In this document: positions 1 through 64,000 of the stretch, in pieces
Position numbering within the stretch: position 1 is the first letter of the stretch
How the letters are laid out: each line of letters begins with the position of its first letter
The notes under the pieces: generated by a model
Databases searched by the model: none
Told to the model about the DNA's origin: nothing
What the model saw: the letters and a program-made list of their open reading frames with translations, nothing else
Translations under genes and position numbers: made by a program
DNA from: Pseudomonadota bacterium
Lineage (GTDB): Bacteria; Pseudomonadota; Gammaproteobacteria; UBA5335
Assembly: GCA_034189865.1 (NCBI GenBank)
Contig: JAXHTV010000014.1
Span: 1 to 64,000 of the forward strand
Direction: 5' to 3'
DNA: 64,000 nt

Positions 1-391
1 CGAAGTTGGTCTCCAGTCCCCAAAGTGCCACCAGATACTGCGGACGCACGCCGAATTCGGCGTGAACCCGATCCAACAGCGCGCGGTGGGTTTGCATCAT
101 CGCCTGGCCGGTTTTAATGCGTTCTTCGGTGACGCTGCGCTGCAAGTAGTACCAAAAGGTGTAGATGAATTCGGATTGCCCCCCGCGATCTTTTTCCAGT
201 ACGTGTTGGCGCTGTTGAACGTTGGAAAAAGTGCTCTCCAGGGTGGATGGCGAGATCCCGCGCTGTTCGGCTTGTTGCCGCAAATCGGCAAGGCAGGTGT
301 CGAACGACACATGGTCGGCGAACAGCGGGGGTGCAAATAGAATGGTGGACAAAAATCCGAACAGTGGGGTAAGCCGGAAACGGGGGGACAT
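1..391 (-). CDS. Lytic murein transglycosylase, MltB type (3' part cut by window edge)
   Basis: This is the first 130 codons of a gene that runs off the left edge. The product begins with a hydrophobic signal peptide (MSPRFRLTPLFGFLSTILFA, then PPLFA) and continues into an MltB/SLT_2-like domain. The last visible residues are LWGLETNF, in which E127 is the expected catalytic glutamate of this family, which cleaves the MurNAc-GlcNAc bond of peptidoglycan in the periplasm to give 1,6-anhydro ends. The ATG at 391 is the only start that gives a complete signal peptide. The gene lies 52 nt downstream of a second MltB-type gene in the same direction, so the two are tandem paralogues and probably co-transcribed. 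Family call is firm from the conserved region; the C-terminal domain cannot be seen. Confidence 0.85.
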   Translation of the reverse strand, partial: MSPRFRLTPLFGFLSTILFAPPLFADHVSFDTCLADLRQQAEQRGISPSTLESTFSNVQQRQHVLEKDRGGQSEFIYTFWYYLQRSVTEERIKTGQAMMQTHRALLDRVHAEFGVRPQYLVALWGLETNF

Positions 392-443
392 CAACAGGCT
401 CCAATCCGCAAGTGGTGTATGGCCGGTGCCTTGGGTAGGGTCA

Positions 444-1709
444 TTATAACGATGGCGCAGCCGGGTCGGAATCGGTTTGCCGCGACTGTGATTCCATGCG
501 GAGTGCCTCAAGCAATCCTTGGTCGGCATGGCCGTCTGCCGGTAAGCCGGCCTGTTGTTGGAAAGCGCGGATGGCGGCCCGCGTTTTGGGACCCAAGCGA
601 CCGTCCGGTTCGCCACTGTCAAAGCCCAGGGCCGTCAGTTGGCGTTGAATGGTTTCCATCTCCGAAATTCTCAGCGCCTTCTCTTCGGGGGGCCGCTGCG
701 CTAACTCGCCGCCGCCGACGATGCGGTCTGCCAAATGTCCTACCGCCAGCGCGTAGGAAATCGATGCGTTCCAGCGCATGATGACCCGGAAGTTGTCATA
801 GACGATAAACGCCGGCCCCCGGTGACCTGCCGGTACGAGGATGGAACCTTGCAGGTCGCTGTTGGCCAAGGGGCGGCCATCGGCCCGAGTGATACCCAGG
901 GCCTTCCACTCCGTCACAGACTTGCGCGTGCTCAAGCCGGATTCCGCCCAGGGGAAATCCGCTGGTAATCTAACCTCCCGGCCCCACCGTTCTCCCGGTT
1001 GCCAACCGATGATTCGCAAGAAGTTCGCAGAAGACGCGAAAACGTCCGGCAGGCTGTTCCAAAGATCAATCTGACCATCGCCGTTGCCATCCACCGCATG
1101 TGCGCGGTAGGTCGAAGGTATGAATTGGGTATGCCCCATGGCGCCTGCCCATGATCCCCTCATGGCGTCCAGTTCGATGGCTTGTGAATCCAGAATGTGT
1201 AAAGCGTGGATAAACTCGTGGCCGAAAAATTCACTGCGACGCGTGTCACAGGCCAGCGTGGCCAGCGAGTCGAGTACGGGCAGTTTGCCGAAGTAACCGC
1301 CGTAGTTCGTCTCCAGACCCCAAAAGGCCACAAGATAGCGGGGCGGTACGCCGTAACTTCGGTAGACGTCCGCCAGCTGCGCTTGGTGCTGGGCCAGTTT
1401 GTCCCGGCCGGTGTCGATCCGCTTGGGACTGACGGCACGATCCAGGTAGCTCTGAAAGCTGGAGACGAATTCCGGTTGCTTGCGATCCAGCTCGATGATG
1501 CGCTCGTTGCGCTCGATGCTGGGAAACGCCGCTTCCACGGTTTGGGCCGAGACGCCATCGGCCAGCGCGCGGCCACGTAACTCGCTTAGGCAGTCATCAA
1601 ACGGCAACGGCTCGGTTGTTGAGTTGGAAGTGATACCAAGCGCCGGTGTCAGCACACCGAAGATGCAGGCACAGGCGTATACGCGTGATCGGCGGCTGAT
1701 GGCTCTCAT
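444..1709 (-). CDS. Lytic murein transglycosylase with C-terminal peptidoglycan-binding domain (MltB family)
   Basis: About 421 residues. An N-terminal signal peptide (MRAISRRSRVYACACIFGVL) leads to an SLT_2/MltB catalytic domain with the motif FWGLETNYGGYFG, whose Glu is the family's general acid, and GAMGHTQFIPSTY further on. The last 60 residues (METIQRQLTALGF...DGRLGPKTRAAI) form a PG_binding_1 domain. It cuts glycan strands in the periplasm. An in-frame ATG lies nine codons upstream at 1736, but the 1709 start places a normal signal peptide at the N-terminus, and the candidate -10 at 1758-1763 would leave only about 15 nt of leader for the longer form. It is the promoter-proximal member of a tandem pair with the gene at 391. 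Confidence 0.9.
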   Translation of the reverse strand: MRAISRRSRVYACACIFGVLTPALGITSNSTTEPLPFDDCLSELRGRALADGVSAQTVEAAFPSIERNERIIELDRKQPEFVSSFQSYLDRAVSPKRIDTGRDKLAQHQAQLADVYRSYGVPPRYLVAFWGLETNYGGYFGKLPVLDSLATLACDTRRSEFFGHEFIHALHILDSQAIELDAMRGSWAGAMGHTQFIPSTYRAHAVDGNGDGQIDLWNSLPDVFASSANFLRIIGWQPGERWGREVRLPADFPWAESGLSTRKSVTEWKALGITRADGRPLANSDLQGSILVPAGHRGPAFIVYDNFRVIMRWNASISYALAVGHLADRIVGGGELAQRPPEEKALRISEMETIQRQLTALGFDSGEPDGRLGPKTRAAIRAFQQQAGLPADGHADQGLLEALRMESQSRQTDSDPAAPSL

Positions 1710-1757
1710 GGGGCTAGTTATCCACGACCCGTTCATCGGTTAGTTAAGCGTTTGCAG

Positions 1758-1785
1758 ATTATAACTGTTCGCGTGGATTTGCCAT
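1758..1785 (-). promoter_or_regulatory. Candidate sigma-70 promoter of the lytic transglycosylase pair
   Basis: Read on the minus strand, TATAAT (1763-1758) is a perfect -10. ATGGCA (1785-1780) lies 16 nt upstream and matches TTGACA at four of six positions. The start site would fall near 1751, giving about 42 nt of leader to the ATG at 1709. The -35 is weak, so this is a prediction. Confidence 0.4.
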
Positions 1786-1850
1786 CGCTCGGGTTCGGTC
1801 GATGGGTGCGCCGCAGATGCTGATGTTTGTAAGGGCGGGTTAATGGTCAA

Positions 1851-1886
1851 TCCCCCACAGGGAGTTACCGAAATCCCTGTGGGGGA
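1851..1886. repeat. Perfect 13-bp inverted repeat, possible terminator
   Basis: TCCCCCACAGGGA (1851-1863) pairs exactly with TCCCTGTGGGGGA (1874-1886) around a 10-nt loop. It lies between the stop of the acyl-CoA synthetase gene (1987) and the candidate promoter of the lytic transglycosylase gene, so it may stop transcription from the former. It has no T-tract on either side, so it could equally be a protein-binding site or an mRNA 3'-end stabiliser. The rest of 1764-1986 shows nothing clear. Confidence 0.5.
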
Positions 1887-1986
1887 GGTGACACTTACGA
1901 ATCAAGCGCGTGGCAATTGACCTCCGCTATGCGGTTAGATCAGCGATGCCGCATGGGCCGGCCGTGTCACGCGTTTTTTCATTCGG

Positions 1987-3540
1987 CTAGATCTTTCTCT
2001 CGCGGCCTTCCCAGTACTTGTCGCGCAGGAAGCGCTTGTAGAGCTTGCCGGTGTCCAGGCGGGGAAGTTCGTCGATGAAATCGATGGAGCGGGGCAGTTT
2101 GTATTTGGCCAGGCGCTCCTTGCAGAAATCCAGCAGCTCTTCTTTTAAAGCTTCGCTTTCTTCGACACCGGCTTTGAGTTGGACGACGGCTTTGACTTCC
2201 TCACCCCACTCGTCGTTGGGGATGCCGAACACGGCCACATCCGAGACTTTCGGGTGCTCGATCATGGTTTTTTCCACTTCAGCCGGGTAGATGTTGACGC
2301 CACCGGAAATGATGAGGTCTTTGGCCCGGTCGCAGAGAAACAGCCAACCGTCCTCATCCAGCATGCCGATGTCGCCCACGGTGAAGAGGCCGCCGCGGAA
2401 ACTTTCCGCCGTTTTATCCGGCGCTTTGTGATACTCGAAGGTGCCCACCATAGAGGACATATACACATGGCCGGGTTCGTTCGGTCCCAGTTCGTTACCG
2501 TTGTCGTCGAAGATTTTTACTTGCGAGCCGGGCCAGGGTTTGCCGCAGGTTCCGGGCTTCTCGAGCCAGTCTGCCGACGTGGCCAGAGTGCCGCCACCTT
2601 CGGTCGCGCCGTAGTATTCGAACAGCACAGGGCCCCACCATTCGATCATTTTGCGTTTGGTTTCCGGGTTGATGGGCGCGGCGCCGTGAATGATGCACTG
2701 CACACTGGAGACGTCGTACTTGCTGCGTACCGCTTCAGGTAGATGCAACAGGCGCTCGAACATGGTGGGGACCATATGACTGACGGTAACCTTGTATTGG
2801 TCGATCAGACGCAGGGTTTCTTCAGCATCCCACTTGTCCATCAGCACCATGGTATGGCCCAAATGCATCGAGGCCGTACCGAAACCGCCGGGTGCGGCGT
2901 GATACAGCGGCCCGGTAACCAAATGCGTGCCTTCACCTGCCTGCAGCTTAAACAGGGCACCCAGCATGCCGGCCATGGTGGCGACCACGTCCGGATTACC
3001 TTCCTGCAGCTCCCGTTTCACACCTTTGGGTCGCCCGGTGGTGCCCGAGGTGTAGAGCATCAGCGTGCCGGCCTTGCGGTCTGCCGGCGCTTCGCTGCTG
3101 TGCTTGGCCAGTAAGTCATCGTAGGATTGAAATCCGGGGATCTCACCGCCGACCGAAAAACAGTAGGCAGGGTCGTAGTTGAGCTCTTGAACGGCCTTTT
3201 GGGCAGCTTCCGCGTGGCGCGCATGGGCGATAAATACTTTCGCCTCGCAGTTATCCACAATGTAGGCGACTTCCGGCCCCGTGAGATGATAGTTAATCGG
3301 TGTCATATAGAGACCGATTTGGTTAATGGCTAGAAAGCACTCGATCCATGCCGGATCGTTGTGCATGAGAATGGCGATATGGTCACGGAATCCCAGCCCC
3401 ATTTCGCGAAATGCATTGGACAATCTGTTGGCGCGATCGTCCACTTCCTGGTAGGTATATTCCCGGCCGTCCGCTGATACCAAGGCGATTCGCTCGGGAT
3501 GTTGTTTGGCGATTGCCCAAAAACCGGTCTTGATAGACAT
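1987..3540 (-). CDS. Acyl-CoA synthetase (AMP-forming, ANL superfamily)
   Basis: 517 residues, the usual length of a class I adenylate-forming ligase. The P-loop-like motif YTSGTTGRPKGVKRE begins at residue 163; YYGATEGGG and the hinge/core motif VGDIGMLDEDGWLFLCDR follow, and the C-terminal LPRLDTGKLYKRFLRDKYW carries the catalytic Lys. It is expected to activate a carboxylic acid to an acyl-AMP and then to an acyl-CoA in the cytoplasm; the chain length cannot be read from sequence. A strong ribosome site (GGAGGAG, about 5 nt before the ATG) fixes the start. It is divergent from the hemerythrin gene, and a perfect 16-bp palindrome (3681-3696) lies in the shared upstream region. Confidence 0.88.
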   Translation of the reverse strand: MSIKTGFWAIAKQHPERIALVSADGREYTYQEVDDRANRLSNAFREMGLGFRDHIAILMHNDPAWIECFLAINQIGLYMTPINYHLTGPEVAYIVDNCEAKVFIAHARHAEAAQKAVQELNYDPAYCFSVGGEIPGFQSYDDLLAKHSSEAPADRKAGTLMLYTSGTTGRPKGVKRELQEGNPDVVATMAGMLGALFKLQAGEGTHLVTGPLYHAAPGGFGTASMHLGHTMVLMDKWDAEETLRLIDQYKVTVSHMVPTMFERLLHLPEAVRSKYDVSSVQCIIHGAAPINPETKRKMIEWWGPVLFEYYGATEGGGTLATSADWLEKPGTCGKPWPGSQVKIFDDNGNELGPNEPGHVYMSSMVGTFEYHKAPDKTAESFRGGLFTVGDIGMLDEDGWLFLCDRAKDLIISGGVNIYPAEVEKTMIEHPKVSDVAVFGIPNDEWGEEVKAVVQLKAGVEESEALKEELLDFCKERLAKYKLPRSIDFIDELPRLDTGKLYKRFLRDKYWEGRERKI

Positions 3541-3680
3541 TGTGCTCCTCCATGTTGACAGGCACTTTTTTTTGAGCCGGCAAATTGAGTTATTTGTTGA
3601 GTGTTCGGCTCAGTTTGTGTTCAGCGATATACTGCGATTCTCTAAGATGCCGCCCTCGACAAGTCGATAGCTTACCGTAC

Positions 3681-3696
3681 TTGAACTGTTGTTCAA
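3681..3696. promoter_or_regulatory. 16-bp palindrome, possible operator for the acyl-CoA synthetase gene
   Basis: TTGAAC-TGTT-GTTCAA is a perfect inverted repeat with 6-bp arms, 141 nt upstream of the acyl-CoA synthetase start. Its form is like the operators of dimeric TetR-type fatty-acid regulators, but no regulator gene is adjacent and the match is to a shape, not to a defined consensus. Confidence 0.4.
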
Positions 3697-3740
3697 TCGC
3701 GAATTGGCCGAGCCTTGGCGATTGGGCCGTTTCGCGGGTT

Positions 3741-3782
3741 TTGATCCAGATCAAGGACCGTCGGCGAAGGCGTACGTAATAT
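3741..3782 (+). promoter_or_regulatory. FNR/Anr-type box and -10 element: class II promoter of the hemerythrin gene
   Basis: TTGATCCAGATCAA (3741-3754) matches the FNR consensus TTGAT-N4-ATCAA at every defined position. Its centre is 3747.5, so a class II site at -41.5 predicts a start at about 3789. TAATAT at 3777-3782 is then in the -10 position. No good -35 is needed or seen. This arrangement predicts anaerobic or low-oxygen induction of the downstream hemerythrin gene. Confidence 0.75.
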
Positions 3783-3853
3783 TTTTCATAATTGGGGTTC
3801 CAGGGAAGAGGCGTTGGGGGGCTCGCTGGGCCACCTCATCGCGAACAAACTCA

Positions 3854-4399
3854 ATGCGACATCTATTCACCCGCCTGAGTGTCGATCATCGGCGCATTGG
3901 CGACATTCTCGATTTGTTGGAACTCGAATTGGTGAAGCGCCAACAGGGTGACGACATGGAGATGTCGTTATTGCAGCAGTCGATTGGCTATTACGACGAG
4001 TACATGCACCGCTTCCATCACCCCACCGAAGACGTGATTTATCAACACGCCGTGCGTATTGACCAGGAACTCCAACCGTTGGTGGATGGGCTGCGGGTTG
4101 AACACGATCGTATGCGCGTGGCCACGCGTCGCCTTCTAGAGGAAATCGACGAGCAAGAAGTCCGGGCCGATCCTTCGCCAACGGTTCTCATTGCCGATTT
4201 GCGAAATTTTGTTTACATGGAGCGTCGCCATGTGAATTTTGAGGAAAAGACGGTCTTTCCCATGCTGCAAGAAACGCTGGAGTTCATTGACTGGGCGGCG
4301 GTTGAGCGGCAACTGCCCGATGTCGACGATCCGCTATGCGGCGATTCGGCCAGCGACAGATACCACGCCCTGAGTCAAATTCTGACCTCGCGAAATTAG
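3854..4399 (+). CDS. Hemerythrin HHE-domain protein
   Basis: 181 residues from the ATG at 3854. The four-helix di-iron pattern is visible: H12 (VDHRRI), H55/H56 with E59 (HHPTED), H84 (EHDRM), and H126 with E130 (RRHVNFEEK). Proteins of this family bind O2 or NO or act in iron and nitrosative-stress handling; the exact role here is not shown by sequence. The reading frame is open back to 3689, but the added residues are unlike the family and would lie over the FNR-type promoter, so the shorter start is preferred although its ribosome site is weak. Its promoter suggests FNR control. It stands alone between the acyl-CoA synthetase and htpG. Confidence 0.85.
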   Translation: MRHLFTRLSVDHRRIGDILDLLELELVKRQQGDDMEMSLLQQSIGYYDEYMHRFHHPTEDVIYQHAVRIDQELQPLVDGLRVEHDRMRVATRRLLEEIDEQEVRADPSPTVLIADLRNFVYMERRHVNFEEKTVFPMLQETLEFIDWAAVERQLPDVDDPLCGDSASDRYHALSQILTSRN

Positions 4400-4414
4400 C
4401 CTGTTCACCGACGG

Positions 4415-4443
4415 CTTGAAAATCCGCTGTTGTATCCCCATCT
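4415..4443 (+). promoter_or_regulatory. Heat-shock (sigma-32) promoter of htpG
   Basis: CTTGAAA (4415-4421), a 14-nt spacer and CCCCATCT (4436-4443) match the sigma-32 consensus CTTGAAA-N13-15-CCCCATNT at all defined positions. The predicted start is near 4450, leaving a leader of about 60 nt to the htpG ATG. Confidence 0.9.
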
Positions 4444-4508
4444 GATGTGGTTGGTTATGAACGACGAGCCGAAACGTTCCCTTTTTGGCTCGGCTTAGGA
4501 GTGAGTGA

Positions 4509-6428
4509 ATGTCGGAGACCAACGATCATCAAACCGAAACGCTCGGTTTTCAAACCGAAGTGAAGCAAATGCTGCACCTGATGGTGCATTCCCTTTATTC
4601 CAATAAAGAGATTTTTTTGAGAGAGCTGATTTCCAACGCGGCAGACGCGGCGGATAAGCTTCGGTTCGCGGCGTTGTCCGACGATTCGCTTTATGAGAGT
4701 GACCCGGACCTGCGCATTCGGGTGGATTTCGATGCCGAACAGGGCGTGATCCGCGTGGCCGACAATGGCATCGGCATGACGCGTCAGGAGGTCATCGAGA
4801 ATCTCGGGACCATCGCCCGCTCGGGTACGGCTCAGTTTCTCGCCCAACTTGGCGATGATCAAAAACGCAACGCGCAGCTGATCGGGCAATTCGGCGTCGG
4901 ATTTTATTCGGCCTTTATCGTTGCCGATCGGGTTGAGGTCTTCAGCCGCCGAGCCGGTGCGCTGCGGAGCGAAGGGGTGCATTGGGCGTCCACGGGTGAA
5001 GGCGATTATACCGTCAGCACTATCGACCGGCCGCAGCGGGGCACCACGGTCGAGCTTCACCTCAAACCGGCCGAGCGAGAATTTGCCGACCCTTACCGTT
5101 TGAGACACCTCGTTCGGACATACTCGGATCACATTTCTGTTCCGGTGTTGATGCCGCGGGAAAACGAGCCGGAAGAAGAGGCCACCGAGACCGTGGGTTC
5201 CGACGGCGCGTATGAGAGCGTCAACCAAGCGACGGCGCTGTGGGTTCGAGACCGCAATGAGATCACCGAGGACGAATACAAGGCGTTCTATCAACATGTA
5301 GCCCACGACTTTCAGGATCCGCTGTTGTGGAGTCACAATCGCGTCGAAGGGAATCTGGAATACACCACTTTGCTATACGTTCCGGCCCGCGCGCCTTTCG
5401 ATCTGTGGCAGCGAGACGGCAAGCGCGGTTTAAAGCTCTACGTCCAGCGGGTGTTCATCATGGACGGTGCGGAGCAGTTCTTGCCCAGCTACCTGCGCTT
5501 TGTTCGCGGTGTGGTGGATTCGAACGACCTTTCGCTGAACGTCTCGCGGGAGATGTTGCAGCAGGATCCGGCCATCGATTCCATGCGCAAGGCGATATCC
5601 AAGCGCGTGCTCGACATGCTGGAGCGGCTGGCGAAGGACGATCCCGAGGCGTATAGCAACTTCTATCGCGAGTTTGGCGAGGTGCTCAAGGAGGGGCCAG
5701 CCGAAGATCCCGCGAACGCGACCCGGGTTGCCCAACTGCTTCGGTTTTCCTCGACCTTCGACGCCAGCGCCGAGAAGAAGCGGTCCTTGGCGGACTATCT
5801 TGCCGCCATGCCGGAAGGTCAGGAAACAATCTACTATCTGGTTGCCGATAGTTTTACGAATGCGCAATCCTCGCCCCACTTGGAAGTTCTTCGTGCCAAA
5901 GGTATCGAGGTCCTGCTCTTGCACGACCGCATCGATGAGTGGTTGATGACGCATTTGCGCGACTATGAAGGCAAATCCTTCCAGGATGTGACCAAAGGCG
6001 AGCTGGATCTTGGTCAGATGGGTGAGGCTGAGCCTACCGATGCCGACGACGCTTCAGAACAAACCCATAAAGAATTGATCGACCGGGTTCAGCAGGTCGT
6101 CGGGGAGCGGGTCAAAGCGGTTCGTGTCAGCAAGCGCCTGACCGAATCGCCCGCTTGTCTGGTGCTGGATGAGCACGATATGGGGCGTCAAATGCGTGAG
6201 CTGCTCAAAGCTGGTGGCCAGACGCTGCCGGAAATGCCGCCCATTTTGGAGCTGAACCCGAGCCACCCCCTGGTGGGCCAGCTCGAAGCCACGTCGGACG
6301 AGGGTCGGTTCGAAGATTTGGCCCTGGTGCTTTTCGATCAAGCTCGGCTGGCGTCTGGCGAGCAACTTGCAGACCCGGCCGCGTACGTGAGACGCTTAAA
6401 CCATCTGCTACTGAATCTGATGCGGTAA
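4509..6428 (+). CDS. htpG: Molecular chaperone HtpG (bacterial Hsp90)
   Basis: 639 residues, close to the 620-640 usual for HtpG. The N-terminal GHKL ATPase has [24 protein letters not shown] and [13 protein letters not shown]; the middle domain has [11 protein letters not shown]; the C-terminal dimerisation domain ends in HLLLNLM. It is an ATP-driven cytoplasmic chaperone dimer. TTAGGAGTGAGTGAATG gives a strong ribosome site. Expression should be heat-induced from the sigma-32 promoter at 4415. A hairpin follows the stop codon and otsB begins 80 nt on, so some read-through into the trehalose genes is possible. Confidence 0.97.
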
Positions 6429-6433
6429 CGCAC

Positions 6434-6462
6434 GCTGGCCAGACGTTGAGCGTCTGGCCAGC
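6434..6462 (+). terminator. Hairpin directly after htpG, terminator or attenuator
   Basis: GCTGGCCAGACG (6434-6445) and CGTCTGGCCAGC (6451-6462) form a perfect 12-bp stem with a 5-nt loop, starting five nt after the htpG stop. No T-tract follows, so it may be a leaky terminator, a processing site or a 3'-end stabiliser separating htpG from otsB. Confidence 0.55.
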
Positions 6463-6508
6463 CTCTCCAGGCCCTCGGATCCATGATTTCCAACCGTTGG
6501 AAGCGTGC

Positions 6509-7273
6509 ATGGATGAGTTGACAAGACACGAGCATCCACTCCCTGAGCTCGGCAATGAACACGCCTTGTTTTTGGACGTCGACGGTACGCTGGTCGATCT
6601 GGCAGCGCATCCCGATGCGGTGGTGCTGCAACATGACATGGTCACTGTTCTAAGCTTGGCCGAACGCCTGTTAGGCGGTGCTTTGGCCTTGGTCAGCGGG
6701 CGCTCCATTCGTGATGTCGACCGGTTGGTCGCGCCATTGGTTTTGCCTGTCGCGGGGCAGCATGGGGCGGAGCGGCGCGATATCGCGCGGCGGTATATTC
6801 ATCAAGACAGCATGGTTGCCGCGTTGGATCCTTTCCGAGAGGCGCTCGCTGAGCTTCACCGCGCCTTGCCGCCGTTATTCATCGAAGACAAAGGCATGAG
6901 CATCGCCGTGCATTACCGCAATGCGCCCGATCTGGCGGATCGTGTTCGCGCGGAGATCGACCGTTTGATGGCTCACAGCGGGATTGGGTTGGCAGTGCAG
7001 GCCGGCAAGATGGTTCTTGAGATTAAACACGCAGGCCATCACAAAGGCACCGCGATAGGCGAATTTCTGGGGGAACGTCCATTCGCAGGTCGCCAGCCGG
7101 TGTTCGTCGGTGATGATGTGACGGACGAAGACGGTTTTCGAGTAGTCAACGAGCGCGGCGGGATCTCTGTCAAAGTGGGCGAAGGACCAACCCAAGCCCA
7201 CCTCCGCGCCACCGGGCCGGACCAAATACGGCATTGGTTACGTGAGCAAGTGGCACGTATCGATCAGTCTTAG
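6509..7273 (+). CDS. otsB: Trehalose-6-phosphate phosphatase
   Basis: 254 residues. HAD-superfamily motif I is FLDVDGTLVDL (nucleophile D23, acid D25), motif II is ALVSGRSI and motif IV is FVGDDVTDEDGF. It removes phosphate from trehalose-6-phosphate made by OtsA, giving trehalose, a compatible solute. The ATG at 6509 has GGAAG in front; an in-frame ATG/GTG region further upstream (from 6446) would place residues over the htpG hairpin and is unlikely. It is the first gene of otsB-GH15-otsA-glk, an order in which the phosphatase precedes the synthase. Confidence 0.94.
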   Translation: MDELTRHEHPLPELGNEHALFLDVDGTLVDLAAHPDAVVLQHDMVTVLSLAERLLGGALALVSGRSIRDVDRLVAPLVLPVAGQHGAERRDIARRYIHQDSMVAALDPFREALAELHRALPPLFIEDKGMSIAVHYRNAPDLADRVRAEIDRLMAHSGIGLAVQAGKMVLEIKHAGHHKGTAIGEFLGERPFAGRQPVFVGDDVTDEDGFRVVNERGGISVKVGEGPTQAHLRATGPDQIRHWLREQVARIDQS

Positions 7274-7286
7274 GAGCAACAACAAG

Positions 7287-9071
7287 ATGAACCTGGATCT
7301 GGCGATCATTGGCAATTGCAGTTACGGTGCGCTGGTCGATTCCACCGGAGATGTGGTTTGGGCCTGTATGCCGCGATTCGACAGCGAACCGGTTTTTTGT
7401 TCCCTGTTGCAGGGCAGTGAGGATGAGGGGCGTCTGGCGCGCTTTTCGATTGATCTGGTCGATGCCGCCCATAGCAAACAGCGTTATCTCGGCAACACTG
7501 CGATTCTGATAACCACCCTTCATGATTCCCACGGGGGTGCGATTGAACTTATTGATTTCGCGCCCCGCTTCAAGCATTACGGCCGCACGTTCCGTCCCAT
7601 GCAACTGGTCCGAATCGTGCGGCCCGTTGCCGGAAGTCCGCGGGTTCGGATTCGTGTTCGTCCGTCGTTCGACTACGGCCAAACGCCGCCGACCTTGACC
7701 CACGGCAGCAACCACATCCGTTACGTTGGCCCGAAAAACGTTTTACGGCTAACCACCGATGGTTCGGTGACCGCGATCGTCGACGAGCGGCCGTTTATTC
7801 TGGAGCATGAGCTCACCATGATTCTCGGACCCGATGAGCCGGTCACCGAGGCATTGCCGGAGTTGGGGCGTCGATTTTTCGAGCAGACCAAAACCTACTG
7901 GGAGGAATGGGTGCGTTTTCTCGCCGTACCCTTCGAGTGGCAGGAAGAGGTCATCCGGGCGGCCATCACGCTGAAGCTCAACGCCTATGAAGATACGGGG
8001 GCCATCATCGCCGCCGTCACCACATCGATTCCCGAGGCACCTCATACCGAACGCAACTGGGATTACCGGTACTGCTGGATCCGGGATGGCTATTTCGTGG
8101 TGAATGCGCTCAGTCGGTTGGGTGCCACCCGGACCATGGAAGATTATGTCGACTATATTTTGAATGTGGTGGCGGAATCTTCCGACGATGGATTGCGGCC
8201 TGTCTATCGGATCAATGGCAAGGATGATTTGGAAGAATCCATCGTTGCCGAATTGCCGGGATATCGCGACATGGGACCGGTGCGGATCGGAAACGAGGCG
8301 TATCTACAAGTCCAAAACGATGTTTACGGATCCGCGGTACGGGCTGCCGCGCATATCTTTTTCGACGAACGAATTGGGCGTACCGGCGACACCGCGCTGT
8401 TTCAGCGCCTGGAGTGGTTGGGCGAGCAAGCCGTGCGGGTCTACGACAAGCCGGATGCCGGCTTGTGGGAGTTCCGAGGCCGCAACCAAGTGCATACGTT
8501 CTCGGCGGTGATGTGTTGGTCCGCTTGTCGTTGCCTGGCGCGCATTGCCCGGCGTTTAGGCCTGCACGAGCGGGCCAGCTACTGGAGCGGACATGCCGAG
8601 CAAATGGCGAACGTGATCGATGCCAATGCTTGGGATGCCCAGCGGCAAACGTATGTGGCCAGTTTCGGTGGCAAGGACTTGGATGCCAGTTTATTGTTAC
8701 TGTACGAGTTAGGCTATCTTTCCGGCGATGACCCTCGCCTGGCCAGTACGGTCGCGGCCATTGAGAAGGATCTCGGGCGGGGGCGATTCCTGTTCCGCTA
8801 TGTGCAAGAAGACGATTTCGGGACCCCGAGCACTGCGTTTACCACGTGCACGTATTGGTACATCGACACTTTGGCCGCACTGGGACGGCATGCCGAGGCG
8901 CGCGAACTGTTCGAAAACTTGTTGGCGTGCCGGAATCACGTGGGGTTGTTGTCGGAAGATGTCGATCCTGCCAGTCACGAACTCTGGGGTAATTTTCCAC
9001 AAACCTACAGCATGGTCGGTCTCATCAATTCGGCGATGCGATTGAGTAAAGGCTGGGAGGATGCGTTTTGA
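7287..9071 (+). CDS. Glycoside hydrolase family 15 protein (glucoamylase/trehalase-like)
   Basis: 594 residues from ATG 7287, which has AGGAG nine nt upstream. The N-terminal part (residues 1-200) is the beta-sandwich domain typical of bacterial GH15 proteins; the (alpha/alpha)6 catalytic part begins around residue 225 and contains ERNWDYRYCWIRDGYFV, with LSEDVDPASHELWGNFPQTYSMVGL near the end as the second acidic region. No signal peptide is seen, so it is cytoplasmic. GH15 members cleave terminal glucose from alpha-glucans or trehalose. Its place between otsB and otsA makes trehalose or a related alpha-glucoside the likely substrate, but this is inference. The stop codon overlaps the otsA start. 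Confidence 0.9.
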   Translation: MNLDLAIIGNCSYGALVDSTGDVVWACMPRFDSEPVFCSLLQGSEDEGRLARFSIDLVDAAHSKQRYLGNTAILITTLHDSHGGAIELIDFAPRFKHYGRTFRPMQLVRIVRPVAGSPRVRIRVRPSFDYGQTPPTLTHGSNHIRYVGPKNVLRLTTDGSVTAIVDERPFILEHELTMILGPDEPVTEALPELGRRFFEQTKTYWEEWVRFLAVPFEWQEEVIRAAITLKLNAYEDTGAIIAAVTTSIPEAPHTERNWDYRYCWIRDGYFVVNALSRLGATRTMEDYVDYILNVVAESSDDGLRPVYRINGKDDLEESIVAELPGYRDMGPVRIGNEAYLQVQNDVYGSAVRAAAHIFFDERIGRTGDTALFQRLEWLGEQAVRVYDKPDAGLWEFRGRNQVHTFSAVMCWSACRCLARIARRLGLHERASYWSGHAEQMANVIDANAWDAQRQTYVASFGGKDLDASLLLLYELGYLSGDDPRLASTVAAIEKDLGRGRFLFRYVQEDDFGTPSTAFTTCTYWYIDTLAALGRHAEARELFENLLACRNHVGLLSEDVDPASHELWGNFPQTYSMVGLINSAMRLSKGWEDAF

Positions 9072-10486
9072 GTCGATTGGTGGTGGTCTCCAACCGGGTA
9101 GCCTTGCCTGGCAAGGGCGGTGGTTCGCAAGGCGGGCTTGCCGTGGGATTGTTGGGCGCCCTTCGGGAGTCCGGTGGCCTGTGGTTCGGTTGGGACGGCA
9201 CGGTAGGACACGCCTCGGTGGCCGCCGAGCCTCACGTATTCAAAGACTCCGGCGTGACCTACGCCACGCTGGGTTTGTCCGCGACGGATTACCAAGACTA
9301 CTACGCCGGTTTCGCCAACCGTATGCTCTGGCCGTTGTTCCACTACCGGCTCAATTTCATTCGCTCTCGTCGTCGCGACTTGGAAGGCTACTGGCGGGTC
9401 AACCGTCTCTTTGCGCGTAAGCTACTCCCGCTGTTGAAATCCGGTGACATTACCTGGGTTCACGATTACCACCTCATGCCTTTCGGCGAGGCGTTGCGCG
9501 AGGCCGGCGTCGACGGATCGATCGGTTTCTTTTTGCATATTCCGTTTCCGGCTTGGGATGTCTTGCGTGCGCTACCCGGCCACCAGGCGATCCTCCACGC
9601 GTTGAGTGCCTACAATCTGGTGGGTTTTCAATCCGATATCGACCGACAGAACTACCTGGAATGCCTTCGCCTGAGTGGTGTGGCGGATGTCCGGGGCGAT
9701 GAGGTGATTTATCCCAACGGCCGATCCAATCGGGTTGGTGTGTTTCCTATCGGTGTGGACGTGGAAGACGTCGCGCGTGTCGCGGGGGAAGGTCGGGCGT
9801 CGATGCCTGGTCAGCGCTTACGTAACAGTCTCGGCGGGCGTCGTCTCATCATTGGCGTCGATCGCTTGGATTACAGCAAAGGATTACCCGAGCGTTTCGA
9901 TGCCTACGAAGGTCTGCTCGAACGCTATCCGGCTCGGCGCCGGGACGTGACGTTTTTGCAGATCGCGCCGCCATCGCGAACCGACGTACCCGAATACAGA
10001 GAAATTCGCCAGATTCTCGAAGGCGCTGCGGGGCATATCAACGGTCGTTTCGCCGAGTACGACTGGGTGCCGCTGCGCTACCTGAACAAGGGTTTTCGGC
10101 GGCTGACGATTTTGGGATTCCTGTCGGTTTCCGACGTGGGTCTGGTGACCCCTATGCGCGATGGGATGAACCTGGTGGCGAAAGAATTTGTCGCCTCCCA
10201 GAATGCCGAAAACCCCGGTGCGTTGGTGCTCTCCTATCTTGCGGGCGCCGCGCAGGAACTGAGCAGCGCCGTTCTGGTCAACCCCTACGACATCGATGAT
10301 GTGACCGAAGGTTTGGAGCGGGCTTTGGCCATGCCCCGGAGCGAACGGCAAGAGCGTTGGCACCACATGATGTCCGTGTTAAGGCGCTACGACATCCATG
10401 CTTGGCGAGCCTCCTTCATCGACGCGCTTGGCCAGCGGGGTGGCGCCGCGCCGAAGCGGATCCCGACGGATGCAACGACCCTATGA
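9068..10486 (+). CDS. otsA: Trehalose-6-phosphate synthase (GT20)
   Basis: 472 residues. Starts with a TTG that overlaps the TGA of the GH15 gene (TTGA), with GGGAGG about 6 nt upstream, so translation is likely coupled. GT20 features are VVVSNRVALPG at the N-terminus, VHDYHLMPFGEAL, VDRLDYSKGLPERF for nucleotide-sugar binding, and MRDGMNLVAKEFVA. It makes trehalose-6-phosphate from a nucleotide-glucose and glucose-6-phosphate. With OtsB and glucokinase in the same operon, substrate supply and product release are joined. Confidence 0.95.
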   Translation: MSRLVVVSNRVALPGKGGGSQGGLAVGLLGALRESGGLWFGWDGTVGHASVAAEPHVFKDSGVTYATLGLSATDYQDYYAGFANRMLWPLFHYRLNFIRSRRRDLEGYWRVNRLFARKLLPLLKSGDITWVHDYHLMPFGEALREAGVDGSIGFFLHIPFPAWDVLRALPGHQAILHALSAYNLVGFQSDIDRQNYLECLRLSGVADVRGDEVIYPNGRSNRVGVFPIGVDVEDVARVAGEGRASMPGQRLRNSLGGRRLIIGVDRLDYSKGLPERFDAYEGLLERYPARRRDVTFLQIAPPSRTDVPEYREIRQILEGAAGHINGRFAEYDWVPLRYLNKGFRRLTILGFLSVSDVGLVTPMRDGMNLVAKEFVASQNAENPGALVLSYLAGAAQELSSAVLVNPYDIDDVTEGLERALAMPRSERQERWHHMMSVLRRYDIHAWRASFIDALGQRGGAAPKRIPTDATTL

Positions 10487-11454
10487 CATCCGATGTGCGC
10501 TTCTTGCTGGCCGATGTTGGTGGGACCAACAGCCGCTTTGCTCTTGCTGACGAACAGGGCCGCATCTTTGAGCCGCGGAACTTTCTCAACAAGGATTTTC
10601 CAGACCTTTATTCCGTCATCAAACGCTATCTTGAAGGTTTGTCCGAACGGTACGAGTTGTCCATCGGCGCCTTCGCTGTGGCCGGTCCCATTCGATCGGA
10701 CGGCAGCATTCATATGACCAATCTGGGGTGGGATATCGATCCGGCGGTATTGGCTCGCACCTTGGGCTTGCAGCGGATTGACCTGCTCAACGACTTTACG
10801 GCGTTGGCCTGGTCTATGCCTGTGCTCTCCGACGAGGATTTCGTGATTATCGGGCCGCGGCGAACCGTTGCCCCGGGGCCGCTCGCGATATTGGGGCCGG
10901 GCACCGGCTTGGGTGTATCCGGATTGTTGCCTCATGGCGACGGTTGGTGCGCCATCAGCGGTGAGGGTGGGCACGTCACGCTGGCACCGGCGGACCGAGC
11001 AGAGGCCGATGTCATCGAACGGCTGCGTCCGCAATGGGGGCACGTATCGGCTGAGCGGTTGGTCTCCGGTCCGGGTTTGGTGGCGATGTATCGCCTTCTA
11101 GCCGCAGATGACAACGGACCGCCCTGTGACACGCCGCGCGAAGTGACGTTGGCTGCCACCACCGGTAATGCCATTGCCGCACGGGTTCTGGAGATGTTTT
11201 TCTCGTTCCTTGGCAATGTGACGGGCAATCTTGCGCTGACATTGGGAGCCCAAGGTGGGGTCTATCTGGCGGGCGGCATCCTTCCGCAGATGGTGCCGTT
11301 GTTACAGGCGTCGTGTTTTCGCGCGCGGTTCGTCGACAAAGGCCGGTATCGCGATTATCTCGATGCGATTCCCACCTATGTGGTGACCAGCCCGACCGCG
11401 GCTTTTCAGGGACTGCATAATTACAGCCGCACCCGCCAAATTATCTCGACCTAA
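10483..11454 (+). CDS. glk: Glucokinase
   Basis: 323 residues, typical for the E. coli-type Glk. LLADVGGTNSRFALAD is the N-terminal phosphate-binding motif, LNDFTALAW the sugar-side motif, LGPGTGLGVSGLL and SGEGGHVTLAP the conserved middle motifs, and VYLAGGILPQMVPLL the C-terminal motif. It phosphorylates glucose with ATP. The ATG overlaps the otsA stop (ATGA). Glucose released by the GH15 enzyme from trehalose or another glucoside could be returned to glucose-6-phosphate here, which is also the OtsA substrate; this cycle is inferred from gene order. Confidence 0.95.
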   Translation: MTSDVRFLLADVGGTNSRFALADEQGRIFEPRNFLNKDFPDLYSVIKRYLEGLSERYELSIGAFAVAGPIRSDGSIHMTNLGWDIDPAVLARTLGLQRIDLLNDFTALAWSMPVLSDEDFVIIGPRRTVAPGPLAILGPGTGLGVSGLLPHGDGWCAISGEGGHVTLAPADRAEADVIERLRPQWGHVSAERLVSGPGLVAMYRLLAADDNGPPCDTPREVTLAATTGNAIAARVLEMFFSFLGNVTGNLALTLGAQGGVYLAGGILPQMVPLLQASCFRARFVDKGRYRDYLDAIPTYVVTSPTAAFQGLHNYSRTRQIIST

Positions 11455-11520
11455 TCAGGTCGTTCGGTCTTTGCCTACCCTCAAGGCTTTTTGATGATCC
11501 GGCCCATGAACTACCATGGG

Positions 11521-11540
11521 ATATTAGAATGATCTAAAAT
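11521..11540 (+). promoter_or_regulatory. Operator-like palindrome before the arsR-type gene
   Basis: TTAGA-ATGA-TCTAA (11524-11537) is a perfect inverted repeat that extends to ATATTAGA/TCTAAAAT with one mismatch. It is AT-rich, like the operators of BigR-type regulators, and overlaps TAAAAT (11535-11540), a candidate -10. It lies 80 nt before the regulator's ATG, suggesting autorepression. The -35 is poor. Confidence 0.6.
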
Positions 11541-11620
11541 AAGAGGGCGTTACTGCGCTGAATTGGCTACTATGAGCGTTTGTAAATGGAACGCTAAGGC
11601 AATCAAAGGCGAACAGATTG

Positions 11621-11983
11621 ATGAATACGAGCCCCGACTACACGAATCAGCAAGGGCCCGGGTCGCTGGACGGGATCGATCCGCAAATAATGCAAACGCA
11701 TGCGGGGCAGGCGGCGCGTTTACTCAAAGCGTTATCCAACGAACACCGTTTGATGATTTTGTGTAATTTGCTCGGTGCGGAACTCTCGGTGGGGGCGCTG
11801 TTGCAGCGCGTGCCGCTGAGTCAGTCGGCCTTATCACAGCATCTGGCCGTATTACGCACCGATGGGCTGGTGAAAACCCGCCGCGAATCGCAAACGATTT
11901 ATTACTCTCTGAAGGGCAATCAGGCCACGCGGGTCCTGGAACTGCTGCACGATATGTACTGTGCGCCTCAGAGATCGAGCTAG
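11621..11983 (+). CDS. ArsR-family regulator, BigR/SqrR/YgaV type
   Basis: 120 residues with a winged helix-turn-helix (residues 30-105): LLKALSNEHRLMILC, then the recognition helix SQSALSQHLAVLRTDGLV and wing RRESQTIYYSL. There is no ELCVCDL metal site of the arsenic-sensing type. Instead two cysteines, C48 and C114, are 66 residues apart, the same spacing as the reactive pair of the persulfide sensors SqrR (C41/C107) and BigR (C42/C108) as I recall them. It is therefore probably a repressor that releases DNA when persulfides link the two cysteines. No sulfide-oxidation gene is adjacent, so targets lie elsewhere, besides its own promoter. ATG 11621 is preferred over the TTG just before it. 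Confidence 0.82.
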   Translation: MNTSPDYTNQQGPGSLDGIDPQIMQTHAGQAARLLKALSNEHRLMILCNLLGAELSVGALLQRVPLSQSALSQHLAVLRTDGLVKTRRESQTIYYSLKGNQATRVLELLHDMYCAPQRSS

Positions 11984-12003
11984 CGCGCTTAATGTTTTTG
12001 CCA

Positions 12004-12038
12004 AAATAGAAAGCCGGCATATCGCCGGCTTTCTATTT
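12004..12038. terminator. Bidirectional terminator between the arsR-type gene and tRNA-Val
   Basis: A 15-bp stem (12004-12018 with 12024-12038, loop ATATC) has a GC-rich core (GCCGGC) and T-rich ends on both strands. It lies between two converging genes and can serve both. Confidence 0.85.
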
Positions 12039-12045
12039 GGAACGA

Positions 12046-12120
12046 TGGTGGGCGGTACTGGGATTGAACCAGTGACCCCTGCCGTGTGAAGGCAGTGCTC
12101 TCCCGCTGAGCTAACCGCCC
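12046..12120 (-). tRNA. tRNA-Val (anticodon CAC)
   Basis: A complete 75-nt cloverleaf on the minus strand: acceptor GGGCGGT/ACCGCCC, D arm GCTC...GAGC, anticodon stem CTGCC/GGCAG with loop TTCACAC (anticodon CAC, reads GUG), T arm ACTGG-TTCAATC-CCAGT. The CCA end is encoded. Confidence 0.97.
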
Positions 12121-12133
12121 CGGATAAGAGCGG

Positions 12134-12162
12134 ATTCTAAGTCGCCACGTACCATGGGTCAA
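12134..12162 (-). promoter_or_regulatory. Sigma-70 promoter of tRNA-Val
   Basis: On the minus strand TTGACC (12162-12157), a 17-nt spacer and TAGAAT (12139-12134) form a strong promoter 13 nt before the tRNA 5' end. Confidence 0.8.
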
Positions 12163-12278
12163 TTGGGCGCTGGCTTTGTTAGAATCGGCCCGTTTCGGAT
12201 TCGCTCAGGCGCGGTCGATGTTCTTGGCCGCGAACCGAATCGGATAACACCACTCAAACCGGCGGAATTGAATAACCC

Positions 12279-13682
12279 ATGACAGTGAAAACGCGCTTCG
12301 CGCCCAGCCCCACCGGACACCTGCACATCGGTGGCGCTCGAACAGCTCTCTTTTCTTGGTTGCATGCCAAGCAACACCAAGGTCACTTCGTGTTGCGCAT
12401 CGAGGACACCGATCGCGAACGTTCGATGCAGGAATATGTCGATGCGATCCTGGAAGGCATGGCGTGGCTCGGTTTGGATCACGACGAGGGGCCGTTCTAT
12501 CAGACTCAACGGTTCGATCGTTATCAGGCCGTGATCGATCAGTTGTTGGCTGAAGGCAAGGCGTATCGTTGTTATTGTTCCAAAGCGCGTTTGGAAGCAC
12601 TGCGTGAAACGCAAATGCGCGACAAACAAAAACCCCGCTACGACGGCCATTGCCGGGATCTCACGGAACCGCCTAACGAGAACCCACCCGTGATTCGGTT
12701 TCGTAACCCGCTGTCCGGCCAGGTCCAGGTCAACGACCTGATTCGTGGCACCGTGGTTTTCGACAATCGCGAGCTGGACGATCTCATTATTGCCCGCAGC
12801 GACGGCACGCCGACCTATAACCTGACGGTGGTGGTGGATGATGCCGATATGGGCATTACCCACGTGATTCGTGGCGACGACCATCTCAACAACACCCCGA
12901 GACAAATCAACATTCTCGAGGCGATGGGTTATCAGGCCCCGGCCTATGCCCATGTGCCGATGATCCTGGGCGCGGACGGGAAGCGGCTGTCGAAGCGGCA
13001 CGGGGCGGTTAGTGTGTTGCAGTACCGGGATGAGGGATACTTGCCCGATGCGCTCTTGAACTATCTGGTTCGCTTGGGGTGGGCTCATGGCGATCAGGAA
13101 GTATTCAGTCGCGAAGAAATGCGGGATCTATTCAAGATCGAGGAGGTCAACCGCGCCGCTTCGACATTCAATCCCGACAAGTTGTTATGGCTCAATCAGC
13201 ATTATCTGAAAAACGCCGATTCGAGTTATGTCGCCCGACATTTGCAGTGGCATATGGCGCGACTGGGCGTGGATGTGAGCCAAGGGCCGCCGCTGAGCGA
13301 GGTGGTGGTGGCATTGCGAGAGCGCAGCAAGACGCTGGTCGAAATGGCCGTCGGTGCGCGTTTCTTTTATGAGAATTTCGCTGAGTACGAACCCAAGGCG
13401 GCGCGTAAAAACCTCACCGCGGAAGCGGGCCCCGTATTGCAGGCTCTGGCGGCGCATCTTGAAGAAGTGGCGCACTGGGATGCCGAGACGATCCACCGCG
13501 TGGTTGAAGGTTTGGCCGAGACCCGGGAACTCAAGCTTGGCAAGGTAGCGCAACCCCTGCGCGTCGCCGTCAGTGGCACGTCGGTCTCGCCACCCATTGA
13601 TGTCACCCTGGCTTTGCTGGGAAAGGCCACCACGCTTGATCGATTGCAGCGGGCGATCGCGTTCATCGAACGGGGGGAGTGA
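12279..13682 (+). CDS. gltX: Glutamyl-tRNA synthetase
   Basis: 467 residues, the normal length for a discriminating-type GluRS and much longer than GluQ, which lacks the anticodon domain. The class I signature appears as HIGG at residues 16-19 (SPTGHLHIGGARTALF) and KRLSK at 235-239. It charges tRNA-Glu with glutamate in the cytoplasm. The ribosome site is weak (GGCGGAATTG upstream). It diverges from tRNA-Val; a TAGAAT at about 12181 on the plus strand may be its -10 but has no clear -35. Family call is certain; the substrate range (Glu only, or Glu and Gln) cannot be decided by eye. Confidence 0.97.
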   Translation: MTVKTRFAPSPTGHLHIGGARTALFSWLHAKQHQGHFVLRIEDTDRERSMQEYVDAILEGMAWLGLDHDEGPFYQTQRFDRYQAVIDQLLAEGKAYRCYCSKARLEALRETQMRDKQKPRYDGHCRDLTEPPNENPPVIRFRNPLSGQVQVNDLIRGTVVFDNRELDDLIIARSDGTPTYNLTVVVDDADMGITHVIRGDDHLNNTPRQINILEAMGYQAPAYAHVPMILGADGKRLSKRHGAVSVLQYRDEGYLPDALLNYLVRLGWAHGDQEVFSREEMRDLFKIEEVNRAASTFNPDKLLWLNQHYLKNADSSYVARHLQWHMARLGVDVSQGPPLSEVVVALRERSKTLVEMAVGARFFYENFAEYEPKAARKNLTAEAGPVLQALAAHLEEVAHWDAETIHRVVEGLAETRELKLGKVAQPLRVAVSGTSVSPPIDVTLALLGKATTLDRLQRAIAFIERGE

Positions 13683-13750
13683 ATGGCCGCGCGGTGGCGG
13701 CGGGGCAAGGTGGTCGCTATGATCGAGTCAAACAGCCTGAGGCGTAATTG

Positions 13751-15172
13751 ATGCTGCGACACCTGTTTTTCTTCCTTGCTCTGGGTATTTTCTTTGGGCC
13801 CGTTTACGGTAGTGACGATACCGGATCGTTGTACGGTGCCGCAGTCGTGCTCGACGTCGAAGGCCCCATCGGCCCGGCGACCAGTGACTATGTGAGCCGA
13901 TCTTTTGCCCGGGCCAGGGAAGAGTCCGCCGCTTTAATGATCCTTCGAATGGACACGCCCGGTGGTCTGGATACCGCCATGCGGGAGATTATTCAGGACA
14001 TTCTCGCCTCCCCCATTCCCGTTGTTACGTTCGTCTCACCCGGCGGCGCGCGTGCCGCCAGCGCCGGCACGTATATCCTGCTGGCCAGTCATATTGCCGC
14101 TATGGCGCCCGGCACTAACGTGGGCGCCGCCACGCCCGTGCAACTGGCCGGACCGGGTATTCCGGGTGAGCAAAGTGATCCGGATGCGCCCAATGATGAA
14201 GGCGTTGCGGGCCAGGGCGAGCCCGCGCAATCCGATCCTGCGGGCCCTGAATCTTCTCCGCTCACTGATCCGATGGCGCACAAAATGCAAAATGACGCCG
14301 TCGCTTACATTAGAGGGCTGGCAGACATACACGGGCGCAACGCCGAATGGGCGGAGAAAGCCGTACGGGAAGCCGCCAGTCTGCCGGCTGCCGATGCGCT
14401 TGCGCAGAATGTGATTGATGTGATCGCCCAAGATTTGCCGGAGCTACTCAAGGCCATCGACGGGCGCGAGGTCATGGTTCAAGGGAAGTCCGTGTTGCTG
14501 AGCACATCCGCCTTGCCGGTTGTCACCTTGCTGCCAGACTGGCGCACCCGCTTGCTGGCCGTGATTACCAATCCGAATGTGGCTTACATTCTGATGTTGA
14601 TCGGGGTTTACGGGCTCATTTTGGAGTTCTATAACCCCGGTGGTTTTGTGCCCGGTATTGTGGGTGCGATTTGTCTGCTGCTCGCTTTATTCGCCTTTCA
14701 GGCGCTGCCCATTAGTTACGCCGGGGCGGGGTTGATTCTGCTGGGCATCCTGTTGATGGTTGCCGAAGCTGTGGTTCCGAGTTTCGGGGCGTTGGGTATC
14801 GGCGGCGCCGTGGCATTCATCATCGGCTCGGTCATGCTGATTCAGACCGACGTGCCCGGTTTCGGTATTTCCCCGGCATTGATTGGTGCGGTTGGTTTGG
14901 TTACCGCGATCCTGTTCGTGTTGTTGATTGGCGTGTTGGCGCGGTCTCGGCATCGCCCGCTCGCGAGCGGGGACGAAAGCTTGCTGGATGAGCGATGCGA
15001 AGTGATCGAAGATTTTCAGGGCCAGGGACAGGTTCGCATTCACAGCGAGATCTGGTCGGCCCGATGCGCATCCCCTGTACGCCGGGGACAACGCGTCCGC
15101 GTGATAGGCCGGGAAGGCTTAGTGTTACTCATTGAACCCTTACAATCACCGTCTGCGGGGAGCTCTAAATGA
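13751..15172 (+). CDS. NfeD-type membrane-bound serine protease (ClpP class)
   Basis: 473 residues, a long-form NfeD protein. After a signal peptide ([20 protein letters not shown]) comes a ClpP/crotonase-fold protease domain (to about residue 230) with the Ser motif [14 protein letters not shown]; the general base is a Lys in this family. Residues 240-400 hold four to five membrane helices, and the C-terminal 70 residues form the soluble OB-fold NfeD domain. Such proteases cleave the C-terminal tail of partner stomatins. The next gene, overlapping by four nt (ATGA), encodes that partner. ATG 13751 is chosen over the adjacent TTG; GAGGCG precedes it. Confidence 0.92.
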
Positions 15173-15936
15173 CCGGTTATACGCTGCTGTTTCTTCTAGG
15201 CCTTGTACTGGTTTTACTATTCAGTTCGGTCCGAATTTTAAGGGAATACGAGCGTGGCGTGATTTTCATGCTGGGCCGTTTTTGGAAGGTTAAAGGGCCC
15301 GGACTGATTCTGGTCATTCCCATCATTCAACAAATGGTTCGCGTGGAACTTCGAACCATTGTCATGGACGTACCGACGCAAGATGTCATCTCTCGAGACA
15401 ACGTCTCGGTCAAGGTGAACGCCGTGGTGTATTTCCGGGTGGTGGATCCGGAAAAGGCCATCATCCAAGTGGAAAACTACTACGACGCGACCAGCCAATT
15501 GGCTCAGACAACCTTGCGTTCCGTATTGGGCCAGCACGAGCTCGATGAAATGCTGGCGGAGCGCGAGAAACTCAACAGCGATATTCAAAAAGTACTGGAT
15601 GAGCAAACGGACGCTTGGGGCGTCAAGGTTTCGAACGTCGAGATCAAGCATGTGGATCTCGACGAGAGCATGATTCGCGCCATTGCCCAGCAGGCCGAGG
15701 CCGAGCGTGCAAGGCGGGCCAAGATTATTCATGCCGAAGGCGAGCAGCAAGCGTCCGAGAAATTGGTCGAGGCGGCCAGAATCCTCGCAGAGCAGCCCCA
15801 AGCCCTACAACTGAGGTACTTGGAGAGCATGGTTGCCGCGGCCGGGCAACAAAACTCAACTGTTATCTTCCCTCTGCCGATAGATTTGTTGAAGCCCCTT
15901 ATCGGTCAGGCTGGAGAGACGGGAAAAACGCCCTAA
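15169..15936 (+). CDS. Slipin/stomatin-like SPFH protein
   Basis: 255 residues. One N-terminal membrane helix ([18 protein letters not shown]) is followed by an SPFH/Band 7 domain ([21 protein letters not shown]... to about residue 190) and a charged coiled coil ([20 protein letters not shown]). The C-terminus ([16 protein letters not shown]) is the usual tail that NfeD proteases recognise. It should oligomerise in the inner membrane as a scaffold. The gene is translationally coupled to nfeD and is followed by a clear terminator. Confidence 0.94.
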
Positions 15937-15962
15937 CAGGGTTCACGCGGTCGCCATAGACA

Positions 15963-15985
15963 AGGGCGCTACGGCGCCCTTTTTT
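15963..15985 (+). terminator. Rho-independent terminator after the slipin gene
   Basis: AGGGCGC (15963-15969) and GCGCCCT (15974-15980) form a 7-bp GC-rich stem with a TACG tetraloop, followed directly by TTTTTT. Confidence 0.92.
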
Positions 15986-16079
15986 GTGGGAGATCGGAGC
16001 GAGTGGGTCGAACGCCTTGCGGCTTCGTAAGTGCCCGATGCGAAGCCGGAATAACGAAACAAGTCGATATAGAAACTTG

Positions 16080-18704
16080 ATGATGCCGAAACCTCCAAAT
16101 TGGCTCCGACAAAAATGGGTCATGCCGGCTTTGCTCTCGGTTGTCATTCTGGTCGGGGCATTGACAGGCTATTTCGAACGGCTGGAACAAGCCGTCTACG
16201 ATAATGCCGTGGCCCTAAGCTACCGGAGTCCGAATGCCACGCGAGATGTCGTTCTGATTGAGGTCGACGCTGAAGCGTTGATGTCGGCCAATGCGACCGA
16301 CACCGGGTTTCGCGGCCAGCTGGTCACGCTCCTGGAGCGCTTGCAAGACGAAGGGGCTGCCGGAATCGGGGTTTTTCTGCCGTTAAAGTACTCGCGCTCG
16401 GTACCCGCGTGGTATCGGGAGCTTCGCGAGGCCTTCGAAGCCAGTCGATTGGCCAAGGTGGATCGTACTGCTTGGCATCAGTTGAATGAGATGCTCAAGC
16501 GTGGCCAACAAACGTTCAATACCGATGATCGCCTGGAAAAAAGCATGGCCCGACTGGGGCGCGTGCTGTTGCCGTTTCATATGGGAGACGCGATTTACAA
16601 TGCCGACCCTCAACCGGCGGCGCCCCCCGATCTTGTTGTTCACGCCTTAGGTCGCGTCAATGGCGCCGCTGCGCCGACGAATACCGGTTATCTGCTGGAC
16701 TTCCTGGTCGACGCCGCGGTCAATCACGAGCGGATCGCTTGGCCCGAATTGCCCGCTTCGGAATTTTCTCGAGTGGCGGCCGGCTTGGGCTACCGCGATG
16801 TTTATCCCGATGACGACGGCGTGATCAGATCCCATCCCCTGGCCATCGGGTATGATCAGAATTACTATCCTTCGATCCATCTTTTGCTGGCTGCTTGGGG
16901 CTTGTCTTTGAGCCCGGAATCGCTACGGGTCAGTCCCGATGAAGGGGTTTATCTGGGGGAGCGATTTATCGAAACCGACCAGGCGTTACGTGTCCTGGCT
17001 GGATTTCACCGAATCAAGGGGCGCGATACGTTCAGCCGCTACTCCATTCGTGATGTCTTGGAAGAGTCGTCAGCCAGCGGGCGTTTCAGCGGTAAATTGG
17101 CCTTGATTGGGTATAAGGACACCTTGGCAAGTTCGAGTTATGTGACGCCCACCGACCATTCCGTATCCGAATTGGAATTGCACGCCAACTTGGTCGTGAG
17201 TTTGATGACGGCCGATTACTATCTCAAACCGTCCTGGCAATCGACCGCACGTTGGTTGGCCGTGGCGTTGGCCACGATACTGGCGGTGGCTATGTTCTGG
17301 ATGCCGACGACCCTTGCCGCAATCATGGGCGGGGTCATCGGGATAGTTTTGATCGGCGCAGAATATTACCTGATGTTTTCCCCACGGCTATGGGTTCCGT
17401 TGAGCGCGCCGGCGTCAATCGTATTCATTGTCGGCATCGGCCTGTTCGTTTTCCGTCGTTGGTCCGAGCATAAAGCGGTTCGGGAAGCCGGTACGCAACT
17501 CGGAGACCGTGAACAGGGGCTCATGTACCAAAATCGAGGCCAGTTCGACCGAGCTCTAGAGCATTTCAAGAAATTGCCGCCCAACGCCTCCACGCTGGCC
17601 ATTCTTTACAAGCTTGCGGCCGACCTGGAGCGCCGAGGAAACGATCTGCTCGCCATCGACGCATATGATCACATCCTCGCTTTTGATGGGCGGTACCGGG
17701 ATGTCACGCGCCGTCGGGATCTATTGGGTCAACGGCAGCACAAAACCCCGCCAAAGCCGAATAAACCGGCACCCAGACCCGTGGACGACCGAGACCGGCG
17801 TGCCGCGACGGCTACCACCGGCAAGGTGCGCAAAGCCGCCAAAGATGTGCAAGACCAAACCTTGGGGCGATACAACATCGAAGGGCACTTGGGGCGCGGC
17901 GCCATGGGTGCGGTCTACCGAGGGCGGGATCCTCATATCAATCGCGTCGTGGCGATCAAGACGCTGGATCTACAAGAAGAATTCGAAGCCAATGAGATTG
18001 CGCAGGTCCGTGATCGGTTCTTTCACGAGGCGGAAGTCGCCGGTCGGCTCAATCATCCGAATATCGTCACCATCTACGATGTTGGACAAGACGATGGGCT
18101 CGCTTACATCGCGATGGAGTTGATCGACGGTCACGACATGCGCCGATATACGAAAAAAAATCAATTGTTGCCGGTCAATCGGGTCATGGAAATCGCTGCG
18201 CAGATTGCCGATGCGCTGGATTACGCCCATCGTCAAGGGGTGGTGCACCGGGACATCAAGCCCAGCAACGTGATGTTGGACAAAAAGGGACGCACCGTAA
18301 AAGTGGCCGACTTCGGAATTGCGAGAATCGGCGGCAGCAGTCGGACGCGCACCGGGACCGTGCTCGGGACACCGCCTTATATGTCACCGGAACAACTTTC
18401 CGGGCGGCAGCTGGATGGTCGATCGGATATTTTTTCGCTGGGTGTGGTGGTCTTCGAGTTGTTAGCCGGCCGGCGTCCATTCGAGGGCGACAGCGTCGCG
18501 ACCCTCATGGTTCGCATTGCCAACGACCCGCATCCGAATGTCATGGGCTTGCGTGGCGGCGTGCCGGTGTGCTTGCGCAATGTGATCGATAAAGCGCTGC
18601 AGAAAGATCCGGCCAAGCGTTTTCAAACAGCGGCAGCGATGCGTCTGGCTTTGCTGCGCTGTATCGAGAATAATTACACTGGAACGGGTGCTCGAGGGCG
18701 TTGA
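16080..18704 (+). CDS. CHASE2-domain transmembrane Ser/Thr protein kinase
   Basis: About 874 residues. An N-terminal membrane helix (WVMPALLSVVILVGALTGYF) is followed by a periplasmic CHASE2 sensor domain (about residues 35-360), three membrane helices (about 380-465), a short TPR-like stretch (MYQNRGQFDRALEHFKKLP) and a Pkn2-type kinase. The kinase has the Gly loop HLGRGAMGAVYRG, VAIK with K627, HRDIKPSN with D725, DFG at 744-746 and GTPPYMSPEQLSG, so it is predicted active. It should link an extracytoplasmic signal to protein phosphorylation. The start is uncertain: the ATG pair at 16080/16083 has no good ribosome site, and ATG 16038 is open. No phosphatase gene is next to it. Confidence 0.9.
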   Translation: MMPKPPNWLRQKWVMPALLSVVILVGALTGYFERLEQAVYDNAVALSYRSPNATRDVVLIEVDAEALMSANATDTGFRGQLVTLLERLQDEGAAGIGVFLPLKYSRSVPAWYRELREAFEASRLAKVDRTAWHQLNEMLKRGQQTFNTDDRLEKSMARLGRVLLPFHMGDAIYNADPQPAAPPDLVVHALGRVNGAAAPTNTGYLLDFLVDAAVNHERIAWPELPASEFSRVAAGLGYRDVYPDDDGVIRSHPLAIGYDQNYYPSIHLLLAAWGLSLSPESLRVSPDEGVYLGERFIETDQALRVLAGFHRIKGRDTFSRYSIRDVLEESSASGRFSGKLALIGYKDTLASSSYVTPTDHSVSELELHANLVVSLMTADYYLKPSWQSTARWLAVALATILAVAMFWMPTTLAAIMGGVIGIVLIGAEYYLMFSPRLWVPLSAPASIVFIVGIGLFVFRRWSEHKAVREAGTQLGDREQGLMYQNRGQFDRALEHFKKLPPNASTLAILYKLAADLERRGNDLLAIDAYDHILAFDGRYRDVTRRRDLLGQRQHKTPPKPNKPAPRPVDDRDRRAATATTGKVRKAAKDVQDQTLGRYNIEGHLGRGAMGAVYRGRDPHINRVVAIKTLDLQEEFEANEIAQVRDRFFHEAEVAGRLNHPNIVTIYDVGQDDGLAYIAMELIDGHDMRRYTKKNQLLPVNRVMEIAAQIADALDYAHRQGVVHRDIKPSNVMLDKKGRTVKVADFGIARIGGSSRTRTGTVLGTPPYMSPEQLSGRQLDGRSDIFSLGVVVFELLAGRRPFEGDSVATLMVRIANDPHPNVMGLRGGVPVCLRNVIDKALQKDPAKRFQTAAAMRLALLRCIENNYTGTGARGR

Positions 18705-18739
18705 TCGCTCGAGAATCGGGGAGTTTACTCAGTACACCC

Positions 18740-18768
18740 TTGACAAGAACCGGTCGCTTTCTTAAAGT
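18740..18768 (+). promoter_or_regulatory. Promoter of the tRNA-Ala/tRNA-Glu unit
   Basis: TTGACA (18740-18745) is a perfect -35; TAAAGT (18763-18768) lies 17 nt on and is followed by a GC-rich discriminator (TGCGGCC), as expected of a stringently controlled tRNA promoter. Confidence 0.75.
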
Positions 18769-18784
18769 TGCGGCCTTCGCATTC

Positions 18785-18860
<76 letters not shown>

Positions 18861-18905
18861 AAGATCGCAGTGTCGCGCTGCGGCGTGGCAACTTAAGTTT
18901 GCTGC

Positions 18906-18981
18906 GTCCCCATCGTCTAGAGGCCAAGGACACCGCCCTTTCACGGCGGCGACCGGGGTTCGAATCCCCGTGGGGACGCCA
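18906..18981 (+). tRNA. tRNA-Glu (anticodon TTC)
   Basis: 76 nt with encoded CCA. Acceptor GTCCCCA/TGGGGAC, anticodon stem CCGCC/GGCGG with loop CTTTCAC (anticodon TTC), T arm CGGGG-TTCGAAT-CCCCG. It lies 45 nt after tRNA-Ala and shares its promoter and the terminator at 18991. Confidence 0.98.
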
Positions 18982-18990
18982 TTACCAGCC

Positions 18991-19020
18991 AAGCCCTGAC
19001 CCATGGTCAGGGCTTTTTTT
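18991..19020 (+). terminator. Rho-independent terminator of the tRNA unit
   Basis: An 11-bp perfect stem (18991-19001 with 19005-19015, loop CAT; core AGCCCTGACC/GGTCAGGGCT) runs into a T-tract at 19014-19020. Confidence 0.95.
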
Positions 19021-19784
19021 ATCCTGAATCTGCAATGAATCCATATCGGGGTTAAGTTTTGATTCTGGGGCCCCTGAAGCGTCGTGCGGTACGCTAGCGC
19101 CGGGTTTTCCGGTGCGACCTGAGTAGCGGCTTTCCCTTGATGATTCAATTCACCCGGGTGTGGCTTATTTTCAATATTTCGCCACTGTAAGATCTTACAG
19201 GTGACACTGACGGTGGGCTTTGGCAATTTGGGAACCGTTGCAGGGGAAGTGGGTGTGCTCTCGGTTTTAGCTTCACTTCCTGTTACAGCGGGGCAACCGT
19301 GCGTATTTGACCTGTCTACGCTTTCCCCCAAGAGCTGGACGGTCTGACCGATGCGACGACCTGATGCACGTGGTTGCTCTTGGGATCATTGGCGAGGATT
19401 TTGGAATACGGATATTTTTGGCAATGGTGAACCCGCATGCCTCCCCAAGGACGCGGGCCCTTTCCCCAAGGGGCAGCTTATCCCATGACACCAGGCCGTC
19501 CGATTCCTCATACAGTTAGGTTCCCCGACCCGACAATCGCTATGGTCCATGCTGACAGGGTGCGATAGCTTCGGTAGAACCGATTGCGAATTCACCTCTT
19601 CCTCTGCAACATCCATCAATTTCCTTCTATCATTTGTCCCCGGATCACCAGCTCGCGATTAACATCCGAGGCCAGTGATTCTCAAGGATGGGCTATCTCG
19701 TCCGATTTAGTGTTTCGATTATTTGACGGTTGTCAGCTAACTCCGTGGCGGGGCTTTTGTTAGGTGGTGCGAGTTGCTTGTGGG
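19021..19784. other. Gene-poor stretch downstream of tRNA-Glu
   Basis: About 760 nt without a convincing gene. The open frames here have no family motif, no good ribosome site and mixed composition. It lies directly after a tRNA gene, a place where integrated elements often sit, but I see no integrase, no repeat of the tRNA 3' end and no IS end. The only clear signal is the palindrome at 19185-19200. Confidence 0.6.
19185..19200. promoter_or_regulatory. LexA-box-like palindrome
   Basis: CTGTAAGATCTTACAG is a perfect 16-bp palindrome of the form CTGT-N8-ACAG, the LexA consensus of many gammaproteobacteria. TAAGAT inside it could act as a -10, as is common at SOS promoters. No recognisable SOS gene follows, so its role is open. 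Confidence 0.4.
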
Positions 19785-20348
19785 ATGCAGAGAGCGAGAG
19801 CTCTGACGGGGATCGTTTTCTTTGTTTTGGCTTTTTTGGGCGGATTACCCCGGATTGCCGAGGCCGGCGAAATCTGGTTGCTGGTCGATACGTCTGAGTT
19901 CCGTTTGCAGGTCATGGATGGTGATCGGCCCGTGGCGACCTTCTCAGATGTGGCTATCGGACGTAACGGCGTGACTGCGGGAAAACATGCGCAGGATGCG
20001 AAAACACCCTTGGGTGAGTTCCGTGTCGCGTCACTCAAACCCAGCCAAGCGTTCCACTTTTTCGTCGGTTTGAACTATCCGAATGAAGCGCACGCGCGGC
20101 AGGCCTTTGATGATTTTCGGTTGACGCCACGGCAGTATCACCGGATCGTCACGGCGATTCGCAAAGGCCAAACACCTCCTCAGGAAACGCCCATTGGCGG
20201 GTACATCGGGATCCATGGGGTGGGGGAGGGTGACGCTCAGATCCACCGGCGATTCAATTGGACCCAGGGGTGCGTCGCGTTAACCAATAGCCAGATCGAT
20301 ATCCTCCGATCCTGGATCAAATTGGGCACTCGTGTCGTCATTCGCTGA
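19785..20348 (+). CDS. L,D-transpeptidase (YkuD domain), secreted
   Basis: About 187 residues. A signal peptide (MQRARALTGIVFFVLAFLGG, then LPRIAEA) is followed at once by a YkuD domain: WLLVDTSEFRLQVMD, KTPLGEFRV, and the active-site region GIHGVG...WTQGCVALTNSQID with catalytic Cys and upstream His. It acts in the periplasm, forming 3-3 peptidoglycan cross-links or attaching a lipoprotein to peptidoglycan. GTG at 19764 is an alternative start giving seven more residues; both have weak ribosome sites. It precedes the Lpp-like gene by about 180 nt in the same direction, which makes Lpp attachment a plausible role. Confidence 0.88.
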   Translation: MQRARALTGIVFFVLAFLGGLPRIAEAGEIWLLVDTSEFRLQVMDGDRPVATFSDVAIGRNGVTAGKHAQDAKTPLGEFRVASLKPSQAFHFFVGLNYPNEAHARQAFDDFRLTPRQYHRIVTAIRKGQTPPQETPIGGYIGIHGVGEGDAQIHRRFNWTQGCVALTNSQIDILRSWIKLGTRVVIR

Positions 20349-20532
20349 TTGTCCGTTTTTCAGTCGACGACTTCCAAACGACCTCGATGCTGTTTGATTT
20401 CGGCCAGCCTCGGGTTCTAGCGGGGCCTTGCAAAACGGTCAGGAAAGCCACACACTTTGTGCCGTGCACCCCTCGGTAGGGCGCTGACGATCCGCGTGTA
20501 TGACTGTTTCAAAGTGAACTAAGGAGATCTAG

Positions 20533-20814
20533 ATGGTTGCCAAGTATGCAGCACCTTTGGTCATGGTTTTAGCCCTTTCTGGTGGGTTGGCGGGGTGCGC
20601 CAGCACTGCCGAGACGATGAGTGATGACGATCTGGCTGCGTTGACCGAAGCGGTGAAGAATGCAGAAGCGGCCGCGATGGAGGCCAAGAACGAGGCTACC
20701 AAGGCTGCTCAGATGGCTGCTGAAGCTAAGCAAGCTGCCGCCGACGCCCAAGCGACCGCCAATGCGACCGACGAAAAACTGAATCGCGCGTTTAAAAAGT
20801 CCATGTATAAATAA
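20533..20814 (+). CDS. Lpp/OprI-like outer-membrane lipoprotein
   Basis: 93 residues. The lipobox is LAGC (C22), so the mature protein is a 72-residue lipoprotein. From about residue 35 it is an alanine-rich helix (AEAAAMEAKNEATKAAQMAA and on) with Ala in heptad positions, the alanine-zipper trimer of OprI/Lpp. It ends in MYK; in Lpp the C-terminal Lys is the residue joined to peptidoglycan diaminopimelate by an L,D-transpeptidase. AAGGAG seven nt before the ATG predicts very strong translation. It lies between two L,D-transpeptidase genes and has its own terminator. The upstream 184 nt show only a weak promoter (TTGCAA at about 20429). Confidence 0.9.
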   Translation: MVAKYAAPLVMVLALSGGLAGCASTAETMSDDDLAALTEAVKNAEAAAMEAKNEATKAAQMAAEAKQAAADAQATANATDEKLNRAFKKSMYK

Positions 20815-20851
20815 ACGCGATCTGTCACCCGCTGACAGGTTATGACGATTG

Positions 20852-20900
20852 ATTGCCGCTGGCAGAGCTCTTTGGAGAGGCCAGCGGCAATTTCGTTTTT
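20852..20900 (+). terminator. Terminator between the lpp-like gene and the converging L,D-transpeptidase gene
   Basis: ATTGCCGCTGGC (20852-20863) pairs with GCCAGCGGCAAT (20880-20891), a 12-bp stem with a 16-nt loop, then TTCGTTTTT. A smaller stem (CTGTCA/TGACAG, 20822-20838) precedes it. Confidence 0.85.
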
Positions 20901-20942
20901 GCGGTGGTAATAAAGCCTGTAAGGGGCGGGGATGGTGTTTCG

Positions 20943-21938
20943 TTAGAAAATCGACGCGCGGCTGCTGCTATCCACGCTGGGCGCCGTTACGGAAATCACA
21001 ATCGGAATCCCGCTGCGATCTTCTACTGCTTGTCTGACTCTCCCCCAGCTCACGGTGGTGGGGCGTCCGGCGGTTGCCTTGAGTACCACCGTCACCGCAT
21101 GGTCATACAGGGACCGATCCGGCGAGTCGCTCTCTTCCAGCGGTGGGTGTACCTCGATAAAAAGTTGCTCTGCTGCCCAACCGGCTTTCACCGGCTGATT
21201 GACCAATTGAACGGGTGTGTTGACATCCACCCAGCGAAACAGTTGCTCAATGTCTTCCGGATACATACGAACGCAACCGTGTGTGACCCGCATTCCGACG
21301 CCGTAAGGTCGATTTGTGCCATGGATGAGGTAGCCGGGCACGCCTAAACGAAGTGCGTGTTGCCCCAGTGGGTTGTTTGGTCCTGCCGGGACCACGTCCG
21401 GTACCGTTTCTCCGCGGGCGGCAGCCTCCGCCTTGATGGACGCCGGAGGATGCCAGGCAGGATCTTTCACTTTTTGAATGATACGCGTCTGACCCAGCGG
21501 AGTCGCCCAGTCCATCCGGCCGATGCTGACCGGATAGGTGTAGACCGAAGGAACGTCTTGTTTGGTGTTCTTGGGAAAATAATACAAGCGCATTTCCGGG
21601 ATGTTGAGCACAATCCCGCGGCGCTCCGCGTCCGGAAGAACATAGCGTGAAGGCAGAATGACCGTTCGACCTTCCCCGGGCAGCCAGCGGTCCGTGTCGG
21701 GATTGGCGATGACGATCTCATCGTGTCCCAGGCTGTATCTCCGGGCGATATCCAACAGTGTGTCTTCTTGGCGAGAGGGTAGCTCGAAGACTTCACCAAT
21801 CAGGTCGGTATCAACCGGCGGTAGCGGATAGCTCTGTGCTTGTACCTGAGAGGTGGTGCTACCGACCAGGGTGAGGAAGGTCACCAGTTTGGAGAAACGA
21901 AGCGCCCTCATCATTGGATTGATATGTTTCCCATTCAT
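20943..21938 (-). CDS. L,D-transpeptidase with LysM domain (ErfK/YbiS type)
   Basis: 331 residues. A signal peptide (MRALRFSKLVTFLTLVGSTT) leads to a LysM-like peptidoglycan-binding segment (EDTLLDIARRYSLGHDEIVI...NPDTDRWLPGEG) and then a YkuD domain (residues 105-250) with HGTNRPYGVGMRVTHGCVRM, holding the catalytic His and Cys. This domain order and the C-terminal extension are those of ErfK/YbiS/YcfS, which attach Lpp to peptidoglycan. It converges on the Lpp-like gene. Start could be 21938, or the ATGs at 21914/21911 directly before the signal peptide; none has a good ribosome site. Confidence 0.9.
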   Translation of the reverse strand: MNGKHINPMMRALRFSKLVTFLTLVGSTTSQVQAQSYPLPPVDTDLIGEVFELPSRQEDTLLDIARRYSLGHDEIVIANPDTDRWLPGEGRTVILPSRYVLPDAERRGIVLNIPEMRLYYFPKNTKQDVPSVYTYPVSIGRMDWATPLGQTRIIQKVKDPAWHPPASIKAEAAARGETVPDVVPAGPNNPLGQHALRLGVPGYLIHGTNRPYGVGMRVTHGCVRMYPEDIEQLFRWVDVNTPVQLVNQPVKAGWAAEQLFIEVHPPLEESDSPDRSLYDHAVTVVLKATAGRPTTVSWGRVRQAVEDRSGIPIVISVTAPSVDSSSRASIF

Positions 21939-22076
21939 ACGTTTTCGGCGATTACGCCATGCCGGTCATTAAGGAGTTGTCAGCGTATCACGAACATCGA
22001 GGCGGCGAAGAGGGGCAGCGGCGCCTCGGGAGTTTGTCGGTTGTCACGGAGCTGCCGATGCCAAGGGGAAATCGGC

Positions 22077-23297
22077 TCAGGCGCGCAACACGCGAAACGC
22101 GAACATCTTCAAGTAAGCCGTTTCGCGGATCGCCGGATGAATGGGATGATCGGGGGCCTGACCGCCCTGCTCGATCAGTTGCAGCGAGCGATCCACATGA
22201 CGCGCCGCAGCTTGCACCAAGCTCAACAGTTCCTCGGTTGCCATATGATAGGAACAAGAGCCAGTCCACAAAAAGCCACCGGGTTTGATGACTTGCAATG
22301 CGTGCTGATTCAGTCGGCGGTAGGCTTCCATGCCGGCTTTGAGATCCTTTCGCCGTTTGATGAATGCCGGCGGATCGAGGATCACCACGTCGAATAGGCG
22401 GCGTTCCTGGCGATGCTGTTTCAGCACGTCGAATGCGTTGCCTACCTGAGTTTCGATCGAGAGGCCGTTGGCGTTGGCATTGGTTTCCAGCTGCGAAATC
22501 GCTGTCTTGGAGCTGTCGACACAAGTGACTTCTGTTGCCCCGTGTCGTTTTGCGGCAATGCCCCAGGCGCCGACGTAGGAAAACATGTCCAGTACCGTGG
22601 CGTTTCGGACATAAGGTGCCAAGCGTGAACGGGTTGCGGCTTGGTCGAAGAACCATCCGGTTTTCTGACCGGTGCGTGGGGTGATGAGAAAGCGGTTGTT
22701 CCCTTCTAAAACCTCGATTTCATCTGGAACACTACCGATCGTTTCGACGTAGCTGTCGAGTCCTTCCATTTGCCGAAGTGGGCTGTCGTTCCGTAACACC
22801 ATCCCGCGTGGCTCAAGCAGTTGTCCGAGTGCTTCCAGGATGGGTTCTTTTAGGTGCTCCGAGCCAGCAGTGGTCAGCTGAACCACCAAATAGTCACCGT
22901 AACGGTCGACCACCAAGCCTGGAAGGCCGTCAGATTCCCCATAGACGAGTCGGTAATACGGCGAGGAATAAAACCGCTCCCGCAGCGACAGGGCGGTCTG
23001 TAGGCGGTCCAGGAAAAATGCCCGATTCGGCCGCCGGATATCATCGCGGCACAGGAGTCGCGCGCAGATCAACGAGTGCGGGTTGGCATAGGCCGTGCCC
23101 AAACTTTGGCCGTTTGACGCCCGGACCTGAACCAGCTGACCGGCCGTGAGGTCCGACAGCGGCGAGCGGGCGGTATCGACTTCGTTACTGTAGATCCACA
23201 GGTGGCCGGCACGCAGCCGTTTTTCTTCGCGCTTTTTCAACCAGAGCGGCGCAAGCGACTGGGGATCGGGGGATGCGGTCATATCCGATAGGGTCAT
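22077..23297 (-). CDS. rlmI: 23S rRNA m5C methyltransferase RlmI
   Basis: About 406 residues. An N-terminal PUA domain (LAPLWLKKREEKRLRAGHLW...) is followed by the RlmI core and a Rossmann SAM domain: VLDMFSYVGAWGIAA (SAM binding), TCVDSSKTAI, and VILDPPAF, the motif next to the catalytic Cys region (WTGSCSYHM). TPRTGQKTGWFFDQ is the family signature. It methylates C1962 of 23S rRNA in E. coli. The frame is open to 23624, but the extra residues are low-complexity Arg/Ser-rich and the PUA domain starts just after ATG 23297. Confidence 0.92.
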   Translation of the reverse strand: MTLSDMTASPDPQSLAPLWLKKREEKRLRAGHLWIYSNEVDTARSPLSDLTAGQLVQVRASNGQSLGTAYANPHSLICARLLCRDDIRRPNRAFFLDRLQTALSLRERFYSSPYYRLVYGESDGLPGLVVDRYGDYLVVQLTTAGSEHLKEPILEALGQLLEPRGMVLRNDSPLRQMEGLDSYVETIGSVPDEIEVLEGNNRFLITPRTGQKTGWFFDQAATRSRLAPYVRNATVLDMFSYVGAWGIAAKRHGATEVTCVDSSKTAISQLETNANANGLSIETQVGNAFDVLKQHRQERRLFDVVILDPPAFIKRRKDLKAGMEAYRRLNQHALQVIKPGGFLWTGSCSYHMATEELLSLVQAAARHVDRSLQLIEQGGQAPDHPIHPAIRETAYLKMFAFRVLRA

Positions 23298-23365
23298 ACA
23301 AATGCCTTGGCGGGATCGGGGCGAGCTATGGCTCGGAGACGAGACGATAGCGGAAATGCTAAGCC

Positions 23366-23905
23366 TTATTTTCGGGCCCTGAGAAACTCCTGGCCGTGGC
23401 ACTTGGGGCAAGGCGGGATGTGTCCGGCTTTCTGAAAACGCAGGGTTTGTCCGCAAGCGCTGCAGGCCAGCGTCCCCGGCCCGGTGATTTCTCCGGTGTG
23501 GTAGTAGCGCGTCCGTTCGGCTTGTTCTTGAAGCGAAAGCAATTCCAGGTCGGTTTGGTCGGCCGCTTTCATCAGCCATTCCAAGAGACGATCTTCGACC
23601 AGCTCCAAATCGAATTTCAGCCAATCGCGGATGTCGCCGCCCGTGCGAGCGAAATATTCACCCGCATCTTCCACGTCGCGCTGAACGTAATCGGCGATCA
23701 GTTCTGATTCTTCTCGGCTAAGTTCACCGAGTTCCTCCGCCCGCTCCCTGGCGGCTTTTAGGGCGTGGGTCAAGCGCGGGGTGAGCTTGTCATCCAGCTC
23801 ATCCAAGGTGTGACGGACCCGCTCAAGCATGGTTTCGTACGCTTGCTCCAGGCGTTCCGTGAGAGAAGCTGCCTTGTTCGGCGGCGTTTGGTCGTCTTGG
23901 CCCAT
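23366..23905 (-). CDS. Zinc-ribbon protein, YbeL/DUF1451 family
   Basis: 179 residues. The first 130 are charged and helical (coiled-coil prone: TERLEQAYETMLERVRHTLDEL). The C-terminus holds a zinc ribbon with paired CxxC motifs: LACSACGQTLRF...IPPCPKCHGQEF. This is the layout of E. coli YbeL, whose function is unknown and whose gene also lies beside leuS, so both content and position are conserved. It is divergent from leuS with about 150 nt between. No secretion signal. Confidence 0.85.
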   Translation of the reverse strand: MGQDDQTPPNKAASLTERLEQAYETMLERVRHTLDELDDKLTPRLTHALKAARERAEELGELSREESELIADYVQRDVEDAGEYFARTGGDIRDWLKFDLELVEDRLLEWLMKAADQTDLELLSLQEQAERTRYYHTGEITGPGTLACSACGQTLRFQKAGHIPPCPKCHGQEFLRARK

Positions 23906-24055
23906 AGCGATTCTCCATCTCGGAAGTACGGATTATTTCAATTCGAAGCGTGAATATCCACTGCCTCGATGCTTTGTTGAGCGGTTCACGGCGGCTACGG
24001 TATGCTTCCCGCTTTCTCATCCACCCGATGAAACTTCCCGGATTTGTCACCCCTC

Positions 24056-26506
24056 ATGGACCAAGAATATCAGCCTCTCCAAGTCGAAACGGATGCGCAG
24101 CGCTACTGGGCGGAACATGACAGCTTTGCAGTTACGGAAGATGCCAGCCGCAGCAAGTTTTACTGCTTGTCTATGTTTCCGTACCCCAGTGGTCGGTTGC
24201 ACATGGGCCACGTCCGAAATTACACCATCGGCGATGTGATTGCCCGTTACCAACGGATGTTGGGGAAGAACGTCTTACAACCCATGGGTTGGGATGCCTT
24301 TGGTCTACCTGCCGAAAACGCAGCCATCAAGCATGGCGTGCCACCGGCCCAGTGGACCCGTGAAAATATCGACTACATGCGAGACCAGTTGCGCCGCTTG
24401 GGCTTCGGTTACGATTGGAGCCGCGAGTTGGCCACCTGTGAGCCCAGCTATTATCGGTGGGAACAGTGGCTGTTTCTCCGTTTATTGGACCGGGGGTTGG
24501 TCTATCGAAAAAACGCCACGGTGAATTGGGACCCGGTCGATCAAACGGTGTTAGCGAATGAGCAAGTGATCGACGGCCGAGGTTGGCGTTCCGGTGCCTT
24601 GGTGGAACGGCGGGAAATTCCCCAGTGGTTCTTGAAGATCACCGATTACGCCGATGAATTGCTGGATGATCTGGATGCCTTGGATGGCTGGCCCGACGCG
24701 GTCAGAACCATGCAGCGAAACTGGATCGGTCGCTCGGAAGGGGTAGAGCTCGAATTCGCCGTGGAAGGGCGCGATGACCACGTCACGGTCTACACCACCC
24801 GGGCCGACACGCTGATGGGCGTCACCTATCTTGCTTTGGCGCCGGAACATCCTTTGGCACTGGCCCAAGCAGCGCAGAGCCCCGAGGTGGCCGCGTTTGT
24901 GGAAGCATGCTCTCACAGCAGTGTCTCGGAAGCGGCGATTGAGAAGCTAGAGAAGGACGGTCGACCCCTTGGCTTGAATGCGATTCACCCCATCACCGGT
25001 GAGCCGGTTCCCATTTGGGTCGCAAATTTCGTGCTGATGGGCTACGGCACTGGCGCAGTGATGTCGGTACCGGCGCATGATCAACGCGACTGGGAATTCG
25101 CCCACCGTCACGGATTGGCCATTCGCCAAGTGATCGAACCCCGCTCGGGCGAAGTGGTGGATTTGACCGCCGGCGCTTACACGGATCGTGGCAAACTCGT
25201 GGATTCCGGAGAGTTTTCCGGGCTTTCCTCCGCCGATGCGATTCGGGCGATCGCGGCTCATCTCGAGGCGGCCGGCCGGGGACGTCAGCGGGTCAACTAT
25301 CGCCTGCGCGATTGGGGCATTTCACGGCAGCGATACTGGGGAACGCCTATCCCCGTCATTTATTGCGATCGGTGTGGCACCATGCCGGTTCCTGACGATC
25401 AGTTGCCGGTGGAGTTGCCGCGGGACGTGACGCTGACGGGCGGCACTTCGCCCTTGCATCAGATGCCTACGTTTTTCCAAGTACCTTGCCCGGGGTGCCG
25501 CGGAGCGGCGCGGCGGGAGACCGATACCTTCGATACGTTCTTCGAATCCTCCTGGTATTTCGCGCGCTACGCCTGTCCCGATAACGATCAGGCGATGCTG
25601 GATGAACGGGCCGATTTCTGGCTGCCCGTAGACCAATACGTTGGCGGCGTCGAACACGCGATTTTGCACTTGTTGTATGCCCGCTTCTTCCAAAAACTGA
25701 TGCGCGATGTGGGACTGAGCTCGGCCGATGAACCGTTCACCAACTTGTTAACTCAGGGCATGGTGCTGAAAGACGGGGCCAAAATGTCAAAGTCCAAAGG
25801 CAACACCGTGGATCCTGAGGCGCTGATTCAGCGTTTTGGAGCCGACACGGTGCGTTTGTTCACCATGTTCGCGGCGCCGCCGGAACAAAGCCTGGAATGG
25901 TCCGACAGCGCGGTGGAAGGCAGTTTCCGCTTCCTCAAGCGATTTTGGCGTTTGGTCCATGACCACGTGGACGGTGGATCCGTGGCCGCGCTGGAACCGG
26001 ATAGCCTGGATGCCACGCAGAAAGCGATGCGCCGGCAAACCCACGAGACCATCGCCAAAGTGAGTGATGATGTCGGCCGCCGGTATACATTCAACACGGC
26101 GATTGCGGCGATCATGGAGCTCAGCAATGCCCTGGGACGTTTCAACGATCCCAGTCCGCAGGGCCGGGCGGTGATGCGCGAGGCGCTGGAAGCCTGCATC
26201 CGAATGTTGTCGCCCATCGTGCCCCACATCGCCCATCAGCTGTGGTTTCAATTGGGTCATCATGGTCCGGTGATCGACGAGTCCTGGCCTGCGGTGGACG
26301 AGACCGCGCTGGTGCGGGATGAAATCGAGATCGTGGTGCAGGTCAACGGCCGCTTGCGAGCTCGCATCGAGGTCTCGGCAGATGCCGATCGGGAGGCGAT
26401 CCAGGCGGCCGCTCTGGCGGATGAAAATGTCATTCGGTTTATCGAAGATCAGCCGGTCAAAAAAGTGATTGTCGTGCCGGGTAAGCTGGTGAACGTTGTC
26501 GTTTGA
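24056..26506 (+). CDS. leuS: Leucyl-tRNA synthetase
   Basis: 816 residues from ATG 24056. Class I motifs: [17 protein letters not shown] (HIGH-like HMGH) and KMSKS at 576-580. The CP1 editing domain is present ([13 protein letters not shown]... with [21 protein letters not shown] and [15 protein letters not shown]), as is a zinc-binding insert with CDRCG and CPGC. It charges tRNA-Leu and edits mischarged amino acids. A TTG four codons upstream is less likely. No clear ribosome site is visible. It is the first gene of the run leuS-lptE-holA; the lptE start overlaps its stop. Confidence 0.97.
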
Positions 26507-27045
26507 TGGCGATAGAGCGGGCTTTTTTTTACCATCGCGCCATCGTCCGGTGGGCAGCCATCGTCAGTGCCCTTTGGGTTGCCGGCTGCGGTTGGCAATT
26601 GCAAGGCCAAAGTGCGCTGCCCGCTTCGATCGAGAGCATTCAAGTTCGATCAATGACCGACCAGCGTTTGCTGGGCTACGAGATCGTCCGGCAACTGAAG
26701 GCAACTCAGGTTACGGTGGTAGACAGCACTGCGGATGCGGATGTCGTTTTGGAGATTTTGCAGGACCGGTGGGAGCAGGAACTGGTATCGGTTGGCTTGA
26801 ACGGCAAGGCTCAGGAGTACGGCGTGTTGATGCGTGCCGCATTTCGGGTCTCGCGGCACGGTGAAACCGTTCTGCCGGCTCAAAATTTGGTGTTGCGACG
26901 GGTTTATATCGTTGATCCGCAAAACGAGTTATCGAATGAATGGCGGGTACTCGAATTGGTCGATACGCTCCGGGTCGATATGGCCCGGACGGTGATTCGT
27001 CGCCTGCGGGCTTTGGAGCAAGCCGATGCCGATTTCGCCCGATAA
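26506..27045 (+). CDS. lptE: LPS-assembly lipoprotein LptE
   Basis: 179 residues. A short signal sequence ends in the lipobox VAGC, with C28 as the lipid-modified residue; GCGWQLQG follows, and the remainder is an alpha/beta sandwich typical of LptE (IQVRSMTDQRLLGYEIVRQL...VLRRVYIVDPQNELSNEWR). It plugs the LptD beta barrel in the outer membrane and helps deliver LPS to the surface. The ATG overlaps the leuS stop (TGATG), and the 3' end overlaps holA by 20 nt, so the three are translationally coupled. Position between leuS and holA supports the call strongly, since LptE sequences diverge. Confidence 0.92.
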   Translation: MAIERAFFYHRAIVRWAAIVSALWVAGCGWQLQGQSALPASIESIQVRSMTDQRLLGYEIVRQLKATQVTVVDSTADADVVLEILQDRWEQELVSVGLNGKAQEYGVLMRAAFRVSRHGETVLPAQNLVLRRVYIVDPQNELSNEWRVLELVDTLRVDMARTVIRRLRALEQADADFAR

Positions 27046-28066
27046 GCTGGACGGGCAACTCGCGCGGGGCTTGCCACCGGTGGTCGTTCTGGGCGGTGAC
27101 GAGCCACTGTTGATTGAAGAGGCGGCCGACAGCGTTCGCCGCACGGCGCGAGAGAGGGGATATACCGAACGACAGGTCTTATTCGCGGAACCCGGTTTTG
27201 ATTGGTCGATTCTGGGCGCCCAGGCGGCCACCATGTCGTTGTTCGGAGAACAACGGTTGCTGGAATTGCGCTTGCCCACCGGCAAGCCCGGAGATGCCGG
27301 CGCCAAAGCATTACTGGCCTATGCGGATCATCTGCCGGATGACACTGTTTTGCTGGTGATCTGCGGCGCTCTGGATGCCGCCGCCCGTCGGAGCAAATGG
27401 TATAAAGCGCTGGAAGCGGCGGGCGTTGCCGTTCAGGCCTGGCCGTTGGACGAGCGCCGGTTTCCTGGCTGGATTAACGCCCGGCTGGCGCGAGCAGGGT
27501 TGCGGCCGACCCCGGAAGCTTTGGGTTTGTTGGTGGAGCGAACGGAAGGCAATCTTCTGGCCGCGCGGCAGGAAGTCACCAAGCTGGCTTTGCTCTGCTC
27601 GGGTCCGGAGGTGGATGCCCAAACCGTATTGGCTGCTGTGGGCGACAGCGCGAGATATTCATTGTTCGAACTGGTGGATGCCGCGTTGTCTGGGCAGGTC
27701 CGACCGGCCATGCGGATGTTGGCGGCGTTGCGGGAGGAGGGCGTCGAGCCGCCGTTGATCCTCTGGGGGCTCACGCGGGAGTTACGGGTGATGGTCCGTG
27801 CCTCAGCGCGGGCGGATGGTGGAGTCCTGTCCGATCAGGCGTGGGGACAGCTTGGGGTGCAGCCGCGGCGAAAGGCATTGCTGGCGAAGGCCCTGCGGCG
27901 TCATCGGACGCTCGATTGGGAGTGTTTGTTGGCCTTGGCCGCCCGGGCGGACCGCGTCGCCAAAGGCGTAACACCCGGATCGGTTTGGATCGAGGTGGTA
28001 AACTTGGTTTCGGCTTTGGCCGGGGCGCAAACGCCCGCTCGAGCCGTGGCGATTGGGCGGATCTAA
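27026..28066 (+). CDS. holA: DNA polymerase III delta subunit
   Basis: 346 residues. The product begins with PPVVVLGGDEPLLIEEAADSVR, the degenerate AAA+ P-loop of the clamp-loader wrench subunit, and contains LFGEQRLLELRLPTGKPG and, in the third domain, RYSLFELVDAALSGQ and LILWGLTRELRVM. It opens the beta sliding clamp during clamp loading. GGAG lies in front of the ATG within lptE. Size and motifs agree with HolA of other gammaproteobacteria. Confidence 0.94.
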   Translation: MPISPDKLDGQLARGLPPVVVLGGDEPLLIEEAADSVRRTARERGYTERQVLFAEPGFDWSILGAQAATMSLFGEQRLLELRLPTGKPGDAGAKALLAYADHLPDDTVLLVICGALDAAARRSKWYKALEAAGVAVQAWPLDERRFPGWINARLARAGLRPTPEALGLLVERTEGNLLAARQEVTKLALLCSGPEVDAQTVLAAVGDSARYSLFELVDAALSGQVRPAMRMLAALREEGVEPPLILWGLTRELRVMVRASARADGGVLSDQAWGQLGVQPRRKALLAKALRRHRTLDWECLLALAARADRVAKGVTPGSVWIEVVNLVSALAGAQTPARAVAIGRI

Positions 28067-28143
28067 CCGCCTGCTCGCCATAAAGGCAAGACCGTTCGTA
28101 GAACCATGACGGTCAAACAATACTGACAACACGCGTGAACTTG

Positions 28144-29412
28144 ATGAACGATATTTCCAATGTTGCCGAGTATATGGCCAAGCTGGGACAGCAGGCCCGC
28201 CGTGCCGCCCGCGTGATCGCGGCGGCCGACACCTCGGCTAAGAATAAGGCACTATTGGCGATCGCTGAGGCGATTGAGAATGATCAGGAATCCATCCTGG
28301 CGGCCAATGGGCGAGATTTGGATACGGCCAGCGAGTCGGGGCTCAGCTCTGCACTACTCGATCGTCTGGAATTGACACCCAAGAGCGTGGCGGCGATGGC
28401 GCTGGGTGTGCGGCAAATCGCGGACCTGCCCGATCCGGTCGGTGCGGTGACCGACATGCGATTTCGTCCGTCGGGCATTCAGGTGGGGCGGATGCGGGTC
28501 CCCCTCGGGGTTATCGGGATCATCTACGAGTCGCGCCCCAACGTGACGGCCGATGCCGCCGCGCTCTGCCTGAAATCCGGGAATGCCACCATTCTTCGAG
28601 GCGGATCGGAAGCCTGTCTCTCCAATCAAGCCATCGCGGCCTGCATCCAACGGGGCTTGGCGGCGGCCGACTTGCCTGTCCAGGCGGTGCAGGTGCTTGA
28701 GACCACCGATCGAGCCGCGGTCAGCCATCTAATAGCCATGCCGGAGTCGGTGGATGTCATTATTCCGAGGGGCGGACGCGGGTTGATCGAGCGCATCAGC
28801 CGTGAAGCCCGAGTGCCGGTCATCAAGCATCTCGATGGTGTGTGCCACGTCTACATCGACGCCGACGCGGACCCGGAGAAAGCGGTGGCGGTGGCATTCA
28901 ATGCCAAGACTCAGCGGTATGGTACTTGCAACACCTGTGAAACCCTGCTGGTCGCCGCCAAAATCGCGGAAGACGTCTTGCCCCGTTTGGGACAGATGTA
29001 TCTCGATCGGGGCGTGGAGCTTCGGGGTTGTGATGTCACCCGGCGTCTGATTCCCGAATGCCGTCCGGCCACGGAGGAGGATTGGTTCACCGAATACCTC
29101 GGACCGATTTTGGCGATACGGGTGGTGGACGGCCTTGATATGGCCATCGATCACATCGGGCGTTACGGTTCCGGACATACCGATGCGATCGTCACGCAAG
29201 ATCTGAGCTGTGCTCAACGGTTTCTTCGCGAAGTCGATTCCAGCTCTGTGATGGTGAATGCGTCAACCCGGTTCGCGGACGGCTTCGAGTACGGACTGGG
29301 TGCGGAAATCGGCATCAGCACAGATAAATTTCATGCGCGTGGCCCCGTGGGTTTGGAAGGGCTGACCTCGCAGAAATGGATTGTGCTGGGCGACGGCCAT
29401 GTGCGCCAGTAG
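28144..29412 (+). CDS. proA: Gamma-glutamyl phosphate reductase
   Basis: 422 residues from ATG 28144 (a GTG three codons upstream is possible). An aldehyde-dehydrogenase fold with [35 protein letters not shown], and the catalytic Cys in [12 protein letters not shown]. It reduces gamma-glutamyl phosphate with NADPH in the second step of proline synthesis. The partner kinase proB is not in the window. The gene lies 77 nt after holA and ends flush with the nadD start, an arrangement also found in pseudomonads. Confidence 0.96.
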
Positions 29413-30057
29413 ATGCGGCCGATCGGCGTTTTAGGCGGAACCTTCGATCCGATTCACGTCGGACATCTGCGTTCAGCCCTCGAGCTTTTGGAGACGCTCG
29501 ATCTCGCCGAGCTGAGATTTGTGCCGGCCAAACAGCCACCGCACCGCCCGTTGCCCCGCTTGGATGGGGCAAGCCGCGCGCGTCTAATCTCGAGCGCGAT
29601 TCGCAATCAGCCGGGATTCGTGCTCGATACCCGTGAGCTGTCGCGGCCGGGGCCATCCTACACGGTGGATACTTTGGCGGCGATGCGGGCGGAGGCCGGG
29701 GATCAGCCGCTTTGCCTGATTTTGGGAACCGATGCCTTTCTCGGCTTGCCTAAATGGCATCGCTGGGAAAAACTACTGGAATTAGCCCATATCATTGTTA
29801 TGGGGCGGCCAGGCACGTCTTTGACTCTACCGGGTGAATTGGGCGCCGTTATGGCGGATCAACTGACAAGGGATGGACGAGAGTTGTGCGAGCGGCCGGC
29901 CGGCTGTGTTTACTGTTGGGATGGGACGCCGTTGGCGATATCCGCCACGCAGATTCGGTCTCTCATCGCGTCGGGTCGAAGCGCCCGATATTTGGTTCCA
30001 GACGAGGTTTGGAACATCATCTTGACGGAGGAAATGTATAAATCTGATGCAATTTGA
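29413..30057 (+). CDS. nadD: Nicotinate-nucleotide adenylyltransferase
   Basis: 214 residues. The nucleotidyltransferase signature GGTFDPIHVGHLR is at the N-terminus, with KQPPHRP, LILGTDAFLGLPKWHRWEKLL and the C-terminal ISATQIRSLIASGRSARYLVPDEV. It joins nicotinate mononucleotide and ATP to deamido-NAD in NAD synthesis. The ATG follows the proA stop directly and the end overlaps rsfS by 11 nt. Confidence 0.96.
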   Translation: MRPIGVLGGTFDPIHVGHLRSALELLETLDLAELRFVPAKQPPHRPLPRLDGASRARLISSAIRNQPGFVLDTRELSRPGPSYTVDTLAAMRAEAGDQPLCLILGTDAFLGLPKWHRWEKLLELAHIIVMGRPGTSLTLPGELGAVMADQLTRDGRELCERPAGCVYCWDGTPLAISATQIRSLIASGRSARYLVPDEVWNIILTEEMYKSDAI

Positions 30058-30400
30058 AGACCTCAGACGATTGGTGGTCGACGCGCTTGAGGACATCAAG
30101 GGAGTCGACATCAAGGTCATTGATGTCCGCGGACAAACCAGCATCATGGACGGTATGGTGATCGTTAGCGGAACTTCTCATCGACACGTAAAATCCCTTG
30201 CGCAGAACGTGATTCGACGTGCCAAAGAGCACAATATTCAACCTTTCGGTGTAGAAGGCGCTGATGTGGGTGATTGGGTGCTGGTGGATTTAGGCGACAT
30301 CGTCGTGCACATCATGCGACCGGAAGTTCGCAGTTTTTACAATCTGGAGAAATTGTGGGATTTGTCCTCCACCGATAAGGCTTCCGGCATCGAATCGTGA
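30047..30400 (+). CDS. rsfS: Ribosome silencing factor RsfS
   Basis: 117 residues with the family motifs DALEDIKGVDIKVIDVRGQTS, VIVSGTSHRHVKSLAQNV and VLVDLGDIVVHIMRPEVRSFYNLEKLW. It binds ribosomal protein uL14 and blocks subunit joining when nutrients are low. GGAGG 13 nt before the ATG lies inside nadD. It is followed by rlmH in the usual order. Confidence 0.96.
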   Translation: MQFEDLRRLVVDALEDIKGVDIKVIDVRGQTSIMDGMVIVSGTSHRHVKSLAQNVIRRAKEHNIQPFGVEGADVGDWVLVDLGDIVVHIMRPEVRSFYNLEKLWDLSSTDKASGIES

Positions 30401-30430
30401 CGTTTCACCCATTGTGCCACCGCCTTTGAG

Positions 30431-30901
30431 ATGAAAATTCATATTCTGGCCGTCAGCTCACGCCAACCGTCGTGGGTCGAAGAAGGCTTCTTGGAGTTCC
30501 AGCGGCGGATGCCGCCGGCATGCCGCGTGGAACTTATCCAGATTCCGTTGGCGCGCCGCGGTCGCAACCCCGATTCCGGGCGGGCCAAGGCCGACGAGGG
30601 GCAACGCCTGTTGGCGCGGGTTCCCGAGGGCAGTCGGATCATCGCGTTGGATGAGCGTGGAGACGGGTGGACGACGGTCAAACTTTCCCGCCGATTGGCC
30701 GATTGGTTCAATGACGGTCGGGATGTCGCTTTGTTGATTGGGGGTCCGGATGGCTTGGCTGACATATGCCGTCAGCGAGCGGAAGCAGCCTGGTCATTGT
30801 CTTCGTCGACACTGCCTCATGGTTTGGTTCGGATCATCGTTGCGGAACAACTGTATCGGGCATGGACCGTGCTTGAAGGCCACCCTTACCATCGAGCATA
30901 G
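30431..30901 (+). CDS. rlmH: 23S rRNA pseudouridine-1915 N3-methyltransferase
   Basis: 156 residues, the standard length. A SPOUT-class knot with IALDERGDGWTTVKLSRRL, ALLIGGPDGL and the C-terminal LPHGLVRIIVAEQLYRAW...HPYHRA. It methylates pseudouridine 1915 in the 70S ribosome. In E. coli mrdA follows; here maf follows instead, 69 nt on. Confidence 0.96.
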   Translation: MKIHILAVSSRQPSWVEEGFLEFQRRMPPACRVELIQIPLARRGRNPDSGRAKADEGQRLLARVPEGSRIIALDERGDGWTTVKLSRRLADWFNDGRDVALLIGGPDGLADICRQRAEAAWSLSSSTLPHGLVRIIVAEQLYRAWTVLEGHPYHRA

Positions 30902-30970
30902 CCCCAAGTCGTGGCCTGCCGTCAAAAGGGAATGCGTCAAAGGAATGGGGCGCTTGATCCGGAAGGCTGA

Positions 30971-31588
30971 ATGAAAAACCAAAATCAACTCTACCTCGCC
31001 TCCAGTTCACCACGACGCCAAGCGCTGTTGACGCAAATCGGTGTTGCCTTTGAGCGCGTGTTGGCACCGGTTGATGAAACGCCCCATATAGACGAGCCGC
31101 CGGAGATGTATGTTCGTCGCCTGGCCCAAGCGAAAGCACTGGCAGGCGCCGCCGCGGTTAATGATCCTGGGTCTGTGGTTTTAGGCGCGGACACCGCGGT
31201 AGTCATCGATGGCGACATTCTCGGAAAGCCGAAGGACCGGCATGATGCGTTGACGATGCTGGCCCGTTTGTCAGACCGCTGGCATCAGGTTTTCAGCGCG
31301 GCGGCACTCACCGATGGTCACCGAACCGAATGCCGAGTGAATGTCAGCCGCGTGCTTTTTCGAACCCTGTCGGCTGAGGAGGCCGCGGCTTATTGGTGTA
31401 CCGGGGAGCCTGCAGACAAGGCCGGAGCTTACGCGATCCAGGGATTGGGCGCGGTATTTGTCGCTCGGTTGGAAGGTAGTTTTTCCGGGGTGACCGGTTT
31501 GCCTTTAATGGAGACCTGCGAGCTCTTGTCTGACTTCGGGCTGGCGAGCTCGTCGCTGGTCGTCGGTGAAATACGCAATCGAACGTGA
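30971..31588 (+). CDS. maf: Maf-family nucleoside triphosphate pyrophosphatase
   Basis: 205 residues. Family motifs: [22 protein letters not shown] at the N-terminus, [18 protein letters not shown] in the middle and [28 protein letters not shown] near the end. It hydrolyses dTTP, UTP or modified nucleotides to monophosphates and is placed next to rng as in other gammaproteobacteria (yhdE). The ATG has only a moderate ribosome site. Confidence 0.94.
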
Positions 31589-31633
31589 TCGGTCAAGTCA
31601 GAACAACCGCGTTGCCAGGAGACGGGCGAACCC

Positions 31634-33139
31634 ATGAGCACTGAGATTTTAATCAACGTGACACCGGAGGAGAGTCGCGTCGCGCTGGTTGAGAACGGCT
31701 TGTTACAAGAGGTGTTTATTGAGCGCAGCGACCACCACGGGATCGTCGGCAGCCTCTATAAGGGCAAAGTTCTAAGGGTATTGCCGGGCATGCAGGCGGC
31801 ATTCGTCGATATCGGCATGGAACGCAGCGCGTTTCTGCACGTGTCGGACATGCAGGAAGCCGACCGCTGGCCGACAAGCGAGGAGTTGGATATCGCATCG
31901 GATTTCCCTCATCCCGCCGCCGAGCGCTGCGAAAAGATCGAAGATTTAATTCGCGAAGGCCAAGATATCCTGGTCCAAGTCAGTAAAGATGCCATCGGTA
32001 ACAAAGGCGCCCGGCTGACCACCCGCATCAGCATTCCCTCCCGCTATTTGGTGTTTATACCGGAGTCCGACCACGTGGGCGTGTCGGCCCGAATCGATGG
32101 CGAGCAGGAACGTCAGCGCTTGAAAGAGTTGGTGATGAGACACCGCACGGAAGAGCTCTTAGGTGGTTATATCGTCCGCACCGCGGGCGAGGGCGCGGAC
32201 GAGCATGCCATTTTTCGCGATATGGTCCTCCTCAACCGGATTTGGCAAGCCGTCCAACAGAGCTATCGTGAAACGCCGAGCGGTGCCCGTATCCACGACG
32301 ATTTACCGCTGGTCCTGCGGACACTGCGTGATCTGCTGAGTGCCGAGGTGGAACGAATTTATATCGATTCGGTCGACACCTATCGACAGGTGGGCACTTT
32401 CGTCGATGCGTTTTTGTCCGAATACACCTCCACGATTGAGCTCTATACCGGCGAGCGGCCGATATTCGACCTGTTCGGCGTCGAAGATGAAATTCAACGG
32501 GCCCTGGATCGAAAAGTTCCGCTCAAGTCGGGGGGGTATCTGGTCATCGATCAGACCGAATCCATGACCACCGTGGACGTCAACACCGGCGGCTACGTGG
32601 GCTATCGGAATTTGGAGGAGACCATATTTAAAACCAACCTGGAAGCGGCCCAGGCCATTGCGAGGCAGCTCCGGGTTAGAAATATTGGCGGAATCATTAT
32701 CGTCGATTTTATCGACATGAAAGATCCGGATCATCGGCGAAAAGTTTTGAGGGTGTTTGAGGGCGCCGTGGAAAAAGATCCGGCCAAAACCAAGATTTAC
32801 GACATGTCGCCCTTGGGTTTAGTGGAAATGACCCGCAAGCGCACACGTGAGAGCCTGGGGCAAATCCTGTGCGGCCCCTGCAGCGAGTGTGGCGGGCGAG
32901 GGTACACCAAATCGGTCGAGACCGTCTGCTTTGAGATTCTCCGCGAGATTTTACGGGTGGCGCACCAGCTTGAACCCCAGGAGCTATTGGTCATGGCGTC
33001 AAGCGATGTTGTTTGCCGGTTGCTGGAAGATCACCCTGCCAGACTGGCGGAACTGGAACATAGCATCGGATGTCCGATTCGGGTGCAAAGCCAGACGCCC
33101 TATCACAACGAGCAGTTCGATGTCGTGTTGATGTCATGA
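31634..33139 (+). CDS. rng: Ribonuclease G
   Basis: 501 residues. The N-terminal S1 domain contains GSLYKGKVLRVLPGMQAAFVDIG. The catalytic Mg-binding aspartates are D315 (TTVDVNTGGYVG) and D358 (IIIVDFIDMKD); CGPCSECGGRG is the zinc link. It lacks the long C-terminal scaffold of RNase E, which separates it from Rne. It cuts single-stranded RNA and matures 16S rRNA 5' ends. The ribosome site AGGAG lies about 13 nt before the ATG. Confidence 0.96.
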   Translation: MSTEILINVTPEESRVALVENGLLQEVFIERSDHHGIVGSLYKGKVLRVLPGMQAAFVDIGMERSAFLHVSDMQEADRWPTSEELDIASDFPHPAAERCEKIEDLIREGQDILVQVSKDAIGNKGARLTTRISIPSRYLVFIPESDHVGVSARIDGEQERQRLKELVMRHRTEELLGGYIVRTAGEGADEHAIFRDMVLLNRIWQAVQQSYRETPSGARIHDDLPLVLRTLRDLLSAEVERIYIDSVDTYRQVGTFVDAFLSEYTSTIELYTGERPIFDLFGVEDEIQRALDRKVPLKSGGYLVIDQTESMTTVDVNTGGYVGYRNLEETIFKTNLEAAQAIARQLRVRNIGGIIIVDFIDMKDPDHRRKVLRVFEGAVEKDPAKTKIYDMSPLGLVEMTRKRTRESLGQILCGPCSECGGRGYTKSVETVCFEILREILRVAHQLEPQELLVMASSDVVCRLLEDHPARLAELEHSIGCPIRVQSQTPYHNEQFDVVLMS

Positions 33140-33179
33140 TCCGAAACCTCCCGTCTTCTCATCAGGGCCTGGAAACGTC

Positions 33180-36100
33180 ATGCGCTTGTTGCGGCTGAAG
33201 CATCTGGTGCCCTTGGTGTGTAGCGGCGGGTTGTTGCTGTTCGCTCTCGCCGTGGCGGGTTTTCACTATCTTTCGACCCAGGCGCCCCATTACCGAACGC
33301 ACGTGGAAGCCTGGTTGGGTGAGAACATCGGTGTCCCGGTGACCATCGGAGGCATGAGTTTGAGCTGGCACCGCCTGGGTCCCGAGGTGGCGCTTTGGGA
33401 CGTCACCTTGCAGCAGCCGACCGAGGGGGAGGAGTTGATCGTCGGGCGGGTCGCCGTGGGCTTCAGCCTGTTTGATCTGATCGTGGACCGCACGGTACTG
33501 CCGCAAAGTTTGGCCGTTGTCGGTGCGGACATCGAATTGGAACGGACTGCTGAAGGTCAGTGGCTGTTCGAAGGTATACCGCTCAACCCCGCAGGTACTG
33601 CCCAAATGCCGGATGGGATCGCCGTTTGGTCGTCGGTGACTTCCATTCTCCGAACCATGGGTTCCATTTCGTTCCGAAACAGCACCGTGCATCTGCGGCT
33701 GAACGACTATCCCGGCTCGGAACAACATTTCAGTGGCTTGGACATGGCACTGAGAACAACGGGGCAGCGCCACTCGCTGACCATCAGCAGCGGATTGGCC
33801 GGCATGCTGGGGCAGGACCTGTCATTGCAGGTCAAGGCCGTTGGTGATCTGGAGACGCCCACTGAGTGGTCGGGGTCTTTTTCCGCCGCGTTCGCTCAGG
33901 CCCGCCCGGGTCAATATCTCAGGCGTCTGGTCGGAGAGGCTTTTGATCTTAGCCAGAGCCGGTTTGATCTGGACATTGAAGGGGCCTGGAACGGCCCTCG
34001 GCTTGACCGGCTCGCCGTGCGCCTTGATGCGGCCGAAGTGGCCTTGCCGGCCGTGGGGTCGCTTCCTGCGGCGGAGATCGATCACTTCAAGGGTGGGTTT
34101 GTGTGGAGCCCCACACGTGACGGCTGGGCGTTGAGCGGCCGGAACATCGACGTGGCGTTGAACGGGGATGGTTGGACCAACGATCACCTGCGCGTGGAAT
34201 GGTCCCAGGGATCCGGACCGCCCCGACTAACCGTCGATGCGCAATTTTTCCGCTTGCAAGACCTGTTGCGGCTGGCGGACTGTGTCCCCAGCGGTACGAA
34301 GTACCGTGTCACTTTGCCCACCGATGCCATACGGGCGTTTGCCCCTGTCGGTGATTTTTCCGACCTTAAGCTGGTTTATCAGCCCGTTGGAGATACCCCG
34401 TGGCAGGGGGTTCGCGTGAGTGCACGTTTTGCCAACGCAGGCTGGAATGCGTCCGGTCGAATTCCGGGCGCTGACAACCTCAGCGGCATGGTGGAATTTG
34501 ATGCGGGGCGTGGGCGCGCCCGTCTCCTCGGCGAGAATGTGGATTTCTATTACCCCCACCTGTTTACCGAACCTTGGCCGAGTCTGATCGTCGATGCCGC
34601 TCTTGCGTTTCGCCCCCTGGAGCGCGGTTGGCATATCGAGGCCGAGATTCCGCGGCTTGCCAACAGCGATTTGGATACGGCGGGACGGTTTACCGCCGAG
34701 TTGGTCAGCGGCCGCCGTCCAGTGTTGGATATCGAAGCGCAATTTCAAAATGGCAACGGTGCCAGTGTCTCGCGTTATCTGCCCCAACGTGGACTGCCAC
34801 CGCGGACCAGGAAATGGTTACAGCAGGCCATTTTGGACGGGCAAATCGTGAGCGGCGAGATGGTGTTGCGGGGCGACATGTCCCGGTTTCCGTTCCGGAA
34901 CGGCGAGGGTGAATTCCGGGTGGAAGCCGGTATTGAAAACGGCGCCTTGGAGGTCCATCCAGACTGGCCATTGTTCAACCAAATCGATGGCATTCTCCGC
35001 TTTCAGGGCCCCGGCTTGAACATCGACGTGCACCGGGCCGATGTCAATAATCTGTCCATCAACCAAGCGCGGGTCGAAATCGAAAATTTAAAAAATGCCG
35101 TGTTGGTGGCGGAGGGCCAAGCGTCAGGTGACAACAGCGAGGCTTTGCGTTTTCTGCGCGCCTCGCCGATCGGTCGATCCGTCAAAGAACTCCTGACAGG
35201 ACTGGACGGTAAAGGCTCGACCGAGGTGACCTTGCGATTGGACATGCCTTTGAAAAAGGTCAGCGATGTGGCGGTGAAAGGTCGTGTCGATTGGCGAGGC
35301 GCTCGTTTCGACAAACCTGCGTGGAATTTGAGCCTGGCGGATGTGACGGGGCGTTTATTGTTCACTGAGCAGCGATTCGACGCCGACCGAATCACCGCGA
35401 GCCTGGATGGGGTTCCGGTGGAGATCGATGTGCAACCCATTGATCGCAATCTTCGAACCGAGGGCGTTTGGCCGACCCGCGTTTCGGCACGCGGACGGGT
35501 GGCTGCCGAAACCCTTCGTCGTCACGTTCCGGGGCTGAATCCACAGCTCGTCTTGGGTGAAACGGATTGGCAGGGACAGCTGGACATTTGGCCGGCCGGT
35601 GGTGTTCAGTGGCTCGCGACCTCGGATTTGGTCGGTTTTGATGTGGCCTGGCCCCGCTACCTGGCCAAACCAGCGGATGATGTCCGGGCTTTTCGCATCG
35701 AAGGTCGCCATCTAGGCGAGACGCAAACGGTCGCGTTTGACTATGGCACCCAAGTGGCCGGGGACTTGCGGCTGGTGCGCAACACGGGTAAATGGCGCTT
35801 GGCCGGCGGTGATGTTGCGTTGGGAGAACCCGCGGTGACTGACGGAACCGCCGAGGGTGTTTCCATACGCGGTCGTATTCCGCAGTTCTCCGTTACGGAA
35901 TGGATGAACGTGTTCGAGTCAGATATCGAACCGAGTTCGATCCGTTGGCCGTCGTGGCTGGCGTGGATGGATGTCCGCATCGATCGGTTGGACGGTATCG
36001 GGCCGCCGCAAGAAGGCGTCAGGCTTAAACTTGGCCAGCAGGACCGGGCTGCGGTACTTGAAATTGTTTCACCGCTCATGAATGGTCGGGTGGTTCTGCC

Positions 36101-37070
36101 GCCGGATCAGGGGGGTGAGCCGTGGCGGATCGATCTTGACCGATTGAATTTATCCTGGGTTTCCAGTGGGCCGCCGAAGCAATCGGGTGTCGGTATGGTC
36201 GCCGGTCCGAGTTTTGATCCCCGTGTGCTCCCGCCGATCCAGCTTCGCTGCGACGATCTGAATATTATGGATTTGCCGTTGGGCGAAATGGCGTTGGATA
36301 TTCGTCCCGTCGAGAAGGGCATCGAGATCGAGCGGTTGGCCATTCGTGGAACGAAATTAAATACCGACGCGGCTGGCCAGTGGATCCATGAAGAGGCCGG
36401 CGAATCGACTCAGTTGACGATCAGTACAACCAGTGATGACCCGCGTCGCGCCACTCGGCATCTGGGTTATCCCGGCGTGTTGGATGCAGCGTCCTTTACC
36501 ATGACGGCCAATCTGCGGTGGCTGGGGGCGCCTTGGGTGGTGTCTGGAAGAAACGTCGGTGGCGAGATACAAATCGACGCGAAGGACGGATACCTATATG
36601 TGCAGGAAGCCGATTTACGGGCCAGTATGTTTTTAGGCCTATTCAGCTTATATACCATTCCCCGCCGTCTCTATCGCGATTTCGGCGATGTATTCCGACC
36701 CAGCATGCCGTTTTCGAATATCCATGGTGAGTTCCAGATTCGTGACCAGGAGCTGGTCATGGAATCGCTCAAACTGGAAGGACCGGCCGCCGACGTGGCG
36801 ATTACCGGAAAAACACATTTGGTTGACCTGACCTTTGATCAGGAGATCTTGGTTCAACCCAGTTTGTCCGCCAGTCTCGCGTTGGCCTCGGCGGTAGCTG
36901 GAACGGTTGCGGGTGGACCGCTGGTGGGGGCCGCGATGCTCTTAGGGCAACAATTGGTGCGGTGGCCCGTTGGTGACATGGTGGAAATTCGCTATCAGCT
37001 AACAGGCGACTGGCGTGATCCGATATTGGAGCGTATCGAAGGACCGTTTAACCTCCCTGATGCGTCGTAG
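33180..37070 (+). CDS. yhdP: YhdP-family AsmA-like envelope protein
   Basis: 1296 residues. One N-terminal membrane helix (LVPLVCSGGLLLFALAVAGF) anchors a very long, beta-rich periplasmic part with repeated AsmA/DUF3971-like segments. The C-terminal AsmA_2 region carries the membrane-like helix LSASLALASAVAGTVAGG. YhdP proteins are predicted periplasm-spanning bridges with a hydrophobic groove that move phospholipids to the outer membrane, overlapping in function with TamB and YdbH. The gene keeps the usual order rng-yhdP-(nit)-tldD. Confidence 0.92.
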   Translation: MRLLRLKHLVPLVCSGGLLLFALAVAGFHYLSTQAPHYRTHVEAWLGENIGVPVTIGGMSLSWHRLGPEVALWDVTLQQPTEGEELIVGRVAVGFSLFDLIVDRTVLPQSLAVVGADIELERTAEGQWLFEGIPLNPAGTAQMPDGIAVWSSVTSILRTMGSISFRNSTVHLRLNDYPGSEQHFSGLDMALRTTGQRHSLTISSGLAGMLGQDLSLQVKAVGDLETPTEWSGSFSAAFAQARPGQYLRRLVGEAFDLSQSRFDLDIEGAWNGPRLDRLAVRLDAAEVALPAVGSLPAAEIDHFKGGFVWSPTRDGWALSGRNIDVALNGDGWTNDHLRVEWSQGSGPPRLTVDAQFFRLQDLLRLADCVPSGTKYRVTLPTDAIRAFAPVGDFSDLKLVYQPVGDTPWQGVRVSARFANAGWNASGRIPGADNLSGMVEFDAGRGRARLLGENVDFYYPHLFTEPWPSLIVDAALAFRPLERGWHIEAEIPRLANSDLDTAGRFTAELVSGRRPVLDIEAQFQNGNGASVSRYLPQRGLPPRTRKWLQQAILDGQIVSGEMVLRGDMSRFPFRNGEGEFRVEAGIENGALEVHPDWPLFNQIDGILRFQGPGLNIDVHRADVNNLSINQARVEIENLKNAVLVAEGQASGDNSEALRFLRASPIGRSVKELLTGLDGKGSTEVTLRLDMPLKKVSDVAVKGRVDWRGARFDKPAWNLSLADVTGRLLFTEQRFDADRITASLDGVPVEIDVQPIDRNLRTEGVWPTRVSARGRVAAETLRRHVPGLNPQLVLGETDWQGQLDIWPAGGVQWLATSDLVGFDVAWPRYLAKPADDVRAFRIEGRHLGETQTVAFDYGTQVAGDLRLVRNTGKWRLAGGDVALGEPAVTDGTAEGVSIRGRIPQFSVTEWMNVFESDIEPSSIRWPSWLAWMDVRIDRLDGIGPPQEGVRLKLGQQDRAAVLEIVSPLMNGRVVLPPDQGGEPWRIDLDRLNLSWVSSGPPKQSGVGMVAGPSFDPRVLPPIQLRCDDLNIMDLPLGEMALDIRPVEKGIEIERLAIRGTKLNTDAAGQWIHEEAGESTQLTISTTSDDPRRATRHLGYPGVLDAASFTMTANLRWLGAPWVVSGRNVGGEIQIDAKDGYLYVQEADLRASMFLGLFSLYTIPRRLYRDFGDVFRPSMPFSNIHGEFQIRDQELVMESLKLEGPAADVAITGKTHLVDLTFDQEILVQPSLSASLALASAVAGTVAGGPLVGAAMLLGQQLVRWPVGDMVEIRYQLTGDWRDPILERIEGPFNLPDAS

Positions 37071-37249
37071 CTGACCCGTGACTCCGGTTAGGAAAATCCG
37101 GTCGAATGGTGGTACTTTGCATCATGGGCATATTTGTTGCTTAACGATTTTCGCATGATGTTCACCAAGATAAGGGTTTGCGAGAGTTCAATCGCGCCGG
37201 GATAACTACGCTTTGCCACCTCGTGTGGTCCTAAAAATAGGAGAATGCA

Positions 37250-38062
37250 ATGCCTCGGGTTGCCGCCCTCCAAATGGCGTCGGGGCCGAACCTGCAAGCG
37301 AATCTACTGGAGGCAGACCGATTGCTTGCAGTGGCGCGTGAGTCGGGAGCGGTGCTGGCCGTGCTGCCGGAGAACTTCGCCTTCATGGGGCTCAAAGAGG
37401 CCGACAAACTGGACGTTGCGGAAGCCGATGGGGATGGTCCCATACAACGTGCTTTGAGCCGCGCAGCGGCCCGTGAAGGCTTGTGGATTGTCGGTGGCAC
37501 GATTCCGCTTCGTACGGAGGTGCCCGGCAAAGTGGCACCGGCATGTTTGGTTTTCGATTCAAACGGCAGGCGAGTGGCTCGCTTCGACAAAATCCACCTA
37601 TTTGATGTCGATATCGACGATAGTCAGGAGCGTTATCGGGAGTCCGCTACCCTGCATCCGGGCGGGGAGGTGGTGGTCTTGGATACGCCCGTGGGTCGCA
37701 TGGGGCTCGCCGTTTGTTACGATTTGCGATTCCCGGAATTGTTTCGCCAGGCGGCTGAACAAGGTGCCCAGGTGTTTGCGGTTCCGGCCGCCTTTACGCA
37801 GGTAACCGGGCGCGCTCATTGGGAAATTCTGACCCGGGCACGCGCAATTGAAAACCTTGCGTACTTGGTTGCGGCCGCCCAAGGCGGCTACCACGTGAAC
37901 GGTCGTGAGACATATGGCCACAGCATGATCATCGACCCCTGGGGGACGGTGCTCGATCGACTTCCCCGTGGCAGCGGAGTTGTTTGTGCGGAAGTTTCTG
38001 CCGAACATGTCGACGCATTGCGTCGACGTTTCCCTGCTTTAAGCCATCGGCGTCTTGGATAA
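37250..38062 (+). CDS. Nitrilase-family amidohydrolase (Nit1-like)
   Basis: 270 residues. The Glu-Lys-Cys triad is visible: E41 in LPENFAF, Lys in FDKIHLFDVD, and Cys in GLAVCYDLRFPEL. TYGHSMIIDPWGTV is typical of the Nit1/NitFhit branch, whose members hydrolyse deaminated glutathione or omega-amides. AGGAG precedes the ATG. About 180 nt without a gene lie upstream, so it may have its own promoter, though I see none clearly. It sits between yhdP and tldD. Confidence 0.9.
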   Translation: MPRVAALQMASGPNLQANLLEADRLLAVARESGAVLAVLPENFAFMGLKEADKLDVAEADGDGPIQRALSRAAAREGLWIVGGTIPLRTEVPGKVAPACLVFDSNGRRVARFDKIHLFDVDIDDSQERYRESATLHPGGEVVVLDTPVGRMGLAVCYDLRFPELFRQAAEQGAQVFAVPAAFTQVTGRAHWEILTRARAIENLAYLVAAAQGGYHVNGRETYGHSMIIDPWGTVLDRLPRGSGVVCAEVSAEHVDALRRRFPALSHRRLG

Positions 38063-38103
38063 GCCAAGTGCCTGAACGCGCAGATTAAGACGGTGAGATA
38101 TTC

Positions 38104-39552
38104 ATGAGCCAGTCCAGTCTTGAAATTGCCAGCCAGCGATTACTTCAGCCCAACGATTTAGGTGCCCGCCAGCTGGAACGGGTTCTTGGTCTGTTGGTGA
38201 GCCGAGGAGTCGATTCGGCGGATCTGTATTTTCAACTGAACCGTCATGAAGCATGGGTTTTGGAAGACGGCATCGTCAAAGATGCCAGTTACGATGTCAG
38301 CCAGGGCGTGGGGGTCCGCGCCATTAGCGGGGAGAAAATTGGTTTCGCCTATTCGGATGAAATCGATCTTTCGGCCTTGGAGCAAGCATCCAAGGCAGCG
38401 CGTGCCATCGTTCATCAAGGCCAAACCGGCTCCGTCTGTGCTCGGGCGACGTCTCGAAGCCTGGAGCTCTACGGCCCGGTCGATCCGCTGACCTCCATGG
38501 ATTCCCAGTCCAAAGTGGCGTTGCTACAGGACATCGATCGGTTCGCACGGTCGCTGGATTCGCGTGTTAAACAGGTCATCGTCAGCCTCAGCGGGGTCCA
38601 CGATACGGTGCTGGTGGTAGCCAGCGACGGAACCTTCAGCGGCGATGTTCGGCCGCTGGTGCGTTTGAACGTCAGCGTGATCGTGGAGTCGAACGGCCGC
38701 CGTGAGCGGGGTAGCGCGGGCGGCGGCGGGCGATCGGGTTACGATCAACTCCTCGCCCGAGGGGCGGGTGAAGCGTTCGCCCGAGAAGCGGTCCGGCAAG
38801 CGCTGGTAAGTCTGGAAGCCGACGAAGCGCCCGCCGGGCAAATGACCGTGGTGTTGGGTTCGGGTTGGCCGGGGGTGCTATTGCACGAAGCCATCGGCCA
38901 CGGGCTGGAAGGTGACTTCAATCGTAAGGGAACCTCGGCATTTTCCGGTCGTTTGGGTGAACGGGTGGCCTCACCCCTTTGCAGCATTGTCGACGATGGC
39001 ACCTTGCCGGGGCGGCGAGGATCGCTGAACGTGGATGACGAAGGCGTTCCCACGCAATCCACCATGCTGATCGAGGACGGTATCCTGCGAACGTACATGC
39101 AGGACAAGCACAATGCGGCCTTGATGGGGATGGAACCCACGGGAAACGGTCGCCGGGAGTCGTTCGCCCATTTGCCCCTGCCGAGAATGACCAACACCTA
39201 CATGTTGGCGGGTCCCCACGACCCGCAGGAAATTATCGAATCGGTGTCCCACGGCCTATATGCGGCCAATTTCGGAGGTGGGCAGGTTGATATCACCTCC
39301 GGAAAATTCGTCTTTTCCGCCAATGAGGCCTACCTGATCGAGAACGGAAAAATTGGTCGGCCCGTCAAAGGCGCCACCCTCATTGGCCATGGTCCCGATG
39401 TGCTCACGCGGGTGAGTATGGTCGGAAACGATTTGGCGCTGGACGAGGGTGTGGGGACCTGTGGCAAAGATGGTCAGAGCGTACCGGTCGGCGTCGGTCA
39501 ACCGACCTTACGGGTGGATGGACTCACGGTCGGCGGCACCCAGAAAACGTAA
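38104..39552 (+). CDS. tldD: Metalloprotease TldD
   Basis: 482 residues. The zinc motif HEAIGH occurs in [18 protein letters not shown], and the N-terminus has the usual [22 protein letters not shown]-like segment. TldD works as a heterodimer with TldE/PmbA, which is not in this window, and degrades unfolded or leader peptides (including microcin precursors) in the cytoplasm. It is the last gene of the canonical rng-yhdP-nit-tldD group. Confidence 0.96.
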
Positions 39553-39581
39553 AGTCGGGAAGATAAAACAAGGAAGTAACA

Positions 39582-40553
39582 ATGTTGCAAACGTTGATCT
39601 TGCTGGCTTTGGTCATCGGTACAGCGGCTGTTTTGCGTGTTGTTCAGCTAGACCGTGAAACCACGCGTCCCTATGCCCGATCCTTCGACGGTGAAGTCTA
39701 TCGCGTTGGTGCGGCTTACTTGGCCGTTCGGCGAGCTCGCCAGAGGCCGCGTTGCAGTGTCATCGCCGTGCCCGGTTTTTTGGAAGAGATTTGGTATTTC
39801 GCCGAGCAATATGATGACCCGGACATCGAGCTGATCCTTTACAACAACGCCGACTATCACCTGCCCATTGAGTCACCGGCGATCCAGGAGCCGGCATGGG
39901 GTTCGATGGGTGACCAGCCGGTGGGAACCATCGAATACGATGCGGAAATCGTGAACCGGGCTTTGGAGCATTTGGTGAGCTCTGCGCAAGTTCGCATACA
40001 CGGCCACTCTCGGGGCGGGGCAGTGGTGCTGGAAGCCGCCTTGCAGCGACCGGATCTTCACCGCGACGGTTCTCGGGCGATGGAATACGTGTTGGAAGCG
40101 CCTGTGCTCCCAGGCGGACGGATCCACTATTCCCTGGCGGCCGGCACCAATTCCGTGGGCTTGTGGCTGATGCCGGCGCTGATGCCGGTGATGCGCCGTT
40201 TGCCGATGGCTCTGATCGGGCGGGTGATATTTGGTCCCCCGAGGTGTCGGCTGGCGAAGTTGGATTTCGCCTCGCGTCTGTGGCGCAATCCACGAAGGGC
40301 TCGCACCGTGGTAACCAATGTCCGCAACATCGTCGATTGGATGAAGCGGACCGATGCGAGGGTTTATCAGAGCTTGAGCCGCGGTTTGATTGCCGTCGGT
40401 CACCGAGATCTGATTCTCAGCCGACGACATATGATCGAAAGTGCGACCCGCGCCGAACCCGTTTTGCAGGTCGTGCAGCCGGACGGTTGTTCCCACATGG
40501 TCATCCAAGACCGGCCCGATGTTGTTCCGCCTCCCTATGATCATGAAGCCTAA
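39582..40553 (+). CDS. Alpha/beta hydrolase-like protein, function unknown
   Basis: 323 residues. An N-terminal hydrophobic helix (MLQTLILLALVIGTAAVLRV) suggests membrane anchoring. The nucleophile elbow GHSRGG is preceded by the strand VRIHGH, and a late His (DGCSHMVI) could complete a Ser-Asp-His triad. AAGGAAG nine nt before the ATG gives a good start. It follows tldD by 29 nt and is probably co-transcribed. The substrate is not indicated. Confidence 0.75.
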   Translation: MLQTLILLALVIGTAAVLRVVQLDRETTRPYARSFDGEVYRVGAAYLAVRRARQRPRCSVIAVPGFLEEIWYFAEQYDDPDIELILYNNADYHLPIESPAIQEPAWGSMGDQPVGTIEYDAEIVNRALEHLVSSAQVRIHGHSRGGAVVLEAALQRPDLHRDGSRAMEYVLEAPVLPGGRIHYSLAAGTNSVGLWLMPALMPVMRRLPMALIGRVIFGPPRCRLAKLDFASRLWRNPRRARTVVTNVRNIVDWMKRTDARVYQSLSRGLIAVGHRDLILSRRHMIESATRAEPVLQVVQPDGCSHMVIQDRPDVVPPPYDHEA

Positions 40554-40664
40554 CCCGCGATAGATTCAGTGATGCTGCCCCGTCTTGTGGCTCCGTCTGA
40601 GGTGGCTGTTGGGTCTGGCAGGCGTTTTATCATGGGTTTTTTCGTTTTTTCCACGGGCGTCGTT

Positions 40665-40695
40665 TCAGAATGTGACCCGTCGAGTCACATTCTGA
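40665..40695. repeat. Perfect 12-bp inverted repeat
   Basis: TCAGAATGTGAC (40665-40676) and GTCACATTCTGA (40684-40695) flank a 7-nt loop. It lies 112 nt after the hydrolase stop. No T-tract follows, so it is a possible terminator, or an operator for the next gene. Confidence 0.55.
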
Positions 40696-40806
40696 CCGAA
40701 GGAGTTGACCGGCAGCGTCAACTTATCGTCGGCTCCCTGCTGTTTCCCCTCTCGATGTGTATTTCCCAGTCAGTAAAAACAGATGCTTAGGTCGTTATTT
40801 TTGCGG

Positions 40807-40822
40807 TGGCATATTTCCTGCT
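40807..40822 (+). promoter_or_regulatory. Sigma-54-like promoter
   Basis: TGGCATATTTCCTGCT fits the -24/-12 form TGGCAC-N5-TTGCA with the GG and GC dinucleotides at the required 10-nt spacing and two mismatches outside them. The start would fall near 40833, six nt before the stem-loop at 40839. Confidence 0.4.
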
Positions 40823-40838
40823 TCAGTTTGGCCGGGTT

Positions 40839-40887
40839 GAATACAGCGACCACCCAAGCGATCTGACTCAATCGCGGTGCTGTATTC
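40839..40887 (+). ncRNA. Long structured leader (stem-loop) before the small secreted protein gene
   Basis: The right arm ATCGCGGTGCTGTATTC (40871-40887) is continuous and pairs with GAATACAGC (40839-40847), ACC and GCGAT (40858-40862) on the left, leaving a single-nt and a six-nt bulge. It would form the 5' end of the transcript if the sigma-54-like promoter is real. It may control mRNA stability or translation of the gene starting 70 nt on. No known riboswitch family is recognised. Confidence 0.45.
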
Positions 40888-40956
40888 CCGTGACTCAACC
40901 TAAATCGTGTTCCTAAATACTACTGACACATAGACTGTACACGGAGATTATTTGAA

Positions 40957-41337
40957 ATGAAGAAACTGATGAAGACTGCTGCCATGGGCGCCGCTGTTGC
41001 TTTACTGCCCCTGAGCGCGCAGGCCGAATTGGCCCCGATGAGCAATGCCGAATTGAGCGCCATCCATGGCCAGGGATACACTATTACTGTCGGCGCCGTT
41101 GATTACGCCGTACCTTTTGCCTTTGAAGTGTTTTCTGCAAAGGCCGATCCGGCTGTTCTTAGTGCGGTGGCCGGTTTGGTTAGTGGTTATGCGCCGGGTC
41201 TTCCCAGCGGTGTGGATTCCAAGCGTTCGGCCGCGGTCGGCATCGTCAACTCCAAGCTGGCTGACGTGGTTGCGGGCTTGCAGATGATTCCGTACTGGGG
41301 TCCGTTGGTGCCCACCGTATCGGTCGCCATCGACTAA
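40957..41337 (+). CDS. Small secreted protein of unknown function (Gly-Gln-Gly motif)
   Basis: 126 residues. A Sec signal peptide (MKKLMKTAAMGAAVALLPLS, cleaved after AQA) is followed by the short motif LAPMSNAELSAIHGQGYTI and then about 80 residues that are hydrophobic and low in charge. The motif resembles the start of small exported proteins of marine gammaproteobacteria annotated as DUF6160, but I hold this lightly. The last segment (GLQMIPYWGPLVPTVSVAID) may insert into a membrane. It stands alone with its own leader and a strong terminator, and GGAG lies about 13 nt before the ATG. Confidence 0.7.
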   Translation: MKKLMKTAAMGAAVALLPLSAQAELAPMSNAELSAIHGQGYTITVGAVDYAVPFAFEVFSAKADPAVLSAVAGLVSGYAPGLPSGVDSKRSAAVGIVNSKLADVVAGLQMIPYWGPLVPTVSVAID

Positions 41338-41385
41338 AAAAGAACGTCAGGCAATCTGGGCTAAATTCAGAAGCTTGATGGAAGA

Positions 41386-41414
41386 CCTGCCCCGAACGGG
41401 GCAGGCCTTTTTTT
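41386..41414 (+). terminator. Rho-independent terminator
   Basis: CCTGCCCCG (41386-41394) and CGGGGCAGG (41397-41405) form a tight GC-rich hairpin followed by CC and TTTTTTT. It ends the small secreted protein gene and also faces the converging acyl-CoA synthetase gene. Confidence 0.95.
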
Positions 41415-41433
41415 GGGGCTGGTGAACCGGTGG

Positions 41434-43254
41434 CTAGTAACGGTATTCGCCGTTCTCAATGGCGTGGTAGATATCGTGGGTCAATTCCACGTATTCATGG
41501 GTTCCGGGTAACCACACGTAGATCGGATCGCTGATTTTATCGGGATTGAAGGCTTCTTTCTTCAAGTCCGCTTTTTTGTATTTGAACGTTCCGGTGGTAT
41601 CCATACTCTCCCGCAAGCGCAGAAAAATCGGCATGGCGTAGTGAGGGAGTTCTTGGTGGAGATACTCCCAAAGTGCTTTGAAGTCCAGCTCGGTCACACC
41701 ATCGCCGGGCGTGAGCGCTGCCATGCCGGCGCGGCCATCCGTATTCGGTATTTGCACACCGTAGACCACCGCTTCGGCGAGATGCGGATAGGTCCCGATG
41801 ATGCTTTCCACCTCAGTCGTGGAAACGTTCTCACCCTTCCATCGGAAGGTGTCACCCGTCCGGTCCACGAACTGGAAATGACGGCAGCCGATATCGCGAA
41901 CCAAATCTCCGGTGTTGAAGTAAACATCTCCTTCTTTGAAGACATTTCGTAGCAGCGCGGCTTCGGTTTTCTCTTTCTGGGTATAGCCGACAAATGGCGT
42001 TGCTTTGGTGACTTTGCCCAAAAGCAGACCCGGTTCGCCTTTGGCGGCCGGAACCATGAAGCCGTCGGCGCCTCGCACCGGTTGCTCCAGGTCTTTGTCG
42101 TACTTGATCAGCGCGATGTTACCGCCGCCGAAGCCGATGGTGTTGTCCAGGTTGAAGATGTTCATGAAGGCGACGTTGCCTTCGCTGGAGGCATAAAATT
42201 CGTAAATGTTCTCGATGTCGAAACGACGTCGGAATTCCTTCCAGATTGTGGGCCTCAGGCCATTGCCGATCATCATACGGACCGGATTGTCCGGATCGTC
42301 ATCCTGAGGTGGGCGATTGAGCAGATAACGACACAGTTCGCCGACGTAGCCGAAGCCGGTGCAGCGGTAATGATGAATATCACGCCAGAATTCGCTGGCG
42401 CTGAATCTCCGGCGAATGACCACGGCGGCGGGGCCGGCAACGATGGCGCCCCAACAAACCAGTAGGCCGGTGGCGTGATAGAGGGGCAGCGTGAGATAGA
42501 AGATGTCGTCAGAGCGCATTCCCGAAATCACATGACCAAAACCGGCATGGGCAGCCAGCCACCGCAGATGATTGGTGATCGAGGCCTTGGGCATACCGGT
42601 GGTGCCGGACGTGTAGATGTAGAAGAGTTTGTCTTCTTTCTCCACCGTTTTGGTGGTCTCGGGGTTGGTTTTCGGCAATCGGCTCGCCAACTCAGGCAAG
42701 TTGCCATAATCGGCGGGGGCTTCTCCGAACGTTTTGCTGGTGTCGGCATCGGCGACAAAAAAGAACCGATCGCCAGCGAGCTCCAAATCGGACCGCACTT
42801 CATCGATGGCGTGGATCAATTCCTCGCCGATAATGGCCATCACCGGCTTGACGAGGTTGATGCTATGCGTGAGTACCTTGCCGGTCTGCGAGGTATTCAG
42901 CAGCGCGGCGATGGCGCCTACTTTGGCGATCCCCACCGCATGAATCAGGAACTCGGGGCGATTTTCGACCATCAACGCAACCACATCGCCTTTTTTCACG
43001 CCTTGCTGGATGAGGAAGTGCGCGACCTGATTGGCGGCTTCGTTGAATTCCCGATAGGTAACTCGCCGATCCAGATAGAACATGGCTGGGTTGTCGGGAT
43101 AGTTTTGCGCCGCATTTTCGATGACGGCACCCAGCGAATGATTGTTCTTAATCGGATTGAGAACCCGGCCCGCTTTGATGAAGGAGGGTACCCGGCCGAT
43201 CAGCCGAGGTACGCGGCCTAAGACGTGACGGAGATGTATCGTATCGCTGCTCAT
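41434..43254 (-). CDS. Long-chain acyl-CoA synthetase, FATP (SLC27) type
   Basis: 606 residues, longer than the synthetase at 1987. The AMP-binding motif YIYTSGTTGMPKASI begins near residue 211, EFYASSEGNVAFMN is the second motif, and FVDRTGDTFRWKGENVSTTEVE is the FATP/very-long-chain signature; it ends with TGTFKYKKADLKKEAF, whose Lys is catalytic. These proteins couple uptake of long-chain fatty acids with CoA activation at the inner face of the membrane. Start is ATG 43254. It converges on the small secreted protein gene. With ETF-QO at 61191 it points to fatty-acid oxidation. Confidence 0.9.
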   Translation of the reverse strand: MSSDTIHLRHVLGRVPRLIGRVPSFIKAGRVLNPIKNNHSLGAVIENAAQNYPDNPAMFYLDRRVTYREFNEAANQVAHFLIQQGVKKGDVVALMVENRPEFLIHAVGIAKVGAIAALLNTSQTGKVLTHSINLVKPVMAIIGEELIHAIDEVRSDLELAGDRFFFVADADTSKTFGEAPADYGNLPELASRLPKTNPETTKTVEKEDKLFYIYTSGTTGMPKASITNHLRWLAAHAGFGHVISGMRSDDIFYLTLPLYHATGLLVCWGAIVAGPAAVVIRRRFSASEFWRDIHHYRCTGFGYVGELCRYLLNRPPQDDDPDNPVRMMIGNGLRPTIWKEFRRRFDIENIYEFYASSEGNVAFMNIFNLDNTIGFGGGNIALIKYDKDLEQPVRGADGFMVPAAKGEPGLLLGKVTKATPFVGYTQKEKTEAALLRNVFKEGDVYFNTGDLVRDIGCRHFQFVDRTGDTFRWKGENVSTTEVESIIGTYPHLAEAVVYGVQIPNTDGRAGMAALTPGDGVTELDFKALWEYLHQELPHYAMPIFLRLRESMDTTGTFKYKKADLKKEAFNPDKISDPIYVWLPGTHEYVELTHDIYHAIENGEYRY

Positions 43255-44079
43255 CCCTAAGAGTTCCTCAAATTACAGTCGTTAAACAATAACCATCGCG
43301 GGAAAACCATTTTGTCCAAACTGATTCCCCGGAACGTCGGAATCCGCACTGGTGCTATCAGAGTCTTTGCTTTGATTGTTCGGCAATCACCGAATGACTC
43401 AGCAGTGGGCCAGTGTTTGTTCACCGCCTGCTTCATGCCGCAATGCTCGGATCTGGCAGGGCAAGCCGTGACCGAAACGACTCGCTGTGCTCCGAGTGGA
43501 TAGCGCATGGCCCCGGATACGCCGTCCGGTCCAGCAGGCTGGTGATGGTGGCCTAAGGTTCGGGTGGCTTGCACCCATACCACACGGTGGTGCCGATTGA
43601 TGCGACCAAGGGTCGATCGGGCGTATCCGTAGCCCGCTCCTCTGAGGCCAAGGGTTAGGAACGGTCGCTGCAGAAACATACCTGTTGTTGAGCGACCAGT
43701 CAAAGACCAGCAGAATGACGATATCCTTCTCCGGTTGCTCGTTCTTTTCGCCGTGCAGTATCTTTGTCACGGAATTGTCTTAAGATGGTGCGCTAGCTTT
43801 ACCGTTGTCGGGTGGTGCGGGGAAGGCGCCAATTAGGCTTGCAGCTTGATCGGTCGCCGTAGCGACGCCATTGGGGGCTGGACGCAGAGGCAAAGAGCGA
43901 ATGACGCCCGCTCCTTATCAGTTTTGCTGGGGTTTGTGAGTGTATAACGGGGAATCGGTCAACAATCGGGCGGGCGCCGCCGTGCATCAGGCGAAAGGCA
44001 TAGACCAAATGAATACCCATCCCATTCTGCCCGCGCTCGGCCCCGATGATGCCGGCACGTCGAGGAAAACGGCAGGTTG
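43255..44079. other. 825-nt stretch without a convincing gene, between divergent genes
   Basis: It holds the upstream regions of the acyl-CoA synthetase gene and of the gsp operon. Open frames on the minus strand show no domain, poor ribosome sites and proline/arginine/histidine-rich translations. Inverted repeats are present (GGATACGCC near 43515 and GGCGTATCC near 43620; CGACC/GGTCG near 43601), so a structured RNA is possible, but no known RNA family is recognised. TATAAC at 43943-43948 is a candidate -10 for gspC with no good -35. Confidence 0.5.
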
Positions 44080-44868
44080 ATGAAAGCACCCCGTCTGTTG
44101 ATTCGCCGCGCAGGTTTTATCTCACCTTCACTGATTGCGGGCCTGTTGGTCGTCGGGCTGGCGGTTCATGCCTATTTGTTGTACGACGACTACTTGGCTG
44201 CCGACAAGCAGGCCACCGGTACAATTTTCGCCCCCGATTCGCCCGCCCAAAGATCGCCATCCGATATCGATTATGCTGCTCAGATATCAGGCGTGAATCT
44301 CCTCGGTGAACCTCGTGCCGAAGCGGCAACACCGGTGGTCACGCAGGCGCCCGTTACCGATTTGGATTTAACCCTGCAAGGGGTGCTCGCTGGCATGGAG
44401 CCGAACATGGCGATCATCGGCGATCGGGGCAAGCAGCAGGTCTACGCCGAGGGGGAAGAATTGCCCGGTGGGGTGGTGCTGCATTCGGTACAAGAGAACA
44501 AAGTGATTCTTCGTCGGGCGGGTCGACACGAGACATTGCCCATGAGCGAGCCGGAATTGCTGATTGTCCCGGTAGAGGACGCGCCAGAACTGATGCTCAA
44601 TCAAGAAGAAGACTTGTCTTCCATGCTGACCGGACACCTGGAGGTGATCCCGGTCTATGAGGACGATCGATTGGTCGGATATCGGATCGGTCCCCGGAAT
44701 CGAGAGACGCTGGCGGCGGAGCTCGGTATTCCGCCGGAAGAGATGATGAGCGAAGTGATGGAGCTCCCGCTGGAAGAAGGCGATGATATGGACGCCTTGT
44801 TGGAAGTATTGGCGGAGACAGACCCCGAGGTCGCGGCGATGTTGGCGCGGGAAGGATTTGGACGATAA
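44080..44868 (+). CDS. gspC: Type II secretion protein C
   Basis: 262 residues. One N-terminal membrane helix (SLIAGLLVVGLAVHAYLLY), a homology region with LTLQGVLAGMEPNMAIIGDRGKQQVYAEGEELPGG (residues 95-130) that contacts GspD, and a C-terminal PDZ-like part. In the latter the usual GL..GD..T.VNG..L appears as ELGIPPEEMMSEVMELPLEEGD, an acidic, unusual version. GspC joins the inner-membrane platform (L, M) to the secretin. ATG 44080 is chosen over the adjacent TTG; GCAGG precedes it. It opens the gsp operon. Confidence 0.9.
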   Translation: MKAPRLLIRRAGFISPSLIAGLLVVGLAVHAYLLYDDYLAADKQATGTIFAPDSPAQRSPSDIDYAAQISGVNLLGEPRAEAATPVVTQAPVTDLDLTLQGVLAGMEPNMAIIGDRGKQQVYAEGEELPGGVVLHSVQENKVILRRAGRHETLPMSEPELLIVPVEDAPELMLNQEEDLSSMLTGHLEVIPVYEDDRLVGYRIGPRNRETLAAELGIPPEEMMSEVMELPLEEGDDMDALLEVLAETDPEVAAMLAREGFGR

Positions 44869-44884
44869 TGGCAGGGAAAAACAG

Positions 44885-46882
44885 ATGACCAGGGCTTGTA
44901 TCAGATGGTTTATCTGCAGCGTGGCAATTGGACTGAGTCTGGGTAACGCTGTTCACGCAACTGAGCCGGTCACGCTAAATTTGCAGGACGCAGACCTCGA
45001 GGCCGTCATCCAGACGGTGGGCCGGATTACCGGCAAGAATTTTGTGATCGACCCCCGGGTCAAGGGTAAGGCGACCGTTGTTTCGTCGCGCCCCATGTCG
45101 CCGGACGAGGTATATCAGGTATTTCTGTCGGTACTGGAAGTTCACGGCTACGCAGCTGTGGAAGAAGGCAATACCGTCAAGATCGTTCCTGACGTGAATG
45201 CGCGGCAGAGCGCGACACCGGTGGTCTTTGGTCAACAGGCCGCGCCGGCGCGGTACAGCTTGGTAACCCGTGTGATCGCGTTGCGCAATGTGCCGGCGGC
45301 CCAATTGGTTCCGGTTTTGCGGCCGCTGGTGCCACAGAACGGCCATGTCGCAGCTTACCCAGAGACCAACGTGCTGATTATTTCGGATGCAGCGTCCAAC
45401 GTGGAGCGTTTGGTCAACATCGTTCGCAGTGTCGATCAGCCGACCCACAACCAAGCGGAAGTCATTCAACTCGAAGAGGCGTCTGCAGTCGATCTCGTCC
45501 GCGTGCTCAAATCCTTGTCCGGGGATGCTCAGGGTGGGCCGTCTCTGGTCGCGGATGAGCGGACAAACAGTATTATTTTGGGGGGCGATCCGGCAGCGAG
45601 ACTGCGCCTTCGTGCGTTGATTCGTCATCTGGATGCGCCGGTGTCGGATACCGGAGGAACCCACGTGGCATATCTGCGCTTTGCCAAGGCAGAAGAGCTC
45701 GCACCCATCATAGAGACCGTGCTGACGCGCGAAAAGAAACCCAACGCCGGAACCACCCAAACGTCTGAAGGCGTCGCCCGGGTTCAGGCCTATGAGGCCA
45801 CTAACGCCTTGGTCATTTCCGCTTCTCCCGATCAACTGACCATGGCCAAGCGCATCGTTCGGGAACTCGATATCCGTCGCCCTCAGGTGTTGGTGGAGGC
45901 CATCATCGCCGAGGTCGGGGCCGACACTTCCAAGGAATTAGGCTTTCAGTGGTTGGTCAACGATGTGACCGACAACTTCGGTACCATCAGTCTGACCAAT
46001 TTCACCAATGCCGGCATGAGCTTGGCGCAATTGGGTGCTGCCGTGGTGGCCGAAGAGATACCACCGGTGGGTCGGGGACTGAGTCTGGCGCTGGGTGATT
46101 TCGGCGGCGATAACGACTGGGGTGTGCTGGTGCAGGCGCTGGCCGCAGACACCGATACCAATGTGTTGTCCATGCCCAGTTTGCTCACACTGGACAATGA
46201 AGAGGCCGAAATCATCGTCGGACAGAATGTGCCCTTCATCACCGGCCAGTTCACCAACACTGGCGCGGTTGAGGGTGCCAGCAATCCCTTTCAGACCATT
46301 CAGCGGGAAGACATCGGTTTGACGTTGCGGATCACGCCGCAAATCAACGAAGACGCCACTGTGCAGCTCGACGTCGAACAGGAAGTCTCCAGCATCGCGC
46401 CTGATTCCGGCCGAGCCGCCGACCTCATTACCACCAAACGCTCGATCAAAACCAGCGTCCTGGTGGATACCGGAGCGACGATTGTCTTGGGCGGACTGAT
46501 CGACGATAAGCTGAATAAACGGGAGCAGCGCGTTCCGGTTCTCGGCGACGTTCCGGTTCTGGGCGCGTTGTTCCGTTTCCGAGATGCGCAAGTCATCAAA
46601 CGGAATTTGATGGTTTTTCTCCGCCCCAGCATTCTCAGAATTCAAGATGACAACACGGTGGTAACGCGGAGCAAATATCAACAGATTCGGGAGAAACAGC
46701 TGAAAGCCATCGAGACCGACCGGCGGCTGAGAGATACCGGGAAACCGCTGCTGCCGTCGCTCGAACAGTGGGAACAGCAAAACCCGGTGCCACCGCAGAC
46801 ACCGAGCCCGAAAGGCATAGACGACTCCTTCCTCCGGCATGAACCGGCCGGCCATCTGCGGCGGGAAGTGGCAACGGGATGA
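44885..46882 (+). CDS. gspD: Type II secretion secretin
   Basis: 665 residues from ATG 44885. Signal peptide (MTRACIRWFICSVAIGLSLG), N0 domain (VTLNLQDADLEAVIQTVGRI), N1-N3 repeats (residues 100-310) and the secretin core with VGQNVPFITGQFTN and VDTGATIVLGGLIDDK, VPVLGDVPVLGALFRF. It forms the outer-membrane pore through which folded exoproteins leave. The C-terminal tail lacks an obvious S-domain, so a pilotin dependence is unclear. It lies 16 nt after gspC; gspE overlaps its stop. Confidence 0.96.
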   Translation: MTRACIRWFICSVAIGLSLGNAVHATEPVTLNLQDADLEAVIQTVGRITGKNFVIDPRVKGKATVVSSRPMSPDEVYQVFLSVLEVHGYAAVEEGNTVKIVPDVNARQSATPVVFGQQAAPARYSLVTRVIALRNVPAAQLVPVLRPLVPQNGHVAAYPETNVLIISDAASNVERLVNIVRSVDQPTHNQAEVIQLEEASAVDLVRVLKSLSGDAQGGPSLVADERTNSIILGGDPAARLRLRALIRHLDAPVSDTGGTHVAYLRFAKAEELAPIIETVLTREKKPNAGTTQTSEGVARVQAYEATNALVISASPDQLTMAKRIVRELDIRRPQVLVEAIIAEVGADTSKELGFQWLVNDVTDNFGTISLTNFTNAGMSLAQLGAAVVAEEIPPVGRGLSLALGDFGGDNDWGVLVQALAADTDTNVLSMPSLLTLDNEEAEIIVGQNVPFITGQFTNTGAVEGASNPFQTIQREDIGLTLRITPQINEDATVQLDVEQEVSSIAPDSGRAADLITTKRSIKTSVLVDTGATIVLGGLIDDKLNKREQRVPVLGDVPVLGALFRFRDAQVIKRNLMVFLRPSILRIQDDNTVVTRSKYQQIREKQLKAIETDRRLRDTGKPLLPSLEQWEQQNPVPPQTPSPKGIDDSFLRHEPAGHLRREVATG

Positions 46883-48375
46883 GTGCCGTGGAGGCCCCTG
46901 AACAGTCCAAAGTGCTGATTCCGTTTGCCTATGCGCGGCGAAACGGGCTCTTTGTTCGGGAGATATCAGACGGCCATGCCGTTATCTGGCAACGGCCGGA
47001 TGCCGACCTGACCGCGCTGGCGGCGGTGCGCGCTCGCCTAAACCTACCTCTCAGACTGCAGCAGGTGGATTCAGCGGAATTTGAGCGCGAGTTGCAGCAT
47101 GCTTACGAGTCGGATGCCGGGGTGGCCGCGGCCGTAATCGATACCTTGGATCAGTCCGTGGATTTGGCTGATCTGTCGGAGCAGCTGGCCGAACCTGAGG
47201 ATCTCCTCGAGAGCGCTGACGACGCCCCGATCATTCGTCTTATCAACGCCATCCTGACCGAAGCCGTCAAGGAAGGGGCTTCGGATATTCACATCGAATC
47301 ATTCGAAAAGGACATGCGTATCCGCTTTCGGGTCGACGGTGTGCTGCGAGAGGTGCTTCGGCCCAAGGCCGCCCTGGGGCCTTTGCTGGTATCGCGGGTC
47401 AAAGTGATGGGGCGGCTGGACATCGCCGAAAAGCGCCTGCCCCAGGACGGCCGTATTTCGCTTCGGATTGCCGGTCGGCCGGTGGATGTCCGCGTGTCTA
47501 CGCTGCCCTCCGGTCATGGCGAGCGCGTGGTGTTGAGACTGCTGGACAAGCAAGCGGGACGCTTGGATTTGCGCCACATCGGCCTGCGGGACAGCGATCA
47601 GCAACGGCTCGATCGGATCATCCACCGGCCTCATGGAATCGTCCTGGTGACCGGCCCGACCGGGTCCGGTAAAACCACAACACTGTATGCCGCGCTCACC
47701 CGACTCAACGAACTTTCCCGCAACATCATGACGGTGGAAGATCCCATCGAGTATTTTCTCGAGGGCATCAGTCAGACGGCCGTAAACACCAAAGTTGAAA
47801 TGAGTTTTGCCCGGGGACTGCGGGCCATTCTGCGACAAGATCCCGATGTCATCATGGTGGGAGAGATTCGCGATCTGGAAACGGCCCGCATCGCCGTGCA
47901 GGCCAGTTTGACCGGGCACTTGGTGCTCTCGACCCTGCACACCAATACGGCCATCGGCGCGGTGACACGTCTGGTGGACATGGGCGTGGAGCCTTACCTC
48001 ATCGCTTCCAGTGTATTGGCGACCGTCGCGCAGCGTCTGGTGCGGGTGCTCTGTGAAGATTGCAAACAGCCCACTGTCGCGGACGTCGCGGCCTGCGTCG
48101 AACTGGGTGTGGTCAGTGAGTCGCCACCGACCTTGTTTGAACCGCGGGGGTGTCCCCTGTGCAATCACACAGGTTTTCGGGGGCGAACCGGAATATACGA
48201 AGTCATCGAGATCGACGCCGAGTTGCGCGATCTGATTCATGACAACGTATCCGAGCCGCTCTTGGAGCGGGCCGCGAGAGCCCAAACGCCATCGATCCGA
48301 GCCGATGGCATCGAAAAAGTCCTGGCGGGCATCACTTCGTTGGATGAGGTGATGCGAGTCACCCGGCAGGATTGA
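46879..48375 (+). CDS. gspE: Type II secretion ATPase
   Basis: 498 residues. N1E domain at the start, Walker A GPTGSGK at 259-265, Asp box (MTVEDPIEY), Walker B (DPDVIMVGEIRD), His box (GHLVLSTLHTN), and a four-Cys zinc site C392/C395/C425/C428 (CEDC...CPLC) that marks GspE/PilB-type ATPases. It powers pseudopilus assembly from the cytoplasm through GspL. ATG overlaps the gspD stop (ATGA). Confidence 0.97.
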   Translation: MSAVEAPEQSKVLIPFAYARRNGLFVREISDGHAVIWQRPDADLTALAAVRARLNLPLRLQQVDSAEFERELQHAYESDAGVAAAVIDTLDQSVDLADLSEQLAEPEDLLESADDAPIIRLINAILTEAVKEGASDIHIESFEKDMRIRFRVDGVLREVLRPKAALGPLLVSRVKVMGRLDIAEKRLPQDGRISLRIAGRPVDVRVSTLPSGHGERVVLRLLDKQAGRLDLRHIGLRDSDQQRLDRIIHRPHGIVLVTGPTGSGKTTTLYAALTRLNELSRNIMTVEDPIEYFLEGISQTAVNTKVEMSFARGLRAILRQDPDVIMVGEIRDLETARIAVQASLTGHLVLSTLHTNTAIGAVTRLVDMGVEPYLIASSVLATVAQRLVRVLCEDCKQPTVADVAACVELGVVSESPPTLFEPRGCPLCNHTGFRGRTGIYEVIEIDAELRDLIHDNVSEPLLERAARAQTPSIRADGIEKVLAGITSLDEVMRVTRQD

Positions 48376-48406
48376 GCACCGTGAATGTTGTGGCGAGTGA
48401 TTGGCA

Positions 48407-49618
48407 GTGGCGGCGTATCATTTCGTAGCCGTTGACGCCCGGGGGCGCCAACGCAAGGGCGTACTGGACGGCGACCATCCGCGGCAGGTTCGTGCCCAGC
48501 TGCGCGAGCAAGGCTTGATGCCCCTGGAGGTCGAAGAGGTTCAGCGGCGTGAAGCCCGTGCGCCCCGGATTACGGTTCGCCGGGGTTTGAGCAGCGGCGC
48601 GCTGGCCCTCATGACCCGTCAGTTGGCCACCATGCTCCGTGCGGGTTTGCCGGTGGAGGAAGCCCTGCAAACCGTCGCGCGCCAGACCGAGCGCGCCCGT
48701 GCTCGCACGATTTTGTTGGGGCTGCGCGCCCAAGTGATGGAAGGTCAGCCCTTGGCCCAAGGGCTGCGTCAGTACCGGCATGTTTTCCCGGAAGACTACG
48801 TGGCGACGGTTGCGGCAGGAGAGCAGACAGGGCACCTAGACCGCGTTTTGGAGCGATTGGCCGATCACACCGAGAGTCAACAGGCGATCCGGCAAAAAGT
48901 CACCGCCGCGTTGGTCTATCCGATTTTATTGGCGGTGGTATCGGCGGGCATCGTGGTGGCGATGTTGGCCTACGTGGTGCCGCAGGTGGTGCAGGTTTTC
49001 GCCGGGATCGGGCGGGAATTGCCCTGGTTGACGCGGACGATGATCGCCAGTAGCGATTTTCTGCGAGATTGGGGTGTGTATTTGATCGTCATCAGTGGTT
49101 TGTTGTTTGCCGGAGGGACCTACCTGCTGCGGGATGAGGGGCGCCGGGCGCGTTGGCATCGGCTGCTGCTGGCAACGCCCGTCTTGCGACGCCTGATCGT
49201 CGGTAGTAACGCGGCCCGCTTTACCCGCACACTGAGTATCTTGATCGGCAGCGGCGTGCCGTTGGTCGAAGGGTTGCGAATCGGTGCACAGGTGTTGACG
49301 AATCTGCCCATGCGGCAGGCGGTACTGGACGGCGCGGCCCGGGTGCGGGAGGGCAGTAGTTTGTTTCAGAGTTTGAACCGCACCGGCTATTTTCCTCCCA
49401 TGACCTTGCATTTGATTGCCAGCGGCGAGTCCAGTGGCAAACTCGAAGAAATGTTGGATCAGGCAGCCCAGACCTTGGAGCGGGATCAGGAAATGTGGGT
49501 TAACAGCCTGGTATCGGTTCTTGGTCCGCTGATTATTTTGACGATGGGCGGCATCGTGTTGCTGATCGTTCTATCGATCATGCTGCCCGTATTTAATCTC
49601 AACCAACTTGTGACTTAG
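48407..49618 (+). CDS. gspF: Type II secretion inner-membrane protein F
   Basis: 403 residues from GTG 48407 (MAAYHFVAVDARGR), which fits the usual family start and has GAG nine nt upstream; TTG at 48401 is possible. Two T2SSF domains with membrane helices around residues 170-190, 215-235 and 375-395. The second domain has LNRTGYFPPMTLHLIASGESSGKLEEML. It forms the platform with L and M and engages GspE. Confidence 0.94.
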   Translation: MAAYHFVAVDARGRQRKGVLDGDHPRQVRAQLREQGLMPLEVEEVQRREARAPRITVRRGLSSGALALMTRQLATMLRAGLPVEEALQTVARQTERARARTILLGLRAQVMEGQPLAQGLRQYRHVFPEDYVATVAAGEQTGHLDRVLERLADHTESQQAIRQKVTAALVYPILLAVVSAGIVVAMLAYVVPQVVQVFAGIGRELPWLTRTMIASSDFLRDWGVYLIVISGLLFAGGTYLLRDEGRRARWHRLLLATPVLRRLIVGSNAARFTRTLSILIGSGVPLVEGLRIGAQVLTNLPMRQAVLDGAARVREGSSLFQSLNRTGYFPPMTLHLIASGESSGKLEEMLDQAAQTLERDQEMWVNSLVSVLGPLIILTMGGIVLLIVLSIMLPVFNLNQLVT

Positions 49619-49624
49619 GTGGCT

Positions 49625-50062
49625 ATGAAGCATCGGAACAAACGTGAGCGTGGGTTCACCCTGATCGAGATTATGGTCGTCGTGGTGATTCTGGGGATCC
49701 TTGCGGCGGTGATTGTGCCGAACATCATGGATCGCCCGGACGTGGCGAGAATCACCAAAGCCAAGCAGGATGTGCGTGCGATCGAAACCGCATTAAACCT
49801 TTATCGGCTGGACAACTTTCGTTATCCCACCACCGATCAGGGCGTGGAGGCGTTGGTGACCAAGCCCAATATTTCCCCCGTGCCCTCAAATTACAAGGCC
49901 GGCGGCTACCTGGGGCGATTGCCCAAAGACCCCTGGGGTAACGATTATATTTACCTGAGTCCGGGCGTACATGGGGAATTTGACCTCAGCAGCTTGGGCG
50001 CCGACGGACGGCTGGGGGGCGAGGGTTTTAATGCCGACATCAACAACTGGGAGTTGGAATAA
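49625..50062 (+). CDS. gspG: Type II secretion major pseudopilin
   Basis: 145 residues. Prepilin leader [10 protein letters not shown] with cleavage before [19 protein letters not shown] (Glu5 present), then [38 protein letters not shown] and [12 protein letters not shown], the calcium-site loop of GspG. It polymerises into the pseudopilus after processing by GspO. AGGTGG precedes ATG 49625; GTG 49619 is the other possible start. Confidence 0.96.
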
Positions 50063-50573
50063 GCTCGCTCGGCGATCGATCCGCTCTGTTACGCCGGCGG
50101 GTTTCACGCTCATCGAACTGCTGGTCGTCATTGTGATCATCGGCGTCGTGCTGAGTTTCGCCACCCTGGGTTTTAGAAGCGGGGACCGTTCGCGGGCGCT
50201 GGCTTATGAGGCAGAGCGGGCATTTTACTGTCTCAGTCTGGCCGCCGAAGAGGCTTTGCTATCCGAGCGACACCTGGGCTTTCAGATGACCCCAAAAGGC
50301 TACGGATTTATGGAATTCGGCGCGGCCGGGTGGGTGCTCTCGCCCAAGAATCCCTGCGCACCGCGTGATTGGCCGGAGTGGCTGGAGGCCGATTTGGTGG
50401 TGGAAGGCAACGCCCTCGAAGCGCCAGACGAGGACACCCCGGTGCCGGAAATCTATGTTTTGGCCGGTGGCGAGATGAGCCCGTTTTCGCTCATTCTTTC
50501 TCACCAATCGATGGCGTTTCGTATCGCCGGTGACGTGTTAGGCCGAGTGACCCTGGAGCCGGTGGCGCCATGA
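50031..50573 (+). CDS. gspH: Type II secretion minor pseudopilin H
   Basis: 180 residues. The leader is long (24 residues) before the cleavage site [26 protein letters not shown] 50031 is the nearest usable start; it lies inside gspG, with GGCGAGGG upstream, so the genes overlap by 32 nt in different frames. The rest is the short globular domain of GspH. Role: minor pseudopilin near the tip complex. Low conservation makes the call depend partly on gene order. Confidence 0.88.
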
Positions 50574-50968
50574 GTCGGCGGGGCGAACGTGGTTTTACGC
50601 TGCTCGAAGTCATGGTGGCGCTTTTGGTGTTGGGTGTGGCGATGGGCGCCGCAGTGGAAGGGGTCTCCCGCGCGGCGAGTCAAACCAGCTATCTCCGGGA
50701 TCGGACCATCGCCCTTTGGGTGGCGGAGAACGTCGCGGCGGAACTGCGTTTGGAACCTCAGTGGCCTGCGATTGGGTTTCAGGAAGGGCAGGAGGACATG
50801 CTTGATCGAACCTGGTACTGGCGGGCCCAGGTTTCGGGAACGCCGGATCCCGAGTTGCGGCGAGCCAACATCGCGGTGCGAAATGACAAAGACAAACAGG
50901 CAACGCCTCTGACGACATTGGTCGTTTTCCTGGCGCCGCCACAGCCCGAGGATCGCAGGCGGCCGTGA
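50570..50968 (+). CDS. gspI: Type II secretion minor pseudopilin I
   Basis: 132 residues, leader MSRRGERG before FTLLEVMVALLVLGVAMGA. The Glu5 of mature pilins is present. It forms the tip with J and K. Overlaps gspH by ATGA and gspJ by GTGA. Confidence 0.93.
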   Translation: MSRRGERGFTLLEVMVALLVLGVAMGAAVEGVSRAASQTSYLRDRTIALWVAENVAAELRLEPQWPAIGFQEGQEDMLDRTWYWRAQVSGTPDPELRRANIAVRNDKDKQATPLTTLVVFLAPPQPEDRRRP

Positions 50969-51552
50969 ACGCGCGTGGTTTTACCCTGCTGGAACTGGTC
51001 GTGGCGCTGTCTATTTTTGCGGTGATGGCGGTGATGGCTTACGGCGGGCTGAACGGCGTGATCGATGGCCGCACGCAAACCCTCGATACCCAAGCCCGCT
51101 GGGAGACACTGCAAAAAGCCATTGCGGTCATGAGTCATGATATTCGGCAGGCCAGCATCCGCCCGGTGCGGGACGAGCTGGGCGATCTTCAGCCCGCCTT
51201 GCATGCCGAACACTACACCGACAGCATTTTGGCGTTTACCCGAGACGGATGGCTAAACCCCCTGGGGCAGCCGCGCAGTTCGCTGCAGCGCGTCGGTTAT
51301 CGGGTGGACTCACAGACCCTATACCGTTTGAACTACTGGTACCTGGATCGCGCGCCCGACACCGTCGTGCAAACCACCGAGTTGCTGGATGGCGTCCGCC
51401 GTTTCGAGGTCCGACTGTTGGATAGCGAGGGCCGTTGGCGCATGGATTGGCCGCCTCCAGACGCCGATTTGGACGAGATGCCTCGGGCGATGGCGTTCGA
51501 AATGGACCTGGAAGGACTGGGCCCGTTATCTCGGGTGTTCGTGTTGGAATGA
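50965..51552 (+). CDS. gspJ: Type II secretion minor pseudopilin J
   Basis: 195 residues, GTG start overlapping the gspI stop. Leader MNARG before FTLLELVVALSIFAVMAVMA, followed by the GspJ pattern RWETLQKAIAVMSHDIRQASIRPVRDE. It builds the pseudopilus tip with I and K. Confidence 0.94.
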   Translation: MNARGFTLLELVVALSIFAVMAVMAYGGLNGVIDGRTQTLDTQARWETLQKAIAVMSHDIRQASIRPVRDELGDLQPALHAEHYTDSILAFTRDGWLNPLGQPRSSLQRVGYRVDSQTLYRLNYWYLDRAPDTVVQTTELLDGVRRFEVRLLDSEGRWRMDWPPPDADLDEMPRAMAFEMDLEGLGPLSRVFVLE

Positions 51553-52544
51553 GACTGCGGACGGGCACCGTGACCATCGCGTCGACCCAGCGGGGTTTGG
51601 CGCTGATCACCGCGATGCTGGTGGTGGCCTTGGCTACCCTGCTCGCGGTCAATATCTTTGACCGCCACTATGTGTTCGTGCAGCGAACAGCCAGTGTGAT
51701 TAACGGCGATCAGGCCTGGGCCTATGCCGAGGGGGCCGAACTTCAAACCCGTGGTTTGTTGCGTCGGGATCAGGCCGGGTCCGATCGTGATACGCTGCTG
51801 GAGTCGTGGGCGCGGCCGCAGCCGCCGTTGGAGATCGACGGCGGGACGATGGAAATTCGAATTGAGGATTTACAAGGGCGCTTCAATCTCAACAACTTGG
51901 TGAGTGGAGACCGGCCGGTGGATGTGCAGATCGCGTACTTTCAGCGTCTGCTGCGGCTGCTTGATCTGAGTCCGGAACTGGTCTGGCCCATCGTTGATTG
52001 GTTGGATACGAACATGCAGCCGGTGCCGCTGGGCGCGGAGGACGGCGACTATCTTCGGCTGGAGCCGGCCTACCGAACGGCAAACCGACGGTTTGTCAGT
52101 GCCGATGAGCTGTTATTGGTCCGCGGAATGGACAGGGAGTCGTATCGACGTTTAGCGCCCTTCGTCACGGCGTTGCCCGAGTCGACGCAGCTGAACGTCA
52201 ATACGGCAAAACCGATAAACTTGCGGGCCTTGCGCGAAGGCCTGGATGAAGGATGGGCGCAGTCGGTTATGGCTCAACAAGCTGCAGATGGATTTGCAAC
52301 GGTGACTGACTTCCTGCAACTGATGGGTGAACGCCCTGGTCCGGATCAGGGCGAGGCAACCACGGCAGATCTGCTCGGCGTCAGGAGCCAGTTTTTTCGA
52401 ATGCAAGCAAAGGTTGTTCTGGGAGAGAGCCGATTGTCGATGGTCAGTGTGCTGCGACGGGAATCCGATCGCGTCGAACTGATTGGTCGCCAGCGAGAGG
52501 TATTCGATGACAGCACGTCTGTATTTACGCTTGCCGGCAAGTGA
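51549..52544 (+). CDS. gspK: Type II secretion minor pseudopilin K
   Basis: 331 residues from ATG 51549 (ATGA overlap with gspJ). Leader MRLRTGTVTIASTQRG before LALITAMLVVALATLLAV; position 5 of the mature protein is not Glu, which is the normal exception in GspK. The large globular insertion includes EDLQGRFNLNNLV and LNVNTAKPINLRAL, a helix-hairpin-helix-like part. It caps the pseudopilus tip. The 3' end overlaps gspL by 38 nt. Confidence 0.94.
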   Translation: MRLRTGTVTIASTQRGLALITAMLVVALATLLAVNIFDRHYVFVQRTASVINGDQAWAYAEGAELQTRGLLRRDQAGSDRDTLLESWARPQPPLEIDGGTMEIRIEDLQGRFNLNNLVSGDRPVDVQIAYFQRLLRLLDLSPELVWPIVDWLDTNMQPVPLGAEDGDYLRLEPAYRTANRRFVSADELLLVRGMDRESYRRLAPFVTALPESTQLNVNTAKPINLRALREGLDEGWAQSVMAQQAADGFATVTDFLQLMGERPGPDQGEATTADLLGVRSQFFRMQAKVVLGESRLSMVSVLRRESDRVELIGRQREVFDDSTSVFTLAGK

Positions 52545-53742
52545 GGGTGCGCCGGCCCAGTGGTTGTTGCAAGGGGCGGAAGAATCCCTGGAATCGGCCG
52601 CGTCCGGTGTGGGCGATCCGCAGCAAGCTTTGGATCAGGCGGCCGAAATCGGCGCTGATGTTTACTTGATCGCGCCAGGCGAACGCGTCACCTGTCATCG
52701 TGTGGATGTGCCGCTGCGTGGTGAGTCGCGTATCCGTCGACTGGTTCCCTTCGCGTTGGAAGAGGTTCTCCCCGGCGAGGTCACCGACTATCATTTCGCC
52801 CTCGGCGAGCGCGCCGAAGGCGGTTCGGTCCCCGTCGTAGCCGTGCAAGCGGAGTTGATGGGCAAATGGGTCGACGGGGTTCGCGAACGTGGACTCATCG
52901 CAAAGGCCTGTCGCGTCGATACGCTGCTTCTGCCGCATAAGCCGAACCACTGGACCGTGTTGGTTGAATCGGAAGTCTGTCGTATCCGGACCGGATCGGC
53001 CAGTGGCTATTGTTGCGATCTGGAAAACCTCACGGTTTTTCTGCGTCGCGCCATCAACGAGGCGGACGAGCGACCCGAGGGGATCGATCTGCTCATGGCA
53101 CCGGGTTCTCAGGAAACCTGGCAACTGGAAGTGATCGATGCCACGTCCCGTGGTGTGCCGGTTCACACGGCGGACCTGAACAGACCGCTACAACGTTTCG
53201 TCGCGGCCATTGCGCAAGACCCCAGCCCTGATCTCTTGCAGGGGGCATTTCGCACGGAGACTTCCTGGACCGGCAGGCTGCGGCCATGGTGGCCCGTCGC
53301 GGCGGTGGCGATGGTATGGCTGGTCATGGTGATGTCGGCTTGGGGTTACGATCATCTCCGCATGCGGCATGAAATCGTGTCGCTGGAGGGCGAAATCCGC
53401 TCCATACTCAAATCCAGTTTTCCCCAGATGCGCCGCTTGGAGCCGCCCCGTGTGCGGATGGAGCAGGCCCTTGCGGAGCTGCGACAAGAGGCGGGTGACG
53501 ACCGTTTTCTTCGGTTGATGGCCGAAACGGCGCCGTCCTTGGTGCGTATGCCCGGTTTTGCGCTGCGAGGGCTCCGCTATCAGAACCGGGTGCTGGAGAT
53601 GCAAGTGGCTGTGGCCAATATCCAGGCCTTGGAGATGGTCAGAGAGGAGATGGCGGGTCGGGCGCTCGAGTTGAGTGTGGTCTCGGCCAGTGCGGATGGA
53701 GACGGGATCCTCAGCCGCATTACGATTCGGGAAATGTCATGA
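52507..53742 (+). CDS. gspL: Type II secretion protein L
   Basis: 411 residues. Cytoplasmic actin-like domain (residues 1-240), a single membrane helix (PVAAVAMVWLVMVMSAWGYDHL) and a periplasmic ferredoxin-like domain. It recruits GspE to the membrane and pairs with GspM. ATG 52507 has GAGAGG upstream. Confidence 0.92.
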   Translation: MTARLYLRLPASEGAPAQWLLQGAEESLESAASGVGDPQQALDQAAEIGADVYLIAPGERVTCHRVDVPLRGESRIRRLVPFALEEVLPGEVTDYHFALGERAEGGSVPVVAVQAELMGKWVDGVRERGLIAKACRVDTLLLPHKPNHWTVLVESEVCRIRTGSASGYCCDLENLTVFLRRAINEADERPEGIDLLMAPGSQETWQLEVIDATSRGVPVHTADLNRPLQRFVAAIAQDPSPDLLQGAFRTETSWTGRLRPWWPVAAVAMVWLVMVMSAWGYDHLRMRHEIVSLEGEIRSILKSSFPQMRRLEPPRVRMEQALAELRQEAGDDRFLRLMAETAPSLVRMPGFALRGLRYQNRVLEMQVAVANIQALEMVREEMAGRALELSVVSASADGDGILSRITIREMS

Positions 53743-54221
53743 AGAGTTGGTGGCAGTCACTGGCCAAACGGGAGCGTTTGTTTTTGTCAGTCGGCATTGT
53801 GTTTCTCATCGTGGTTTCGGCGTACGTGTTTGTGTACACGCCCATGGTTCGAACGCATGAAAGAATGCAAGAAGACTTGCTGGCCTTACGGGCAGAGCGG
53901 GACTGGATGCGTCAAGCGTCCAGGGAAGCGGCGGCGCTGGTTTCTCAACAGAAGCGGCGGGGCGCCGTCTCGGCCACCCAAAGTCCATTGCTCGCAGTAC
54001 AAAAAAGCGCGGACGCCATGGGTGTTCGTGCGTATCTGACCCGCTTCGAAACGGAGTCCAATAACGCCGTCCGTGTCCGATTGGAGGATGTTCCTCTAGA
54101 CGCCATGGTTTTTTGGTTACAGAGTTTGGCTCGCGATTATGGCCTGTCCGTGCGGCAACTGGCGCTAGAGCCAGCGGAAAGTCCCAATACGTGTCATGTA
54201 AGCCTCAGCCTGGAAGCCTAA
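53739..54221 (+). CDS. gspM: Type II secretion protein M
   Basis: 160 residues. A membrane helix (RLFLSVGIVFLIVVSAYVFVY) follows a short cytoplasmic start, MKSWWQSLAKRE, typical of GspM, and the periplasmic part is ferredoxin-like. It stabilises GspL. The start overlaps the gspL stop (ATGA). No gspN follows, so this ends the operon. Confidence 0.92.
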   Translation: MKSWWQSLAKRERLFLSVGIVFLIVVSAYVFVYTPMVRTHERMQEDLLALRAERDWMRQASREAAALVSQQKRRGAVSATQSPLLAVQKSADAMGVRAYLTRFETESNNAVRVRLEDVPLDAMVFWLQSLARDYGLSVRQLALEPAESPNTCHVSLSLEA

Positions 54222-54301
54222 CGACAGCGCTTTGGGACGGCACGGAGAGAGCAGCGAACCGGACCGCCGATAGCGGCCGGAAAGAATAGGATAGTCAGTA
54301 C

Positions 54302-56710
54302 ATGTCGGCGCGCGCCTTAAACCCGGAAGACCTGTATCACCCCTGCGATCCCGATCGTTTGGGCTTTTCGGTCACCTCTGAAGTCACCGAAGACGGCGTT
54401 GCCTTTGGGCAGGCCGAGGCACTGGATGCCGCCCGATTCGGCATTGAAATGGGCCGCCCGGGGTACAACATTTTTGCTATCGGCAGCGCCAGCCGGGATA
54501 CCCACGCCGCCATGATGCCGGTGTTGGAGGGGGCCGCATCGCAAAGACCTGCAGCGGGAGACTGGTGCTACGTTCACAACTTTCAGTTGCCATCCAAACC
54601 CAAAGCGCTCAGTTTTCCGGCCGGTGAGGGCGAACGGTTCCGCCGAGCGCTGAATCAACTCGTCGAAGATCTCAAGGCCAGCATCCCCGCGGCTTTTGAA
54701 AGTGAGGAGTATCAAGCCCGTCGTCAGCTCCTCGAGCAGAAATTCCAGGACCGCCAAGAAAAAGCCTTCACGGAGATTCAAGAGAAAGCCAAGGAAAGCG
54801 GCGTTGCCATGTTTTCCACACCGCATGGTTTCACCTTCGCGCCGGTGCGCGATGGCGCGGTCATCAAACCCGATGTCTTTGCCAAGTTACCGCAACAGGA
54901 ACAGGAAGAGATTGAGCGTCGGGTGAGTGAGCTTCAGCAGGCCCTCCGAGAGCAAATTCAGCAGATCCCCATTTGGCAGCGTGAAGCCCGAGACGAATTG
55001 AAGCAGCTTAATCGAGAGACCACGCTGGCCGCGGTCAAGCCCTTGTTCGAGGAAATCCGGCGGCAATTCGACGCCTGTCGCTCTGCCTTGGACCATGTCG
55101 AGGCCATGCAAGAGGATGTGCTGGACAACGCCGATGATTTTCTGAAAGAAGAATCGGAAGCGACCAACCTGGTGAGTGGTGCTTTGTTTGGGGGCGAGGA
55201 TAAGTTCACCCGTTACCAGGTGAACGTGCTGGTTTCCAACGAGTCGGACGGCGCACCGGTGGTGTACGCTGACAACCCGGCTTATGCGAATTTGTTCGGC
55301 CGGCTTGAGCATCGCGCCCGGTTCGGTGCCTTGACGACCGACTTTACTTTGATCAAGGCCGGTGCATTGCATCGGGCAAACGGCGGTTATCTCATCGTCG
55401 ATGCACGAAAGATTCTCACCCAGCCGTTTGCTTGGGAGGCCTTGAAGCGGGTTCTGCAGTCACGCGAGCTTCGGATCGAGTCCATCGAGCAGATGCTCAG
55501 CGTGATGACCACCGTATCGCTGGAACCCGAACCCGTTCCCATCGACCTCAAGGTTGTGATGATCGGGGAGCGTCGCCTCTACTATTTGCTGTCCGCTTAC
55601 GACCCGGATTTTGCCGACTTTTTCAAAGTCCTGGTCGATTTCAATGATGAAATCGACCGCGATGCGGACCGGGATCGCCTCTACGCGCGGAGCTTGGCGG
55701 CCTTGGCGCAGGACAAGAAGCTGCGGCCTTTCAGTGCGACGGCGATCGCCCGGGTGATTGATCAGAGTTCGCGCTTGGCCGGTGATTCCACCAAATTGAG
55801 TGCTCAGATCAGCGCCATGGAAGATCTGCTGGAAGAAGCGGAGCTGTTCGGTTTGCAGGCAGGCCACGAGGTGGTGCAAGCGGAGGATGTCGAGCAAGCC
55901 ATCACCGCGCAACATCGACGTCATGATCGTCCGCGGCGCAAGATACAAGAGCATATTCTGAGAGAAACGCTCATGATCGACACCCAGGGCGAGCGGGTCG
56001 GTCAAGTGAATGGGCTGTCGGTATTGGACTTGGGGACCTATGCATTCGGCCGCCCGAGCCGAATCACCGCCACGGTTCGGCTGGGGTCCGGCAAAGTGGT
56101 GGATATCGAACGCGAAGTCGAACTCGGCGGTCCCTTGCACTCCAAGGGCGTGATGATTTTGTCCAGTTTTCTGGGGGCTCGCTACGCCGCCAATTTTCCG
56201 CTGGCCTTTTCGGCAAGTCTGGTTTTTGAGCAGTCTTACGGTGGGGTCGAAGGCGATAGTGCGTCCTCGGCGGAACTCTTTGCGCTGCTCTCCGCCCTGG
56301 CGCAGATTCCGATTCGGCAATGTTATGCGGTGACCGGCTCAGTCAATCAGTTTGGCGAAATCCAAGCCATCGGCGGCGTCAATGAAAAAATCGAAGGGTT
56401 CTTCGAGATCTGCCAGGCACGCGGACTGACGGGGAGTCAGGGTGTGCTGATTCCCGAGGCGAACGTTCCCAATCTCATGTTGCACCGTGATGTGGTCGAT
56501 GCCGTTCGCGCAGGCCAGTTCCACATCCATACCGTCACCACGGTAGATGCCGCTATGGCTATTTTGACCGGTGTGGATGCCGGCCAAGCGGGGGTCGACG
56601 GCGAGTTTCCACCGGACACGATCAACGCCCGGGTTTCGGACCGTTTGCGGGATCTGGCGGAGAAAGCCCGCGGGTTTGCTCACCATGGAGAAGACGATGG
56701 CGCCGAATGA
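54302..56710 (+). CDS. Lon-related ATP-dependent protease (LonB-like, AAA_32)
   Basis: 802 residues. The N-terminal half is the divergent AAA_32 domain with a long coiled coil (residues 100-280); a clear Walker A was not found by eye. The C-terminal Lon protease domain has the dyad S653 (VEGDSASSAE) and K696 (GGVNEKIEGF), 43 residues apart as in Lon (S679/K722 in E. coli). Predicted protein quality control in the cytoplasm. It follows gspM by 80 nt and overlaps the usp-like gene, so those two are probably co-expressed. Confidence 0.88.
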   Translation: MSARALNPEDLYHPCDPDRLGFSVTSEVTEDGVAFGQAEALDAARFGIEMGRPGYNIFAIGSASRDTHAAMMPVLEGAASQRPAAGDWCYVHNFQLPSKPKALSFPAGEGERFRRALNQLVEDLKASIPAAFESEEYQARRQLLEQKFQDRQEKAFTEIQEKAKESGVAMFSTPHGFTFAPVRDGAVIKPDVFAKLPQQEQEEIERRVSELQQALREQIQQIPIWQREARDELKQLNRETTLAAVKPLFEEIRRQFDACRSALDHVEAMQEDVLDNADDFLKEESEATNLVSGALFGGEDKFTRYQVNVLVSNESDGAPVVYADNPAYANLFGRLEHRARFGALTTDFTLIKAGALHRANGGYLIVDARKILTQPFAWEALKRVLQSRELRIESIEQMLSVMTTVSLEPEPVPIDLKVVMIGERRLYYLLSAYDPDFADFFKVLVDFNDEIDRDADRDRLYARSLAALAQDKKLRPFSATAIARVIDQSSRLAGDSTKLSAQISAMEDLLEEAELFGLQAGHEVVQAEDVEQAITAQHRRHDRPRRKIQEHILRETLMIDTQGERVGQVNGLSVLDLGTYAFGRPSRITATVRLGSGKVVDIEREVELGGPLHSKGVMILSSFLGARYAANFPLAFSASLVFEQSYGGVEGDSASSAELFALLSALAQIPIRQCYAVTGSVNQFGEIQAIGGVNEKIEGFFEICQARGLTGSQGVLIPEANVPNLMLHRDVVDAVRAGQFHIHTVTTVDAAMAILTGVDAGQAGVDGEFPPDTINARVSDRLRDLAEKARGFAHHGEDDGAE

Positions 56711-57554
56711 GCGCCAGACCAGACGGATTCTGGTTGCGCTGGATGCTTCGCCGAGCAGTCTTCGGGCGCTGCAAGCGGGGGCCTGGCTCGCCGCTTCTCT
56801 GGATGCCGAATTGGCCGGTTTGTTCGTCGAAGACGAAGATTTGCTGTTGGCCGCTGGCCTTCCCTTCACCCAAGTGCTCGGCTCGTTCAGCGGTGATCAT
56901 GTGTCCCTGGAAGTGGCCTCGCTTGAACATGATTTTCAACTGATTGCACAAAAGATGGCCCGTGCGGTCGCTCAAACAGCCAGCCAGTTTCAACTCATGC
57001 ATTCATTCCAGGTTCTCCGCGGCCAGGTGAATCAACGGCTGATCGAAGCCGCCGGAGAAGGGGACGTTCTTACCTTGGGCGGTTCCGGGTGGAGTTCGAG
57101 ATTTAAGCGCATGGGTGCCTCCGCTCAATTGGCCTTCGAGCGCGGCCGCAGTTCGATTCTGATGTTGCCCGGCGGTCAAAGAACGGACAAAGACACGCTC
57201 ACCGGTAGCCGATTGGTTGCGGTCTACGATGGTAGCCCGAGTTCGGATCGCGTGCTTGCCATACTCCTGCAGCTGCTCCGCACGCGTGCACCTCAAACGG
57301 TCATGTTATTGTTGGCCGGCTCCGACAGCGAAATTGACACGCTTAAGGGGCGCGCCCAGGCTGTGCTGGCGCCCGCTGGGGTGGATGTTCGCTATGTTCC
57401 GCTGTATTCAGCAACGACGGACGATTTGATTGGGGCAATTCAGGCCAGTGGCGCCCGCTGGATATTATCCGCGGCCGATCAGCCACTGATCCAGGGAGCG
57501 TCTTTGAGACTACTCCTGGGTCGAACCGGGTTGCCCGCCTTGTTGATTCGCTGA
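56697..57554 (+). CDS. Tandem universal stress protein (two UspA-like domains)
   Basis: 285 residues from ATG 56697, which has GGAG seven nt upstream within the protease gene. The first UspA-like domain is RRILVALDASPSSLRALQAG...; the second begins at RLVAVYDGSPSSDRVLAIL and ends with GLPALLIR. The glycine motif of the ATP-binding UspA (G-2x-G-9x-G-S/T) is only partly visible in the first domain (LGGSGWSSRFKRMGASAQL). Cytoplasmic stress role is inferred. Its last 45 nt are antisense to the DUF4168-type gene. Confidence 0.82.
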   Translation: MAPNERQTRRILVALDASPSSLRALQAGAWLAASLDAELAGLFVEDEDLLLAAGLPFTQVLGSFSGDHVSLEVASLEHDFQLIAQKMARAVAQTASQFQLMHSFQVLRGQVNQRLIEAAGEGDVLTLGGSGWSSRFKRMGASAQLAFERGRSSILMLPGGQRTDKDTLTGSRLVAVYDGSPSSDRVLAILLQLLRTRAPQTVMLLLAGSDSEIDTLKGRAQAVLAPAGVDVRYVPLYSATTDDLIGAIQASGARWILSAADQPLIQGASLRLLLGRTGLPALLIR

Positions 57555-57989
57555 CTCTGATGGTGGGGTGGTCGAGCGTGACTCCAGCGCGGCTTGCCAA
57601 TCCCAGCTGATATCGTCGGCCAACGTCTCAATCTTCGCTCGCAGGGCCGGGTCGGCTCGTTTGCGCGCCGCGATCTCATTGTACTTGGCCACCTCTAATC
57701 CGGCGGCAGCCACCACCCGGGCCATCAGGTGGTTACCCTCCCGAATGAGTTGCCGACGCGCTTCGGCTGTGGGCGCTTGAGCCATCTTCTGCTGGTAGAC
57801 CGCCTCGATGGCATCGATGGCGGTGTACGCTCGCGCGAAGGATTCCAGATCCGGTGAGCTGAGCGCATTAATCGAAGTTGGCGCGGTCGCGTCGCCAGGA
57901 TCGGTTTCCGCGGCAGTGGCCAACGGCCACAGAATGGCCAAAAACAGCCAGCCTGCCGTTAGAAGATACCCAAGTCTTGGTTGTTGCAA
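57510..57989 (-). CDS. Secreted DUF4168-type protein
   Basis: 159 residues. A signal peptide (MQQPRLGYLLTAGWLFLAIL, then WPLATAA) is followed by a helical domain with FARAYTAIDAIEAVYQQKMAQA and AGLEVAKYNEIAARKRADPA, the DUF4168 pattern. Function unknown. It ends inside the 3' end of the usp-like gene (45-nt convergent overlap). 132 nt without a gene separate it from thpR on the same strand. Confidence 0.75.
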   Translation of the reverse strand: MQQPRLGYLLTAGWLFLAILWPLATAAETDPGDATAPTSINALSSPDLESFARAYTAIDAIEAVYQQKMAQAPTAEARRQLIREGNHLMARVVAAAGLEVAKYNEIAARKRADPALRAKIETLADDISWDWQAALESRSTTPPSESANQQGGQPGSTQE

Positions 57990-58121
57990 AGTTACATCCT
58001 CAACCTCAGCTGAAACGCACCATACCGGGGGGTGCGGGCGGAGACAAGACTGCGCCTATCGGTTGAGTGGGTTGCGGTGTTGACCGGATGTGCCCGGCGA
58101 TGGCGCGTTCACCGCTGTGGA

Positions 58122-58682
58122 CTAAGATGGCGATGGGTCCGCCGCGGAAAGCGAAATCGCGGCGACGTCCTCGTATTTCGCCCCTTCCGGCCGCAGCTCG
58201 CTCCTGACGAGCATGATTTCATGCGTGATCAGATGCTGCGCAACCGGGATGGTGTGAACGGGCCAGTCCATGGCCGCCGGTCTTCGCATTCGGGCGACCG
58301 TAAGGTGCGGCCGGAACGGGCGGGTTTCGGCTTGTAGTCCTGCCGCTCGGGCGAGGTGCTCCAGGCGTTCACTGATGGCATGCAAGCTCGGCGTCGCCGC
58401 CACCATGGCGGCCAGCATTCGGGCGCGCCGAGGTGATGGAAACCAGGCCAGGGCCGTGAGGTCGACTTCCACCGGGGGCAGCGCGGCCAGCGCGTCCTGG
58501 GCGCGGGAGACCCAAGCATCGACCTCAGCCGTGGGTTGCGACCCCAAATAACGAAGGGTTAAGTGGATATTCTGTGCCGGAATCCAACGGATGGGCAGAT
58601 GCGCCTCCCGGATCGGCTCGGTTGCCCGGTGCAGTTCCTCAACCAGTTTTCCCGGCCACGGGATGGCGAAAAACAAACGAAT
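58122..58682 (-). CDS. thpR: RNA 2',3'-cyclic phosphodiesterase (2H family)
   Basis: About 186 residues. Two HxTx motifs are present: NIHLTLRYLG and RPHLTVARM, the catalytic pairs of the 2H phosphoesterases. It opens 2',3'-cyclic phosphates on RNA. The start is a problem: homology begins at RLFFAIPWPG, where no ATG or GTG is in frame. Choices are ATT 58682 with GGAGG five nt upstream, TTG 58676, or GTG 58820 inside the aminotransferase gene, which adds 46 unlikely residues. I place it at the ribosome site. It follows the aminotransferase gene closely. Confidence 0.85.
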   Translation of the reverse strand: MRLFFAIPWPGKLVEELHRATEPIREAHLPIRWIPAQNIHLTLRYLGSQPTAEVDAWVSRAQDALAALPPVEVDLTALAWFPSPRRARMLAAMVAATPSLHAISERLEHLARAAGLQAETRPFRPHLTVARMRRPAAMDWPVHTIPVAQHLITHEIMLVRSELRPEGAKYEDVAAISLSAADPSPS

Positions 58683-58750
58683 CGTCGCCTCCGGCGATCG
58701 CTCGTTATCCGATGATGTGGGACCCGTAGAAGCTCTTGAGCGGGGCGCCG

Positions 58751-59866
58751 TCAAGGGCGGCAGGCCTTGCGCACCGCGTCGCAGACCCGGTCGATTGCGT
58801 CCGGCGACATGCTCGGCCACATGGGCAAACTCAATACTTCCATTGCCGCCGCTTCGGTCACCGGCAGCGGGCGTTGAAACGCCTGGTAAGGCGGCAACCG
58901 ATACAGCGGTGTGGGGTAGTAAATGCCGGTTTCGACGCCGGCCTCTCGCAGACTGTCCTGAATCGCTTGCCGTCGCGGGGCGGGAACGCGAACAGTATAG
59001 AGCTGGAAGACGTGGCTATTGCCCGGCCGAACCACCGGTGGGGCGAGTCCCTCAATGTCGGCCAGTCGCGCGCCGTAAGCGTGGGCAATGTCGGCGCGTT
59101 TTACGTTCCATTCATTCAAATGCCTCAGACGTTGCGACAGGACAGCGCCTTGGATTCCGTCCATACGCGAGTTGTAGCCTACCAAACGATGGTCACCGCG
59201 ACTGATCTGGCCATGGTTCCGGAGCTTACGGGCGTACTCGGCGATGGCGGGGTCGTTCGTCACCATCATGCCCGCGTCGCCGAGGGCACCCAGGTTCTTG
59301 GTGGGATAAAAAGAGAACGCCGCCGCCTCGCCCCAGGTGCCGAGGGCGCGTTCGTGGGCGTGTGCACCGCAGGCCTGGGCGACGTCCTCAATCAACTTCA
59401 GCCCGTGACGATCGGCCGCGGCCCGCAATGGGAGGAGGTCCGCACCCTGTCCGTAGAGGTGTACAGCGATGATGGCGCCGGTTCGTTCATTGATCTGAGC
59501 CGCCACATCGTTTGGATCTAAAGTAAACGTTTGGGGATCGATGTCCGCGAACACGGGTTTCGCACCGGCGTGGATCACGGCCTCCAGGGTGGCGACAAAG
59601 GTAAAAGCGGGCAGGATGACCTCATCGCCCGGACCGATGCCCGCCGCTTTCAGAGCGAACAGCAGGGCGTCGGTGCCCGAGTTGACGGCAACCGCCGATT
59701 CCACGCCGAGCCAGGCCGCGAATTCCCCCTCGAAACGGGCAACCGCCGATCCGAGCGTGAATTCGTGCGAGCGCAAGACCTGCCTGATGCCGGCCAGCAT
59801 CTCTTCCTCATAGGAATCGATCTCGGGCGCGAGGTTAAACAAAGGGATCGGATCAATCTTCGACAT
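58751..59866 (-). CDS. DegT/DnrJ/EryC1/StrS-family sugar aminotransferase
   Basis: 371 residues of the PLP type I fold. K190 in SFYPTKNLGALGDAG is the PLP lysine; NSGTDALLFALKAAGIGPGDEVILPAFTF is the cofactor-binding start and VGYNSRMDGIQGAVL the substrate-side motif. Such enzymes aminate keto-nucleotide sugars for cell-surface polysaccharide. It overlaps the Gfo/Idh gene upstream by 14 nt, as WbpE-type transaminases often follow WbpB-type dehydrogenases; UDP-3-amino-sugar synthesis is the likely but unproven role. Confidence 0.9.
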   Translation of the reverse strand: MSKIDPIPLFNLAPEIDSYEEEMLAGIRQVLRSHEFTLGSAVARFEGEFAAWLGVESAVAVNSGTDALLFALKAAGIGPGDEVILPAFTFVATLEAVIHAGAKPVFADIDPQTFTLDPNDVAAQINERTGAIIAVHLYGQGADLLPLRAAADRHGLKLIEDVAQACGAHAHERALGTWGEAAAFSFYPTKNLGALGDAGMMVTNDPAIAEYARKLRNHGQISRGDHRLVGYNSRMDGIQGAVLSQRLRHLNEWNVKRADIAHAYGARLADIEGLAPPVVRPGNSHVFQLYTVRVPAPRRQAIQDSLREAGVETGIYYPTPLYRLPPYQAFQRPLPVTEAAAMEVLSLPMWPSMSPDAIDRVCDAVRKACRP

Positions 59867-60890
59867 CGGCTGTGATGTGCTCCGGTGAGTTTGCAGTTAC
59901 CTGAGCGAGAAAATCCGCATTGCCACGGTCCATCGCGAGTTCGATCATTTGAATGACCCGAACAGCTTGTTGGCCGTCGCTGGTGGGACTGCGGCGGGTT
60001 CGAATACAGTCGAGAAATTCTTCAAGCTCTAGGGCGAGGGGTTGTGTATGTCCGCGATGGAGTACGGGAGATTCGCGGTCGTCTCGTGCCTGATCATCAT
60101 CCGCAGCGGATGTGAGCCGCACCGTTTGCGCCAACTCGTCGTAGACCAAGGTGCCCCGGCTTCCCGTGATATCGAGCTGACGTCGCCTGACGGGTGACAC
60201 CCAGGAAGTGTGAAGGTGGGCATGAACACCCCCCGGATACGTCAGGCTCAAGCGAACGTCGTCTTCAATGGCATCTTGTGTGAGCCGCCGGCCGTCAAAG
60301 CGCGCGCTATCGGGGAATTCGCCCAACAAGAAAAGTTGAACCGCGAGGTCATGACTCCCCAGGCACCAAAGGACATTCTCCACGTCCCTGACTCGCCCCA
60401 TCCCGAGGCGGAATTGCCGGACGTTCTGGACGTCCCCCAAGCGACCTTCCGTAATGAAGTTTTTTATCCAGTGGATGGCCGGCTGATGCAACAGCAGATG
60501 GCCGACCATTAAAACCCGGTCCAGTCGTCGTGCGAGATCGACCAGTTCGATTCCCTCGGCGCTGGATAAGGCCAGAGGTTTCTCCACAAACACATCTTTT
60601 CCGGCGATCAACGCATCGCGGGCGATCCGATAGTGCGTTGCGGCGGGGGTGGCGATAGCAATCGCATCGACCGATTCGTCCAGCAGTGTTTGGTAATCCG
60701 TCTCGCAACGCAGGCCCGGTTCGTGTTCGCTGATCCATTGCCGAAGATTCGGCTCCGTTTCCGCCACGGCATGCAGGACGCCGGCATCTGCCAGATTGCG
60801 GAGAAGATTCCGACCCCAAGCGCCGCAGCCGACCAGCCCTACCCGGGGCTGCTGTCGTCTATCGGGCTTGATCATTTTGTGATTGTGCAT
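59853..60890 (-). CDS. Gfo/Idh/MocA-family oxidoreductase
   Basis: 345 residues. The dinucleotide-binding motif is VGLVGCGAWGRNLLRNLAD; DVFVEKPLA is the conserved Lys-Pro motif. It probably oxidises a sugar nucleotide to the 3-keto form used by the adjacent aminotransferase, as in WbpB/WlbA; this rests on gene order. Start ATG 60890 with GGGCGG in front; ATG 60875 is possible. About 300 nt without a gene separate it from the divergent ETF-QO gene, with no clear promoter seen there. Confidence 0.88.
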   Translation of the reverse strand: MHNHKMIKPDRRQQPRVGLVGCGAWGRNLLRNLADAGVLHAVAETEPNLRQWISEHEPGLRCETDYQTLLDESVDAIAIATPAATHYRIARDALIAGKDVFVEKPLALSSAEGIELVDLARRLDRVLMVGHLLLHQPAIHWIKNFITEGRLGDVQNVRQFRLGMGRVRDVENVLWCLGSHDLAVQLFLLGEFPDSARFDGRRLTQDAIEDDVRLSLTYPGGVHAHLHTSWVSPVRRRQLDITGSRGTLVYDELAQTVRLTSAADDDQARDDRESPVLHRGHTQPLALELEEFLDCIRTRRSPTSDGQQAVRVIQMIELAMDRGNADFLAQVTANSPEHITADVED

Positions 60891-61190
60891 AACGTACCGC
60901 CCGAGGGGCTTGGAGTTGAGGTTCGGCGGATGAAAGCGCTTGTTTGCTTGGAACTACGCTAACCTGACGGCCCTTGGCGATATCTTGCTCTGGGTCAAAG
61001 TCCGCGCCGTTAGGCGGCTTTACATGCGTTTCATGCTCTCACCAAAACGCGCCGTTGCAAAGACTCAGCTTCCGCGCAAGTCGCTATTTTGGCTGGTCTT
61101 CGAGACCATGTTCAGCTAACATTGCGCCCTCACCGTCGGCATCTTGGCATGTGAGATGGTGCCGCTTGGATGATCAAAGGGGAGTGAATC

Positions 61191-62843
61191 GTGGAACGCG
61201 AATCGATGGAATTTGACGTAGTGGTCGTGGGCGGCGGTCCTGCGGGCTTGGCGTGTGCCTGTCGGATTCTGCAGATGGCCCAAGAGGCCGGCAAGGAAAT
61301 TGAACTGTGCGTCCTGGAAAAAGGTTCCGAGCTCGGAGCTCATAGTTTGTCAGGCGCCGTTTTCGAGCCGACGGCCATCAACGAACTGTTCCCCGATTGG
61401 AAGGAGCGTGGCGCGCCCCTGAATGTCCCCGTGACAGACGATGAGATGTTTTTCTTTCTCAACGAAAATCGTGGGATAAAAGCGCCCAATATTTTCCTGC
61501 CCAAGACCATGCGCAACCATGGCAATTACATCATCAGCCTTGGCCAGTTGGTGCGTTGGCTCGGCGAACAGGCCGAGGCCCTGGGGGCGAATATTTTCCC
61601 GGGCTTTGCCGCGGCGGAAGTGCTGTACGATGAGAACGGCGCGGTCAAGGGTGTGGCCACCGGGGATATGGGGATCGCCAAAAATGGCGAACAAAAGCCC
61701 TCGTTCGAACCCGGCATGGACTTATACGCCAAGTACACCGTGTTTGCCGAGGGTTGCCGCGGCCACTTGGGCAAACAGTTGATGGAGAAGTTCGACCTTC
61801 GCCAGGAATGCGATGCCCAGCACTATGGGATTGGGCTCAAAGAGATCTGGGAGATCGATCCAGCCAAACACAAGCCCGGCCTGGTGGTCCACACGGCGGG
61901 TTGGCCCATGAATGACCGCACCGAAGGGGGTGGTTTTCTCTACCACTGGGAAGACAACAAGGTCTTGTGCGGTTACATCATCGCTCTCGACTACACCAAT
62001 CCGTATTTGCATCCGTTCAAGGAATTCCAACGCTGGAAGACCCAGCCGACGATCCGGCACTACCTGGAAGGCGGTAAACGCGTTTCCTACGGTGCCCGTG
62101 CCGTCAACAAAGGCGGACTGAATTCGTTGCCGAAGCTGATATTCCCGGGCGGAATGTTGGTGGGTTGCGATGCAGGCTTCCTGAATCCCGCCAAAATCAA
62201 AGGCAACCATACCGCGATGAAGACCGGCATGTTGGCCGCCGAGGCGATTTTCGAGGCCATCACCGCGGGCGACGAAGGTGGTCAAGAACTCACCGCCTAT
62301 CCCGAGAAAGTCCGGAACTCTTGGGTGTGGAATGAGCTTTATCAGTCACGCAACTGGACGCCCGCGCTGCATAAGTTCGGTACCATGATTGGAGCGGCGT
62401 TCCAGTTTATCGATCAGAATATTTTCAATGGGCGTTTGCCTTTGAACTTGCGGGCGAAGGAGCCGGATTACGCGCAATTGATCCCGGCGGCCGCGGCGCA
62501 GCCCATTGACTATCCCAAGCCCGATGGAAAGGTCAGTTTCGATCTGTCGTCCTCCGTGTTCCTGTCAGGAACCAATCACGAGGAAGACCAGCCGGTTCAT
62601 CTCACGCTGCGTGATCCTTCCGTGCCCATCGAGCAGAACCTGCCGAAGTATGATGAACCGGCCCAGCGTTTCTGCCCGGCCGGTGTGTACGAAGTGGTGC
62701 GTGAGGAAGACGGCCAGCCTCGCTTCCAGATCAACGCTCAGAACTGCGTCCACTGCAAGACGTGCGATATCAAAGACCCCGCTCAGAACATTAACTGGGT
62801 GGTGCCCGAAGGCGGTGGCGGTCCCAACTATTCCACGATGTAA
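61191..62843 (+). CDS. Electron transfer flavoprotein-ubiquinone oxidoreductase
   Basis: 550 residues. FAD motif VVVGGGPAGLACACRI at the start; SLSGAVFEP and the membrane-associated quinone-binding middle part; a C-terminal 4Fe-4S cluster with CPAGVYEV, CVHCKTCDIKDPAQNINW and GGGGPNYSTM. It passes electrons from ETF (acyl-CoA and amino-acid dehydrogenases) to ubiquinone. GTG 61191 has GGGGAG seven nt upstream; ATG 61206 is a shorter alternative. ETF subunits are not in the window. Confidence 0.96.
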   Translation: MERESMEFDVVVVGGGPAGLACACRILQMAQEAGKEIELCVLEKGSELGAHSLSGAVFEPTAINELFPDWKERGAPLNVPVTDDEMFFFLNENRGIKAPNIFLPKTMRNHGNYIISLGQLVRWLGEQAEALGANIFPGFAAAEVLYDENGAVKGVATGDMGIAKNGEQKPSFEPGMDLYAKYTVFAEGCRGHLGKQLMEKFDLRQECDAQHYGIGLKEIWEIDPAKHKPGLVVHTAGWPMNDRTEGGGFLYHWEDNKVLCGYIIALDYTNPYLHPFKEFQRWKTQPTIRHYLEGGKRVSYGARAVNKGGLNSLPKLIFPGGMLVGCDAGFLNPAKIKGNHTAMKTGMLAAEAIFEAITAGDEGGQELTAYPEKVRNSWVWNELYQSRNWTPALHKFGTMIGAAFQFIDQNIFNGRLPLNLRAKEPDYAQLIPAAAAQPIDYPKPDGKVSFDLSSSVFLSGTNHEEDQPVHLTLRDPSVPIEQNLPKYDEPAQRFCPAGVYEVVREEDGQPRFQINAQNCVHCKTCDIKDPAQNINWVVPEGGGGPNYSTM

Positions 62844-62872
62844 AGCGTTGGATTGATCTGCCCTGATGGGGT

Positions 62873-62911
62873 GCGAAGGGCTGGCCGGGGTTTCTCCGGT
62901 CAGCCCTTCGC
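62873..62911. terminator. Strong hairpin between converging genes
   Basis: A 16-bp stem (62873-62888 with 62896-62911; core GCGAAGGGCTG/CAGCCCTTCGC, one G-U pair) with loop GGTTTCT lies between the ETF-QO stop and the end of the converging hydrolase-like gene. It has only a short T-rich stretch after it; it can serve both directions. Confidence 0.75.
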
Positions 62912-62965
62912 CGTTCTAACGGGTCGCCCCCGTCGTCGTGCTAACGCAAAGCTGGCTTGATTCGC

Positions 62966-64000
62966 TCAACGTACCTGAAGCCAGGTGCAGCGATCTTGGA
63001 TCATGGGCGAGGAGAAGTCGGTTCCCAATCCACCCGCGATCAAGGCGATGACCCGGCGGTCGTTTTGGTAGCCGCTGTGAGCCGCCAACGGACTGGCAAA
63101 CTCCCCCACACCCGCGATACTGATCACTTCGGCAACTTCCAGTTGGACGTTGACCAACGATGGACAAAGGCGGGAGTCCATGTGCTTGTCGAGGTACTGA
63201 AGTGGCACGGCGTAACTCAACAGATCATTCGGGTCGTTGAAGGCGACGATATTCAGAGCGCCCAAAGCCCGGTCATCCGCCAGCGGGGCGTCGATGCCGC
63301 AATACGCTTTGATTTTTCCCGTTACCTCCGGTGCCTTTCTGCCCAACTGCAATAAGGGCAACTGATTGGCCAGCATGAACACGCTGAATGTCTTCTCGCG
63401 CAGGATGTCGTGCGTTTCGCGAGCGACTTGGCTATCGCTTGCGGTATGGCTGACGTGCTCGGACATGGCTTCCATCGAATCGGTGATGATCCGGCTGCCC
63501 AGGCTATGCCCGACGAAAGCATAGTCGTCTCTTCGCAAGTGTTCAGGGATGGCCGGGTCGTGTGAATCGCAGGCGCCCTCTGTGTCGTCCTCGAACTGAT
63601 CCCAATCCCGGCTGATCATCCAGCAAATGGACTGGCCGACCAGTTGCAAAATATCCCGTCGGGATTCACCCAAATAGATCAACGGGTCCGGCAGGTGTCC
63701 GTTGAGAAACTCCTTCATCGAGTTGTTGAAACTGGCCCGTTGAAATGAATACTCACCGGAGTTGTCGTAGGCGATGGATTCTTTCTCATCTTCCGTCAGC
63801 GCCGACCAATTGAGTTCGTAGAACAACATTTCCTGGCTTTCGTCCGAGTTGAGATATCGGCTGATCCGAAGCAGGCCGAGGGTTCGCTCGGGATTGTCAG
63901 GGTCCAGGATGTGCACATCTTTGATGCTTTCCGACACGACGTCCAAATTCAGCGCTTTCGCCAAGTTGATTTGCAAAAGCGTGGAATAGCCGGGTAGGTG
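62966..64000 (-). CDS. Alpha/beta-hydrolase-like protein (5' part cut by window edge)
   Basis: The frame is open to the right edge (its first visible codons encode HLPGYSTLLQINLAKALN), so the gene begins outside and at least 345 residues are visible. The nucleophile elbow GHSLGS (in YAFVGHSLGSRIITDSMEAM) marks an alpha/beta hydrolase; no other family motif is clear. FSVFMLANQLPLLQLGRK is hydrophobic. Function is not indicated. It converges on ETF-QO, with the hairpin at 62873-62911 between. Confidence 0.7.
   Translation of the reverse strand, partial: HLPGYSTLLQINLAKALNLDVVSESIKDVHILDPDNPERTLGLLRISRYLNSDESQEMLFYELNWSALTEDEKESIAYDNSGEYSFQRASFNNSMKEFLNGHLPDPLIYLGESRRDILQLVGQSICWMISRDWDQFEDDTEGACDSHDPAIPEHLRRDDYAFVGHSLGSRIITDSMEAMSEHVSHTASDSQVARETHDILREKTFSVFMLANQLPLLQLGRKAPEVTGKIKAYCGIDAPLADDRALGALNIVAFNDPNDLLSYAVPLQYLDKHMDSRLCPSLVNVQLEVAEVISIAGVGEFASPLAAHSGYQNDRRVIALIAGGLGTDFSSPMIQDRCTWLQVR

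Follow-up and report, generated by a model that had tools for sequence, protein, structure and literature searches.

What would two different YkuD-domain enzymes do beside a single Braun-type lipoprotein gene? Outer membrane-peptidoglycan tethering governs envelope stability and vesicle release, and a lipoprotein gene flanked by two YkuD genes was noticed in a contig of a gammaproteobacterium, within the window considered here (the whole 64,000-nucleotide, or 64-kb, stretch of DNA that was analysed). The Lpp link of E. coli is dynamic, with YafK hydrolysing at least half of these bonds in each generation (PMC11449479). About one third of Lpp-bearing genomes lack a DpaA-like protein, and release in these has been left to some "other protein" (PMC8263019).

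Gene content and orientation of the locus

All three open reading frames of the original prediction lie where it had placed them (Table 1), and the order that it described, a YkuD enzyme, an alanine-zipper lipoprotein ending in Lys and an ErfK/YbiS-type enzyme, is confirmed by the reading frames and by matches to PF03734 and NF040598. The prediction gave no strand for the third gene, which lies on the minus strand and is convergent with the lipoprotein gene; the three genes are therefore a cluster and not an operon, and a three-gene operon is ruled out. The ATG of the first YkuD gene yields a plain signal peptide (MQRARALTGIVFFVLAFLGGLPRIAEA), and a GTG at 19764 is a possible alternative start. 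The stem-loop between the convergent genes is a probable terminator of the lipoprotein gene. A sigma-70 promoter scan around the locus gave results no better than chance, and an Rfam search of the window returned tRNAs only. The ∼700 bases (19040-19760) that separate a tRNA-Ala/tRNA-Glu pair from the first YkuD gene contain no convincing gene and no Rfam match, with a G+C content of 0.53 compared to 0.58 for the window.

Table 1. Features of the lipoprotein locus, in positions of the window
Feature	Position	Strand	Evidence
Secreted YkuD-domain protein, hydrolase-type (Ala two residues after Cys)	19785..20348	+	PF03734 6e-21; family alignment; PDB profile search
Codons for catalytic Cys (20271-20273), Val and diagnostic Ala (20277-20279), motif TQGCVA	20271..20279	+	
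Shine-Dalgarno-like AAGGAG, six bases 5' of the lipoprotein ATG	20521..20526	+	Direct sequence reading
Lpp/OprI-type alanine-zipper lipoprotein, 93 aa	20533..20814	+	NF040598, PF11839, alignment
Stem-loop followed by T-run, between the convergent lipoprotein and Ldt genes	20851..20901	+	Fold -33.4 kcal/mol, z = -5.3
LdtA/B/C/E (LdtPae2)-type L,D-transpeptidase, 331 aa, THGCVR	20943..21938	-	PF03734 3e-25; NCBIfam LdtE; E. coli identities; PDB 9tyw

The lipoprotein and its convergent L,D-transpeptidase

The lipoprotein scores above the curated cut-offs of both NF040598 (49.2 bits, cut-off 43) and PF11839 (3e-9; 37.5 bits, cut-off 23.1), and carries a lipobox LAGC with the lipidation site at Cys22 and a C-terminus SMYK (terminal Lys codon 20809-20811). 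An alanine-zipper lipoprotein with a C-terminal Lys is likewise found in the oprI/LdtPae2/LdtPae3 system of P. aeruginosa, in which LdtPae2 performs the attachment (PMC10434034). Lack of conservation of the terminal Lys in orthologues had been named as evidence against a covalent link; the residue is present in 49 of 50 relatives, a count that may favour Lys somewhat, the loci having been picked by a lipoprotein model that covers it. Together with the recurrence of the cluster, this supports the proposal that the linked genes serve to attach the outer membrane covalently to peptidoglycan. The sole sampled lipoprotein not ending in Lys (L139 in genome G104, 1584-1874) ends in MRKGR, and the Ala-type YkuD homologue of that genome is divergent and unlinked to it. 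A possible second lipoprotein paralogue in the genome that contains the window (L007; contig C9, 1483-1779) was rejected at 24 bits as a different small lipoprotein; it is acidic, ends in Lys-Asp-Lys-Lys and adjoins a predicted outer-membrane beta-barrel gene.

The active-site motif of the minus-strand enzyme fits the consensus (S/T)-x-GC-x-R. Its best NCBIfam model is LdtE (227 bits, below the equivalog cut-off), it matches PDB 9tyw (5e-84), and it shares 37-38% identity over its full length with each of E. coli LdtA, LdtB, LdtC and LdtE, being equally close to all four. It had been described as a LysM-YkuD protein, of which the YkuD domain stands, whereas no Pfam LysM match was found up to E = 10; the corresponding region aligns with the LysM region of E. 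coli LdtE (LysM 1e-8 there). A match to the Ldt_C domain (23.1 bits) falls below the Pfam cut-off of 26.8.

In E. coli, lpp had also been described as unlinked to ybiS-type genes, which is correct for ldtA, ldtB and ldtC but not for ldtE, a member of the same lineage. In E. coli K-12 MG1655, lpp (b1677, 1757421-1757657, plus strand) and ldtE (b1678, 1757721-1758725, minus strand), of the ErfK/YbiS/YcfS/YnhG type, are adjacent and convergent, 63 bp apart. The window thus shows a conserved pairing of lipoprotein and Ldt genes, not a new linkage. The resemblance ends upstream of lpp, where E. coli K-12 has pykF and no YkuD gene, its dpaA lying far away.

The synteny survey that had been suggested was carried out in 369 gammaproteobacterial genomes drawn evenly across the class. 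An LdtE-type gene is present in 107 of 113 lipoprotein-bearing genomes and lies convergently downstream at 84 of 116 lipoprotein loci, while the first YkuD gene is linked to the lipoprotein gene in 48 genomes. The full three-gene set occurs in named genomes including Onishia, Modicisalibacter and Halomonas species. Recurrence of the cluster across dozens of bacterial families puts the linkage far outside what chance would give. Genome G169, which we take to be Pseudomonas-like from its OprI sequence, has the same convergent pair, and the first YkuD family was not found there at the search threshold used.

E. coli LdtE forms 3-3 cross-links rather than attaching Lpp, and the role of the window enzyme is thus left uncertain by sequence alone. 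Attachment of the lipoprotein is the expected role, because the same lineage attaches Lpp in E. coli (LdtA/B/C) and OprI in P. aeruginosa (LdtPae2); YkuD sequence lineages sort imperfectly by activity (PMC10434034).

The first YkuD protein as a probable hydrolase

The two YkuD enzymes were originally thought to divide their labour between 3-3 cross-linking and lipoprotein attachment. The active site of the first protein (TQGCVA) points instead to a likely division between attachment and detachment, with Ala two residues after the catalytic Cys in all 78 relatives (48/48 gene-linked and 30/30 unlinked). E. coli transpeptidases have Arg at this position, while DpaA, the amidase that releases Lpp, has Ala (PMC8263019). 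When the family profile was compared with the PDB, Bd1075, Pgp2 and DpaA ranked ahead of any transpeptidase, and transpeptidase-type YkuD proteins gave the weakest matches (E ∼0.06). Profile-profile comparison gave a score of 115 to DpaA-like proteins vs 56 to LdtA/B/C/E-like proteins, and a fold search with the AlphaFold2 model found the carboxypeptidase Bd1075 as best match, with DpaA ranked 43rd; the model (pLDDT 72) is weak around the active site and does not separate amidase from carboxypeptidase. On account of the Ala motif, the PDB profile ranking, the Bd1075 fold match and the profile-profile scores, the first YkuD protein is most likely a hydrolase, and probably not a 3-3 cross-linker, a reading to which the co-occurrence described below also contributes.

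The alternative in which 3-3 cross-linking (or lipoprotein attachment) falls to the first YkuD protein, and the other job to the supposed LysM-type enzyme, appears improbable. It would fit the catalytic Cys and His of the YkuD domain, the 3-3 cross-linking by LdtE beside E. coli lpp, and the unclean sorting of lineage and activity (PMC10434034), but every relative has Ala in place of the transpeptidase Arg, and transpeptidases are the weakest matches in the profile search. In addition, the genome encodes a separate LdtD-like protein (contig C4, 37% identity to LdtD), which is the better candidate for 3-3 cross-linking. Two further short YkuD proteins are encoded in the same genome: L005, of the Arg type, and L004 (contig C26, 1426-1914), a secreted Ala-type protein of 162 aa with the motif TNGCIALTN, 31% identical to the first YkuD protein and 26% to DpaA. 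L004 is a competing candidate for the releasing enzyme. Given the LdtD-like protein, L004 and L005, other candidates remain for both cross-linking and release.

Among hydrolases, the main rival to lipoprotein release is L,D-carboxypeptidase activity, in which the first YkuD protein would trim tetrapeptide stems to tripeptides, leaving fewer acyl donors for the Ldt and limiting attachment indirectly. The carboxypeptidases Bd1075 and Pgp2 are the top profile and fold matches, Pgp2 likewise carries GC-x-A, so that the motif does not fix which hydrolase is present, and carboxypeptidases and DpaA alike lack the transpeptidase Arg (PMC8263019). However, the Trp of the D-Ala pocket (Trp158 in Csd6), which is specific to carboxypeptidases and missing in DpaA (PMC10653827), is absent in 78 of 78 relatives, where the position, placed by sequence alignment, is mostly Gly. 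The first YkuD protein also differs from Bd1075, Pgp2 and Csd6 in having no extra domain. The strong profile-profile match to DpaA-like proteins argues further against a carboxypeptidase, as does near-confinement to lipoprotein-bearing genomes, which would be unexpected for a general stem trimmer. We regard carboxypeptidase activity as rather unlikely.

The most likely action of the first YkuD protein is DpaA-like release. With DpaA/YafK (PMC8263019, PMC10653827) it shares Ala after the Cys, the lack of the carboxypeptidase Trp, an N/P-rich segment preceded by an aromatic residue, and a significant profile-profile match. It differs in having Thr in place of Ser in the motif (T-x-GC-x-A, compared to S-x-GC-x-A in P. 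aeruginosa), a long insert before the catalytic Cys, no C-terminal extension and a tight association with the lipoprotein. Direct BLAST against E. coli DpaA gave no significant match (E = 0.11), and no DpaA-like match was found in genome G000 at 1e-8. The essential Lys83 in loop L1 of DpaA has no Lys counterpart at the aligned position in the gene-linked clade, where 41 of 48 members have K/R at the next residue; in the unlinked sister clade, 23 of 30 members match DpaA in the position of the Lys. As the motif is undecisive, being shared with Pgp2, and Lys83 is not strictly conserved, the protein is not filed as DpaA. Short YkuD proteins (∼165 aa) from relatives without the lipoprotein were considered as members of the same family and rejected, their motif being of the Arg type (SHGC[VI]R).

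Association with the lipoprotein and a putative attachment-release cassette

The first YkuD family was found in 85 of the 369 genomes, 81 of which also encode an Lpp/OprI-type lipoprotein, compared to 113/369 overall (odds ratio 159). The four exceptions are explained on inspection: in G202 a linked lipoprotein is present but was missed by the threshold, the G078 and G106 contigs break off on the flank expected to carry the lipoprotein gene, and the G081 protein is an off-family member of the Arg type (SQGCIR). Two control groups were counted in the same genomes: the lipoprotein accompanies the LdtE type in 63% of cases and DpaA-like proteins in 31%, the latter without enrichment. Among lipoprotein-bearing genomes, 77 have the first YkuD family only, 6 have DpaA only, 4 have both and 26 have neither; the two tend to exclude each other (p = 0.03, uncorrected for relatedness).

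Fifty loci, in 48 genomes, have the first YkuD gene less than 2 kb from the lipoprotein gene, and at 46 of these loci it lies directly upstream on the same strand. The resulting proportion of linkage is biased, the family profile having been seeded with gene-linked members. The co-occurrence of distant, unlinked members is free of this bias. In the phylogenetic tree, a single clade (support 95/87) holds the linked members and a few proteins that became unlinked secondarily, and its sister clade is mostly unlinked, yet also derives from lipoprotein-bearing genomes. A different order is seen in G089, G213, G249 and G316, in which the lipoprotein gene and the convergent Ldt gene are followed by an Ala-type YkuD gene in the direction of the lipoprotein gene.

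The association could also stem mainly from common descent of a conserved gene neighbourhood, with some other substrate for the first YkuD protein; the genomes are indeed not independent, and the seeding of the profile with linked members points the same way. We consider this quite improbable, since the pattern persists when kinship is handled by counting families only (43 of the 45 bacterial families with the first YkuD protein are also lipoprotein-bearing), the unlinked clade still occurs in lipoprotein-bearing genomes, two genomes hold two separate copies of the YkuD/lipoprotein pair (L056 and L082 in G270, L068 and L080 in G365), and the LdtE-type and DpaA-like proteins have a weaker association or none in the same genomes.

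We therefore favour, with a probability of about one half, a reading of the cluster as an attach/detach cassette around a Braun-type lipoprotein, in which gene content, orientation, linkage, motifs and co-occurrence are observed and the activities are predicted. After export and lipidation at Cys22, the lipoprotein would be retained in the outer membrane. By homology, the LdtE/LdtPae2-type enzyme, with its Arg-type active site, would cleave a tetrapeptide stem between DAP and D-Ala and join the DAP carbonyl to the side chain of the terminal Lys of the lipoprotein, so that the outer membrane is anchored to peptidoglycan. The Ala-type first YkuD protein would perform the reverse, hydrolysing the DAP-Lys amide and so setting the lipoprotein free, the reaction carried out by DpaA/YafK in E. 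coli; motif, profile and co-occurrence make the lipoprotein link its most likely substrate. With the releasing enzyme encoded beside its substrate, the cell could tune the tethered fraction.

LdtPae3 of P. aeruginosa, also an Ala-motif YkuD protein, has been tentatively assigned to release (PMC10434034). No earlier description of lipoprotein-linked Ala-type YkuD genes was found in the literature searched, which covered few subscription papers. The first YkuD family is a candidate release enzyme for Lpp-bearing bacteria without DpaA. More specifically, and more tentatively, it may be a releasing-enzyme family dedicated to the lipoprotein and distinct from DpaA, encoded beside its substrate in many gammaproteobacteria, and thus the "other protein" called for previously (PMC8263019). 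A conserved, often gene-linked, hydrolase-type YkuD protein that is nearly confined to lipoprotein-bearing genomes provides a concrete and testable candidate for release. If this is true, lipoprotein tethering would be a reversible switch encoded at one locus.

Follow-up and report, generated by a model that had tools for sequence, protein, structure and literature searches.

Introduction

The locus described here resembles several known systems, each in part. One is the control of pilA by PilS, PilR and RpoN, in which PilR is the sigma-54 activator of the pilin gene (PMC6058289); the same article cites reports that surface-exposed proteins of Dichelobacter nodosus are also under PilR control. 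A second is the removal of double-glycine leaders by C39 peptidases, which are described as recognising L at -12, E at -8, L at -7 and V at -4 (PMC6363468). The Fap functional-amyloid system includes such a peptidase, FapD, which is described as periplasmic, with an essential active-site Cys, and whose activity is required for secretion of FapC; its target is called unclear and alternative recognition is considered possible (PMC5557850), and a further article gives its substrate as undetermined (PMC6173800). In the Fap literature, some C39-like domains are said only to bind. The Fil system of Acinetobacter (FilA, FilB and FilC) carries the name "putative pilus system", and FilA of strain Tol 5, whose band had previously been assigned by Edman degradation, has been described as a component of the deduced Fil fimbriae (PMC3498257). 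Finally, in the Nap island of Neisseria gonorrhoeae, small peptides with a GG motif are reported together with a C39 peptidase and a channel resembling FapF (PMC11798529).

We analysed a gene within a window, i.e., the whole stretch of 64,000 nucleotides that forms positions 1 to 64,000 (forward strand) of contig JAXHTV010000014.1 in the gammaproteobacterial assembly GCA_034189865.1. The genome of the window (G000) was compared with five others of the same family (G001 to G005) and with further relatives, including G015 and G018. We favour, as reasonably probable, the reading that the gene product is secreted as a substrate of a Fil/Fap-like pathway and that PilR and sigma-54 couple its expression to the type IV pilus. 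No report of a link between PilR, DUF6160 proteins and a C39 peptidase was found in the parts of the open-licence literature covered by our search.

The exported protein and its tagged paralogues

The open reading frame at 40957-41337 (plus strand) encodes an exported DUF6160 protein of 126 amino acids (P0001). Its translation begins with a predicted Sec signal peptide (residues 1-23; 40957-41025, plus strand), with cleavage after AQA read by eye. This is followed by a 16-residue leader-like tag, ELAPMSNAELSAIHGQ (41026-41073, plus strand), recognised from identity and residue frequencies among paralogues, and then by a variable body of 87 residues (GYTITVG...SVAID; 41074-41334, plus strand). 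An intrinsic terminator, CCTGCCCCGAACGGGGCAGG with a T-run (41386-41412, plus strand; 8 pairs and a T tail), lies downstream, and the gene has no obvious operon partner. A preliminary description had placed a sigma-54-like box, a hairpin, an exported 126-residue protein with a GQG motif and a terminator at 40554-41414, and all of these features were found.

The same description had guessed that the protein might be DUF6160-like, to be checked by an HMM search. This guess was borne out by the Pfam profile PF19657 (DUF6160), whose cut-off of 27 bits was passed with a score of 31.5. The match extends over residues 3-44 and only positions 2-44 of the 96 in the profile, i.e., less than the whole domain. 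Thus the protein resembles DUF6160 members in its signal peptide and GQ-type N-terminus, but its body is not covered by the profile. Searches of PDB, PHROGs and NCBIfam with the window protein gave nothing useful, FilA (NF050077) did not match at E ≤ 10, and a match to Bacteriocin_IIc was discarded as not significant (E = 2.5). An AlphaFold model made from five sequences was poor (mean pLDDT 50.8).

Among 56 genomes searched, homologues of the window protein were found in the five other family genomes and in G018. Orthologues from another genus were 34-41% identical over the whole length; as judged by eye, the orthologues share their neighbourhood (in G005, a hydrolase before and an AMP-ligase after), and G002 carries two copies, G005 three. 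PF19657 gave 17 matches in G000 at E ≤ 1, ten of them over the cut-off, and the other family genomes held several DUF6160 homologues each. In a sample of the class, matches at E ≤ 1e-4 were confined to 4 of 185 genomes (15 in G002, 11 in G000, 6 in G015 and 1 in G018).

The protein had been thought to be a stand-alone factor. This did not hold, as G000 encodes 17 tagged paralogues, plus a probable C39 peptidase and an outer-membrane partner. The 17 paralogous genes are dispersed over the genome, and what their products share is a signal peptide and a tag of 16 residues with GQ at its end. Mean pairwise identity over the tag was 0.472 (0.354 for the 12 positions left free by the search expression), against 0.106, 0.067 and 0.076 in the next three blocks of 16 residues. 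By BLASTP at E ≤ 0.01, 107 of the 136 pairs matched as full proteins and 8 as bodies, the window body matching that of no other G000 paralogue. To call the bodies unrelated would be too strong, since those eight pairs do match, but "mostly unrelated" holds.

The promoter and its upstream palindromes

Upstream of the gene lies a sigma-54-type box, TGGCATATTTCCTGCT (40807-40822, plus strand; GG at 40808-40809, GC at 40820-40821), which agrees with the consensus at 9 of 12 positions and gives a predicted start at about 40833. The window contains 35 boxes scoring at least 9 on its two strands (33 at 9 and 2 at 10), and 5.1% of 200-nt stretches contain one. Because such boxes are common, a score of 9/12 is weak evidence by itself, and the window box on its own is no better than chance.

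The strongest feature of the locus, absent from the preliminary description, is a pair of TGAC-N7-GTCA palindromes. The distal putative activator site, TCAGAATGTGAC-N7-GTCACATTCTGA, is an inverted repeat with 12-bp arms at 40665-40695 (no strand assigned), whose TGAC-N7-GTCA core occupies 40673-40687; with a half-site, CTGACC, at 40692-40697, this core forms a composite, TGAC-N7-GTCACA-NN-CTGACC (40673-40697). The proximal putative site, AGTTGAC-N7-GTCAACT, has 7-bp arms and lies at 40703-40723 (likewise without strand). The two cores are 33 bp, or about 3 helical turns, apart; they start 134 and 101 bp, and end 119 and 86 bp, upstream of the box. The region has what is expected of a sigma-54-dependent promoter, i.e., GG and GC spaced by N10 near consensus and candidate activator sites about 80-200 bp upstream. 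A CRP-type reading of the palindrome (TGTGA...TCACA) was rejected because its spacing is N9, not the N6 of CRP sites. NorR and NifA sites also have spacings that differ from that of the palindrome, and neither fits as its identity.

Exact cores in this tandem arrangement, 33 bp apart, were found only twice in the G000 assembly, in the window and at C18:28873; with up to two mismatches there were 5 places in G000 against none for a reversed control, and 12 against 2 in six genomes. We also searched for a combined pattern of palindrome and box, defined as TGAC-N7-GTCA with TGGC-N9-GCW 75-105 bp downstream. In G000 this occurred at 5 places, with none in the control, and in the six genomes at 12, with 4 in the control. 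The G000 places were the window, a DUF6160 paralogue on contig C1, two sites on C18 and one within an open reading frame on C12, the last of which is probably due to chance. Of the other seven, one preceded pilA in G002, two, in G001 and G005, lay upstream of genes for DUF6160 proteins, and the remaining four were chance-like, so that 5 of the 12 places in all appear to be of the chance kind. The exact composite, with its 16 fixed positions, occurred in the six genomes only in the window and upstream of pilA in G002; allowing up to two mismatches gave 14 places, against 6 in the control.

On contig C18 (locus L070, G000:C18:24000-36500), boxes scoring 11/12 and 10/12 lie at about 4774 and 7332 on the minus strand of the locus, with the same palindromes upstream. 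By eye, neither promoter is followed by a tagged protein or by a convincing open reading frame with a ribosome site before terminator-like hairpins, and it is possible that they drive PilR-controlled small RNAs of about 350-400 nt. Genes that resemble, by eye, those for an RNA ligase and its partner protein stand beside one of these sites (L070:5005-6851). Near a contig end in locus L073 (G000:C8:1-4000), at about 200-255, there is a further tandem pair of TGAC-N7-GTCA palindromes, 32 bp apart by eye; no sigma-54 box was found nearby.

A site shared with pilA

In G000, pilA itself has a sigma-54 box that scores 12/12 and a TGAC-N7-GTCA palindrome, and adjoins genes for a PilS-type kinase (6TM_PilS, 66.8 bits against a cut-off of 27) and a response regulator of the sigma-54 activator type. 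We then surveyed pilA promoters of relatives. Among 56 relatives, 32 genomes gave matches, and 30 loci, one per genome, were used; 6 were excluded for lack of a readable start and 6 for lack of a box scoring at least 9, leaving 18. The palindrome was present 40-200 bp upstream of the box in 12 of these 18 promoters, which came from 11 families. With shorter upstream stretches for some loci the count was 11 of 18, and without G000 and G002, which had suggested the motif, it was 10 of 16. Other spacers (0-6 and 8-15) were found in at most one promoter each, reversed and inside-out patterns in none of the 18, and in 300 shuffled promoter sets the mean number of promoters with a palindrome was 0.05 (maximum 1).

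Given its established role in activating pilA with sigma-54, PilR is the protein most likely to bind TGAC-N7-GTCA. The window gene has an upstream site in common with pilA, as would a member of the PilR regulon, and is most likely a target of PilR and RpoN, as judged from its promoter sequence. The sigma-54 control suggested earlier thus gains support from the presence of palindrome and box as at pilA, with PilR the likely activator. RpoN-like sequences were recognised by motif match in loci of G001, G002, G004 and G005.

It might be argued that sigma-54 control is real but that the palindrome binds another protein, there being ten sigma-54 activators in G000. The binding of PilR is a prediction, and the hallmarks of PilR sites described for Pseudomonas (TGT-N11-AGA and GTCT) are not identical to the palindrome. 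However, an activator other than PilR would have to be reconciled with the palindrome at 12 of 18 pilA promoters, with the known action of PilR on pilA (PMC6058289) and with the PilS-type kinase and sigma-54 response regulator next to pilA in G000, and we regard this alternative as quite improbable. A separate observation concerns locus L048/L111 (G000:C5:104000-113500), where a NifA regulator exceeds its NCBIfam cut-off (703.6 against 528.85 bits), hinting at nitrogen fixation in this organism.

Control by PilR, if correct, would extend to only some of the family. An exact palindrome was found in 4 of 15 DUF6160 promoters, a set chosen by eye from 41 homologues for the presence of a box (scores 8-12) near the start (26 being dropped), as well as in both C18 promoters. 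Four of the 11 without an exact palindrome held a partial composite at p ≤ 0.01, a figure to be read with the fact that the composite was derived partly from the same promoters. Among the 17 paralogues in G000, three (including the window gene) have a box scoring at least 9 within 200 nt, and 14 have no box scoring at least 8 within 200 nt upstream.

The 5' leader hairpin

In the predicted transcript, a hairpin spans 40834-40896 (plus strand), and the initial 72 nt fold with a free energy of -23.4 kcal/mol, unusually low in comparison with shuffled sequences (z = -3.33, p = 0.003). As a whole, the 132 nt from 40825 to 40956 were not unusual (z = -0.39). In 18 other leaders, z was negative in 14, one folded at p < 0.05 and two more were at 0.053 and 0.060; by eye, none of the 18 had the same stem. 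The hairpin proposed in the preliminary description is thus real and placed right after the predicted start, but its conservation was not seen. Lack of conservation in related strains had been named in advance as evidence against the proposal as a whole, and that evidence is now partly in hand, the relatives compared belonging to other genera only. A riboswitch or known RNA element was rejected, there being no relevant Rfam match.

The interpretation offered previously, i.e., a stand-alone secreted factor tightly regulated through its 5' stem-loop, draws on this stable hairpin just after the predicted start and on the absence of an obvious operon partner. Set against it are the tag common to 17 paralogues, the lack of the stem in other leaders and the negative Rfam result, and we consider it highly improbable.

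The tag and a candidate peptidase

Counting back from the last residue of the tag, the 17 paralogues have M or L at -12 (all 17), E (12), D (3) or A (2) at -8, L or M at -7 (all 17), V or I at -4 (16), G at -2 (all 17) and Q (16) or E (1) at -1. The window tag has M, E, L, I and G at -12, -8, -7, -4 and -2. Of these positions, -7, -4, -2 and -1 were fixed by the search expression, which leaves only -12 and -8 as independent; no paralogue was dropped. In the canonical double-glycine motif the last two residues are GG, GA or GS, and GQ is non-canonical. The hydrophobic residue at -12, E at -8, L at -7, V or I at -4 and G at -2 that characterise double-glycine leaders all recur in the tag, but in place of G, A or S at -1 it has Q or, once, E. 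Apart from Q at -1, therefore, the residues of the tag follow the published C39 leader register.

Frames of 261-278 aa gave one strong, stand-alone C39 match per genome in all six members of the family. A weaker second match was present in G000, G001, G002 and G005, passing the cut-off in G001 and G002; C39 domains were also found in 8 of 14 control genomes. The peptidase on contig C19 of G000 scored 61.7 bits against Peptidase_C39 (PF03412; cut-off 22), and the putative catalytic residues C65, H150 and D166 were invariant in all six FilB-like homologues. A FilC-like gene adjoined the strong C39 gene in all four genomes tested with NCBIfam profiles (G000, G001, G003 and G005) and, judged by eye, in G002 and G004. 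The pair in G000 is flanked on one side by a secretin/pilN/pilM block and on the other by three genes for ATPases of the T2SSE family, which by eye are PilT-like. Also by eye, similar ATPase genes follow the pair in G003 and G005, and no pil gene stands beside it in G001.

These genes are like those of Fil in that a FilB-like C39 peptidase adjoins a FilC-like protein, and like those of Fap in that a FapD-like C39 peptidase stands beside a FapF-like outer-membrane protein. However, the scores were below the NCBIfam cut-offs, both for the C19 peptidase (FilB, 211.6 against 475 bits; FapD, 109.9 against 330) and for its outer-membrane partner (FilC, 281 against 630; FapF, 48.9 against 700), and no FilB, FilC, FapD or FapF match reached its cut-off in the four family genomes profiled. 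Unlike in Fil, the tagged genes are scattered, the window protein does not match FilA, and by eye neither FilD nor FilF was seen beside the pair in loci L197, L199, L202 and L203. Unlike in Fap, inspection by eye revealed no amyloid-type subunits next to the pair, and the proposed substrates carry a recognisable leader, which Fap proteins are said to lack. The Nap peptides differ in being encoded in one island, whereas the tagged genes are dispersed here, a few of them with the pilA site.

In G015 (L179 and L180), a fil-like cluster holds several DUF6160 genes beside FilB-, FilC-, FilD- and FilF-like genes, all below NCBIfam cut-offs. A profile of the tag gave E values of 0.15-1.8 with the FilA-like DUF6160 proteins of this cluster, and of 0.005 and 0.007 with two proteins on another G015 contig. 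FapE of the fap-like cluster in G018 was not found by the profile at E ≤ 10; a likeness to the tag, seen by eye only, was not retained.

These data also bear on whether the tag is cut at all. The gene could be under PilR and sigma-54 control and the GQ tag could yet stay uncleaved in the mature protein as a structural or sorting motif, serving, for example, in docking to a periplasmic or outer-membrane partner. GQ is, after all, not a canonical C39 site, and FapE of G018 has no detectable tag; moreover, the target of FapD is given as unclear, and some C39-like domains as only binding, in the Fap literature (PMC5557850, PMC6173800). But conservation ends abruptly at GQ, the register equals that of C39 leaders, and all six FilB-like homologues retain Cys, His and Asp at the putative catalytic positions. 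An uncut tag thus seems unlikely to us.

A proposed two-leader route

The favoured reading, in which the window protein is a processed substrate made under pilus control, can be set out in steps. Phosphorylated PilR would bind the two TGAC-N7-GTCA sites and activate sigma-54 polymerase at 40807-40822, as at pilA; it is this step that the promoter sequence supports. As is established for such signals, the protein would then be exported by the Sec pathway and signal peptidase would remove residues 1-23. The leader register, gene content and homology suggest that the C39 peptidase encoded on contig C19, presumed periplasmic, would recognise the 16 residues of the new N-terminus and that this FilB/FapD-like enzyme would cut after GQ, freeing the 87-residue body. 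The body might then reach the surface via the adjacent FilC/FapF-like outer-membrane protein. Most of the 17 paralogues have differing bodies, so a single machine would handle many products, of which PilR would control only a part. By analogy with Fil and Fap, our best guess is that the window protein is a surface component, of a fibre or for adhesion, produced at the same time as pili. The window gene resembles pilA in having the same palindrome and sigma-54 box, but differs in that the target is a DUF6160 secreted protein.

More generally, and with rather more hesitation, we propose that stand-alone periplasmic C39 peptidases of the FilB/FapD class read a leader exposed by signal peptidase, i.e., one with a hydrophobic residue at -12, E at -8, L at -7, V or I at -4 and GQ at -2/-1. 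One filB-filC module (pil-adjacent in G000) would serve about 17 dispersed substrates with mostly unrelated bodies, of which a PilR-controlled subset would be made together with pilin, in a two-leader route coupled to the pilus. What the 17 paralogues share is chiefly a signal peptide and a leader of the C39 type, and their occurrence in genomes with FilB/FapD-like genes offers a concrete, testable motif for such peptidases. The site in common with pilA would tie DUF6160 secreted proteins to pilus control, and TGAC-N7-GTCA is a simple signature by which further targets of PilR may be sought.

Two minor observations may be added. In G015 (L179/L180) there is a second cluster, of long DUF6160-tagged proteins. 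In the window itself, three consecutive open reading frames at 44077-48375 resemble, by eye, the type II secretion genes gspC, gspD and gspE.
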